From Argopecten irradians (lineage: Eukaryota; Mollusca; Bivalvia; Pectinida; Pectinidae), in contig NC_091144.1 in NCBI RefSeq assembly GCF_041381155.1, positions 18,051,544 through 18,115,543 on the forward strand: a stretch of 64,000 nt of DNA, in the 5' to 3' direction. The stretch's first letter is position 1. Each line of letters opens with the position of its first letter. Below the pieces are notes generated by a model. That model was not told the origin of the DNA. It made no database searches and saw nothing but the letters and a program-made list of their open reading frames with translations. The translations under genes and the position numbers were made by a program. This document shows, piece after piece, positions 1-64,000 of this stretch.

Positions 1-309
1 TACTCATAATATCCAAAAGAATATGGTTTGGTGCAACATTGAACAAATCAACATTAACATCACCAGTAATAATAATGTTAGGTGAAATATCTAGAGCATT
101 TTCTATAGAGGTTAGTAAATTTTCCCAAAAAGCCGCAACTGAAACTTCAGATCTATAAATAGTACATAAAATAAATTTGGTACATTCAGATGGAAAACGG
201 AGAGCTCGCCAACGCCAGGGCCAGGATTAGACTCAACGTCCATATGTGTTAATATAAGTAGAATAAGAATAATTAAAAAAAACAGTATTAAGAACCAGAG
301 ATAGAACAA
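1..309 (-). mobile_element. 5' fragment of a non-LTR retrotransposon with 2A-like motif, internally deleted
   Basis: Read on the minus strand, 309 to about 185 encodes a long hydrophobic run followed by DVESNPGP, which fits the 2A ribosome-skipping consensus D-V/I-E-x-N-P-G-P. Next comes LSVFHLN, the usual opening of an APE-type endonuclease domain. After a frame change, positions about 175-1 read as the later part of that domain (ILCTIYR, then IIITGDVNVDLF, then NHILLDIM) and leave the window on the left. The stretch between LSVFHLN and ILCTIYR, which should hold roughly 80-90 residues, is missing, so this copy is internally deleted and dead. The hydrophobic segment has a stop upstream and no ATG before it; the first in-frame ATG directly precedes the 2A motif. 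N-terminal 2A sequences are known in CR1/L2/Rex1-like non-LTR elements of marine invertebrates; the exact clade is not resolved here. Confidence 0.75.
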
Positions 310-1761
310 AATTAATTAACAAACATATCGAGTTTTTCAAGTAACGATAATTTATCAAAATTTCTGCTGAAAGATGTTCGCGTTTGCGTACATCTATGTC
401 TATACCGGATTTACCATGTAAATCATATGTGTAAAACAATAAAAACTTTATTACTAAGAAAATGACAATGTTATCTTTTTGAAGTAATGCTTGCAAACAA
501 GCTAAATAGGCGAAAAATACACGGGAATACAGAGCAGTTTTGAACATTACATAAAAGGAATCTGTCTCGTCATTATCGTTTAAAACATGTAACCTTTTGT
601 ATACACAAGAAGAATGCGTTCTTAAGTAAAAAAACACCAATGGCACACCTCCAGGTATTAATACAACTACCCATTATGGGGGATAAAAATGGAAAAACAT
701 ACATATTTAGAGGTTGCCAGAAGTAATTCTATATTTCACAGAGTACATGTATATGTATTTCGATATCTCATTGTTAAAGTGGGAAAGGGGGGAGACGGAC
801 TGACAGGTGATAGATTTAGAGAAAAGTGATAGAAGCAGAGAAGGAAAAATAAGGACAGATACGAAAGAAAACAACAGAAAACACATTTTTATACAGGTTT
901 AGCTAATTATGAGAACTATGGTTTAGATCGGCTGTTTCAGAAAATTTATAATAATATGGTTAGTATATGTGTAGCAATAGCAAAAAACAATAAAATATTC
1001 AAAAACAACTTAAACAAAGCAAGAAATAAAGGCAAAACGTTCAAAGATACATTATATATGTCATATATTTACAAAACAATTACAATATTACAATTTTTTT
1101 AGTCAAATTTTTCTATAAATGCATTTGTGAGTTTAGAGGTTCAGAAATTTATAGCTAAGCCTTTTAAGGTTAAACTCTTCACAAAAAAAATGATATGCAC
1201 TACTTAATATGTTTAAAACTATTCCAGATAGAGAATAAAATTAAAAAAAAAGAACAACATCCAAATGATACTGCAACATATTTTAACTATTCTATACGGG
1301 GAAAAATCCCTGAATTACAGGGGTAATTTACTATACGTTGCAGTATACATTGTTAAAAAACTTATTAGTGAAAATTCACATGATGAAAGGAAGCCCAGTT
1401 TTTATATGGAATATTTCTCAATTTACATACAATTTTAAAATGCACATATCTATACATTTCAGTAATTTGTGCCAAGGAGAGCTTTATATTTCACCAGAAA
1501 ACTTCATATTTTGTTTTGAAACACTGTCATAAATTTGTCACATTTTGAAAGTTACAAATTAAGACCGTGGTTGCCACTCCATAACACTCTACATTTTGGC
1601 AGGGAAAACATGCAAAAACTATGATAGGGAACATTTCAAATAATGCTATTAAAAAACACATATTCTGATTGGGAACACTTGACATTTTTACAGTATGTTT
1701 CACTATAGTTTGGTAAATCAAATTTAAGACAGTTTATATATTAAATACATATAATTTAGTG
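310..1761. other. No gene recognised; AT-rich spacer
   Basis: Short open frames exist on both strands, the longest being 137 codons on the minus strand at 233-646. None shows a recognisable domain, and that one overlaps the retrotransposon fragment in another frame. It may include 5' UTR of that element. I see nothing else here. Confidence 0.5.
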
Positions 1762-1773
1762 ACATTTTCGATA
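1762..1773. repeat. Left target-site duplication of the R1 copy
   Basis: ACATTTTCGATA immediately precedes the R1 element and recurs exactly at 2256-2267 after its CAAA-rich tail. Confidence 0.75.
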
Positions 1774-2255
1774 CTGCCCTGCAGGTAGGGCGTTAGAATT
1801 GTACCTGCTGCCCCTATTGCATGATCGTAAAAGGCGACTAAATTTAGGATCTTATCTCTTTATCTTTCCTAATGCCTCCCTTGGCACCGCCTCACTTTTG
1901 GCCTTGAGTTGAGCGTTCGCCTCTGCGAGGAAGGCTCTGGGTTCTGTCCCCTGGCCGAGACACATCAAAGTCTATAAAAGTGGTAGTTTCTGCTCCTGCT
2001 TAGCGCTCAGCACACAGGGAGTGGGGCGACTGGTTCGCCCGTTGTCAGTATAATGTGACCTGGTGGATATATAATGTGATATAGCACTATAAAAAGGGCA
2101 ACAGTTCCACTATACAAGAAGACACAACATGAATATACCGCAGTCTCCCAAAAACACGCACCCCGCACAACATACATACAACACAACGCTTACATGGGAG
2201 GCCGTCCTTACATGACCATAGCTGTTAATAGGACGTAAATTAATCAAACAAACAA
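1774..2255 (+). mobile_element. R1 dispersed retroposon, full-looking copy with 12-bp target-site duplication
   Basis: This 482-bp element starts at GCAGGTAGGGCGTTAGAATT-like sequence and ends in an ATCAAACAAACAAAC tail. It is bounded by the direct repeat ACATTTTCGATA at 1762-1773 and 2256-2267, the mark of target-primed reverse transcription. Related copies lie at 5664-5985, 6168-6524, 9733-9872 (3' end only), 12205-12739 and 20275-20755. It has no coding capacity. An internal GGGTTCTGTCCCCTGG could be a diverged pol III B box, so a SINE is the likeliest class. A non-autonomous LINE 3' end is the alternative. Confidence 0.75.
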
Positions 2256-2267
2256 ACATTTTCGATA
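2256..2267. repeat. Right target-site duplication of the R1 copy
   Basis: This is an exact copy of the 12-bp left flank at 1762-1773. The perfect match suggests a fairly recent insertion. Confidence 0.75.
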
Positions 2268-2403
2268 AGTGGTTTTTGCCATGAAAAAGGGCTAGTTTTA
2301 GAACAATAGAATCCTGAATCAGAGAGAAAAAAAAAACACCACTGAACATAGACAGTTAAACATGAAGATGTTTTGAGTCTAGTTTATCTTAGAGAAATTT
2401 TGG

Positions 2404-2592
2404 AGTGTTTATTGACTACCGCCGTTAGTCGGAGTTCGGTTGTCGATAACACAACCAAGCGTAATGAGATCCTCGTCATTTCGAACCATAATTCTAGAAT
2501 TACTGTCCTGGGTTTCCTTGGCGTAGATTTGGCCATCCCTGGTCCAGAACGCATGGATGTTGTTTAGATAGCGGTTTTTTTACATGCAAACA
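2404..2592 (-). pseudogene. Coding-like fragment, possibly the C-terminus of a retrotransposon ORF1-type protein
   Basis: On the minus strand a frame reads about 55 codons, including NNIHAFWTRDGQIYAK and later DEDLITLGCVIDN, and ends at a TAA near 2404. The composition is less AT-rich than the surroundings and looks coding. The pattern of Trp-Thr-x-Asp-Gly-x-Ile followed by an acidic Asp-Leu segment resembles the C-terminal end of ORF1 proteins of some invertebrate LINEs, from memory only. Upstream the frame meets a stop inside an A-run at about 2580, so this is a fragment. Some other unidentified protein is possible. Confidence 0.35.
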
Positions 2593-3061
2593 CCTGTCTA
2601 TCCTCCGTACTATAAGATAAAAGTCATGACTATGAAGAATTTAGTCTATATCACGTTCGTAGACCGATACATACATGACAAAAATTCAGCAGCTCAACGG
2701 TCATACAATCAATAGGCTATAGCACAGTAACTTTCCTCGGTTGAAAATAAAATATGGCGGCTCATTCCGCTTCGGACCGCATCACTACCCTGACTACGAT
2801 ACATACCGGTAGTCGTTTCGCCTCGGTTATCTCAATTTTCATTCGAAGTATTCATTATTGATATATAATAAATTTGAAAAAAAAAACATATTTAAAAAAT
2901 AATTGAAAGCTGTCATTGTTATATTTCAAACCAAAGTGCAGCTATAACATTCAACAATCGGAACTATATCTTCGGTCATCCTGATTTCAGTAGTTAGCAA
3001 CCAACATCGCTTTAGATTTGATCACGAACATGTAAAAGTAGACTTATTTATGTAAATATAT
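2593..3061. other. No gene recognised
   Basis: AT-rich spacer. A short AATATGGCGGCTC motif near 2750 resembles a YY1-type site, but no adjoining exon is evident. Confidence 0.4.
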
Positions 3062-3205
3062 AGATTGAACAGTGTTTTGATTGCGTTAAAGGTGGGAATG
3101 GGATACAGACATATTCTTCATGTAGCGCTAACGCGCTACATTGAATATGTCTGTATCCAATTGCGTCCATACTACCTTTAACGCAATCAAAACACTGTTC
3201 AATCT
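3062..3205. mobile_element. 144-bp foldback (near-perfect hairpin) element
   Basis: The left arm at 3062-3093 and the right arm at 3174-3205 are 32-bp perfect inverted repeats; the left one begins AGATTGAACAGTGTTTTG. Inside them ATACAGACATATTC pairs with GAATATGTCTGTAT, and the centre holds TGTAGCGC facing GCGCTACA. The right inner arm has extra unpaired bases. The flanks are AT-rich and continue the symmetry imperfectly. This looks like a small foldback MITE and has no coding capacity. Confidence 0.75.
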
Positions 3206-4209
3206 CTATTTATAAATGGAAAGGTCTTATAAAGTGTATTCTATTTGCTATCATTGCATCATACAATCTACAGCCGACTGTTTTGGACAATGTCAAAAAA
3301 TACTGGTTTTTTCTTCATATTTTGCCAAAATTTACTAACAACACAACAACATGCGTGTCAACAATGATGTCTCACGTTAGGACGGATGCATGGACATCTT
3401 TTATTAACTGAGGTATGTTCGACTACATCTGGGAAGTGATATATAGGCATACAAAAAACACTAGTATAATCGGGATCTTTAACCTTAATTCTTTTGGTTA
3501 GTACACTTGATATGACATGCAACCGTCCAAAGCAGGTTCCGTTACTATACAACTGTTGGGCGCGTTGTCACTAAAATGTGAAAATTGACATTATGCTCTA
3601 ATAAGGTCTCAAGGATTAGTTTACAAGACCTTTCGCTATCACGTGTTTCACACATGTCAATACGCTATATACAGGTGTTGACAGGGACACAAGCTTAACT
3701 GAAACCAATTTCAATTGTTTGTTATATGTTAACTGCATATTGACAGTGGTTCAAAAACGGTGCATACATTGATTTTTGTTTTGTCTGTAACGGTACGTTG
3801 CATTGGTTATCCTATAAAACATGTGTGATATAAAAAATGAAACGCGCATTTTGATACACAAACAGCTATTTCTTTTCAAAACTGACGTTATTATACGTCA
3901 ACGTTTATCAAATATCCTCAATTGAACTATCATGTCAAAGCTGGAATATGAAAGGGCGTCAAGTTATCTCAAAACATTAGATTTTCTATGAACTATAATT
4001 TTTACTAAAGTATACCCCTATATGTCGGCATTTTTATAATTCTTATTCATTTGAGGAATTCTCTAGTTTCCGCCCATTGGTTATTGTTGCATTTCATTTC
4101 ATTACTCATTAGTATATTCATGTAATTAATACTTTGTTAAATAATGTTAAACAAAATGCATTCCATTGACATATTGTTTAGGGTTCTTTGATGTTTCGCA
4201 TCGCTGATA
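3206..4209. other. No gene recognised
   Basis: AT-rich sequence without a convincing exon, repeat array or RNA gene. Confidence 0.4.
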
Positions 4210-4430
4210 AAAGCTGACAATGCAAGTTAAAAGATGTACATATGTACATTTGAGATTAAAAAAAAATAATGAAATTTCTTTTTCCAAAATTTGTTTCTGA
4301 GACAGCCCATTACGTTTCTAAGGACGGGCAGACGCCATTTTGTTTGAACTCTGCTTGGATACGAGACGCCTGCCGACCCCTATATAAAGCGCGTGAATCG
4401 ACACACGTGCGCTCAGTCATGTACATATAC
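4210..4430 (+). repeat. Left arm of an inverted duplication containing a promoter-like module
   Basis: This segment is repeated in reverse orientation at about 4980-5175. Shared blocks run from AAAGCTGACAATGCAAGTTAA, through TTTCTAAGGACGGGCAG and ACTCTGCTTGGAT, to AAAGCGCGTGAA. It contains a TATA box and an initiator-like TCAGTC (separate entry). The arms are about 0.55 kb apart and clearly diverged, so the duplication is old or the two copies inserted independently. Confidence 0.7.
4381..4418 (+). promoter_or_regulatory. Candidate core promoter: TATATAAAG with TCAGTC initiator
   Basis: TATATAAAG at 4381-4389 is followed by TCAGTC at 4413-4418. The spacing suits TATA-to-+1 in animal promoters and the sequence fits the arthropod/mollusc-style TCAGTY initiator. 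No downstream coding exon is recognised. The module lies in a repeat, so it may be a transposon promoter. Confidence 0.4.
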
Positions 4431-4979
4431 ACCTAGCAGTTGTTCACTGTGTATCACCTGCTAATACATAAACAAAACACCTTACCTGTAAATATGTGTA
4501 GGGCTGGTTTTAGCAAGCAAACATGTCAACTCTTCTAAGCTGTATTCAGAGGTTTCACAAATTTAACTTTCCCCTCAAATGAATAAAAATCTTGATAATA
4601 ATCCGTCCACATATCTCCATGTATGCTATCGTACCCGATGTACTCGACTGGCCACTTGCACGTGACCACCTGCCCCGAACAAGTGACACTTCCATATATA
4701 AACTACCAAAGGCACACACGTGTACATGTGCGTGTAATATCTAATATGTTGAAGTATTTTATTAGCTCGTATTTGACATATTTTGGGATCTAGCTGGAAA
4801 GAAGGTATGATTTTCATTCATTACTTTTAATTTAACTGTATATATCTTTATATGGTTCTTAAAAACTTTATTTGAGAAAACATTGAAAGTACTAACCATT
4901 TTATTATCATTACGTGTTGGGTATATAGTGCAGTAGATCTAAAGCCGGTCAAGTGTTAGTAATGTTACACCTTGAACAG

Positions 4980-5175
4980 CGAATGTTCGACTGATAGCAT
5001 GTGAGTGTGGTTCACGCGCTTTATCCAAGCAGAGTTAAAATAAAATGGCGACTGCCCGTCCTTAGAAACGCAAGGGGTTGTCTCAGAACCGAATTTTGAA
5101 AAAAAATATTGAAGAAAAAAAATATTTTTTTTTTTATTCTCAAATGTATATTTTTTAACTTGCATTGTCAGCTTT
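4980..5175 (-). repeat. Right arm of the inverted duplication
   Basis: Reverse-complement relative of 4210-4430. It keeps the AAAGCGCGTGAA block (5013-5024 region) and the TCAGTC motif (4989-4994), while the TATA box is degraded to GGATAAAG. Confidence 0.7.
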
Positions 5176-5180
5176 AACAT

Positions 5181-5663
5181 TCAGGGAAATACCAGTATAC
5201 TTCTTTATCTATAGCCGACACAGCTTTCATTTTGTCTTTAAAATGATTGTTCAAACATGTTTTGGTTATATTTTGTATTTATTTTGACCCACTGCATTTT
5301 TGCATCGATGTTTCTTCATTTCTATGCATTTTTTGTGTCATAACATTGAAAGGATGAAAGGATCTGCTATCAATTCATGATCATAAACACATACTCTTTC
5401 AATCGGCATAGAGCCCACCGTTACTCGAACGCAATCTGTTTGAAACACATTTGAGTGTAAAGGCAGCTATACGCAAATAATGAAAAAGTGTGTATGTTTA
5501 CCGCAAAAATTTTGTTAAAATATCAAAAAAATTATCCTGCAAATTGTCGCTTTATGCCTGTTTAAAAATCATTATAATGTATTATATATGTACAATCTAT
5601 ATAATTATAAAAAATATATAAATTTTTGATGAAAAAGTACACATGGTTTATTTGTACCACAAA
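5181..5663. other. No gene recognised
   Basis: AT-rich spacer with nothing identifiable. Confidence 0.4.
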
Positions 5664-5985
5664 TACCTGCTGCCCCTATTGCATGATCGTAAAATGCGAC
5701 TAAATTTAGGATCTTATCTTTTCTCTTCTTCCTAACTGACTTTATCTTTCCTAATGCCTCCTTTGGCATCGGCTCATTTTGGCCTGGAGTTGAGCCTTCG
5801 CCCCTGTGAGGAAGGCTCTGGGTTCTGTCCCCAGGCCGAGACACACCAAAGTCTATAAAATCGGTAGTTTCTGCTCCTGCTTTGCGCTCAGCAAACAGGG
5901 AGTGGGACGACTGGTTCGCCCGTTGTCAGTATTATGTGACCGGGTGGGGTGTGTTGCTTGGTGTCTTCGGGGACACCTAAGGAAA
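5664..5985 (+). mobile_element. R1 dispersed retroposon, truncated copy
   Basis: It matches the R1 copy at 1774-2255 from the CTGCTGCCCCTATTGCATG block to the GTGTTGCTTGGTGTCTTCGG block, then diverges. It lacks the first 20-25 bp and the 3' tail. Confidence 0.7.
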
Positions 5986-6167
5986 CGTCGTGGTTGGAAT
6001 CGTAAGATAGCAAGCGTTGCGACCTATCAAATAGGTTGGAATATAATTGATCAATGCATTTATCTAATAACAAAGACATTTTCGTTAGGTTAAACTGAAA
6101 AAAGCAACATATAGTCACATGAGTGCTCACTGAACCGGATACATCATAGTCCATAAAACAGTAACTT

Positions 6168-6524
6168 CTGTTCCTGTGGGGAAGGCTCTGGGCTCTGTCC
6201 CCTGGCCGAAACACACTAAAGTCTATAAAAGTGGTAGTTTCTGCTCCTGCTTAGCGCTCAGCAAACAGGTAGTGGGACGACTGGTTCGCTCGTTGTCAGT
6301 ATAATGTGACCGGTGGGGCGTGTTGCTTGGTGTCTTCGGCGGCATGCTTCGGTGATCTAGCACTATAAAAAGGATAACAGTTTCACTATACAAGAAGACA
6401 GAACATGTATATACTGCAGTCTCCCAAAACTTCGCACAATATACACGCAACACACCGCATACACGGGAGGCCGTCCTTACATGATCATAGCTGTTAATAG
6501 GACGTTAATTAATCAAACAAACAA
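6168..6524 (+). mobile_element. R1 dispersed retroposon, 5'-truncated copy
   Basis: It starts within the GGAAGGCTCTGGG block and continues to a complete TTAATCAAACAAACAAAC tail. A further degenerate partial copy follows at about 6528-6720. The three pieces in 1 kb suggest repeated insertion into the same locus or local duplication. Confidence 0.7.
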
Positions 6525-6527
6525 ACT

Positions 6528-6720
6528 GTTCCTGCTTAGCGCTGAGTATAAAGGAAGTTGGACGACTGGATTGCTCGTTGTCGCTATAATTCAACTGGGT
6601 GGGGTGTGTTGCTTGGCGATATGATTCAGTGATAAAGCACTTTAAATAGAACAAGAGTTCCACCATACACTACATAAGAAGACACAACAATATACCGCAG
6701 TGAACTGACGGGATATAAAG
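6528..6720 (+). repeat. Degenerate R1 fragment
   Basis: It shares CTGCTTAGCGCT, GGACGACTGG, GGGTGTGTTGCTTGG and ACACAACAATATACCGCAGT blocks with R1, with many substitutions. Confidence 0.55.
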
Positions 6721-8835
6721 AAGGCAGCAGTTTCATTATTAGAATCACAACACAAAATTATTGCCTCTCAACACACGCCCGCATTAATCACACCTTATAC
6801 CCGAAAAGCGATACATAAATTGTATATCAACGGGTCGTTGATCAACCTGTCATGATGATGTCGTTTGTAGTCCGGAGTTGCAGGCTAGACTAGTGTTCCG
6901 ATGTATTAAGTACGGCACTGACGATACCATTATGCCTTAACGGGGTTTCTTTTTATGACGAGTAAATACGGATACCTGTATAAAATAAAAATTTCTACTG
7001 AAACACTGTTTTACACTTGTCTCCTACGTGAAATTATTCGTTAAAGTTGTATTGCAGCTAATTTCACTGTAACGATATGTAACTTAAACATTTGATATTT
7101 AAACATTGAAATGTAACTTGATGATTTAGCTCCCCAAAAGCATATGTCGGCCTATAAGAGAGCTGAAATCTAGGAATCATATATTCCTGGTTTTGAATAA
7201 AGTGCCTTCAATCACCGACATGTTCAGTGACTTCGGATTCCGAATCGTATCATGTGACTGACGTTCGACACGACCTGCACGTGGTGAGCCAGATAACTAG
7301 CGTAAGCGCACATGTGTTTGTTTACGTTTTCCTTCTGGCTTATATGAGCAAATCATGCTGGTATATGTCCACAGAGTATTTGAAACATCCAATTTACACA
7401 TTACCGTAAAATATTGTGTGTATCAAATATAGTAATGTGCGAGCATTATTTTCTTTGTAGATAGAGTCTGATGAGGTCGACCAGATGTTTTGTTTATGAA
7501 AAATTGTTGATGTTTTCTCTTGGTTTCACAACTCTCGTTTTACTTCAAGATTGTCGCGACGATGTTCGGAAGAGTTCGGAATGATTCGGCATCTTTCGAG
7601 CCTATTTTTCACGTGTACATGTTAAAAAGATTTTTTACTTTTATAATTAAAGATACTTCCAGTGCTGCAACTTTATAAAAAGTGGTAAAATTAGAAAGTT
7701 TAAAACTCAAGGCAGACGGAGAAAAAATATGTATAACACTTAAACAGTTTTCACTATGACAAAAAACACTATGACAAAAAGCATTGATATACCACAGCCT
7801 CATAACATGCAAATATTTATGTATACAACAAAATGCATACAGGAGATGCTTTTCTTAAACTTAATTACAATAACTGGCTCAGCATTTTATCTTAAAAATG
7901 CATATCAGTGGCGACATTTGATAGATATGTAATGGAAACATAATGATATTACATTGCATAAAAAAGTATTGAACATGTATCTACATTATGAAAGATACAC
8001 TAACCCACTGCTTCAATCAAAGTTATTACAGCACAAATGTGTAATGGTAATAAGAGGTCATCACTTATTGCCCGCATAAGTAAACCAACGTATGAACTGT
8101 GATATACCCAACGCTTATCGGTACATCCATGTTTTTAATGGAATGCTGTTGCATTTTTTTAAACGTAATTAGATTTATATCGAGTACCAATGTCATGTCA
8201 ATTTTCTTGATTTTTAGTATTGTTTTTGTGAGCTGAGTTGAAAACATGAAATCCGTGTTACATAACATTTCGCACAACGTACATTTTAAAAGGTAAGTTT
8301 TACAAGTTTACATCTTCTGAATAATAGCTGTACTTAACAGTTGAAACAACCATTGAATTCTGTCATCACTTTTTTTCGTCAATATGATGACACGATAAAC
8401 GTCTGTCTGGAACAACACAAGATGATTATATACATAGGTGGTGTGTAAAACTATCATATTGGGAATACATGTGGATAACCGTATGATTATGTGACTTTTC
8501 ATCTTTTTCGGTAGCTCTGATTAAAGTTATTTTATTAATATATGTGGTATTGAGGTTAATTAATTCGTGCTTATGATGTTATGAAACATTTCAAGAAAAA
8601 AACTTGAATTTGTAATTGAAAATAGAAAATCAGTTTAGTGTTGATTTGAAAAGGTATTGAAATTGTTATTTTTACATCGGCATGATTTGTAATAAAATAT
8701 GACTTTAACTAGACATAATTTAATTATGCTATTCTGTGAATACCTATAAATCTGTAAATTGGTCATTAACATGTATTTCTATTTGGAAGGTTAATATGAC
8801 AATGTCACTCTCCTGAAATAAAACCAACATTAAAC
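6721..8835. other. No gene recognised
   Basis: AT-rich sequence. Open frames are all under 75 codons and featureless. The direct doublet CACTATGACAAAAA at about 7753-7780 is the only local repeat noticed. Confidence 0.4.
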
Positions 8836-8837
8836 CT

Positions 8838-8996
8838 ATCGGAGCGTTTGACCGTCCGGCCTACTGCCCTGCCTGGTCTGAACATCTAAAGCTCTGGACT
8901 TTACCTGTCCGTCATAGACTGTCAGTTTATAATCACCCCCGTGTCGATCGGTGTGGACCAGTACTGGTCATCATTTGAACACCACAACAGGCCAAG
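8838..8996. other. GC-richer island ending in a splice-donor-like site; possible exon
   Basis: Roughly 160 bp stands out from the AT-rich surroundings and ends CCAAG|GTAGGTT on the plus strand. A plus frame stays open for about 45 codons, and a minus frame reads LLWCSNDDQYWSTPIDTGVI before a stop. Neither is recognised. It could be a non-coding first exon, an old pseudo-exon or a repeat fragment. Confidence 0.25.
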
Positions 8997-9732
8997 GTAG
9001 GTTACATTTTACAATTTGATATTGGATTTCTTGACAGAAAATACTTTCATATGTATTCGCATGTACATATCTACTTGTTATGTGCTAATTGCTTTTTTTA
9101 ATCGAAGATAACTTTTTCTTGTATGTTTTGACATTTCCGTGTTGTGAACGATTGTGTTACATGAGTTCAGATAGTCTGGATAGCAATTGTTTCAACACGT
9201 ACACACGGAAATAAAATGATATAGTTTATGAAAATCATTTAGTAATAATTTTAAAATAAATATTTAAATACTTTGAAAATACTAATAATGTATATATCTG
9301 TGCAATCGTATGCATCTAAAGAAGACCTAACAGGTTTCTTTGAAGTAGAATTTAATTTTTTGTGATAATTTTCACAAAGAATGCATCTTCTTAGAAACAC
9401 GTTTTGTCCTTCAGTAGGCGAAAAATAATTATTGTACTTCCATATATTTTGGGCTTTCTTTGGTACATTAATTTCGTACCTGAGTTACAATTATTCTATA
9501 TAATTGTCCAACTCTGAACGCATTAGCGATACTGCGCCAATTCGCAATGGTAATGGGAAGGAGAAGTTGATATATATGAATGCAATCCTAATTATGCAGC
9601 TTTTATGAACGTACCTATCATCAAGATCACGTTGAGGGCATGTACATAAGAGTGCAAAGTAAGTATTTATGCAAAGGTATATCTTATATAACAATAGTCT
9701 CTATTTGCATCCATTACCAAGGCCCGCAAATA
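8997..9732. other. No gene recognised
   Basis: AT-rich spacer with nothing identifiable. Confidence 0.4.
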
Positions 9733-9872
9733 AAACACAACACGAATATTCCGCAGTCTCCCAAAATATGTACCACGTAATTCATACACGCAAAACACCG
9801 CATTTATGGGTGGCCTCCCAAACATGAGCCTGAATGTTATAAGGACGTTGATTTAATCCAACAAACGAAACC
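9733..9872 (+). repeat. R1 3' end only
   Basis: Contains the ACACAACACGAATATTCCGC block, the CGCAAAACACCGCAT block and a diverged GGACGTTGATTTAATCC tail of R1. It is strongly 5'-truncated, as expected of target-primed integration. Confidence 0.6.
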
Positions 9873-11294
9873 ACAAATGATGAGTTTCAAATGCCAGGCT
9901 TTTGAATGGATAAAATGTTTTATTTAGTTTTTGACGGCAAGCCGTACCGCTATAACTTGAAATCCATAAATTGAACCAGTTTCAAAATATTGCAGAGTTA
10001 TTTTCGGCAATAAAAAGTCGGCAAGCATTTAGATCTTATAAAAAGATCATTGCTAGGAATTAGATATGAAAGAAATTAACAGTATTTATTTTTTATGCTT
10101 TGTTGTAGAGTCTTTCATTTCTTCCGTCAAAAAAACATTTATGCCTACATAAAAATGGCCAAGTATTACTGGTTTGGTATCGCCCAGTTTATTGCCTTAC
10201 TCAATGTGTGAAAAAAGGTGTTCCTACATTCCTACAGACAGGAAAAAAGCTATTTGTCTGATATCGCGATCATATTCTGATGTCGATTACCTAAAGAAAA
10301 AGCAGCCATTGATATAATGATGTATAGATTATCACTATAAAAAGATATAATTGTCCTAATAAAATTATACACTAATATATATATCATCTCAGTTCCCATA
10401 CAATTGATAGAAGTGTTCGTTTTTACCGACACACGAAAATTCAATGACAATGTTCTCCAATAGAAAATACCAGCGGTTAAAGACAGGGCATAAACGATAC
10501 TCATGAGTTGAATTAATTATTCTCAATATTTTTATCTTGAAGTAAAATGATAATCTCAAAGGTTTTAACGATGGTGATGGTGTAAAGTAAGTAATTTTTG
10601 TAACTGAAGAGAAATACTGATTCGTTTATTCCTGCTTTGACAGAGACATAAATACCATTCGCCAGCGGTGTAGTATCTTTAAGCAATAAAACAAATGTTA
10701 ATTAAGTACAATGAACTCACCTTAGTCTTTGTATGTTTACAGAACTATAACCTACCAATCATTCTATTCACGAACTGATTTGAAAGTCCAGATCATTACA
10801 TAACCATTTAGATACCAAACCCCTTAGCAGCCAAGGTAATATCTTTATTACTTTGAGCTAACTAGTTCATTATAGTTCAAAAAAACCAAATGCATTGTGT
10901 ATGCAAGACAAACTCACTCATAAATGTACACAAACAAGTGAGTTCAAGGGATGATTAGGGAAAATGGTCGTGTAATTTTCATTTTACTACATGGTTTGTT
11001 TTTATCTGAATATACTGAATTAATTTTATCATTATTTTTTTCTGTTTATCACAATTATAAAAATTCTGGCCGAAATTCGTAAACTGTTATTTATACCACT
11101 AGTGCAGTCATACTGAATACAAGTACAAATAAAATTCCCACGATAACACTTAGTAAATTGTAACTCGGAATTATTACCCGTTCGTAATTGTTACGTCATT
11201 ATCAGCTTTGGCATTTCAGCATATCGATAGTAAACGTGACAATTCATAATATACTAAAGACGAAGACTTATTAATATGTATCTAGTTGATCAGA
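9873..11294. other. No gene recognised
   Basis: AT-rich spacer; no exon or repeat array recognised. Confidence 0.4.
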
Positions 11295-11765
11295 CAGACA
11301 TTGTTGCCAAGTGGCTAAGAAGTCCCGATATACTACCACAAGCCCTTCACCTCTGGGCCGCGGTGGCCAAGCGGCTAAGACGTCCCGACAAATTACCACA
11401 AGCCCTTCACCTCTGGGCCGCGGTGACTATGACGTCCCGACATATTCTCACAAGCTCTCCACCTCTGGGCCGCGATGGCCAATTGGCTAAGACGTCCTGA
11501 CATATTACCACAAGCCCTACTCCTCTGGGCCGCGGTGGCCAAGTGGCTAAGAAGTCCCGACAAATTTACCACAAGCCCTCCACCTCTGGGCCGCGGTGGC
11601 CAAGTGGCTAAGACGTCCCGACATATTACCACAAGCCCTTCACCTCCGGTTTGCGAGTGTGAATTCCATGCGGGGCAGTTGCTAGGTACTGACCACTAGT
11701 CAGTGGTTTTTCCCGGATACTACGGTTTCGTCCACCATCAAACCTGATAGTCCTTATATAATGTT
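11295..11765 (+). mobile_element. tRNA-derived SINE with its tRNA-like head in six tandem copies
   Basis: A 60-bp unit beginning GGGCCGCGGTGGCCAAG and ending ACCACAAGCC-CTYCACCTCT is repeated head to tail. Copies start near 11295, 11355, 11415 (shortened to 52 bp), 11467, 11527 and 11588. Only the last copy continues into the SINE body (GCGGGGCAGTTGCTAGGTAC, then a GGTTTTTCCCGGATACT block and CCACCATCAAACCTG). TGGCCAAGTGG matches a pol III A box as in tRNA-Ser-type heads; the B box region (GTGTGAATTCC) is damaged. The same family occurs whole at 15809-15982 and, reversed, at 48604-48783. Confidence 0.75.
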
Positions 11766-11820
11766 CAGGCATCGATAAAAATTTAAACAATACCTTTATT
11801 AAAACATTAACTTAGATTTA

Positions 11821-12204
11821 AAGTGTTTTAAAGTTATAAGTGCCATAATTTCCATTCCCACAAAAGAACAAGATATTATACATTTCATAATATTTCATAA
11901 TATTTAATAATATATTTTTATTCACCACCAAATATTCCCAGCATTAAGAATTACTATACTTTTAATGCAAACGTCTTAATTTAACAAGTACAAAATAAAA
12001 GTTGAAATATTTTGGCAGTCCGGCAAAAATTATGATATTTATGTATGCAGTGCAGTGAAATGACTACATACGGTCAGACCAAGAAGACGGTCAGACCAAG
12101 AAGATGTGGTCTGCAAATTCATTTTGCATATTTACAATATTGTTTGTAAGTGTACAATTTATTTCTGTAGGCATGATACATAATCAATAAAATACCATAG
12201 TATT
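11821..12204 (+). repeat. Dispersed family B, left part, interrupted by R1
   Basis: It aligns by eye with 15398-15790 and 59090-59430. Shared blocks are TTAAAGTTATAWGTGCC, GAAATGASTACMTWCGGTCAG, GTGGTCT and TTTCTGYAGG. The family resumes at about 12745 after the R1 insertion (TCTGTGTTGTAACTAATGT, then GAATGATTTTCAGAGATTAA). No coding capacity is seen. The class is unknown. Confidence 0.6.
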
Positions 12205-12739
12205 TGCCCCGCAGGTAGGGCGTTAGAATTGTACCTGCTGCCCCTATTGCATGACCGTAAAAGGCGACTAAATTTAGGATATTATCTTTTCTTTTCTTCC
12301 TAACTGACTTCATCCTTCCTAATGCCTCCCTTGGCACCGCCTCACTTTTGGCCTTGAGTTGAGCGTTCGCCCCTGTGCGGAAGGCTCTGGGTTCTGTCCC
12401 CTGGCCGAGACACACCAAAGTCTATAAAAATGGTAGTTTCTGCTCCTGTTAAGCGCTCAGCATACAGGGAGTGGGACGACTGGTTTGTCCGTTGTCAGTA
12501 TAATGTGGCCGGGTGGGGTATGTTGCTTGGTGTCTTCGGCGGCATGCTTCAATGATATAGCACTATAAAAAGGGGAAGAGTTCCACTATACAAGAAGACA
12601 CTACATGAATATACCGCAGTCTACCAAAACACACACCTCGCACAACATACATGCAACACACCGCATACATGGGAGGCCGTCCTTACATGACCATAGCTGT
12701 TGATAGGACGTCAATTAATCAAACAAACAAACAAACAAT
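12205..12739 (+). mobile_element. R1 dispersed retroposon, near full-length copy
   Basis: It runs from GCCCCGCAGGTAGGGCG to a TTAATCAAACAAACAAACAA tail, colinear with the copy at 1774. The flanks share ATAGTAT, a weak candidate target-site duplication. It interrupts a family-B repeat. Confidence 0.7.
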
Positions 12740-12890
12740 AAAATAGTATAATGCATCAAGTCTGTGTTGTAACTAATGTGTATATGGCATTATACACACG
12801 TACATGTATGTCTATCTATATGAAGAATGATTTTCAGAGATTAATTCATCAATCATAATAGTTTTCAACATATTTTTGAAGATACTATTA
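12740..12890 (+). repeat. Dispersed family B, right part
   Basis: It continues the alignment with the 15.8-kb and 59.3-kb copies (TGTGTTGTAACTAATG and GAATGATTTTCAGAG blocks), which shows that R1 inserted into a pre-existing B copy. Confidence 0.55.
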
Positions 12891-12909
12891 AGCCCGGTAA
12901 TGGCATATT

Positions 12910-12939
12910 TGACCACTGTTTTAATCAAAACAGTGGTCA
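12910..12939. repeat. Perfect 13-bp hairpin
   Basis: TGACCACTGTTTT, loop AATC, AAAACAGTGGTCA. It is too small to call an element. No T-run or other context gives it a function. Confidence 0.6.
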
Positions 12940-12991
12940 TACTAATAACCTCCATAGCGTAGCGTAAAAGATAACTAAAATTCTAAATATT

Positions 12992-13915
12992 CAGGGGCGT
13001 AGAAAGCGGGGGGGGGGGGGGAGGGGCAGGGGGGCAATTGCCCCCCCCCCCATTCCCGGGGGGGGGGGGGCAAATATGTCTTTTTGCCACCCACCCCCCC
13101 CCATTTTTGCCAACTGAAATGTTCAAAAAATGAATATTTGAAAGAAAAAAGGGTCCTCCTGCACATTTTTCTTACTTCGTTCTAAAACGTTCCTAAAACG
13201 TTCAAGCACATAATGTTCAAACCTTTAATAGTAGAAATTCAATACACATGAACTACACTTAAAATGTCCATTAATGGATTCTACGTACTACATTTGTATT
13301 TAAAAATGTCTCTTAAAAGGTTACTTTGTTTAGATGTCTTAGCAAGACATAATTCATTATTATTTTGAGTTACAAAACAATGTGCCGATGGTGTGAAGCC
13401 GGTATGTTCAGATCGAGCGGGGTGCACAATGATATGACGACACAATTATCAGAATTATTATTTCTTAATGCAGGTTACTTTAAACCGAAAAAGTATCATG
13501 GTAAGAACGCTTTAAAATCATTAAAATTCTAAATCGTAATTTTTTCACGGGGGAGACCCCCGAACCCCCCAAACACCAAAATTTCGCGCTTTCGGACGCT
13601 CGCAAAATCATCAAAATACATTGTAAAACTCATCTCAGCCATTCTAAATCGTAATATTTTTCTCCGGGGTCGACCCCCAGACCCCAAAAGCTCACCCCTT
13701 CGGCGCTCACTTGCTAATTTGGCCAATTTGCGTATTCGTTAATTTCCTTTTAGCGACCCCACTGTCTATAAATGTGTACAAGGATTATATTTTATGATAT
13801 ATGAAAAAAGTATGTAAAGTATATATGGTTGTGTGTTGAATTAATCTCCTCCTGGGGGGGTTACAAAATATTGAGGACCTTTGCCCCCATTACGTTTCAT
13901 CTTCCTACGCCACTG
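12992..13915. mobile_element. hAT-like non-autonomous DNA transposon (924 bp)
   Basis: The left terminus CAGGGGCGTAGAAAG is an inverted match of the right terminus (revcomp CAGTGGCGTAGGAAG), the CAGNGGCGTAG type typical of hAT elements. Behind the left end is an extreme run of G and C homopolymers (13008-13110). The interior has CGCGCTTTCGG / TTCGGCGCTC blocks but no transposase frame. The 8-bp flanks TAAATATT and ATGTTCAT do not match, so no target-site duplication is visible and assignment rests on the termini. Confidence 0.6.
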
Positions 13916-14349
13916 ATGTTCATATTATCATATAAGATTCATCAATTTAAGTTTCCTTAAAAACAAACATAAAAAAAAATTATTAACATATATAACATCA
14001 AAATCCCTATAGACATAGCCTGAGAGGAAGTTACAACAGTAACAAGATTACCCGTGTAAATCTATGTTAACTATCAAGGTTCTTCTGCGCGGCAATATGG
14101 AAGACTGCGGGAACATACGGCGACCCGCCTTATGGAAACTAACATTTGATTTAACTATTTAGAAATATTTAGGACGATATACATATTAACAAAGAGTTTA
14201 TAACTTTTGGGCCGTTTCGGTTTAGGTACGTATGTTGCGTATATTTGATTGTATGAAAAAGATATCCAAATAATGTTAGCGGTAGAAAGAGCAAACGAAT
14301 GCATTACAGTGGTATTGATTTTTAATCAGCATATTCCTATTCATGTTTT
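13916..14349. other. No gene recognised
   Basis: AT-rich spacer with nothing identifiable. Confidence 0.4.
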
Positions 14350-14960
14350 TAAGCCACCTGAGACGAAGTCTCACGTGACCTATTCAAATCGCTTTTTTTT
14401 TGTCCGCTTTCGTCCATCGTGAGTCGTATTGTGATAAACAATTTATTTTTTCGACTTCTTGTCCAAAACTTCTGAAACACATTTGTTGAAATTTTACAGT
14501 AACCTTCCATATCCAAAGATCAACCAAAATGTGAATTATCTTGTCCTAGCCCTCCAAGGGCCTCAGGAATGGGGCAAAAAGGGGTCAAGTAGGCTTAGAT
14601 TTCAAAATCTTTTGAAATTCCAGAAATGGTAGATGGATAGATCTTAAGGTCCTTTACAACAATTGTTAATTAGGGTATCACGTTTTCCCCTGAGGAGGGG
14701 GGTCAAGTTTACTATGGATTATAGAGGAAAACGAATTATTTGCTCTATTTTCAAAGGAAATAAGTCAAACTTTTTTAGAATTACTAGCCAGAGATAGTAT
14801 TTTAAGTCCTGGCCGACCCCCAGGGGCAAGAGGGCGGAGCCAAAATGGGTCAAAATTGCTAAAATTTGAAGGGACCAGAGGGGCAGGGCCAATAGCAGTC
14901 AAAAATACTAGAATTTCAAAAAATCTTATTTTGAATTCACAGCTTTTAAAATAAACTTTA
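14350..14960 (+). repeat. Dispersed repeat with GAGACGAAGTCTC palindromic start
   Basis: It opens with GCCACCTGAGACGAAGTCTC followed by ACGTGACCTATTC, a signature I remember as abundant in molluscan genomes, and continues with GGGGTCAAG- and CCAGAGGGGCAGGGCC-type blocks. No open frame is present. The right end is uncertain. Confidence 0.5.
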
Positions 14961-15397
14961 AAATTAACTTTAATTTGTTTTACATCGGTTGAGAAACAAG
15001 TTATACAACATTCTCGATGACGTATAGATGTAAACGCGAGAGAGGTTTTATAATGTTCACAGAATTCATAGATTTGATGGAATCAAATAACTCTTCATTT
15101 ATTAAAAAGTCAAATTTTCAAAATCATTGACTGGTCTGATGGGCCAATATAGTGTATACATGTTTTTGTTTCATTCTCTGTATCGTAACTCATTTGACCA
15201 CTAAGTCCCAGGGGCCTATTGTTAGAAATGTAATTGATTGATAATTGTATGACACAAACTTACGCACCTGTATTTACACCTGTCAAGGTCATTTATGACA
15301 GCCCTAATTCTTCAGTTGTTTAACGAAGCAAGCAGTACATGTATATGTACACAACGTAAATGAATCGGTTATAATCATGCGATAACCTTCACATCGA

Positions 15398-15808
15398 TTT
15401 ATTTAAAGTTATATGTGCCGTATTTTTCATACTTACGAATCAAGACGAGCTTTTGATATGTTATTCATCACCAAAACTTACCTACATGTTGAAAATTACA
15501 GTACCTCCAATGCATTGGTTTTAAATTTACAAATACACATAAGAGCAGAAAATGATTTTAGCCGTACTGCGAAAAATCGTTACATCTACAGTGAAGCGAA
15601 ATGAGTACCTTCGGTCAGACAATGAAGCCTTGTGGTCTACATTTTCATTTCACATTTTTACAGTGTTTTTAGTAATTGTAAAGTGATTTCTGCAGGAAAG
15701 TTTCCATCTAAATATACATAATGCATAAAAAATTGATTTTACAGTACAAAATTTCTGTGTTGTTACTAACGTTTTTAACGCGTCTGAAGCCATTTGTATG
15801 ATTTTTAA
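15398..15808 (+). repeat. Dispersed family B copy
   Basis: It aligns with 11821-12204 plus 12740-12890, and with 59090-59430. It is cut by the SINE that starts at 15809, within the segment that reads GAATGATTTTCA in the other copies. Confidence 0.6.
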
Positions 15809-15982
15809 GGGGCCGCAGTGGCCGAGTGGTTTAAGATGTGCCGACGTATTACCACAAGCCCTCCACCTCTGGGATACCGGTTCGAAGCCCATGTGAGGCA
15901 TTTGCCAGGTAACGACCGCTGACCGTTGGTTTTTCTCCGAGTACTCCGGCTTTCCACCACCATCAAACCTGGCAGTCCTTAC
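15809..15982 (+). mobile_element. tRNA-derived SINE, whole copy
   Basis: The head GGGGCCGCAGTGGCCGAGTGG carries an A box (TGGCCGAGTGG, 15819-15829) and a B box (GGTTCGAAGCC, 15879-15889) at normal pol III spacing. The body has GGTTTTTCTCCGAGTACTCC and CCACCACCATCAAACCTGG blocks. The head resembles a tRNA-Ser gene but cannot fold as a complete tRNA. The family resembles molluscan V-type SINEs from memory; this was not tested. Confidence 0.8.
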
Positions 15983-16110
15983 ATTTTTCTTGATGGAAAC
16001 CATGTTTGTATGTTAAGGATGGTTACGAGAGCAAAAGAGTGCACTCTATGGTTTCTTTATGGAAAACATTTTTGTATGTTAAGGATGGTTACGAGAGCAA
16101 CTTTATTTGC
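15983..16110 (+). repeat. Short tandem duplication of about 65 bp
   Basis: TTTGTATGTTAAGGATGGTT followed by ACGAGAGCAA occurs twice, at about 16003 and 16071, preceded each time by GATGGAAACC/TATGGAAAAC-type sequence. Confidence 0.7.
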
Positions 16111-19100
16111 AATGATACACAACTATTACACCAGTTGCATCCGCAATGTACTCTATTTTTAAAATTCAACAATTTAATCACTAAATAACTTATTAATGTT
16201 TCCGTACTTTAAGGCCAAAACGGGCACAAAATTATATGTAATGTTTTCATTTATCGGATTTGAATATTGATACAATTTAGCTAATTGTTGTGTTATACTA
16301 TCCCACTTTAAACGTCCGATTTAAAACATTGTTGACAATAAATTGATTGAGGATTTCCCAAACTTTTTAAACTATCATCATGTAAAAACAAGGGCGCCAT
16401 TTATCGAATTTGTTGTCTAATTTTATTTTTTGATATTGTTTTAAATATCATATTTTGGTTGAAGATTTCACGTGGGAAATGCAAATTGTTGAGTCATAGA
16501 TTCTAAAACAACGGAAAGAAATAATACATGAAAACAAATCACATTATTTTAATCTGAAAAGTATCTTTATGTGTACTATAAAAATATCATCACCACAATG
16601 AAAGACATATTATAAACAATTGTTTATATTTGCTCATTTTTTTATTAAAGATACGTGATTTTTGTCATCTTTGTGGATTGTGAAGCGTTTAAATATGTAT
16701 ATAATTTTGTTCACATCAATAAAAAGAACATAGGTTATGTTATGTACTGTAAATTAGGATAAAAGTATTTATCAGTTTGCATTAAAGCAAGAAAGCTGCT
16801 GATACCGATACTATTCCATTGTATTATCTACCACATATATTACAAAAAAGTCCAAATACAAGGTCTACCAACAAGGTCAAATCTATATCGAGGACGACCA
16901 CTCGATTTCTAACAGACCTGACGAGCGGTTTACAATGTAAATCAAATCTATCACTGGGCCATTGTCCCCGGGCTATTGTCTGACAGTTCTGCATACAATG
17001 GATAATGCATCATACTTACCTGGCTATATATGACAGGTCTACACCACACAAGTACCACAGGCGGACGGTGGTATTGACAGCGGTTATCATTAGCAATTAT
17101 TGATTGTGTACTTAAATTGACAATGATTCAATTGCTTTTTCACAGAGGTTTTGTTTTAAAAAAATAAATTAATAAAATATCTTTTAGCACCCTTTTGGAA
17201 TAATTTGAACTCAATACATTGTTTAATAAAAATATTGTGTTGTTTAATTTATTTAATTCAATTTTTCGAGTATTTTCACTGCCATGTAATTACTTTATGT
17301 AAATGTTTTTTATTTTGTTATCCCTTGTGTTACCTTAAATGTTAAATCAAGGCACATAGTCTTTTACATGAGTTGGTCTTATTTATTTTAACTCCATGTA
17401 AGACATGCAAATCTCGAAAAATGCGTATATGATGATAAAACATAATCAATATCTACAGTTTATTTCTCAATTTTGAGAGACTATTTTAAGTTGTATGGTC
17501 TGTGACATGCTGTAGTTTTGACATAAAAAGCATTTTATTTTAAAGTGTTCTATATATCTTCCCCGCCTCTATAATTTTTGAACTTTCCATATTTACCGAC
17601 TTATTCGAATTAACATAGTTATGAAACAATTAAATTTAAATATTGATTTTTAACATGTACACATTTTAAATAGCTCGGAAGTCTCCGAACTGTTCCGATC
17701 AGTACAGGTATTAGCGATGTTATCCACATGATACGACTCGGGTGGTTCCGATCTATACGGGTATCGCCAATGTCGATCACGTGATGCTATTCATGTTATC
17801 AGATATTACCCGGAAGTTTGAAACATGTCTTTGACTATGGCGGGTCTTTCAAAACTTATATTCATGCGACATTTACCTCTATGTCAATAGTAATTTGGTG
17901 CTTCTATGGAACTTAACCATCATATATAAGCATCCATATTTACACAGTTTGTGATGGTGAAATTTACAAGAAATACAACTTTAAGTTTCAAAACAAAGTT
18001 TTGTAAACATTACAACGCAATTATTGAATTATAAAATATTAAAAAACAAATTATATTATGGGTACTATTTTCGGAAAATCGATTCATAGGAAGTTGAATT
18101 TGAGAAGAGATTTTTTTGTGGGTATATTAGTAAATTTACGCTAATTGAACATTTTCACCTGACAAAAATATCTGTTTAGGATCAAACGGACCAACACATG
18201 AACCCCTGTGTTGTTACTGACATACTGAAGTTTATTAGTACTTTTTCCACGGTTCTCCGGCGATGCTTGATCGTTAAACACAATACCAAGACGTGTACAC
18301 CAGCTAAAATGATAATAATTAATCGTATATCGACCCTTACATCCTTATTAAATTCCAATATTATATAAATATCGGAGCTGTCAACTGCGATAAAAGAGGA
18401 GGTATAAATGGGAAAAAATTACGAAAACAACAACAACAACAAAAAACAAAAAACCAGAAAAAAACAAAAACTATTGACTCAATTGATCTTAATATCAATT
18501 TTCATCTTCCATATTTATTCCTTTTATACTATAATATTATAAAAGTATATGTCTAGAAAATAGACATTCTCTTATTTTTGTTTTTGATTGCTTCGGGTCT
18601 CCATTTTGATCGCCTTCACATGTTCAAATGTTTTATCAGTAGCATCGCTTATGAGTCTGAAAAAAGGAAAACATTGAAAGTGTCTTTAATGTCACCAAAC
18701 AGTCAGAACGAAACGGTTATAAGTTTTCTTTAATTTTTCCTATGAATTAGCTATGAATTAACTATACGAATGTGTGGTGTCGTTGGCGCCTGTAGGGAAT
18801 CCTAAAAGGACGAAAATGCCTTTGTCAAAACAGACTCGGTTTTCAATTTTCAAATGTTAGCTTAATTTTCATATCTTTTGAAATGTGAAATAATCCTGAC
18901 AGTGTTATACATGTATGAGATGAATAAGTGACCTTGATGTTCATGAAAACATTTTGATTCTTTATCCTGACTGACATGAATGCCATATTTTAAAATCCCG
19001 AAAATATGTGAATGAAAAGATGATAAGTGAATTATCTTGATCTCTAGATAGACGAATATAATGAAGGTGAAGTAATTGGCCCATTGACAAACGACTACTG

Positions 19101-20274
19101 TCTACTGTCGAAGATCTACTTATTTTGAAGTTAAATGACTTACGGTGATATTGACAATAATGTCACAATATGGTGTCTTCAAGATTTACCATTCTTTGTC
19201 ATCACTCATCATATACTGTATAAATGTGACGTGTATTTATTATCAAATTGAGATGAAGTAATGAAAAATAAAAGTTCAGTCCCAATATTTTTTTTCATGA
19301 GAGAAGATTTACCAGTTTAATTAAAAGATACTTTGATATCAATTATAATACACTGTCAATTCAAAATATGATGCGTTTGTTATTAAATTTAAGAGACTTA
19401 ATCGAATGATAATGATGTCACACTTTTTCGTTAAGAAAAAAAATAATATGTATACTATTCTTTGACGTCACGTATCAAAAATAGAAAGATGATGAATGGA
19501 TTCAAATTCGAATGAAGTAATGAGAATGACGATAATGGTCACACGTTTTCAACACCGATATCATAGTTGACATCACCTCTCATACATACATAGCTGTACT
19601 ACAAGTATAAAACAGAAGCGTCCTGGTATGTTTCGGTGACACAAATATGATTGACACAGTCCTTGTGACATCGGCCGGTAATAAAAAACCAAACCTCAAT
19701 AATACTTCACACATACATAAACGACCTCTCGCTGAATCGTTATAGATTCGTTTGTCATTAATGTGCCGGATAAACAAATAAGGTCAGGTGACATAATTAG
19801 GAATAGTAATTATGTTTCTTTTACATAATAAATGAGATGTCATAAGTTTGTGACTTAATATTTCACCTCACGTTCCTTAACACAGTTCATACCATCGTCG
19901 TTAGAATACCAATATAAGACGACGCCATATACAAAAAGTATCGTCCTAAATCATAACCTGTTTGTCAGCGGTCATAACTTTTTATTGCTAACACTCTGTA
20001 TATTAATGTTGTCAGGCTGACATACATGTTCGTACTGTAGATTCGGTTGTTGGGTGAATAACGATGCTGGTACATCGAATGTGTACTATTATTTGGTCTC
20101 TACGTTTTGTGTGCATAGGAAAATGTTCTAAAATGGATTTTTTTAGAAAATAATAATCTCTTTAGCACCCTTGACAAAGAACAAAACGCTTGTCCATGTG
20201 TTGGATTGAGCGATCTCGTACGCGACTTGTTGCAAATAGGGAACAAATGAGTACATAATACACCTCTCTGAGAC
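16111..20274. other. No gene recognised; AT-rich with a few GC-richer patches
   Basis: At 16880-17095 a GC-richer patch includes a minus-strand donor-like GCCAG|GTAAGTATG, with donor at about 17018. The 24-codon minus frame before it is not recognised. At 17690-17790 a diverged doublet (GTTCCGATC...CACATGATAC / GTTCCGATC...CACGTGATGC) is present. Degenerate ATGTCACA/GATGAAGTAATG motifs recur through 19000-19560. None is convincing as a gene. Confidence 0.35.
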
Positions 20275-20755
20275 TGGTAGGGCGTTAAAATTTTATCTGC
20301 TGCTCCTACTGCATGATCGTAAAACGCGAAAGCAAAAACTTTAGGATGTTTTCTTTTCTCTCCTTTCAAACTTCCTAACGTCTTCCTTGACACCGCCTCA
20401 ATCTTGGCCTTCTGTTGAGCGCTCGCCTTTGTGAGGTAGGCTCTGGGTTTTGTCCCCTGATCGAGACACACCAAATGCTATAAAAGTGATAGGTTCTGTT
20501 CCTGCCTAGCGTTCGTTCAGCAAACAGGGAGTAGGGCAACTGGTTCGGGTGGAGTGTATTTATTTGTGTCTTCGGCAGCATGCTTCAGTGATAAAGCACC
20601 ATAAAAAGGGCAACAGTTCCACTATACAAAAAAAGAACCGTAGTCTCTCAAAACACGCGCCTCGCACTACACACACGCTACATACCGCATATATGGACGG
20701 ACGCCCTAACATGACACTGGCTGTTTATAGGACATTAGTTGATCAAACAAAGACT
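20275..20755 (+). mobile_element. R1 dispersed retroposon, diverged copy
   Basis: It is colinear with R1 from GGTAGGGCGTTAAAATT to GGACATTAGTTGATCAAACA, with more substitutions than the copy at 1774. It lies just upstream of the peroxidase gene and could contribute to its 5' region. Confidence 0.7.
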
Positions 20756-20935
20756 ATATGTGATGTCCGCAAAATAACTAAACGTATTTTCTTTTTCAAA
20801 TAATAACAGTTATTTTAACTGAACCCGAGTGTAACTACGTTATTTTAGTACCATGCATTGGTTAGGGAAACCATTCATTTGACACTTGGTGTTTCCATTT
20901 ACCTACTGTTTCTTCTGTTTATCTGCAGGCTTAAG

Positions 20936-23900
20936 ATGGCGTCCACTCTAAGGATGAGCTTCACCAGTCTTGTGACAGTTGTTTCCCTTCTCCCATTATG
21001 TCTGTCAAATCCCGGACCTGTCGGTTATCTAAATTATGCCACACTTTCCGACATGATATCACACTCTATCAAGACTGCAGTGAAAGAGCTGGAAATTAAA
21101 AAACATTTTGAAGAGCAACATTTCCATTCGGGTACGTCATTCTATTTGAAAACTAAGACAAACCAGTTTCAAGAACCAAAACATCTATTTTCGCAAATCA
21201 CGATGACTTTTGACGCTCATTTCATTGTTTTGATTGATATTTTTGACATTGTTTGCCGCTATGATTCTGTATAGTAAAATGTTTATTTTCTGTTTTAGGA
21301 AATGACCGTAAGTTGTCGGAAGGTCATTTGTGGCACCATGCTCGATTCATGTTTTCTGGAGACCGAGGGAAAGTATCGCAGCTAAACGATAAAGCTTACA
21401 TCAGTGTTCGGGCTACAAAGGAACTACTTAGTCTGTAAGATACATATGGAAATGGTGATATATCATATAAAATAGGGCTTTTGAACCTGCAAAATTCACC
21501 ATTGACATAGTCCCTATATATATATGCAAATAGTACGTTCAATTATTTTGAGATCTATACTGTTAAACCTCGCGTTTCAATGCAATGATATATATTGACG
21601 GTTTCATGAATTTTAGACATTTTAAAGCGAAGTTAAAACCCGCTCTGAATAATCCGAAAAATAGTATCAGTAGAGACTTTTATTACTCTTTTACTGACGA
21701 TCGGCAATTTATACATATTATATAAAAAATGAATAAATACATAATTTTTCTTTTCCACTTCTGACAGAACAAAACTGCCCCTAGAAGTACTACAGTCCGA
21801 CCCGAAAGTCGTTGAGAAGTGGCGGCAGTGTATTGATCCATACTGTAGCTGCCCAGTCCCCAGATGTAACCCAAAACAGTGGTATCGTACGGCCGACGGC
21901 ACTTGTAACAACCTGAAACATCCCAACTGGGGCGCCTCAATGAGGCCACAGCTTCGATACTTACCGGCGGCATACAGCGACGGTATGTTCTAAGTGCGTT
22001 CAATGCATAAGACTTCATATGTAGACTTGATGTATTCTTTCTGTTGATGCACGCACTTTCTTTTCTAACAGCACTACTAATTAATTACTTTTGTAGATAA
22101 GTCTTTCTGAATAAATTTCAAAATTGTAATGTTTGAATCACTGATGTTATGGAAGGTATTTTAAAATTAAAGGGTAGTTGGTCGAATTGAGTTAATGCAT
22201 AAAAATAAGTTGATTTGTAGCAGTACCCTTCATTTCTCTTTTCTCAACATCTTCGACATGATATGTCACTGTCGTTGATAATGGGACATCAAACCAACCC
22301 AAACCAACCACACCAAATAGCGATACGAAGTCAGTTAAATAAGATGAAATATTGAATTTTACTTGTTACGAGCATTTCCATTGGCTTAAAAAATTACCTT
22401 ATCAGCCATAAAGGAAAAAATGGCGTCGCCTTTTGAAACGTTGCTCCTGATTGGCTGGGATGACGGCGTAATGATTTCATAGACAAAAGAGTCCCAAAAT
22501 GAATTTTGAATATTGAAGAGATTATCTTTTGTAAATTGTATTGTAAGGATTAATTTGAATAGATTTTTATCTTACGGGGATATAACACAAAAAATCTATT
22601 TAAGTTAATCCATAAATACTATAAAAAGGAGAAACATGATATGTTACAAATTGTTATATTACAATCCTTTTGGTACAGGTATAAACATGCCTCGAATCTT
22701 CAGTATCACCGGTAAACATCTACCGAGTGCCAGAGTGATCAGCAATGTAATCCATAGTACAGGCACGTGTCGATTTGACGAGAATGGTTACTCCGTACTA
22801 TTGATGTCCTGGGGCCAGATTATCGACCACGACTTACAAGGAACCCCAATGACCAAAGGTGGGTATATCCTAACGGTTATAACGATTCTCTGGAAGTTAC
22901 TTCGGTATAAACATATTTCATTATAGGTATTTACAACAAACAATTTATTTATTTGAGTCTTTATCACGAAGATCAGTATGAATTGGTGTAAGCGTGTTTG
23001 TCAGAACCGTGTTGTACATGCGTTTTATACTATCCCATAGCCACCTTTATCACTTTGTTGTATCAACCATTTTGTTACCACGTATGTTATTATAGTTTTT
23101 CATATCATTTATCAATAGTATCTCACATGAAACATGCTTGATAATATCACTTTCATTCCAGTCCATGATGTTTTTCTTTTATCTTTACAGGTTTCAACAA
23201 CTCGGATATTATGTGTTGTTCACTTGGGGAGTCTGCCGCCGATCAAAGGTATGTAAACATATGTCATATCAACGGTTTTTTTTATTTATCTAGCTTAGAT
23301 GAAAATCAATTATGATACATGTATACACATTGGTTTTAATATTAGTTTGTCTTAATAAAAATATACTTGGTTGAGTAGATTATTTTATCGTTTTCCAAGA
23401 AAATATCACATTTGAAAATTTATCTTCAATCCAATAAATGATTGGATAGCATTCTCTCATTTCTTTCCTTGTTTTCCCTTGTCTAATCACAATGCTATTT
23501 TTAACAAACAGGGGATCCTGTTTTCCGATAAAGGTGCCTTTGCCCGATCCCCGATTTAGATCAAAGTGCATGAACTTCGTCAGATCTTCTATCGCGCCAA
23601 CACAGTTATGTGATATGGGTAAGACTATTTTCAAATATAGCTATAACTTCATTTACAATTGTAAAATCAAAATGATCGTATAAGATTCGTGACAAATCGC
23701 TGTAGGCAATTACCAACAATCCACCATCAGTACTGCTCAACGAGGATGTACAAATTGTAACTAGGACAGATCAGTTCAATAGTATGAAATATGTTGCTCA
23801 TGAGTACTTACAGTTTTGTTGGATCTTTTAGATGATAGTATGAATTATACAGCAATGAAAATGCCTGTTTCTAACACTATTGAATTAATAAATTAATCTC

Positions 23901-26900
23901 ATGTACCTATTGAAAGGAAAGTTCTATGATTTGGTTGTTGGTTTAAAATGATACATCAAATGCATGACAAATCTGTGCTATTTTAAACTATGAATAAAAT
24001 GGACGATTTTGAATTACAGGTGTGCGAAACCCTGTCAACCAACAGTCTTCCTTCATTGACGGTTCCTTAGTGTACGGCTCCACCGAGGAAATACAAAACA
24101 GACTGCGGACAGGATATGGAGGTGAGTAGAGTCAGATATGTAGTAAAAATAATGAATTTGCTTGTATAAAGTCACCCAAACGCATGCATAAACCTGCCAG
24201 TCTTAAAGCATTGCTCATTAAAGTTACCTCTAGACTAATGATGTTGTTTCGCTTTTGAATTGAGGAAAACCCAATAAAAAGAAGACTCTTTCAGAATTAT
24301 TGGCAATGTATTAAATATCTCCCCAATAGCAAACCCTTTTCTTTTTAAAAGACAAAGAAAAGTTGTGAAAAACGGATGCATGTTTTAAGTTGATCGTACG
24401 CTAAATGTAGGTAGAATAATAAAAGTTAATGCAGGAATTAAGTACTTCAATTCTCCTTACTATTTCTAGTGGGAAAGACATCAATGAGGAAGAAAACGCA
24501 TCAATTTCGCAAATAGACATTGAATTGAACTACCGAACGATTATCCTACGCGTTAATCTACTCTCTGTGTTATTTGATTTACAGGTATGTTGAAGATGAG
24601 CTATAAGGGTTTGCTGCCCCCAGCAGATGAATCGAAATGTATGCTTTCTAATCCGGGAGAATACTGCTTTGACGCAGGTAACTAAAACCTTTACATCCCT
24701 TTTAATTAAGCTTTTGTTTAACGAAAACAGACATCTAGTCACTTCGATACAGAAAATTATATTTTGTATGTACCTAGAAATTTGGTCATTTTTGTGTTTA
24801 ATTTAGGTTATCTTCATATGCAAAAAATATAAATACTCGTTTTATCCGATGTTGATGTGAAACTGATAGAAGTCTTACAGTCTGACGTTATAATTTCATA
24901 TTTTACAGGGGATGACAGAAACTCTGTTGTTCCAACACTCGCCTTTCTCCACACAGTGTTTGTCCGGGAACACAACAGGATCTGTAAAAAACTTCAATAT
25001 CTAAACCCTTTCTGGAACGACGAGAAAATATTTCAAGAAGCCAGAAAAATTGTGGCGGCCATTTTACAACACATCAACTATAACGAATACTTACCGCCTA
25101 CTGTCGGTGAGACGCACATGAGGGCACACGGACTGTACTCGACGCCAAAAGGTCATCACACTGTCTACAATCCCAAGGTCAACCCTACCGCCTCTAATGT
25201 GTTCGGGGGAGCAGCATTCCGTTTTGGACATTCGCAGGTCCCCAATTTAATGGGCATGAGAGACCCACACTCACAGGTTACCAAAGAAGTACCAGTACAG
25301 TTTACATTCAACAGACCAGCGATGATCTTTGATGACCACGGTCTGGGCTGTGGACGAGTAGCGCACTGGACGCTTAACAGCAAGCAAGCCAATCAGGATC
25401 GGTTAATTCAGGATGGCTTGAGAAATTATCTTTTCTTAGATAAGGAAGGAAACAGTTTTGATTTAGCAGCACTGAATATACAACGGGGTCGTGATCATGG
25501 CATAGCTCCATATAATGCTTGGAGAAAATGGTGTGGCTTAAAGCCTGCGTTCCACTTTGGAGTCGGACCAGGGGGACTTGTCGACATGGATCCAGAATCA
25601 GCAATGCTTCTTTCCAAAGTATATCAGTAAGTAACTAGCGGGTTTCCATATAAACTTTGAAAAGTTTAATGGAAGATTTTGCATCCTTAGTATGTCATAA
25701 ACATTTTGAATGGAATGTTTTTGTAACTTTATTTTTCAATAATGACTATTTAATACAAAAAAATAATAACGTGGAAATTTTTTTTTTTCATCTTAATTTA
25801 ATTGTGTAACAGTTCTGTTTTAAAGATTAATCGACCAATTCAGACGCATATATTCTTGTAAAATATCTTAAACTATCGAATGCTGCTACCCTGATACAAT
25901 CAGGTGAAATAAGAAATTAAACCACTTAAGCATGTTTATTCCAATGATATTGCATGTACCTTAAGTAGGGAAGTGACAAATATATGTATGCCTCAATCGG
26001 AAAGGCTATGAAGTTACCATTCGAAAATCACCAATAGCGTTTTAGTAATAGTAAACATTGCTATAGAATTGTCCTAAATGTTTGAACTCTCTAGTAACCA
26101 GGCAAATGTAAATAGATTTTATATTAATGCATATAGTGCATCATTTATTGAATAAGGTTTTGTTAAGATAGCATTGTCTCATCACTCATGGGAGTTTTTC
26201 GGGCACATGTACCAGTGGTTCTTGTCTTAGTTCTAGTTTGTTGTACAATATGTTGTAATGTTCAAAGAAGAGCCAAAATAAGTTTGAAAATGCTAGATTT
26301 TCTACAGGATTATGAGCGTATTTCTGTTAAACCCCCGCCACAGGATGTAAACTGTGGTAATATATTTTACAAAAGTTGTATTTCCACATGATAGATTTCG
26401 AAGAATATAATAATGTGATGATTCTTAATAACAAATTGTCATCTTTTATAACTTGGTCATTTCGATTAATATGTGGCTTTGAGTTTTATGGGGAGCAACC
26501 ATAAAATTATATAAATAAATTAGTCTCTATTCTCGTTGTAGCCACCCTGACGACATTGACCTTTACACTGGAGGATTGGCAGAGATGAGACTAAAGGGAG
26601 CACAGACAGGACCCATATTTGCATGCATTATTTCAAAGCAGTTTGAGGCATTCAAAATGGGTGATAGATTCTGGTACGAAAATGATTTCCCTGCAATTGG
26701 ATTCACCAAAGGTGAGGCTCTTTATAATCAATAAGTGGTCCAGATAGGGTTTAACAATTACTGGAGTAATGATTTATCACACATTTTACTTTAAAGCCGG
26801 TTATTTTCCAGGGTTATGATTTAAGTTATTTTGACTATTTTAAATTTCGAGACATAGCTATAAGGGTACCTATAGTCTATCAACTATTCTATATTTCGCC

Positions 26901-28745
26901 CATCATATTTTCGCAACTGTAGCAATATTTGACAAAAACCCACAAATAACCGTCTGTTACAGTATTTGGTATTATTATGTTTGTGAAGGGGTAAATGATC
27001 ATGGTTTACTCATTGGTACTGGTTAATAGGCTTTAATTTCCGTACATGTGTATGTGTTCAGATCAATTATCAATTATAATATGAAACTAATGAACAGCAT
27101 AAAATGAAATATTAACCACATATAAATCGAAGGTATAGCCCAGGTCACAACTTAAATATTTTTTTAGGATTACCTTGGATGATTACAACTTTTTTTTAAA
27201 TGTATATTTTTTCACTCTTATTTCAGGTCAGATAAACGAAATTAAGGGAATTACTTTATCTAAACTACTATGCACTAACCTCGGCCTGAGGCAAATTCAA
27301 CCGAATGCCTTCATGGTACCGTCTTTCAAGTAAGTATAACTTAAGCTAAACCTGTTATCCGTTATACCTCCTATCCATATGATAAAATTGAAAAATATGA
27401 TATTATAGGTACACAGTTACCCCGTATTTACCTATTTCTATAAAGATGAAGTAGACCCCCACTCTCGCGTGTGTTTAGGTCGTTAATTCCATTTTGACAT
27501 TTGCGCTGTCTTTGCCGATGCTTTGTCTCAGAGGTATCGTGTTTTTATCAAACAACACTCGGCAAGTTCTTTTCAAAAGAAGATGATAACAAAACAAAAT
27601 TTACCCTAAATGTATAAATTATCACTTGTAAAGACGTTTTTTTCCTAAGAAACATTGACTGAGATCCCAAATCACGTTGTAGTGCCAATGATGAGCTCTA
27701 TACATGTTTATCTCTTAGTACAGTAATTAAGAAGAAAGCGTTTAAAGATTTGAGCCTATTTTATATCTTTGACCTTGAATAAAGTCAAGGTCATTCATTT
27801 AAATGAGGCATTACATTGACAGATTAAAATAATTTTATATGAGATAAAATAGTTATAATAATATAATATAATAATATACAATGTTTATAATTTATAATAT
27901 TAGGTCTCTGTCAATGAAGGTAAAGTGTACAACCCCTTAAATATGTAAATAAAAATATAAACGGTATAAATATTTGCCAAGTGGTACCCTCTGAACACAC
28001 AAGCAATAAAAAAAATACCTCACAACGCTATTTTGAAAGTTATAAATTTTTGATGAAGCGCACTCATTGTTTATAATTGTAACACATCAGACGATTAGGC
28101 GTTTAACTGCATCTTAAAATTGTGTTTCAAGTGAACATTCCTGTACTTGCATTAAAATTGTAAGTTAAAAGTATTGGATTCAAATTGAAAGATAAAAACA
28201 ATCAGATTTCAGGAATTGTGTATGAGACACAGGTGCGTCTGCCTTCCATTCAGAAGCCTGTATTATCAACTTTGATAATATCATATTTTTATTCACGAAG
28301 ACGCACCATTAGGTTGAAGTGTAGATACCCATAAATTTCAATTATTATTTCACAATAAAATGTTTCTAAGAAAGTGTATAGACGTCACTGAGGTTCCAAG
28401 AATTTACCCACGAGTGACATCACAACGTCTAAAAATACATAGAGTATGTTTCCGTGATAATACAAATGCACTTTTCATATAGTTATACGTTTCTTTGGTA
28501 ATAAAACATATATCTTTTATTCCAGGAACCCCGTTGTTGGGTGTGAGTACCTGCCACGCATTGACTTACGTTATTGGACGGATGGAGGCAGACGGAAGCC
28601 ATACAACGGAATGGCGTACCACCCTTATAGCATTACACCATACAACAAAATGCCTTTCTGGACTTTCTCATATTTACCCACTAAGATGGCTTTCCCAGCA
28701 ATGTATAACAATATTAGAATTAATTTCAAAAGCGAAGTTTATTAG
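20936..28745 (+). CDS. Secreted animal haem peroxidase (chorion peroxidase / thyroid-peroxidase-like), 765 aa
   Basis: Coding exons are 20936-21131, 21299-21434, 21768-21982, 22679-22858, 23191-23248, 23512-23618, 24020-24121, 24585-24677, 24909-25626, 26542-26711, 27227-27329 and 28526-28745. The sum is 2298 nt with all phases consistent. The start is the ATG just after a splice acceptor (20928), so a 5' UTR exon lies upstream. Residues 1-24 look like a signal peptide; there is no C-terminal membrane helix. Family landmarks: YRTADGTCNNLKHPNWGAS; WGQIIDHDL with distal Gln229, Asp232 (haem ester), His233 and Ca-binding Asp234; SSFIDGSLVYGS Ca loop; catalytic Arg366 in GDDR; REHNR; proximal His470 in FRFGH; Asn552 in LNIQRGRDHG; GGLAE; RFWYEN. 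Val369 replaces the second haem-ester Glu of myeloperoxidase. It oxidises substrates or halides with H2O2 extracellularly; molluscan relatives act in immunity, egg coats or shell matrix. The substrate is unknown. Confidence 0.93.
26188..26356 (+). other. Exon-like ORF with signal-peptide-like start inside a peroxidase intron
   Basis: An ATG at 26188 opens 56 codons with a strongly hydrophobic early segment (VPVVLVLVLVCCTICC) followed by a charged stretch ending KPPPQDVNCG. A possible donor lies at TGTG|GTAATA (phase 1). The following peroxidase exon at 26542 needs phase 2, so simple splicing into it breaks the frame. The exon at 27227 would fit. It may be a nested gene's first exon, an alternative first exon or chance. 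Confidence 0.25.
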
Positions 28746-29691
28746 GTAAAATGCGATCTTTATCAACAGGAATGTGGTCGTAACTTTAACGTTACGTTGT
28801 ATTTGGTTATACTGTCTGAATTCCGGTGTCAAAAGTTTAATTTATATTAAATATGCTTCCGAATCGGTTGTTTTCTTTTACATTATCTTGTATGAATCTC
28901 GAGTTGTATGATAAAAACTCTTTTTCATACATCAGTTGTTTAATTAAAGATTATTGATGGTTGTGATGAATATATATTCCTTAATATTTATAAAGTAAAA
29001 TTATCCCGTTATGGTCGAACTGTTCTTCTGAAGTGGTATTTCCTCCCAAACTAAATGTTATTTGCATTAGAGTACGACATTGGGAAAACCGTTGACTACG
29101 AAAATGACGTCTTGTATTTCTTAATCACAACAACGTTCTATTTAACCACTATTTATTTGTTTTTTCCCTATTTCCTTGAAAGAGATCTTTAGATAGTGTA
29201 TCAACTTTATACATGTGATTTAATATGCAGGACTGATCTTTTCTGCAATGGAATACTTTGTTAATATGTATTTAGATTTATGAAAACTTATTTACCTTTA
29301 CAAACGTATGAACAGTTTTGTTTTATGTTGCTACTTATGGTCTCGCATTGATGCAGAGTGGTTTAGATCGAATATTATTTGTATACGAAATCATATTGCA
29401 TTGCTTGTGATTTAATAGGTCAGAATATGCCATTACTTATATATTTAAAAAAAATTATATTTATATGAAAATAAATTCAAAGAAAACAATTCATATGCAC
29501 CAAAACAATACAAATTTTTGCGATTTAGAAATATTACGAGAATCCTACTTCCGATGATTGGAATAAAGATATTTTTAACCATCCACTTCATGACCGGTCC
29601 CAACAGAACTTGTTTCTTTTAAAACAAAGACATGATTGTTAATGGAAATACCTGTTGATGTGAAAGTGTCCTTACACTACATTGTTTTCAC
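28746..29691 (+). other. Peroxidase 3' UTR and spacer
   Basis: AT-rich, without a coding frame. A plain AATAAA at 29470-29475 could end a long 3' UTR; earlier weak signals are possible. Confidence 0.4.
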
Positions 29692-30045
29692 ATGGTGATA
29701 CGTACAAATGTCATGTTTAAAATAAAACTGTTCAATATAATTGTCTGCTTTCATTTATTTCTCACATTTAAAACACAAAGCAAGTATTTTAACGATTTAT
29801 ATCAATTTGGAAAATTATATAATGCCACCGGAATACAAGAAGTGAGAAAAGAAAAGAAAATCAGTTTTCAACGGGATTGTCGTGATCGAGAAAATCATGT
29901 ACGATTTCAACGGGAGTGTCGTGATCGAGAAAATCATGTACGATTTCAACGGGAGTGTCGTGATCGAGAAAATCATGTACGATTTCAACCGGATTGTCTT
30001 AGTCATGACATTTCAAAATTAAAACTCTCGCATCAACATACGTAA
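29692..30045 (+). CDS. Possible small repeat-bearing protein, unrecognised (117 codons)
   Basis: The listed frame uses the GTG at 29692; the first in-frame ATG is at 29710, giving about 111 residues. A hydrophobic stretch (LFNIIVCFHLFLTF) could be a signal peptide. It is followed by a highly charged region made of about three 13-residue units (RDRENHVRFQREC-like), encoded by a 39-bp tandem repeat at 29867-29995. No family is recognised and no splice sites are required. The AT-rich flanks and lack of a promoter make a chance frame across a minisatellite quite possible. Confidence 0.25.
   Translation: MVIRTNVMFKIKLFNIIVCFHLFLTFKTQSKYFNDLYQFGKLYNATGIQEVRKEKKISFQRDCRDRENHVRFQRECRDRENHVRFQRECRDRENHVRFQPDCLSHDISKLKLSHQHT
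29867..29995 (+). repeat. 39-bp tandem repeat, about 3.3 copies
   Basis: The unit begins TTTCAACGGGAGTGTCGTGA and continues TCGAGAAAATCATGTACGA. Copies are nearly identical. The unit length is a multiple of three, so both strands keep open frames. Confidence 0.85.
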
Positions 30046-30440
30046 ATAATTAGCATTGCCATTTGCAATATAATAGACACTTCATTATAAATGAAATAAG
30101 ATATTATATAAGTGATAAAAGATAATATTGATTTCATACATATCCAACTTCACAAGTAACTTTTGCTACCAGATTTCACAAAAAAAATCTTGTTTTTGAG
30201 AAAGAGACGATGTTTCCTGATTGATAACGAATAAGATTTTTTTGGGCCAAAGTTTGGCCCAATGTCACAAGAAGTGACATACAATACATCGGCGAAATAT
30301 TTCGGACTATAAGGTATTTCTCCAATATCCATAGCTTTTCAAACGGCATTGCGCCCCTATATGTATATGGCTGTGAAAGAATCTGGTAGTAAAAGTTTAT
30401 TGTGAAGTAAGTACATATATATATAACATTAACAGGGGGA

Positions 30441-30540
30441 TGTGGATATGTGGCGCTGTGGTAGAAGGCGCAGGTATGTTTGGCTAGGCAATTGGGAGCC
30501 GTAGATCGTGAGTTCGAGGTCCGGATAGGGCACGAGTCAA
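30441..30540 (+). repeat. tRNA-like SINE head
   Basis: TGGCGCTGTGGTAGAAGGCGC resembles an A-box region and GTGAGTTCGAGGTCCGG a B box. They are followed by GGGCACGAGTCAA. The full cloverleaf does not form on inspection, so it is called tRNA-derived rather than a tRNA gene. No body or tail was delimited. Confidence 0.45.
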
Positions 30541-30545
30541 TAAAT

Positions 30546-32505
30546 TGTCATGCTTTGTTAAATTGTGTTTCTTTGATATTTTATATAACATTAACATACA
30601 TTTATGTACTACATGTAATTTTGATCAGAAGAACAACAGTCTAAGGATGAGTGGCAACTATTCTAAAGAAAGAAATCGTGTTTCTATATGTCGCCTTACA
30701 ATTGTCGAATCAAGTATCTCTTTATCATCGAAATTTTAAAGAAAATCAGCTAGATGCTCGATGTTATTCTATCTTTCTTACTGACAGGTCCAAAGTGTTG
30801 ATGTTATGAAATAATTTATACGATTCCATCATCTCTTATGGAATCTTTATTAAAATGTAGCGATATCCTTTAAATAAACATGAATACCATATCATTTATA
30901 ATGTTGTGATCAATGCGAATCAAATCACATTCGTAAAACAAATTCTGAGGAGAGATAACACTTAAAGCTTACAAAGAAAAAACTCAAAAATCCTTTTGAA
31001 ACAAAAACATTTGTCTAACCTCATAGTGTTCTCTGTTAGTTAGGTCGACTGGGTACTCTTTCGTAGCAATAAAAACACCTAAAACAGTGAATCAGTGTAT
31101 CGTGACGAGTGGGAGGCCATTAAAACGTCATAAATATTGTAACAAGACACGTTGTGAATTACGTCGGTCACGCTTCGACACACAGCATCAAGGCATTTCT
31201 ATTGTACGTCCTTGATATTACGAAAACTTGATGTAAGTTTTAAATGGGAAGTTCTCCTCCTCTCACGATAATTCGTTATTGATATCCAATAAGACTTGAT
31301 TATATACATTATGTATCAGGCATATATATTTATGTGTGTTTGTGTGTGGGTTTTTTTGGGTTTTTTTGTGTGTGTTTTTTTGTGTAAACGTATATTTATG
31401 AAAATGTATTAATAATTACGCATTACAAGCCCAAACTGATTAATCATAAGCCCGAACCTAATGTCGCGAGTTCACGGAACAGTTAACTAATACAACTCGT
31501 AGGTTGCCTAGTTTTCTCTTGGTTGTCTAGCTTTTAGTCCGAATTATTCTGTTGTTCTGTCATCTTTTATGGCCAAAGATCGGCCAAATGTCTCAAGAAG
31601 TGACGTCAGCATACCAGCAAGCATAGCACACAAGACGCATCTAAGAAATATCCCCGTTCATGTATTTGATTTAGCTAGTATACCTTTACATCTTTAAATA
31701 CAAGTGTGTCTATAACAACATGACTCTTATAAAAGAGATTTGAAAGCAAACTATATTTATATCAACTAGCTGTGCTTCAGGTAATCCCGATACAAACGGC
31801 GGAATCAATAAAACTATGCGAAAGCCTAAGATGAAGTTGCAATACCCAACACTACAAGTTCCCTATGTAAAACTGTATTAATATAAGACTAGTGGATGGT
31901 TATTTCGCTGTCTTGTCGCATAGTGTAGTGATGTGGTAAATTAAATAGTAATTAGGGTGTTTAATAATGATAAAGAAGTAAAGATAAGTATAGTATATAC
32001 GGAAAACTAATCACTTTGGGGACTCTTATTAGACTCACAATCACATGATTAAAAGCTGTTACAGTTAAGTTACTCATGAGAAAGTATAAAAAATTCTAAC
32101 CGCAGGCCAATCCTTGTAAAAGATTCACATCGCAAGAATCAGTCAACTGTGTTATCGCATCCGTGATTTCAAACGCATTCAGATTCGATTATTACCAATT
32201 GGTGTTACTAGCACACGTACATTTTATAAATAGGAATATTCGCTACACCAATATAAATTTTCAAATCGTGATACAAATGTAATTCACAAACTACGGTGAA
32301 AAATACCATGGGAAATATTTTGATGCTACTTTGACCACAAGGGAAAGAGACCACGTAAAAAATAGGATTTTGTTTTGCTACATTTTCAAGAAATGGTTTG
32401 ATTTTCTGTAAACGATCATTTTAAAATAATATTTTGGATTTCATTTACCAATCAATTTGTTTATATCTTGAGAAACCGTGTAGGACGGCTGGTTTTTAGG
32501 TAGGT
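30546..32505. other. No gene recognised
   Basis: AT-rich spacer. At 31331-31385 there is a GT/T-rich simple-sequence tract. Nothing else was identified. Confidence 0.4.
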
Positions 32506-32511
32506 TGATGG

Positions 32512-32519
32512 TATATAAA
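32512..32519 (+). promoter_or_regulatory. TATA box of the + strand secreted helical gene
   Basis: TATATAAA lies 84 nt before the start codon at 32596. The paralogue has its TATAAATA in the corresponding place, 70 nt before its ATG, which supports both. Confidence 0.55.
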
Positions 32520-32595
32520 CAATGAAAATATAATCTAATATCATTGCAATATCAGAGCATTATAAAAGTTCTTTTTATTAGCGAATTTGACCAAG

Positions 32596-35469
32596 ATGAA
32601 TACGTTTCTAGTGTTCATGATATTAAGTAAGTAAAGCGTTGGATGTGTTAGTCGGTTCGACGTTTAGAAATTTTATAAAGTACAAATATCACATGCCTTT
32701 TTCTTAACATTCCACATCGAAATCAAAATATGTTAGCCGTCAAAAAAAAAAAGAAAATAATTCTATGGTTGAAATGTAGTTAAAATTGCAAAATATGAAA
32801 AACAAGCAGATAAATAATCATTTTCTTTGGGCTATTTGGAATATATAACAAATTAGTATTGAAAGAAACATAAATCTCTTGTTTGATATTGAATTAATAT
32901 CAATGAAACTGCAACCCGAAAGATATTCCATATATATTGCCATTTTTTGCGATATGGATTGATACCATAATCAATTTAGATATGTTATCTTCTCATGCAA
33001 TCATCCTAATTGTAGCTATTGTGGCCGTTCTGACATTGTTTGCTGATTGCCATCATCACGACTGCGTTGTACAGCTGAATGACGTCAACACACAAATGCG
33101 TCACGTGTGCTACGGTATTGACGAAAATATTATTAGCAGCCGGGACGTAAGCGAAGAACTGGCTCATTTCAGCGACGAGATGACTTTAAATAGACGTATC
33201 AGGCGCCTTCGAAGGCGAACTCGATATCTGAAGAGGCACATGCATATATTAAAGAATGAATATGTAAGTACCGCGTTTGACCATTTTTCACGTAGACATT
33301 TTCTTTCATCGCAAAGTTTGCAGATATCAAATGTTTTGCTGAAACTTAAATTAGAAACAAACCTCTTTTGATAACGATATTTAAAATAAATAAGGCAACA
33401 TTACTATAATATAAAATCGGACCCATGCAGTCAATTCTGTATACTTGAGTATCAATATTCGCCAAGAGAAAAAGACAATGTGATATCAATAGTCAGGGGT
33501 CACTGTACACTGAGGTCTTATTTTGTTGATATTGGCCATTTGGGACCATTGGAAAGTAATCTAATGATACTGTCAATCTTAATACGGATGCTGTCGTTAA
33601 GGCATTTGTTTGTGTTTTAAATTTGCCGAACCAAACCACATAATTTGTTTTACGATCTTGCAATACTGCAAGTCATTTTACTTTCGTGAGGAAATTTCAC
33701 GTATTTTTCGGGCGGTACGACATCGCGAAAATAATTCACCGATAAATTCCTTATCGCAGGTAACCTAGAACCTCCTTATCACGTGTATCCTAGAACCTTC
33801 TTAACACAGGTAACCTAGAACCCCCTTATCACAGGTAACCTAGAACCTCCTTATCGCAGGTAACCTAGAACCTCCTTATCACGTGTAACCTAGAACTTTA
33901 TTATCACAGGTAACCTAGAACTTCCTTATCACAGGTAACCTAGAACCTCCTTCTTACAGGTAACCTAGAACCTCCTTATCACAGGTAACCTAAAACCTCT
34001 TTATCACAGGTAACCTAGAACCTCCTTATCACAGGTAACCTAGAACCTCCTTATCACAGGTAACCTAGAATCGTATGACGCTAAATCGCGAAGTTAAAAC
34101 GCTGTGAATAGGTTGTTAGACGTGAAAACGCAAAACTTGTCGTCACGTAAATACTTTGGTTAACAGTAATTAGATAAAGAAAGAATTAAGAATGTTATCG
34201 TGTTTCCCCGATCAGTTTATTTGAATATTTTTTTTATTTCGATTTATTTTATAATTTCAAGGCTACTTTACAACCTGAAGTGATGATAAATCAAAATCTG
34301 TTATCATAAATTATGTAAAGAATTGCGTCCGGTGTAGAAGATATATCAGCCTGTACCAGAAATCATTAAATATCATTAAATTTCTGTAACAGTTGGCAGT
34401 CAGACAGTTGGACAGTGTGTTGAACAACACCACCCTCTCTCAGCAGACATGCACTGTGTTGTCAGATGTAGGTAGTCGCCAGTCTCTCACCATCCAAAGG
34501 AAGCTACAGGTAAATCGGTTATTAAAATGTCATCAGCAAAGGGGGAGAACCTGTTCTCTATTGGTTCCTTCTATATCATTATCGGCACTAAATTTCCTTA
34601 TGATTGAGAAAGTTTCCTTATACCTTCTTCCGTTTACTTAGTCTTTTGTTTTACTCAGTTACTTCGGAGGTTTAGAACATTTGGATATGAAATAATATTA
34701 GCATATTGGATAGACGTATGAGCTATGAAGTTCTTATTCACTCTTTGAAAGGAAATTATATTGTACACTTTTATGTTACATTTAGCTTTGCTAATGCTGA
34801 AGATGAAAAATAAAATCAATAAGAAATTTATTTAACAATAAGATACGAAAACAACATATAAAAAGTATATATTGTTTCAGTTGAACTAGGAATAATCGAA
34901 TAATAATCATCTTGTAGCAATTCTGGCATTTTTATACAGTGCACAAAGAATGTCAGCCTCGTGTTCATCGTGTTCTTATTTCTATTAAAATATTTAGAAA
35001 CGAAATTATTTATCTACGGATGAGGACCGAACATAAGTTTATTGTTTTTCAATTGAAGTAGTAATCGAATTTGTTATTTTATATATTTATGCAGCTCTTA
35101 CGATACCTTGAGCAGGAGTTTGCTCGCCTAACAGAGGTGGTTGGAATATTGTCTTTAATGTATGAAGACGAGGATCAGAACGAGTACGATACTCATTTCA
35201 CTTCTAGAATAGCTACGACAAGGTCGACTGCCGATACAGCCCTTTGTGAGTTATTCTTTACAATTAGGAAGGTTTACGACAGTCTATCTGGTGCGGGATT
35301 TACTCTAATTGACAGTCACGTGACCCCGGATGGTTGGTATACACCGGTTGTATCGTCTTGGTGTTCTGCATCGACAGGAAGTTGTCGTCGTGAACGGAAT
35401 GGGATCGTCCTCGTACAGCTTGCCCAGTTCACCAGTTTACTTCGAGACAATATCAGATCTCTGCGATAA
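32596..35469 (+). CDS. Secreted cysteine-containing helical protein, unrecognised family, 256 aa (paralogue A)
   Basis: Exons are 32596-32626 (31 nt), 33016-33263, 34393-34509 and 35095-35469, totalling 771 nt in frame. Intron phases are 1, 0, 0. The first exon encodes ten residues that join exon 2 to make a signal peptide ending near LTLFADC. Mature features: Cys22, Cys27, Cys42 (RHVC), a very basic helix at about 66-93 (NRRIRRLRRRTRYLKRH), two overlapping N-glycosylation sequons at 104-107 (NNTT), Cys113, helices at about 124-157, 170-197 and 235-256, Cys183 (LCE), Cys222 (WC) and Cys229. An AATAAA follows 34 nt after the stop. No family is recognised. The helix count and exon plan resemble long-chain helical cytokines. 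The start of exon 2 was chosen because it restores a signal peptide and matches the paralogue; an ATG at 32983 in an unspliced reading is the alternative. Confidence 0.8.
33757..34072 (+). repeat. 25-bp tandem repeat, about 12.6 copies, in intron 2 of paralogue A
   Basis: The unit is CAGGTAACCTAGAACCTCC plus TTATCA. Copies differ by few substitutions (CGTGTAACC, CGTGTATCC variants). Every unit carries CAG|GTAACC, which reads as an acceptor and a donor at once. Confidence 0.9.
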
Positions 35470-35502
35470 TTCAGCACACGGAGATATTGAATTAGTCAGT
35501 AT

Positions 35503-35508
35503 AATAAA
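35503..35508 (+). terminator. Polyadenylation signal of paralogue A
   Basis: A canonical AATAAA 34 nt past the stop codon implies a very short 3' UTR. Confidence 0.5.
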
Positions 35509-37553
35509 CATTGTTAAATTGATATTTTTAAATGGATAGGTTTTCAAAAACCATAGATTATGTTAGTATTGATTTATTTATTAAAATTTATTTATTCGTC
35601 AATTATGATTTTTTCAGAAGTTCAACAATAGTTTCAAATGTTTTGAATGCACATTTATAATGACAAAAATAACTCATCATACAATTTATTTTTGTTTAAT
35701 TGCAATGAATTGTCTTCTGCTTCAGTTATTTTATTACCAAAAGTTCATTTTTTTTTTACTTCTTTTTTAGTTCAGTTTCCTTTATGACATGTTTCATTAT
35801 GATTAACACATTTTTAATGAATGTAATGTAATTAATCTTAATTAAAAATGTATTATTTGATCAATATTCAATACAAATAGAAATTATTAACATGATTTTA
35901 TATAGGGCCTACTAATTACTATAGTTTGTGGTTGTCGGAAACCTAAACAATATGAACCTTAATCGTATTATTAAATCACTGCCAAATAAGTGTACATTAT
36001 TTGATACATTAATTTACATTGTATTGTGGCGTGACTGTGATAACCACGGGATGTTTTGTGAATTATGATTGTTTTAAAATCGCAACTGTCCATGATGTTA
36101 TGTTATTTATGGAATATTTCCCTATTTATAGTTTGTCCTTCATCTGTTATTCAATCTGGAGAACCGAATAGATGATATCAGTTTTCCCTGATTCTAATTT
36201 TGCTGTTTATACACTGTATATACTACCAAAACATTCTAACCATTACATTTACACACATGTGACGGTGTGTAAAATTTCAAATGTGTATTTTCATGACGTG
36301 GAGATATACCTCATTTGATATTCTGCAGTAATGTACAGTACCTATTTTAATCCATTTACAAAGAGATAGGTTATCAGCTAACGTTCAGTAACCTTTTAAA
36401 ATTTTTAAGACGAAGGTAGACTCTTAATAGACGAAAGTTTATCCCATAATATTGCTATATATAGTGCAGTTAATGTACCACAGCTATTACATATACTGTT
36501 CTTTTTATTACGAAATTGTTAAAGTTAAGTTGCGTAAAATGCCATTCATGAATATGTCTGTGTATCGTCTGAGTAATTTAGTAAGGTTTTAGGTAATATT
36601 AAAAATTTTGTTTACAAATTTTTCCAACATAGCATTCGGTATTGTAACTGTCTCAAATTTACCTATATCAAGTTATGCAAATAAAACGCTGTTGTTTTAC
36701 CTATAGCTTTGCCTTATTAATTTTCCGAAAGCAAATTAAACAATGTGTTTTACTTGAAACAATACCCCTGTCTAATCCTTCTTTGTTACTTCTAATATTC
36801 AAGTTGGTGGCTTTTATTTCTCATGTACATGTATTCATGATGTCTTTCATCGAAAAAAATTAAATCTTTACTTTATATTCAAGGCACTAAAGTTATTACA
36901 ATGAGAAAGAAATAGAAATCAAACTAACTTTGAGCCCATTATAATTCTTAAAATGCATTACTGTAATTAATAAGGAAATCACAGGTAAGTGGGTTGGAAT
37001 ATTGTCTCGTGATTCATTAATTCATTGATTTAAGTTTTTATGTCAATGGTGAAATCCAATTAAATGAAAAACTGGATGACTATACACTTCGTCATACTGA
37101 ATGCGTTTTCGTATTGATATCCAATATCAAATCTCTTTCCGGTAACCCGTATTTTAGTCTTACACTGGTAGACATATCTAGTCAGACGCTATTCACTGTA
37201 CAAAGGATACATTTACTCTTTAAAAATACAAACGTGTATAATGCAGGTGCCATATAAGCGATAAATGTTTTATCGAGATCGTCCGCTTATGAATAATTTT
37301 ACGCTTTGTTGATTATCATAAATATACTTTATATTTGGCATTCAATGACACGTACAAGTGTTTTATAATGAAAATTCATTTCGCTGAATTTTAGTTTTAA
37401 CTATGAAATAGTGTAAAAAATATGTATATACATATATGGGAAGGTTTCTGTTCATTAACACAAATACGCATTTTGTTTAATTTGAGTGAAATATAATAAC
37501 ACACATAATGAAGAGAACAGGGGATCTTGGGATTCATTTAAAGCGTAATGTAT
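35509..37553. other. Intergenic region between the convergent paralogues
   Basis: About 2 kb of AT-rich sequence with no frame over 65 codons and no recognised repeat. Confidence 0.45.
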
Positions 37554-37559
37554 TTTATT
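37554..37559 (-). terminator. Polyadenylation signal of paralogue B
   Basis: AATAAA on the minus strand about 165 nt past the stop at 37726. Confidence 0.4.
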
Positions 37560-37725
37560 TGTGAAACAATATATAAAAATAGTAAAAAGTAATTAAGATG
37601 TGTATTACGATAAAAATATATCAAATAAAACAATACAAAAAACTTAACAAAATCAGTCGTAAAGCTGTTTAAAATGAATTATTTTGAGGTATAATCATGA
37701 TGATGATTCATAGCCATAACCAACG

Positions 37726-40700
37726 TCATGTGTCGATTTCCCTAATGTTCCTTTTGAGTATACTGGCATATTGCACTATCTGTGTCAGTATAATGAAATT
37801 TCTTTCATCACGACACACCATGTTGCTGACTGAGCACCAAGGAACCACTGCATTGTACAGACCAGTTCCACTCACGTTACTCTCCACAGCCTGACCAGAT
37901 ATACTGGCAATGCGTCTTATTTTCATTATTGTAAGGAACATTTCACAGAGAGTGCTCTGTACGCTTACGCTGGCTTCCCTCATTCCCTGTACCGCTCCTC
38001 GGTCATCCTGCATCAAATCGAGAACACCCGCGACAATCGTCAAAGAAGCATAATCCTGTTCCAACCTCTGTAGTAACTGGAAATAGTAAATTAAGCTTGA
38101 GTTAGTGTGTTAACCTAAGTTAAATAACAAAATATAAAAAATGCACATTCAGATTTTTGTCACCCCCCCCCCCCCCCCCCCCCCCCCCACTGACCCTATA
38201 TTCCTATATAATCTTGTTGAACCATATTGTTCATAACGATTGACTTACATTCCGCTGAAACAATGTAATCATTAGTATACTAAAAAATGCACACAATGTA
38301 CGTATCTGAAATACTATATCGTTCTCAACCCAAAATATCAATCTTATTAACAACATGCCCAATATCTAGAGGTATGGGTTTCGTATTAATGCAAACTTTT
38401 CAACGTTTGAATTGATGCTATGGTTTCTTTTTTATTTAGGGCTATGTTGATGTAATTTGTATTCCTATTTGATTTCATAATGAATTATAATGTTTTAATA
38501 ATAAAAGACAGTTCTAAATATCGTGAAGTCAATTACATGATGTATTATCCCTTCCTGGTTTCTACTTTTTGACACTATGTTCATCAGTCAGTTTGCATTT
38601 TAGTTTTTATATTTCCGTTAAACAACTCTTTATCTTTCAAATACAAGTAAAATATTTATTTTGTTCATTTCACCCTGCACTTCCGATATTACCTGGACAT
38701 GGTCATGAATCGACAATAATTGGTCACTTCCTGTCTGAATAGGTAGCAGGCACGGACGGTCAGTGGAGGAAATGTAATCTTCATCCATACACGCATTGTC
38801 CACACGGAATTGCTGCAACATCAAATGAATATATGGATCCTGTATGGTAGATTTATGTCATAACTGAGAGATGAGGTAAGTAAGAGGTGACTCGCAAGTA
38901 AACATGAAATAGTGGACAAATATTGACTTATATAGTTTTATGCATCTGTATCATCTAACAATCATAAACTAAGTGTGCTTGAAGAACAACACAGATGTAC
39001 GCTGCAATGACTCTAATACCACTTTCTTGGTTAAAGGTTTTCTTAAATAGATTTTATAATAAATGAAAAAGAGAGGGCACACGGTATTACATGTATAATA
39101 TGACATATGGTATTACATTATGTAGTGTATTAACATTTTTCATTCTGAATTTATTTGTTCTTTTGTGTCTAGATAAAGGGACAGATCACTCCGAGACTCG
39201 ACAATATTTTGTCCACACTGTTTGAATTACATCTTTGTCCCATATTTACAACTTCATGTAATTTGTATTTTACAAACAAGGATTTGTAAGGACCCAGTGT
39301 TATCTGGAATACAACCGTTGATATAATTTCTTTGACCCACAAAATTTTCATTTTTTTTTATTTTGCATTATTCTGTAAAGAAAGTTTACAATAATGTCTA
39401 TGTTTCCTTGACATTTAACAGCTGTATATTGAACCTTTATAGCTGTAAACGTACACATTTTAGCGTGATGTTGATTGTGCTAATGTGTTCAATATTGCGC
39501 CAAAATAAGTAAATATATAAAGTATTCAACACAGATGAAAAGTTATGTGTTCCATAAATAGTCGAAAATTTTAACATAATCTTTTCTCCAGTCATCTTTT
39601 GAAAGCCACCAGATTTGACGAAACCATTCAAATGAACAGAAAAACACGTCTTAAACCTTATAAACATTAGCTACAGGACACATTTTATGTAATATATAGT
39701 AATAAAATTATTTTTATGCCTTATATATGTTTAGATGAAAACATACATGCAGAAATTACAATTATAAGTTATATTGTAAATACATTACTGTAAATTTAAA
39801 TATAATTATTTTAGCAGTATATTGACAAAACCCATTTTATGCATTTATTTGCATGCAAAATGAAAACCTATACATTGTAAGTATTGCAATGCTCCAAATG
39901 TTGGTAAGTGTTGGTGGTGAATGACATAATATATTAAAGATTTTTTGATTCGCGATTATCAAAATTACGGCACATTTAACAATAAGGTTGACATTTGATC
40001 TTAAACTTACTAAAATATATTTTTTATACTTTGGATGGCAAAAATGGGATTAAAACATAAAATGATTTTAAAAAAATGGTTCGGATTGAGCAAGGAGTAT
40101 AATGTAAAAGAAACATTTAGTACACTCACGTAATGTAGTTTGAGAGACCTGAGACTCCGGTGCATTATAGTCGTCCTAGCCCGAAGTCGCCTCAGGCGCC
40201 CCTGTAAAGTAAAATCGTCATCAACTTCATAGCTCTCTTCAACAGTCGGATCGGTTACCGGAACCATGGCACCGAGACACACGTGGCGCACATCTGTGAT
40301 GACGTCACTTTCGTCCATCAGGCAGTTTCCATTCTGACCTTGAATTCCTATCATCCAAGATACTAAAATAAATGGAATAAAAACAATTGCATTAACCTTC
40401 TGAGAATCGATGGTAAATTACAATGAAAATACATTGAACAAGAAGAAAAAAATCATATCCAAATATGCATGAAAAAGTAATAGATTTATCAAACTGTATT
40501 TAACGTCGGTATGTTTTGTAAACTACACCACGACAATGTCCATCCAAGAACATTTCATAAACTATTATAATTATGATGTAATTGACAGATTTAAGCGGAC
40601 TGCTAAATGACGATACAATAACACAACTAATAAGCTTCTTGACTTCAAAAGTTCTAACCCCAAGAAAAATATTATGAACATGCTATGTGTTCATGTTGGA

Positions 40701-40929
40701 TTATTTAAAGAAAGGACTGTTTAATGGCGATACAGTTATACTGTATTTTAAAAGAACTGCTTGCTCATGTTTTACATTTATTTTACATTCTACCTGAACT
40801 GTTGAAGATTAAGAAATGTGAAATTAGTTTTGATCATGATAAATGATTTATTTTATTGTATTGGCTTGAGATGTTAAATGAACGTTTTAAGTGATACTTA
40901 CACAATATTATACATAACACATTTTTCAT
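37726..40929 (-). CDS. Secreted cysteine-containing helical protein, unrecognised family, 243 aa (paralogue B)
   Basis: Exons in transcription order are 40929-40902 (28 nt), 40362-40130, 38812-38693 and 38076-37726, totalling 732 nt in frame with phases 1, 0, 0 exactly as in paralogue A. The tiny exon 1 plus the start of exon 2 encode a signal peptide (MKNVLCIILLSWMIGIQG). Aligned with paralogue A: Cys23 and Cys38 (RHVC) with the same 15-residue spacing, a basic LRRLRAR helix ending exon 2, Cys108, LLQRLEQDYASL opening exon 4 against LLRYLEQEFARL, Cys171 (LCE), Cys208 (WC) and Cys215 with the same 7-residue spacing, and RNFIILTQIVQYASIL against RNGIVLVQLAQFTSLL. Cys95 is specific to this copy and Asn194 is a sequon. 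Identity is low overall, so the duplication is old or the pair evolves fast. Confidence 0.8.
38163..38188. repeat. Poly-C tract of 26 bases in the last intron of paralogue B
   Basis: Uninterrupted C on the plus strand (G on the transcribed sense strand), about 87 nt before the final acceptor. Such tracts are length-unstable and may be mis-sized in the assembly. Confidence 0.9.
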
Positions 40930-40997
40930 ATAAAGATACATTTCACAATTCTCCAGTTATTTCAAAGCCAACTATAACTTACCATTTCATCTCTCCA

Positions 40998-41005
40998 TAT
41001 TTATA
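40998..41005 (-). promoter_or_regulatory. TATA box of paralogue B
   Basis: TATAAATA on the minus strand, 70 nt upstream of the start codon at 40929. Confidence 0.5.
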
Positions 41006-43489
41006 CAAGAACTTATCCAAAATCCTTGGATTTTCACAAGAAAAACTCCAGTTTACTATTCTTACCGGATACTCAGATTGTCTTTGAAATAAATCAATTT
41101 CTTCCTCAAAATACGAAAATGGAACTAGAATGTTTCACAGCATAGCGTCGACGTAGAGAGTACCGAACTTTCCATTACCATTCCAGTCCACACGTTTTGT
41201 GTACTTCTGTTGTAGACGCTGTGATGTCACTTAGAGCAGTGAAGGCCAGGAAATATTAACCGAAGGCGAAACAAGATACCATTGCGATATCGAAAGGACT
41301 CAAACATAAGGTAACCATACACGTCCAATAACTGGGTTTTGAATTGAATAGAACCGAAGGGTTTAAATACAGAAGGCGTTTCCTTTTGTATAAAATGTAA
41401 GTCATTATCGTTTCAGTCGTCAAATGTGGCATTGATAAAATATAATTGGAAAACTAATAGCAGATGTAAGTTTATTGGGTGGAGTGTCAACTCTCCAAGC
41501 TATCAGTTACATTTATACCGACATTGGTATCGTCAATGGTCAAAATTAAATCCTGGTTACTTTTTCATGCATGTATTTGTTCTTTTTTTCTTTTCTTCTT
41601 TCTTTGCGATAAGCTTTTCATTTTTCATCTTCATTTGTACATCTAATTTATTTTTTTTTCAAACTAAAGTGACCAAACAGTACTCTAGACTTTTACTCTA
41701 CTTTCAGAGGACACACTTGTTTCATAAGCAATGCTCGTTTATACTGAATTGTGCAAGAATTTTCGAGTAATACTGTTATTGATAAGGGGGCTTCATCACA
41801 ATTCTTGTCAGAAAATTAACAACAGCGGAAACAATCAATATCATAAAATCAATTTGATGATTATTTAAAAAAATATTTTATTTAATAACGTTAACAAGAA
41901 CAATAAGAACTTAAACAACACCACTAATGCACGAAGTCATGGACTAAATTGTTTTGCCATACAAAAACGGCAAGTATATATTGAATTCCGAAGGTGAATG
42001 AGATTTATTTAGAGGCTATATAAATATTTTGCAATTGAAACTTTAAACGAAAATTCTTCAAACATAACATGTTCTTAAGTTAAAGAACTTATAGAACTTC
42101 CTTCAGTGAAAACGTTGTACAGAAATGTCAGTCATAATACTGATAGTAAGACAAATATACATATATTTCGTCACATTTTCATCATATATTATCAAAATGA
42201 TTTTCCCCAAACATTTTGAACTTTCATATACAATTTGTATATTCGGCCTATCAAAATTACTTAAGAGATAGCAAATGGCCAGTAAAAATATTTAAAGGAC
42301 TTCAAACGATAGAAGTCGAAGAGGACAAACATGACATTTTTTGAGAAATTTTATAAATTAATTGGATATTGTATCAGCTCAATCATTAATAGAATTGTAT
42401 GGAAGATGACAATTTTTAAAACAATTCACTATCTAATTTATCTTATGGAAAAAAATATGTATTCCTTATGAAAACCGAAACAGAATTCTTTCATTAAACA
42501 GACATATTGTACTGAGAAAAGATTTCCTTTTACTGATCAAAGTCACTATAAAACGTACGAGGCGACCCCAAGTGATCATATTTCAAATGCACCGAGAGAA
42601 TGGCATTTATTTGTAAATATTTCAACTTAATGAATTTGGGATATTGACATGGAACATTTAAATTTGGGTCAATGGGCTAGGCTGTGCGAGGTACTTTTGT
42701 ATACTTTTATGTTTCGCTGTGTTTGGATTGGTAGTGTGTAATATAACCAGATACCATTCAATATCACAAACAGAAAACCGAGCCATTGTCCCCCCATATC
42801 GATATATTTCTAATAAAGGTAAAGATCTTTTGGCAAATGGTAAACAGATACTTCATTCAGATCCGTGCCCGCTGTAGTGTCAATGCTTCTCAAATCCTTT
42901 CAGCAGAATTTCTCATTGACGATATACAGTCCTATCAGATGCATGTAATTGTATTAAATTATCTGGTTGGTTCACGAGTAAAGAACTGTGTTTTATTGGC
43001 GTTTGGTTGTGGTATTGGACTGTGGATTGGTTATTTCCTCTATGTAATCTTCCGCTGCTGCTTCAATTCATATAAAATACAATAAATCTTATTAACAATA
43101 CTCGAATATGTATTATCCAAACTAAATTGATTTCAAGGATCATTTCAAGGACTGCTTTTTTCAGTTTATGTCTCGTTTCAGCATCATGAAAAAGTGTTGT
43201 TTTTTCCTGTGATTTTCAAAAATTAATTGTCTATATTTGTATCAAGTTGCCATATAGAAAATTTGTAAAAATGAATAGACCATTATTGTTTGTAGAATAT
43301 TTTGTACATGATTTTAAGGATTGACTAATTTGGCAAACGTTTTGAAAAAGTGCCTTTCATTTTTACTTCAAGATTTTTTGCACATCAATCACTTAATCAC
43401 CTGTACGGCATTCAAGCACATTGATCCCCATTTTTATGATTGTGTCAGAATCAGCAACCTTTTTTCTTTTGAGCTGCATATTTTTAGAA
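41006..43489. other. No gene recognised
   Basis: It includes the upstream region of paralogue B. Frames at 41426-41770 and 42786-43085 have hydrophobic runs but no supporting splice or family features, and are treated as chance. Confidence 0.4.
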
Positions 43490-44470
43490 ACATGAGGCCC
43501 AAGGGCCTAAACGGTCATCTGACTATTGGGAAAATACAACACCTCAAAGAATATAGTAGTGGAAAACAATTAAGGCAATACAAAAAACTCTTTTAATAGA
43601 AGTTCGGGTTCTGATATATTTGATGAAGTCGCATGAATGAAGGTCCCTTGATCCTACAAGTCCAATATCTAGTCTATAGGCCTCTTAGTTATTTACAAGA
43701 ATTCGCTTAAAGATTTTAGCCAATTTGATTCCAGCGACCTTGGATAAATGTCTGAAATAATTTGAACAAACTTGGTAGCTCTTCATCCAAGCATACCGCA
43801 GTCCCAATATAAGTACCCTGGGCCTTTCGGTTTTTGAGAAGATTTTAACTTATTTGACCCCTGTGACCTTAAATGAAGATTAAGATCATTCATTAGAACA
43901 AATTTGGTAGTCCTTCACTCCAGCATGTCACCAGTCCAATATCGGGTCTCTAGGCCTTTTAGTTATTCACAAGAAGTCGTATAAAGATTTTAGCATATTT
44001 GATCTCTGTGACCTTGAATGAAGGTCAATATCATTCATTTGAATAAACTTGGTAACCCTTCATCCCAGAATGTCACAGGCCCAATATCAGGTCTCTAGAC
44101 CTATAAGTAATTCACAAGAAGTCATTTAAAGTTTTAAGTTTATTTGACCCCTGCGACCTTAAATGCAGATCAAGGTCATCCATTTGAACAGATTTGGTAG
44201 CCTTCATCCCAGCATGCTACAGGACCAATGTCAGTACCCTGGATCTTCTTGTTTTTGTCAAGTCGTTTAAAAATTTTAACCTATTTGATCTATGTGAACT
44301 TGAATGGAGGTCAATGTCATTCATTTGAACAAACTTGGTAGCCCTTTATCCAAGAATGTCACAGGCCCAATATCAGGTATCTAGGTCACTTAGTTATTCA
44401 CAAGAAGTTGTGCCACAGGGCCAATATCAGTACCCTGGTCCTTCTCGTTCTTGAAGAAGTTGTTTAAATA
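43490..44470 (+). repeat. Dispersed repeat with palindromic head and about six 145-bp internal units
   Basis: It begins GAGGCCCAAGGGCCTAAACG. From about 43600 a degenerate unit recurs near 43679, 43831, 43953, 44098, 44239 and 44384. Key blocks are AGTTATTCACAAGAAGTC, TTTGACCCCTGTGACCTT, GGTCATTCATTTGAACAAAC and CCAGCATGTCACAGGCCCAA. No coding function is seen. I recall this repeat style as common in bivalves. Confidence 0.7.
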
Positions 44471-47400
44471 TTTCAGGTCATTCTTTTCAACAAACTTGGT
44501 CAAAAAGCTCAATATCAAACACATACCCATACTACATTCTTCTCATTTTCATTTTTGGTATGATCTCCAATCTCCAAATATCTACATTAGAAAGAAGAGA
44601 AAGTCATATGAACATTTTTTTTTACAAATATTAAGATAACATATTTGCCAAAGAGTATTTGCTGTAGTGCTGACATTGTGTTGATAGGCATTCTGTCAAA
44701 ATTTATTGTTAAAATGAAAATTATCCCCATTTAACAAAGATGAGTGATGGTTAGTTTGGACTTAGTGTCACCTATATTCTATATCAGAATTATGAAGTTT
44801 TTTTAAATTCATTGATTGTAAAACGTTGTTTAATTTTGAAACGCCCAAAACCTTATCTTATATCGGGTTCTTGTTAACATGTATATGTTATATACATGAG
44901 TACCCCGGTATATACATAACAGAATGTATGCCTTAGTTCTAGTGTATCCTTCCTACAGTAAACCACATTAATTTTCGCGGATAACTTGATGTCGTGGAAA
45001 TTTATCACCGAATATAGCACGAAGTGCCAAACATACGTACCTAAGAAGGATACAAGGCCAAATTGAGAAAATAAATCATGAAATACTCTTCTTAGAAACG
45101 CAAAATTTAGTTTCGGTAAGAATAAATTTGGTTTAGTATAAATGATATAATGTTTGGGAGACTCAGTCTAATTATATGTCTGGGTGTAAACTTCTTCAAT
45201 TAATAATCATGCAAAGTCATTAGTGTGATAGTACAATTCCGTCAAAGTGCTGCTCTGAGCAAAAAAAATATGATTGAAGGCATTCTTCCTTGCGATAATG
45301 CTTACTTTCACTTCCCTTTTTATGTAATAGCTTTTTTCCTAAAGAAAAGGCACAATAACATATACAGACAACTTCTTTTCCTTTTTTCCTCAAAGAAAAG
45401 GCACAATGACATATACAGACAATTTATTTTCAATATCGGATACAAAACAACACAATTATATTAGTTCATAAAACATGATGTCATATCCATATTGAGTAGA
45501 TCTAACTATATAGCCAGTATATAGTTATAAAATCGACAATATATAATAGGCTTATGGTGCGGTATAAAATGTTGCAATACTCTAAATATCTATATTAAGG
45601 ATGCATGGCTTCAATCTTTTTTTTCTTTCCTGATGAAATGCAATTCTAAAATCTTTCTTACATACATTTGCAGACGATTTACACAGATCTCTTTTAGAAA
45701 CGGGCTCCATTATAATCTACAGTAAATTGATGAAAGTAACAAGAGGAACTATCCATTTTTACATGTATTTAGGTAACGTCAATGTTTACTCGCTAACCAG
45801 TGGGGATATTATGTTATGAGTTATATATTATATGAATGGTTAAGAATGTATGAAATATCACAGAATGCAGTAAGTTGCACGATTTCCCTAATAAAGATGT
45901 ATATATTTACAGGTATATATCTATATGTATCAGGGCCAAGATCTCTAAAGGTAATTCGGATATTCTAAAATATGAATCAGGTAAAATTGCAGAAGCCAAA
46001 CTTAAGAGTTCATGCAGATCTAACTCATTTGTATCCTCTTTTAATTTAAAATACAAGAATCAAAAGAGCCAGGTTCTCTTTTCAGTTATACACTTTTCAT
46101 GAACAGAATAAAATAGTAAGATAAAAGAGAAATTAAACGATTCAGCTTATCTTTAAAACAACTTGGCACTGTGATACAAATGTATTATAATCTTGATATC
46201 AAAGTTACATCAACTTTTAAATACTTACAATGTGGTTGAAATTTACAATAAATATAAAATATAAACATTCATATCCCAAATTAAAGCATGAGACACATGT
46301 TCACTCTATAAACATTTACTCACACATTAACATGTTGCGTTTAATTGTGTTTCAGTAGACACTCTGGACAACCATGGTACATTTTTATCTTCATGTCACA
46401 CTAAAACTGAGATTTGAAGCATAAAACGATAGGACTGACATGTTAGTATATTGTTAGAAATATTAGAAATATAACACTTTCACTTTACCTATAATTTGTT
46501 TTCCAAAAGGATAAAAGGATTTGACTCAATTTAGGACAACTTATGAAGAATCTCCTTAGAACACAGTTATATGGACAACAGATGACAGTATCTAGACTGA
46601 TAACATATACATGTATTCAAAACGAAGGTAACTTACAGTCACATGCATATGCATGGCATGCTTTAAATGTCTGTTATTTCATCTATTTCTGGTATTCTAA
46701 TGATTATAGTTGTTAAATTACAAAATAAATAATTTGTGCTTTTCTTTTTAATTCTTAAAATATTCATGGGTAGAAATATTCATGCATTATCAAGTTTTAC
46801 CAGTAACATCATTCTTTCCAGTTATTAATAAAGAAAGTAAATATTCTGCAAATTAAAGCAACTATACAGTAAGCACATATCTCTACTACTCTATTAACAT
46901 TTGGCTGGCAGTACTATGTAAAATAAAATATGCCTAAGACACACTAACAGTGCAGATATCTACTTATCAGACAGTACCAGTGGTTACTAATAATCTATCA
47001 ATTAAAAACAATATTTCTATAACATCTGATTAGACTAGACTAAGTATTATCATACTATCATAATGAACATCTACCAAATAACAAAATGATGAATGTGTAA
47101 TTATATAACTAGCACTAACACAACCGCACATACTAGTATTACACTACATATGTATGTAGCTAAGAAATGCAAGTAAAATGTAAATATTTCTGAAACCATG
47201 TAATTCAGGAACTCAAAGTATCATAAAATCATCAATCACAATTTCTCAGAAAATCCATTTTAAATTGCCTCATATTCGTTTCACATGCAAACATTTACAA
47301 CTAATGCTTTGCACAGATTCTGAAATAATTACAGTTCAAAAATCTATGGACAATTTATTAGCACAATAAAAATTGTAAAATAAACTTAGAAAAATGGACA

Positions 47401-47650
47401 GTTAATTTATTTGAAATTCAAACTTTCACAACATAATTCCTGAATGAACAACAAGGTATTAGCTAAGGGCACATGTACATATTTGTTGAGATTATGTGTA
47501 GCACATTGATATGAAATTATCTTTTGGACGGTAACTTTCACAGAAAATTTAAACGTTCACATAATTTTCATGTGATTATCATATGTATAAGTCTTGTTAC
47601 AGAACCTTTTCACTTTAGTTTTCATTCTACATTCCTTCCTCAGTACTCAA
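44471..47650. other. No gene recognised
   Basis: AT-rich spacer beyond the MAP9-like gene. It contains a 60-bp direct duplication at about 45335-45430 (AAAGAAAAGGCACAATRACA followed by TATACAGACAA). A minus-strand AATAAA at 47651-47656 probably ends the MAP9-like 3' UTR, about 250 nt long. Confidence 0.4.
45335..45430 (+). repeat. Two-copy direct repeat of about 50 bp
   Basis: CCTAAAGAAAAGGCACAATA / CCTCAAAGAAAAGGCACAAT blocks each continue into CATATACAGACAA. Confidence 0.7.
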
Positions 47651-47905
47651 TTTATTTTCTCCTGAACATATAAATGTCATTAATGATTGGGTTGATTCAG
47701 GATAGTACATTCTCAGAGCAAAGCCATCACAGCAGTGAAGAGATTCCTGTTGAACTTTTCTATCTTCTCTATCTATCTTGTATACAGATCCTTTCATAAT
47801 TTCCGAGTCATGGATACAAACAATTCCTCCGAGTCACTCTAAGTCTTACTTAGATACTCTCACCTCTAGGTCTATCTTAGGCACAATAACAAGTGTCATT
47901 ACCAA

Positions 47906-50900
47906 TCACCGACCAAATGGAATAGTTCTGTTAGCAGGGCTCCAAGCTGGTCGGTCGTCCAGATCCTCAGTTGAACCATATCGCCTTTGTTTTCTCTCTT
48001 GCTTCTTTTGGACATCCTGTTGAAAAAAATTCAGGTATGGATAAAAGTTGTAAAGATAATGAACAATTGTCATCTCTTTGATTAATTACTTGTGAAGATA
48101 CTAATACTTATTATGATAACAATGTTCTGAAAGCTTCCTATTGTAAACTTCACATGTTACAACTTAAATGAATTGGTGACATCATGTGCATCAGAACACC
48201 CTTAACTGATATTTATAGCCACACTTTTTATTAATGTGAACAGAAATGCATGTAGACTAGAAGGAAAAGATGTGTTCACTAAGTCTTGTAAAGTGACCCA
48301 ATTAAAATAAATATATACTAAGAAGTGTTTGAATGTTAAGATATTGATTTATTTATATTTTCAAGCATTTAATAATTTCAAAGGAAACTCATTCTTTTGT
48401 TCTCCCTCCAAAATGGTTCTTCGATGTATTGATACACTAATTAATTAAATGAATGCACTTTTTATACTTGTCGATTTATGATACAAAATGTAGACCTCAA
48501 GATGCCTAATAGAGAAAGATTATTATTTATCATTTGGGTCAGGGGTGTATTTCAAATATTCAAATATAAAGTTTGGTTTGATTGATTAAATGTTCTTAAG
48601 TAGCCATGATAATTAAAACATGTGCCATGTTTATTGGTGGAGGAAAGTTTGAGTACCCAGAGAAAAACTAGACTGGCTGCATTACAAGACAACTGCCCTA
48701 CAAGGGTTTTGAACTCATGACCCAGAGCTGAAGAGCTTATTGTGGTAGTGTGGACATTTTAACCCCTTGGCCACCATGGTCTGACTAAACGTAAAGTAAA
48801 CAAGGACATAGTCATTCAGATCCCCCGCCAATGGAGATATCAAAGCTGAAGTAAGTTTGATTGTGGAGACTTATAAGTATAAAAAAAACAGGAAAAAGGA
48901 AGTTGAGCTAAAGAAAGATGGAGTATAATTCAAGTAGAGCGGGGCTGCAATTGTTGAATCAGGTATACAGCCTTGACATTTATATTAGACTATATACATA
49001 AAGATGGGTGGGAGTTTTGCAAAGTAACATTTTCCATTTACCATGATATTTTCAGCAATGTTTCCATGGTAACGGAAAAAGTGCAATAAATGAAAACCTA
49101 AAAATAAACCATAAAAAGAATGTGTCTATGAAGTTTCGTGGAAATATCTCTGCTGGTTTTAGAGTCATGCTCCGGAAATTAACCTGCTACAAAAATATGA
49201 TATTTTCAGCAATGTTTCTATGGTTACAGAAAAAAGCAAAAAAAAATGAAAACCTAAAAATAGCAAAAGGCACTACTAGACCATAAGAACAATGTGTCTA
49301 TGAAGTTTCATGGAATATCTCTGCTGATTTTAGAGTTGTGCTCCGGAAACGATTCTTACACAAAAATCTGCCATTTTCAGCAATGTTTCCATGGTTACAG
49401 AAAAAAGTACAAAAAGTGAAAACCTTAAAATAGCAAAAGGCACTACTAGACCATAAGACTAATGTGCCTAATAGTATGGAGTTCCGTGCATATATCTCAA
49501 CCGGTTTTCCAGTTATGCTGCGGAAACGAACCTGGTACAAAAATATGATATTTTCAACAATGTTTCCATGGTTACGAAAAAAGTGCAAAAAATGAAAACC
49601 TAAAAATAGCAAAAGGCACTACTAGACCATAAGAACGATGTGTCTGAAGTTTCATGGAAATATCTCTGCTGGTTTTAGAGTTGTGCTCCGGAAACGATTC
49701 TTACACAAAAATCTGCCATTTTCAGCAATGTTTCCATGGTTACAGAAAAAAGTACAAAAAGTGAAAACCTTAAAATAGCAAAAGGCACTACTAGACCATA
49801 AGACCAATGTGTCTATGAAGTTTCGTGGAAATATCTCTTCTGGTTTTAGAGTTATGCTCCGGAAACAAACCTGGTACAAAAATATGATATTTTCAGCAAT
49901 GTTTCCATGGTTACGGAAAAAATGCAAAAAATGAAAACCTAAAAATAGCAAAAGGCACTACTAGACCATAAGACCAATGCGTGTATGAAGTTTCATGGAA
50001 ATATCTCTACTGGTTTTAGAGTTATGCTCCGGAAACCATTCGTATGGACGGACGGACAGACGGACGGGACCCATTTGTATATCCCCCGCCAACTTCGTTG
50101 GGCGGGGGATAAAAATAAAGGTTTGAAACATAAAATTTGTTATAACTACCCTACCTTTCTCTCAAGCCATTCATGGTATTGTCTTAAAGCATCTTCCTCC
50201 TGTTCTCTCTTCTTCTTTTCTTCCATTTTGATTTGCTGCTTTGTCATAACCTTCTGGGTTTTTACTTGATCTTTAATGATAACATCTTTCTTTGATTTCC
50301 TATAAAAACAAAATCATTGTTATGACTATCCCTGATGCTTTGATATAAACATTATAAACGGTGTAGCAATAAATGTTTCATTTTTTCCATGACTTCAAAT
50401 AATTGTATTGTAAATTCAAACCCCTATCACTTCACAGGTTTCTCATTAGGTAATACATGTACAGTGTATGGAAGCAAAAGCTAAAAAGGGAGGTAACTCA
50501 GTTTTATTACCGAGGGCATGATCCCCATCTAGATTTTTTGTCAGGTTGACAGACTTTAACTTTTTTGTCAGGTTGACAGACTTTAGCTATCAAACATATT
50601 TTAATAGGTTTCCTGTTAGAAAACAAAGTTAAATAATGATCAAAATACAAACCATCCTCTATAGGCTGTTTTGCTTAATTTTTCACGCTCCTTCTTTTCA
50701 GATTCTTTTTCTCTCTTCTTCTCATATTCTGTCATTTTCTTTTCTTTCACTTTTTCCTTTATTATCTCTGTCTTTGTTTCTTTCCAAATTTCAAAATTCT
50801 AAAATCAAAACAGGAAAACTTAAGCCTATAATGACATATCCTCACAATACGTCACAGAAAGCTGTTAAAGGTAGGTTTCGCCCAACCAAATAAATATTTT

Positions 50901-53900
50901 TTTGTGAAATGCGATAAACGGAAGAAAAGATGGAAAACATATTAAAATACCTCAATTTAATTTCTTTATGCGTTTGAGATTGAACAAATGTGTCTTGAAT
51001 ACAAAATTGAAGGAAATCCTTGATTTTATTACGGTGTCCGTCAGAAAAAATAGTATGCAAATGAAGCTGCGATGGATTGTGTTGTCGAAGTTCCACGCAT
51101 GCGCATTGTCACGCACTAAAAGTAAACAAAATGGCTGAACAAAAGTGTGTGAGATAAAGAAAAAAATATCTGAATCGGCAACAAAGTGGAGGAAATTATA
51201 ATGGATTCGGTAGCGTCCTAGGATATCTGTAGGGAATTAAATTCAGATATGGCATGTACAATAGAAGAAACAGATGCCACATCTCAAGTGGAACTTGCCC
51301 GAATCTGTTGGGACTCGTGTAACGGCATTGCACGTGGTGAGTTAAATTTCAACACATATGCCAGCGCACAAACAGCCGCAGACTAATATAACTACATGTA
51401 TATTTGGAATACAAAGCTAGCAAGCGCATGCATGTAAGTAAAATGAAGTGTTTTAGATTATATGATATGTATAAACAGTCCATCGCACTTCGATTTGTTG
51501 TTGTTGTTTTTTTAACTAAACATGCCGTGTCAAGACTGTCACTGACATTTTGTTGCACGCTTCCGTTTGTTGATGCAGCCTCGTTTTGGAAAAAAATACG
51601 TCATGTTCTATGTAAAGCTTGACTCTATTTTTAGAGGAGTAATTTCCTGGTCAAGCTAGGCAACTGACCACCCATATTGTTCGCTGTATGCATTGAAAAT
51701 GATCTGAAGATTATATCTATGTACAGGATAAATTTCAATTTCGTAGTCTTTATATTTCATTGGGCGAAACCTACCTTTAAGAATAGAACATTTTTTTAGG
51801 AAACTAACACTGATTTAGATGGAATATCAATACAAACACTGAACACATGTGTTAATAATTAACAATTCAAAAGTTAAAACCTATAGTTTTTCATGATTTT
51901 GAGCTCTATTTTTTCTAGGAATTATTAAAATAAGATTACAAAATATCAATTTTATCGAATATAAGAAGAAAATTAAATTGGCAAAATGTCATATTTTTTA
52001 GTCAATTACTTTTGCAGCTTCTTTCCTTTTCTGTTCTTTTTCTCTTTCCTCTCTCAGTTTTTTCTCTTCCTCTTTCTTCTTTTCTCTTGCTTGATCTCTC
52101 AAGGTTGTTTCCTTCTTCTTTTCCATCCAGGCGTTGTATGAAGCTTTATTTTCTAAGAATTTTTCCTGCTTTTCCTGTCAAATTTAAAATACGGATATAT
52201 GTACAAGTCTCATATTGCAAATCGTTTCACTATTAAACTGTATTTGTTACAAAAAAATCAACTATGATTACAATATCATGAATTAATGTAACATTAAATG
52301 TTAATGTTGAAATTAATTTTGGAATATAATGTAGTTATATCCTATATCATCCAATAGGTACTAAATCCTCGTGAGACCTGATGTCAGAAAAGCTCTTTTA
52401 ATAAATGTGCCCACCTTTACATACTGATAGCAAAACATGTGACCCTCTTAATGTCTTTCTCAGTAAACAACAGGTATAGGAAAATTACTATACTTTCACT
52501 CAATGGGGCTAATTTGTGTACCACATGATAGCCGATAATGCTTGTGTGGGACTAGTATTGAATCTTCCCACTGGAGTGGAGTTAGCGTGAGATATCATCT
52601 TATAGTCCCATTCCATCACCAATAGAAACAATCGTTCTGCACAAACGGACCAGTCTTTTTTATATATCATCTAGGTATAAATCACTCTTTCTTTATCTCA
52701 CTTCTTTTTTATACCTTATTAAAATGTTTCTAATTAAAGTAATGATCAGACTAATTAAAATTAGTTTTAAAATTCTGCTCTAATATAATACATTACAATG
52801 CGAAAAAAATCTAAGTTGTAAATAAATTCATATTGATTCTGGTTACACTTACTTCTTCTTTCTTTTTCTCCAATTCTTGTTCTTTCTTTTTCTTTTCAGT
52901 GAGCTGCTGTTTAGCAGACTTCATCTTTTCCTTCCTCCATTCTGCGTATATGGCATCTCGAATGGAGCGTGTACTATTGAACGTTTCCTCATTAAGGGAG
53001 GCACTACTGCCACTAGGGGTCCCCGGGAGAGAGTGACGAGGTTTAGGCTTGTGCACTTGACGCTTCCCATCGTTTCTATTAATAAAAGAAAATGTCATTT
53101 TGATTGTGTTCCGTTTGCTCTTCCTTAATGTACATAGAAAATATACACATCATTAGATAGTCTATGAATATTTGCCCTCAAGGTATTTATGGTATAATTT
53201 GTAGAATTTACTCTCTTTATATTTGACATAATTTTACTATAATTAGAAACAATATATAACTAATATACATGTAAGAACACTTAGCATGTAAAATGTGAAT
53301 GTAAATGTTTTATTGATTATACAAATATTCACATTTCCCTCATGTTAAATGACTAGAGCTACATCTGCCATTGTTATAACAAAGTAATGCAAAATACAAA
53401 TTTCAGCAGAAAGAAATATAGTACTATAGTTACATACCATATTCAAAGACATAAACCTCAGCTTGTCTCTGGACTATGCTGTAATACAGTAATGATTTTT
53501 GAGTCTGTAGATTAGCATTTTAAATGGACAATAAACCTTGATATTAATACTGTACATACGTTTTTGACTTTTCCTTATCAGGTTGGATGGGTTTGATATG
53601 TCCAGGTCCGTGTTTCTCTTGCTCCTCAGCCACCATATCAATGATCTCGTTATTAACCTGGCCATTCGTCATCTTATCTGACTTGGATCTAAAAGATACA
53701 CTTATCTTTAATATTGTACAAAGTAATAATAGACTAGGCAGACAGTGATTGCTTATCAAGTAGTGACTGAGAAGGTGCACACAAAAATCTGTCCAAATTA
53801 ATTATCACAGTACGGTATATCGTTTTAAATTCACAATTAAAGTCAATATTTCAGGGTTGTCTATACAGGGTATACCAAATATAAACCATCGACAAAATCT

Positions 53901-56900
53901 AACTTCTACACAGTAATTGACTGATTGCTAGCTGTCGTGACAAAATCTAACTTCTACAAAGTAATTGACCGATTGTTAGCTATCATGACAAAATCTAACT
54001 TCTACACAGTAATTGACCAATTGCTAGCTGTCATGACAAAATCTAACTTCTACACAGTAATTGACTGATTGCTAGCTGTCATGACAAAATCTAACTTCTA
54101 CACAGTAATTGACCGATTGTTAGCTGTCATGACAAAATCTAACTTCTATACAGTAATTGACCGATTGTTAGCTGTCATGACAAAATCTAACTTCTATACA
54201 GTAATTGACCGATTGTTAGCTGTCATGACAAAATCTAACTTCTATACAGTAATTGACCGATTGTTAGCTGTCATGACAAAATCTAAGTTCTATACAGTAA
54301 TTGACCGATTGCTAGCTGTCATGACAAAATCTAAGTTCTATACAGTAATTGACCGATTGCTAGCTGTCATGACAAAATCTAACTTCTATACAGTAATTGA
54401 CCGATTGCTAGCTGTCATGACAAAATCTAAGTTCTATACAGTAATTGACCGATTGCTAGCTGTCATGACAAAATCTAAGTTCTATACAGTAATTGACCGA
54501 TTGTTAGCTGTCATGACAAAATCTAACTTCTATACAGTAATTGACCGATTGCTAGCTGTCATGACAAAATCTAACTTCTATACAGTAATTGACCGATTGT
54601 TAGCTGTCATGACAAAATCTAACTTCTATACAGTAATTGACCGATTGTTAGCTGTCATGACAAAATCTAACTTCTATACAGTAATTGACCGATTGTTAGC
54701 TGTCATGACAAAATCTAACTTCTATACAGTAATTGACCGATTGCTAGCTGTCATGACAAAATCTAACTTCTATACAGTAATTGACCGATTGTTAGCTGTC
54801 ATGACAAAATCTAACTTCTATACAGTAATTGACCGATTGTTAGCTGTCATGACAAAATCTAAGTTCTATACAGTAATTGACCGATTGCTAGCTGTCATGA
54901 CAAAATCTAACTTCTATACAGTAATTGACCGATTGCTAGCTGTCATGACAAAATCTAACTTCTATACAGTAATTGACCGATTGTTAGCTGTCATGACAAA
55001 ATCTAACTTCTATACAGTAATTGACCGATTGTTAGCTGTCATGACAAAATCTAACTTCTATACAGTAATTGACCGATTGCTAGCTGTCATGACAAAATCT
55101 AACTTCTATACAGTAATTGACCGATTGCTAGCTGTCATGACAAAATCTAACTTCTATACAGTAATTGACCGATTGCTGGCTGTCAATCAAAGCGCACATG
55201 ATTTTGCATTTTGTATTGTGTATGCTAAGATGTTCACGAGGAATGGTTATGTTACACCTGGCGATCGGTCAATTTATAGTGGTTAACATGTCTTTATCAA
55301 ATAATGGATTTCATATTACAGACGATTTTACAATTACTCCCAATGAAAAATTTAACGAAAAAAAATCTTTGTTTGAAAACAGCTAGTTCTAAGTTGTAAA
55401 ATATTTTACTTTTATCTTCAATAGGTTTGAAAGGGCCATAAATACTCTACAATTTGTATATTATCAACAGAAGTTAAAAATATCAATCCTTGATGAACCA
55501 CTTGATACCCACCCATTGACTTTTTTCCCTTCAGCCGTGCCACTGATCCTCATGTGAGGATCATTTTCAATGTCAGCACACACAGAACTCTGATCCATCT
55601 GAATTTTATCATCTGCATTCCTCGACGACCACAGATCGTCCGAACTTTTCTCTCGTGGCACATTGTCCTGTTTAGATTTTGAAGGACGTTTTTCGACAGT
55701 TCGTTTTTGCTGTTGTTTATTACTTAGAAACCTGTTTGCTTGTTCAAATTCATCATCGATTGAGTCATTTGAGGCGTCCCTGAGAAGTCTAGGTTTTGTA
55801 TCTTCACGTTTTTTTTTGTGCTGATCTGCTGTGTCTTCAGTGAGAAAATCTAGCAGACTAGCTTCTTTTTTCAGTGGGGGCGGCTCCTGTCTGTCACCTT
55901 GCTTGGAGAACCTTGACCTTTGACCTTGATTAGCTGATGGACCTGGAGACTTCCTTCCAGACACGTCCTTTGTAGGGGTTTTCCTACCTTGGAAATCCCT
56001 TGTGGGAGTTTTCCGGCCCTGTGGATCATTTGTGGGTGTTTTCCTACCCTGTAAGTCCCTTGTTGGTGTCTTTCTACCCGCTTGATCTGTAGGTGTTTGT
56101 CTTCCATTGATTCCAGGCATTTTCTGTCCCCCTGTTGGAGTCTTCCTACCACCATAGAGATCTGTAGGTGTTTTCCTCCCAGGGCTCCTTTTGGAGAATC
56201 TTTGACTTTTCTGGTTGTCCTCATCGTCAGATAATTCCACTTCCACTGTAGATGTCTTACCAAATATATCAGTTGTGTTTCTGGGTCTTGGACGAGGTAC
56301 ATCTCCCTCCCTATAAAGCATAATATAATTATATACCAGGTACATGCTGTTATTAGATTATATTACTTTTTATTTAGGAAAATTGATCACACACTGACTA
56401 CAGAAAAACAATGCATTCTCATTTAATTAGATATATAATATAAATTTACATTTTGGTTTTCTGATGTGCTTTTGATTATAAGCAAATTTTTTCAATGTCA
56501 TGAAATTACTTTTAATACAGCAGCTTAATATAAGATGTAGCTACAAAAGTTTGTCAAATACATGATGTATCAATAGATAAACTTAACAAAGAAACCGATC
56601 AGATATTAATGTACTCACTTGGTTGTTCTGGGAAGAGTTGTCCCTCCCGATATGCGTGGCCGAGGAGATGGGGTTTCCGATATTGGCCTCAAGGACGATT
56701 CTAATGAAGGTGTGGTTCTACCTCTTAATCCTACAATATTGGAATTTGTAAATTGGCAAAGGTTGGAAACATCTTAAGTCCTCATCATAATAATCCAAAT
56801 AGAAATGTAGTTAACAGTGAAGAATAATTCCTAAATCAAAGTACTCTAAGTACTGCAAATATAATGCAGCAAAAACAGAAAAATAGAATGAAATCAAATG

Positions 56901-59900
56901 AATTTCATAAATCAAAATATATAAACCATATAACAAAGACTTAGATATCAATTATTTCAAGAACATTCAACGCTAACTAATCACAGAACATACATATATT
57001 CTGTTCGATTTTTTCTAAATTATTTTGATAAAACCATCATGCGCACATGAGGGCAGCCTTATGTTGTATTGCCTTTACCTAAGATCTGTTTTTAACACAG
57101 AAAGAACATCTGATTAGTTTACTTCATAACTCCAAAGTTCTCAGGTCTATAAGCCTTAGATAGTAAGTCCAATTTTAATTATCATTAACAGAGATTATAT
57201 GTAAGTTGGACAGAGTCACTAGCAGGCACAACAGTCAGTGAGTACTGGTATAAAGTACAGTTGACCTAGATGGTGCTGTGTATTCTATACACACTCTTGT
57301 GTATTCTACCAATCAGAAGGCAGTCTTCCCATGACTACTAATTGGTCCAAAGGATTATTACTCAATGAATAGGGAATTTATGAATAGAAGTTTATGAATA
57401 AAACAGTTCAAGAGGTCACCACTAGATGTCATTGTAGGGCAAGTCCTACAAATTAAAAGTTAACAGGATTACAATAATACAAATGCTACACCCGTTCTAT
57501 TAAAAAGTACAACAAACCAGTCAGTGTGTGACATTCCCAGAAATTTCATTGCAATCTCAAAATCGGTGCTATGAACATCTTAACAAGAAACATAAAACAC
57601 ACTTTTATTACAAAAACAACAAAATTAAAATATCGTACACAATATTTTCAAAAAATTGTTAGTCTAATTCATTGCCTTTATCTGATATATTGTAGGGGAT
57701 ATCTTATTGACTGTTCATACCTGATGTAGGTGAAACTCCCCTATCCCCTGATCCTCTGTCATCATCTGTCATAATGGGGCTTGCCTTCCTCAGGTTTGGA
57801 GCTTGCCAGGGCTTGTTAGGGTCCTGCTGAGGCTTCCTGAATACCAAAAACACATCAGACCATATGTTTATTAACATGAATGTATTTTATATCTTGAATA
57901 TATGTTTAAAATGGATAAAGAAGTGATTTAAATGAAAGAAAACATTTGTATATGAATGTTGGATAGGAAATTATCATCTGATGAGAGCCCCAAGCTTGCA
58001 AGAGGACAATACATGCAAGGATGCTGAATCATGAGGTGACAGGTCTGGAGTATAGAGTTTGGCATCAAATGATGTCTGCATGGGCAATAAAAAATATTTG
58101 CACCTGATAGAAAATTACAATGTCCTTTACTTACAACTACTACAGTTTAAACATGGCATTTAACACACTTGAAATGTTAAAAGATAATAAAACAATAAAG
58201 CTACAATTTAATATCAGAAGCATGATAATGTCAAAGAATGATGTGAAAAACATATTCTTAAATGTCAATGAAATCTGAGCTTACCCATATAGATCCTGGG
58301 TTGGTGTCTTCCTCCCAAAGATCATGTCTGAGGCAGACATTGGTTGTTCCTGCTTAAGTTTAGAATTGGATTTATCTCCCTTTGGGGAAAGTCCTCCCTT
58401 ACTATCTCCATACCCCTTCATACTAGAGGTCCCTTTAGGGGATAGCTTTGGAGATGAAAGAGAAGGCATTTCCATGCTATATCTGTCCCGAGGTGGTGTT
58501 TTTGGAGAACTCAGAGGAGGCATGCCACTTCCACCTGATGAACCTCCCTTTTTCATAAATCGATCACCGGCTCCAGGACGTAAGGTCTCGGTTAGAGATA
58601 AGTCTGCCTGCTGTTCCAGAGGGGAACGACGCTTAGCAGAGGTTGGACGATTACTACTTTTTTGCTGGAAATTAGTACGGTATTGTGCATACGCATCTGA
58701 AAAGATAAACAACATGCATATATGTTAATGCCAAAAAAAAATATGTCTGTTTAGGGTTACATTGGCAAAAAAATAGGTTGGTCGGTCAGGAGATCTTTTT
58801 TTAGTGTCTTTCACTCTAAAAATAAAATAATGGCTGGAACCGGAGTCTGAGATCAATCCCAACTTTTTAAAAAAAATTCATAGCAAAGTGGTAAAAGAAT
58901 TAGAGTCGGGGTAAAAAATTATAGTTGGTCAGGTTACCCTAAACAGAGATATTTTATTTTTTTGGCCTAATGATTTTATTTCAATTTTATGTTAATAAAA
59001 ATGACACATATATATGCATTTTTCAATAAAATTTTAAGAATTACAACTACTAAATTTTCTAAGTTTTTAATTTTATTGGTACAGATAAGAGTTAAAAGTG
59101 ATTTTTAGCAGTACTGCCAAAACTCATTATATCTATATTTAATGTGTACTGGTGAAATGAGTACATACAGACTTGACGTCAAGTTGTGGTCTTCAATATC
59201 ATTTCACATTGTGACAGTGTTATTATTAATTATTTGTAAAGCTCTGCAGGTATGTTTCCATGCATCTAAATTTACATACTGGTACATGTATATATAGCAT
59301 AAAAAAAAAAAGAGGAAATTAACAGTACATAAATTTTGTATTGTAATTAATGTTTATAATAGACATCATGTATATTACTTTGTCTAAGCCTTTGAATGAT
59401 TTTCACAGCTTAATTCACCAAACCTAAAGGTTTTAAATAGATAACTGAAGAGATATGTGAAGTATCAAAATTTCCCTCGTATTATGTCACATATTACTTT
59501 AAAGCTCATCTAATTGCAAAAATAACATGCACTTTTAAACTCTTATGCAAGTATGGTTTTCAACATTCATTACTTAGAAGTATTTTGGGCCCTTAATTAA
59601 GGCCCTTTAGATTTTAATTAAGAATTGTCATTATTTGAGACCATTTTTAGATGTTTTTTTCTGAAACAGACTATAGTGACCATCTTGCTTTTAGTTTTGT
59701 ATTTTTATGAAACTTACTATGATAAACTTACGTTTTGAAGTCAAGTAAGTATTGAAATTACATAATAAGTAAGAAATGTATGCACCAGAAGTATTAAACA
59801 TTGGTTAAATATGTCTGTTTCACAGAATTTTTGCATTTTATGCTAGCCCATTTGTTTACCATGCGTACACAAAATGGCGGACTGTGCTTTCTATCGCTAC

Positions 59901-60260
59901 TTTCGTTTTGTGGCAGATGGGAAATACCGACAAGAACACACAATAAAATGCTTAGAATATCAGATGTTCCAACCTGGAATCAAACTGCATGGTCTGTAAA
60001 CCGAGTTACAATGATATTTATATCATATATATATATGTAAGCCATGCCAACCCACTCCTTTCATTCATGTATTACTCACCGTCATCATCATCACCCCCTG
60101 GTTCTGTATCTTCTGGAATGTCACTGTCATCTGTAAGTTCTGCAGTCAGCCCCTGTCTACGCCTCTCCTGGAGTTTTTGTTGAAGTTCTGACTGGAAGTT
60201 TGAAGATTTCTTGGGCTTCATGAACCTTTGCCCATACCCTGGGCTATCAACCATATCCAT
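47906..60260 (-). CDS. MAP9: Microtubule-associated protein 9 (ASAP)-like, 845 aa
   Basis: Exons in transcription order: 60260-60080, 58696-58285, 57836-57721, 56730-56619, 56310-55513, 53688-53560, 53075-52853, 52174-52010, 50798-50653, 50299-50155 and 48016-47906. The sum is 2538 nt, phases all fit, ending TGA. Landmarks shared with vertebrate MAP9 are an N-terminal NFQSELQQKLQERR segment followed by an acidic run, IRDAIYAEW at residues 621-629 opening a long charged coiled coil, repeated W-x-x-K-K units (AWMEKKKE, NFEIWKETK, EWLERK) and a C-terminal PAWSPANRTIPFG tail. The middle is disordered and, at 318-396, has ten-residue GRKTPTxDxQ repeats rich in Thr-Pro. MAP9 binds microtubules and supports spindle, cytokinesis and ciliary axoneme function. 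This protein is longer than the roughly 650-residue vertebrate form, mostly through the disordered middle. Confidence 0.9.
48604..48783 (-). mobile_element. tRNA-derived SINE, reversed, in the last MAP9 intron
   Basis: The reverse complement reads TGGTGGCCAAGGGGTTAAAA, a B-box-like GAGTTCAAAACCC, GTAGGGCAGTTG, TTTTTCTCTGGGTACTC and TTTCCTCCACCAATAAACAT, the same order as in the 15.8-kb copy. It is more diverged than that copy. Confidence 0.7.
48820..50110. mobile_element. 1.3-kb non-coding element with six about 170-bp internal repeats and ATCCCCCGCC ends
   Basis: The left end is ATCCCCCGCCAATGGAG. The right end is a hairpin whose outermost sequence, GGGCGGGGGAT, is the inverse of the left end. 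Inside, a unit containing TTTTCAGCAATGTTTCCATG, AAAATGAAAACCTAAAAATA, GGCACTACTAGACCATAAGA and GTTATGCTCCGGAAAC recurs with starts near 49044, 49199, 49371, 49548, 49717 and 49886. A GACGGACGGACAGACGGACG tract precedes the right hairpin. No transposase frame is present. Confidence 0.75.
50869..51776. mobile_element. TTAA-flanked DNA transposon (908 bp) with perfect 17-bp inverted ends
   Basis: AGGTAGGTTTCGCCCAA at 50869-50885 is inverted exactly at 51760-51776, and both ends abut TTAA (50865-50868 and 51777-51780). TTAA duplication is the mark of piggyBac and Kolobok elements. The purine-rich AGG terminus leans to Kolobok-like; this is inference. It carries no transposase but does hold an exon-like segment (separate entry). 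It sits in a MAP9 intron. Confidence 0.8.
51249..51336 (+). other. Exon-like segment with upstream NRF1-like motif inside the TTAA element
   Basis: An ATG at 51249 opens MACTIEETDATSQVELARIC and nine more residues to a good donor, CACGTG|GTGAGTT, in phase 1. About 165 bp upstream is GCATGCGCATTG, an NRF1-type motif, and an AAAATGGCTG YY1-like motif lies at about 51128. The composition is much less AT-rich than the flanks. It may be a captured first exon and promoter, or the remaining 5' end of the element's own transposase gene. The protein is not recognised. Confidence 0.35.
53890..55186. repeat. 48-bp minisatellite, about 27 copies, in a MAP9 intron
   Basis: The unit runs TGACAAAATCTAACTTCTAT, ACAGTAATTGACCGATTG, CTAGCTGTCA (length 48, start-to-start 53891 to 53939). 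Copies differ only at a few sites (AAC/AAG, TAC/TAT, GCTAGC/GTTAGC). Near-identity means recent expansion or homogenisation, and variant copies are patterned rather than random. The plus-strand frame stays open only because 48 is a multiple of three. Confidence 0.95.
58747..58946. mobile_element. 200-bp MITE with CTGTTTAGGGT ends
   Basis: CTGTTTAGGGTTAC at the left is inverted at the right (revcomp CTGTTTAGGGTAAC). The interior has GGTTGGTCGGTCAGG facing GTTGGTCAGG in direct, not inverted, order. No target-site duplication is clear. It lies in the first MAP9 coding intron. Confidence 0.65.
59090..59430 (+). repeat. Dispersed family B copy in MAP9 intron
   Basis: It aligns with the 12-kb and 15.5-kb copies through GTGAAATGAGTACATAC, GTGGTCT, CATTTCACATTGTGACAGTG, CTGCAGGTATGTTTCCATG and GAATGATTTTCACAGCTTAA. 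This is the only copy here not visibly interrupted by another element. Confidence 0.6.
59874..59999 (+). other. Exon-like short ORF antisense within the MAP9 intron
   Basis: An AAAATGGCGGACTG start (good Kozak, also a YY1-type motif) opens a 41-codon frame beginning MADCAFYRYFRFVADGKYRQ and ending KLHGL-stop; GG|TCTG or G|GTCTGT could be a weak donor. The residues look protein-like and the base composition rises above the flanks. No family is recognised. It may be a retro-fragment or the first exon of an unseen gene. Confidence 0.25.
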
Positions 60261-61620
60261 GTTGACTATTGATCAACCTGCACATATACAGAAACAAATT
60301 TATTATTGCATTTGCAACAGTATACATACAACTGAACATATGCTGAGGGAATTTTATCACTGCATACAAGTTATCACTGATTTGTCATATAATGTATTCA
60401 TATAGTCAAATAATGTAACACCATAACAGAAGTTTGCAATACATGTAGCAAAAAGAGAAAATCTTTAAAACATTAATCAATATCGGCTGGTAAGTTAATT
60501 GCGAGATTGAACAACAACATTCAATCATAAAGTTGTTGACTAGTGGACTCACATGTCATGAAAGTACAGTATAAATGTGACTATAGTACTAGAGCACCTG
60601 TTGACACCTGCACTAGACACACACATCCCTATGATTACAGACACATCGCAGCTACAGAGGACACATTCGAGAACTAATATTCCTTCTTGACTTCTCACAC
60701 ACCATCACACACAGGAATCCTCCCTTTGGCAACAGTACAAAGCACTACAATTGAGGGCTTCAAGACAAATATAAACAATGTAACCTTTGAAGCCCCCACT
60801 CACAAGTATAAAAACTTCATTTTCATCCTGTTTTTACTTTCATTTACTTTTATCTATTTCAGCACCAGTGAAAAAATGCACTGTATTTAACCCCCCTCCC
60901 TGCTGCGCCGCAATGCCAATAAGCTTAATCATCATTATTGACGGACGGCGTAACCATTAAGAATAACTACATTTGTACATGAACATACATGATGAATACA
61001 CTGTATAATAAAAATAATATAAGAATAGGCTTATACAACTTCTAAATTATCTAGGATCAAACTTAAGTTATTTGATAGGCTAAACTTGACTCTTTTCTGG
61101 TAGGAAGACCTACTGTACATGTTTAAATCTAACACATAAAATGAAAATACTGAACAGTAGGCCCACTGGTCTAATTGTTATGGTCAAACAAAAAAACACA
61201 CCACTTTTTATGATAATTTTTATCAGATGATAATCTAGATATGCAACACTCTCACTTATTATTATATTTGCTAACTAAGACTATAAATAAGGTATAATGT
61301 CATTTACCAAATTACCATGTAATAAATGAAAGTATGATAACAAAAATAACAACTCTGCTCACGACCTACATGTACAAGCCCGTGCATGCCTAAAGTTACT
61401 AGCGATACTGCGTCGATTTCGCCCCTTTTGTATACAATTGCACGTAAACATTCACTGCATATCAAGATAATTCGAACCATTAACATGATGAAAATATGTT
61501 TTATAGAATACCTTTCAATATGCTCCAATTTATAAAAATATCACATCAGAAGAACACAAACCGGCGGCCATGTTTTACGTTACCAAGAATGCAATGATTG
61601 GTCGATACAATTTACAGAAT
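60261..61620 (-). promoter_or_regulatory. MAP9 5' UTR intron and candidate promoter
   Basis: The ATG exon starts at an acceptor (TATGTGCAG, just above 60280), so a non-coding first exon lies upstream. On the minus strand a CCAAT box (61597-61601) and a CATGGCCGCCGG segment (61560-61572) suit a TATA-less promoter there. A GTTACC half-site at about 61580 resembles half of an RFX X-box, which would suit a ciliary gene, but the second half is not clear. Confidence 0.35.
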
Positions 61621-62239
61621 AGAAAATATATTTCGAGATATTTGCGTATGTTTATAAACTAAAGGTAACATATTTTATGTATATATATATGATAACATTC
61701 AATATTTCTATTTATTAGATTTCTAAGAAACTCTCGTAATTTTACGCTGAAAAATGAGACATTAACGAACAATTATTTCCTTTCGTTTGTTTTATTGCAC
61801 AAAAAAAAACACATATAAAGGGAGGTAACACCAATAATACAGGTGCCCGTAACACAAACAGTTACCGGCCCTGTATTCTTCTACAGTGTACATTTTTTGT
61901 CGAAGTAAAAAAGAGTGTTAGAGATCTAAAGAGCATGGTCTTATAATTATGAAAAAAAATATCCACTTTCAAAAATTAGATATAGGCCTATATGTAAATA
62001 AAAAAAGTCTGTAAAATAAATTGATAAATTAAATAAATTGATAAATAAAGGATAAAAAATGAATTTTTGAAATTTCAAGAGTCCCAAGGAGCTAAAAGGC
62101 AAATTAGATAAATGAGAAACATGTAGGCCTATTATGTATAATATGTACACAAATATGCTTGTCGTGAAATGAACCTTCGCTGTTAACATGTATAATACGC
62201 AGTTAATCATTCATTTGTGTGGTGTTTTAATCTCATCTT
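61621..62239. other. No gene recognised
   Basis: AT-rich spacer upstream of the MAP9-like gene. Confidence 0.4.
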
Positions 62240-62480
62240 TACAGTGGCTAATTTGTGTCATGTCGTCTTTTCGCTCCGAAAAAGACGAAAATCAACAATC
62301 CTTAAATTTCGTTTTTTCGTCTTTGAGGTTTGTCAATTTTCATCTTTTTTTGGGGTGAAAAGAGGAGAATTAGGAAACCTTAATTTTCGTCTTTTCAAGA
62401 CAAAAAGAGGAAATTTAAAGTATGTAAAATTTCGTTAAGACGAATTTTAAGGTTTATTAGTTTTAATTTTCATCTTTTAA
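62240..62480 (+). repeat. Degenerate TTTTCGTCTTT/AAAGACGAAA simple-sequence-like tract
   Basis: Alternating forms of TTTTCGTCTTT and AAAAGACGAAA recur in both orientations over 240 bp, so the strand can pair with itself in many registers. No gene was found. Confidence 0.5.
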
Positions 62481-62550
62481 CTAAGTCGTTATAACGACAT
62501 ATTTTTTTTCAATGTGACCCTAACAGGCTTAAAGGTTACACCCTTCCGCA

Positions 62551-62682
62551 CACGGAGTGCACTACGTTTAGACTACGGGTAGACACGGAGTGCACACGAT
62601 TTAGACTACAGGTAGACACGGAGTGAACAAGATTTAGACTACAGGTAGACACGGAGTGCACTACGTGTGAACACGGTATTCA
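62551..62682 (+). repeat. 33-bp tandem repeat, four copies
   Basis: CACGGAGTGCACTACGTTTA followed by GACTACAGGTAGA, with starts at 62551, 62584, 62617 and 62650. The last copy is degenerate. Confidence 0.85.
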
Positions 62683-63475
62683 GACCTAGACAGACAAGGT
62701 GATGTGTTACAGCTAGGGATCTGGGGAAGAATACATCCTTCACATTGAAATAATACATAATAATATTATTTTAGTGTTTATTTGTTAATTATAACATCTA
62801 CAATTTAGTGTACATTATATATAACAATATACGCTATTTTTCTTAGTAAATACATCTCTGTACATAAATAAGACATTTTCACTGCAAAAGTAACAAAGAT
62901 TTATTTATATTCATTAAGTATATGTGACTATCTGTTTAATTTTATATCATTAATTTCCATTTCATATCTAGAATATATTACGTTTTCAAAAGTCAACATT
63001 TTATGGGTAAAGTGAATTAAATATTTATATCATTTACATGAAATACAAGCATTTCACCAGTCAAAAGTAACTTTGAATTGCAGCAAAAACCAGTCCTGTT
63101 GTGCTTTTGAGACACTTTTTATTTATATAATAAGCTATCAATAATACAGTCATATACCTTAATTGTAATACATAGCTTCAATCAGTTATCTATCGATACC
63201 CTTGCATATCGTCTTTTATTAAAATATATACACCTATTATATTATTTTTCTTTGCTGTTTTAAGTTCTAAAATTAGTGTACGTAAAAGATCATGCAGAAT
63301 TAAATCCACTTCAAACTATGTGACGTCTTCCACTTATTGCAGGCTAGTCTACCCAATTCAGCTTGTTTTTATTTTTTTATTACCGGTAAACACAATATGT
63401 TGATGATCCCAACTCCGCAAGTTATCTTGACTGTATGCGCCATGGTCCAATAATCATAACTTGTCAAACTTACAG
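62683..63475. other. No gene recognised
   Basis: AT-rich, possibly intron or upstream sequence of the exon at 63476. Confidence 0.35.
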
Positions 63476-63622
63476 GTAAGCCACAGTATCCAGCTTACAG
63501 GTACCTCAAGGTTACCATCGATAGATGGCCAGATGGCAGAATGGTTGCCTTCTGTATTTCACGGCTTTACGAGAATGGGGGCGGTACCTTTGTAGGAAGT
63601 TTGCCGTTTAAAGATCATATAG
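63476..63622 (+). CDS. Probable internal exon of an unidentified gene running off the right edge
   Basis: The exon is bounded by AACTTACAG acceptor and ATATAG|GTATATG donor. A 147-nt frame (enters needing two bases, leaves phase 1) reads KPQYPAYRYLKVTIDRWPDG, a further stretch ending SRLYENGGGTFVGSLPF, and KDHI, with codon use and composition unlike the flanks. No domain is identified with confidence; the YRYLKVTI pattern recalls beta-sandwich (F5/8C-like) domains only loosely. No companion exon was found in the remaining 380 bp. Confidence 0.4.
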
Positions 63623-64000
63623 GTATATGAATTTGAAACACATAAAGACCATTTGTATTAGATACATGTACATGCATGTTGGGGAGCCTAGGTAAACATG
63701 TACACCGTATCCTGGGGACAAGGATCTATAAGTGGGGTAGATTGGGATGAGGTAAAACATATAGTCAGTGATGCTGATTACACCTCAATTGGAGCTAACG
63801 GGAGCTGGATGCGTAAATCAAGCATACCTGTCACAACCATGCATATAATAATGATCAAAATTGATTTAGGTACTTATTCAACATCATAATATGGTATTTT
63901 ATATACAGAGTCAGAATAATCAGGTTTCTGATATATGTATTAAGCCAGTGTCAAAAAAATTATAATAATGAAATTAATAAGGAGCAATTGGGTGAAATTT
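63623..64000. other. No gene recognised
   Basis: A 63-codon frame at 63698-63889 lacks splice or domain support. It may be intron of the gene above. Confidence 0.35.

Follow-up and report, generated by a model that had tools for sequence, protein, structure and literature searches.

Genes A and B, which converge from opposite strands within a 64,000-nucleotide stretch of the genome of the bay scallop Argopecten irradians (the window; positions 18051544-18115543 of contig C11), are real, homologous four-exon genes. The reading toward which we lean, tentatively, is that they represent an undescribed scallop family of probably secreted, mostly alpha-helical proteins, most likely acting as soluble signalling ligands of the four-helix cytokine type. 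Genome searches covering 846 Mb in 1508 contigs indicate that the family numbers at least four genes in this animal, and deposited proteins place relatives of gene B in two other scallops.

Gene A occupies the forward strand. Its first exon (32596-32626, +) contributes 31 coding nucleotides that start the leader, runs from ATG to TTAA ahead of a gtaagtaa donor, and ends in phase 1; the second (33016-33263, +) encodes the remaining leader, a Cx14C motif and a basic stretch, and an alternative in-frame start at 32980 would give a longer leader. Exon 3 (34393-34509, +) comprises 39 codons with one cysteine and two overlapping N-glycosylation sequons, and exon 4 with the stop codon (35095-35469, +) carries C183, C222 and C229, completing a product of 256 aa. 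Gene B, on the reverse strand, consists of a first exon of 28 coding nucleotides ending in phase 1 (40929-40902, -), exon 2 (40362-40130, -), a 40-codon exon 3 (38812-38693, -) and exon 4 with the stop codon (38076-37726, -), and its product is 243 aa long. All six introns of the two genes are GT-AG, with phases 1, 0 and 0 in each gene. A deposited A. irradians protein named uncharacterized (P0001) is identical to residues 13-243 of B, with the same junctions on both sides of exon 3 and an agreeing exon 4, and this identity means that both internal junctions of B were deposited independently. P0001 begins inside exon 2 and has no counterpart of the first exon of B; the first exons of both genes are predictions from the sequence. 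The coding ends, at 35469 and 37726, leave 2.26 kb between them (35470-37725). Taken together, the junctions, phases and P0001 bear out the first-pass annotation of the DNA, which had proposed an opposite-strand pair of four-exon genes with stops 2.26 kb apart.

Comparison of the two products by blastp gave E values of 1.1e-29 and 5.1e-28 with 32-35% identity over approximately 240 aa, far beyond chance. Six cysteines are common to both proteins (C27, C42, C113, C183, C222 and C229 in A; C23, C38, C108, C171, C208 and C215 in B), with one additional cysteine in A and two in B. The earlier claims of six aligned cysteines with spacings of 15 and 7 residues, and of low overall identity combined with retained gene structure and cysteines, were therefore both confirmed. 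The segments LLxxLEQ and RNxIxLxQ were likewise found in A and in B as had been stated, and LLxxLEQ is not conserved further in the family, reading LLSRLGR in C and IYQSLSQ in D.

A genome-wide search for further members, which the first-pass annotation had suggested, yielded these two genes, C and D. Gene C lies on the same contig as A and B, 16 Mb away, shares 37-39% identity and was found by searching with the fourth exon of each gene of the pair; its exons are 34460035 (or 34460056, there being two possible starts)-34460077, 34460482-34460723, 34462077-34462193 and 34462677-34463051. Exon 2 of C was found by search (as query, the second exon of A matched it at E 8e-12 and also matched the second exon of B, at E 2e-5) and exon 3 by reading the sequence. 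For exon 1 a script listed 13 candidates, and among those with a GTAAGT donor the closest to exon 2 was chosen. Gene D was first seen as a weak match of exon 4 of C on contig C6 (E 0.46, 26%) and encodes 242 aa in four exons with phases 1, 0 and 0 (45181813-45181828, 45182186-45182430, 45182722-45182838 and 45183321-45183671), of which exons 1 and 3 were picked by eye to fit. The phase-1 first exon of C and D is thus partly there by construction. D is a distant member, with 21-22% identity; a profile built from A, B, C and the orthologues of two scallops gave it 33.5 bits, where none of 2000 shuffled versions of D exceeded 6.8, and blastp without composition correction matched it to B at E 2e-10 and to A at E 4e-8 (1e-8 to 2e-6 on recheck). 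In reverse searches exon 4 of D found C weakly (E 0.18) and a piece of its exon 2 found itself alone, so the membership of D rests on the profile score, the exon layout and its similarity to B and A in blastp. Cysteines at positions 42, 113, 183 and 222 of A are strictly aligned in D, one more lies near the sixth, and D has no counterpart of the first. Two weak matches considered as further members, one at C3:13349059 (E 2.0) and the other at C8:19774544 (E 4.2), had in-frame stop codons and no family marks and were rejected. No more credible members emerged with exon 2 of A, exon 2 of C or a hand-made exon 4 average as queries; the genome search scores best candidates only, and four is therefore a lower bound.

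Features of the gene models extend across the four genes. Exon 3 is 120 nt long in B and 117 nt in the other three genes, sequons occur in it in three of the four members, and the N-terminus is hydrophobic in all four models, exon 1 of C and D having been picked to fit. Across all six pairs of A-D, pS was 0.73-0.78, saturated or nearly so, and pN was 0.43-0.61, a value that alignment by protein biases low. Judging by these substitutions, the four genes are old copies under protein-level constraint.

Profile searches of 5.77 billion proteins at E up to 10 returned three matches, all from scallops and all named uncharacterized: P0001, LOC117340029 of Pecten maximus and LOC132552401 of Ylistrum balloti (P0003). 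The closest paralogue of the Pecten and Ylistrum proteins is B (68% and 45% by blastp, respectively), and homologues in related species, on whose existence the first-pass annotation had made its proposal depend, are accordingly present in two other scallops. The same annotation had called the genes fast-evolving; the 45-68% identity between scallop orthologues, taken by itself, would fit that description. Gene A protein as a lone query of the protein database gave no matches, and no deposited protein for A or C came from the protein searches that had them as queries. The queries were A alone and profiles of family members other than D, and the search depends on shared five-residue words and is blind to far relatives; on account of this word requirement, matches confined to scallops do not establish absence outside scallops. 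In P0003 exon 3 is missing: exon 2 runs in frame straight into exon 4, with both junctions unchanged, which reflects a skipped exon or else a gap in the annotation.

Several other features of the window were recorded. Upstream of gene A are exons of a gene for an animal haem peroxidase (21745-25627, +; An_peroxidase E 2.5e-72, 3.8e-11 and 5.1e-11 in three pieces). A stop-free frame of 405 codons at 54069-55283 (+) is made up largely of short LLAVMTKSNFYTVIDR units repeated in tandem and is probably a minisatellite and no gene. Open stretches with GRKTPT-type repeats at 55467-58724 (-) are perhaps exons of one minus-strand gene, and Pfam, at E up to 0.01, matched none of the pieces tried. A 25-bp minisatellite of approximately 13 copies (33748-34070) sits within the second intron of gene A, and 26 consecutive C (38163-38188) within the third intron of gene B. 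Two AU-rich nonamers lie 105 and 119 nt past the stop of gene A and none within 1 kb past gene B, a weak mark in AT-rich sequence where the window background is 0.15 per kb per strand; TATA-like boxes, STAT-/NF-kB-like motifs and AU-rich elements also occur in places, in sequence that is 64-73% A+T, and are therefore non-evidential.

Searches against known families agreed with the earlier statement that no described family fits, as no Pfam, NCBIfam or PDB sequence match was accepted. Pfam at E up to 10 gave no cytokine family, and no interferon family among the matches, for A-D and P0001-P0003; HMMER filters discard most Pfam matches above E of approximately 0.1, and distant real cytokines may also fail such searches. 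The HRXXH putative peptidase family PF13933 appeared at E up to 10 for two of three members and for none of D and P0001-P0003, and was rejected because its score on 37 residues of A, 16.1 bits, fell short of the gathering cut-off of 27. PDB sequence searches returned no cytokine, profile A1 giving five unrelated weak matches (E 0.36-9.2) and profile A7 none. Nothing credible was found in NCBIfam with five proteins or in phage families with three, and viral contigs scanned with profile A7 gave 24 pattern matches, none of them confirmed. No description of the family was present among the matches listed in literature searches, which left subscription journals mostly outside their coverage, and LOC117340029 was not named in the literature searched.

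Helix propensity combined with hydrophobic periodicity near 100 degrees, taken as the mean of five aligned sequences, marked residues 45-95, 120-156, 168-202 and 229-254 of A as candidate helices, and the same helix-propensity method also flagged short stretches at 30-39 and 99-107. The signal is patchy: windows centred on 71, 74, 177, 180 and 186, which fall in the first and third stretches, peak at 155-165 degrees and not near 100, and in B alone the 170-degree moment exceeds the 100-degree moment over most of the helix 1 region. Four cores were drawn after helix calling (68-93, 125-154, 171-198 and 231-254), and 2 of 29 prolines fall inside them, both among the opening six residues of the second core, with 27 outside; the automatic stretches gave a weaker contrast, 11 inside against 18 outside (binomial p 0.004). 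The loops between cores, of 31, 16 and 32 residues, are approximately long-short-long, an order characteristic of up-up-down-down four-helix cytokines. The order in A is a lead, and no test, pointing to a possible four-helix cytokine fold.

The leader-like N-terminus, the conserved cysteines and the helix-like stretches together suggest a secreted, folded protein, in which the cysteines may form disulphides, and a stable gene layout with a changing sequence fits a ligand. In the arrangement that we propose, helix 1 would form at the end of exon 2 and be followed by a long linker in exon 3; exon 4 would supply helices 2 and 3 with a shorter loop between them and, in its later part, a long cysteine-bearing loop and helix 4, the four helices presumably packing as a bundle. 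The secreted protein would then bind a surface receptor and signal, plausibly via a molluscan cytokine-receptor/JAK/STAT module, and any choice of receptor is speculative. A and B may serve an immune function, and the immune-ligand reading of the first-pass annotation is plausible but unproven.

As to the gene layout, IFNL2/3 are described in PMC2654155 as having a tiny first coding exon, with one nucleotide of a split codon on it, and other introns in phase 0, and A-D read like that description, with a tiny phase-1 first exon followed by phase-0 introns; the resemblance is not diagnostic alone, and phase-1 introns are reported to be generally over-abundant near signal-peptide cleavage sites (PMC1626468). 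With regard to a receptor, PMC13203501 describes IL6R, JAK and STAT as co-occurring in Mollusca, where a canonical IL6 ligand is lacking, and puts forward alternative ligands for molluscs, e.g., a C-type lectin as in shrimp. The BLAST screen given there required an E value no higher than 1e-5 and an identity of 30% or more, thresholds at which a family as diverged as A-D would be missed. In the A. irradians genome, STAT_alpha had three matches above its cut-off. IL6Ra-bind had one match, at C2:27806719, whose 18.8 bits lie below the cut-off of 24.3, with no WSxWS-like motif around it in the open stretches of at least 45 aa on its own strand over 29.7 kb, and the four EpoR_lig-bind matches were all under the cut-off. 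Since no cytokine match was obtained, the receptor models stayed under their cut-offs and the helix signal is patchy, the family has not been filed as cytokines. The narrower proposal, that A-D are lophotrochozoan long-chain helical cytokines and the missing ligands of a molluscan IL6R/Domeless-JAK-STAT module, we regard as unlikely, if worth keeping in view.

Other kinds of secreted protein could share many of these properties. Fast-evolving reproductive proteins, engaged in gamete recognition or belonging to seminal or egg-envelope fluid and partly helical and basic, offer an explanation that we hold to be unlikely but deserving of serious attention: orthologues of B were found in scallops only, at 45-68% identity within one family, and whole-chain net charge differs strongly among the paralogues (0 in A, -7 in B, +13 in C and -5 in D), but the exon layout and most cysteines have been kept across old paralogues on two contigs. 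The same range of charge, from -7 to +13, makes a common cationic killing mechanism improbable and so weighs against a secreted immune effector that is no signalling ligand, such as a cationic helical antimicrobial or a carrier protein, for which the leader-like N-terminus, the helix-like stretches, the cysteines and the basic stretch of exon 2 in A, B and C would all be suitable; we consider this rather doubtful.

That basic stretch, within which leucines are conserved, also raises the prospect of a prohormone or growth-factor precursor cut at dibasic or RxRR-like sites to release one active fragment. Candidate sites in exon 2 are RRLRRR in A, RLRR in B and P0002, and KR/RR pairs in C. The conserved leucines, the 100-degree periodicity of the stretch in A, C and D, the conservation on both sides of it, exon 4 included, and the few dibasic sites in the corresponding part of D all speak against cleavage, and we judge a precursor of this kind improbable. 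Least credible by a wide measure is a gene-prediction artefact or a set of decayed copies, an explanation to which we attach hardly any weight: A and C are without a deposited protein in the searches using them as queries, but there are four open gene models with matching exons and protein-level constraint, as well as the deposited Argopecten protein equal to B and the deposited Pecten and Ylistrum proteins. For B, the artefact explanation is refuted in practice.

Were A-D indeed long-chain helical cytokines and the missing ligands of the molluscan module, helical cytokines of that type would predate vertebrates and occur outside arthropods. A family with a cytokine-like gene layout provides definite genes to test as the missing molluscan ligand. 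If the role proves otherwise, the genes still make up a well-delimited family, so far undescribed, in a species of importance to aquaculture.

Among named systems, the helical cytokines (IL-6/LIF/growth-hormone and IL-10/interferon-lambda) resemble A-D in the leader-like N-terminus, size, candidate helices and approximate loop order, but differ by Pfam and PDB sequence, and A-D have a cysteine pattern of their own. Genes of the IL-10 family are split into five exons, their introns dividing the helices (PMC2654155), whereas candidate helices 2-4 of A-D lie in one exon; IFNL2/3, from the same source, are similar to A-D in the short phase-1 first coding exon and the phase-0 introns after it. CgIFNLP of the Pacific oyster is likewise a small bivalve protein, and its three-dimensional structure is described as resembling class II helical cytokines (PMC9756803). 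It is approximately 15 kDa (PMC8218723), in comparison with 193-258 aa for the scallop family proteins, and is said to have an IFN domain (PMC9756803), whereas the scallop family has no Pfam interferon match and is set apart by description. The scallop family, which has no cytokine-type Pfam match, is likened to the Drosophila Unpaired (Upd) proteins, ligands of Domeless, by its proposed role; if the cytokine reading is right, both would be invertebrate helical JAK/STAT ligands.
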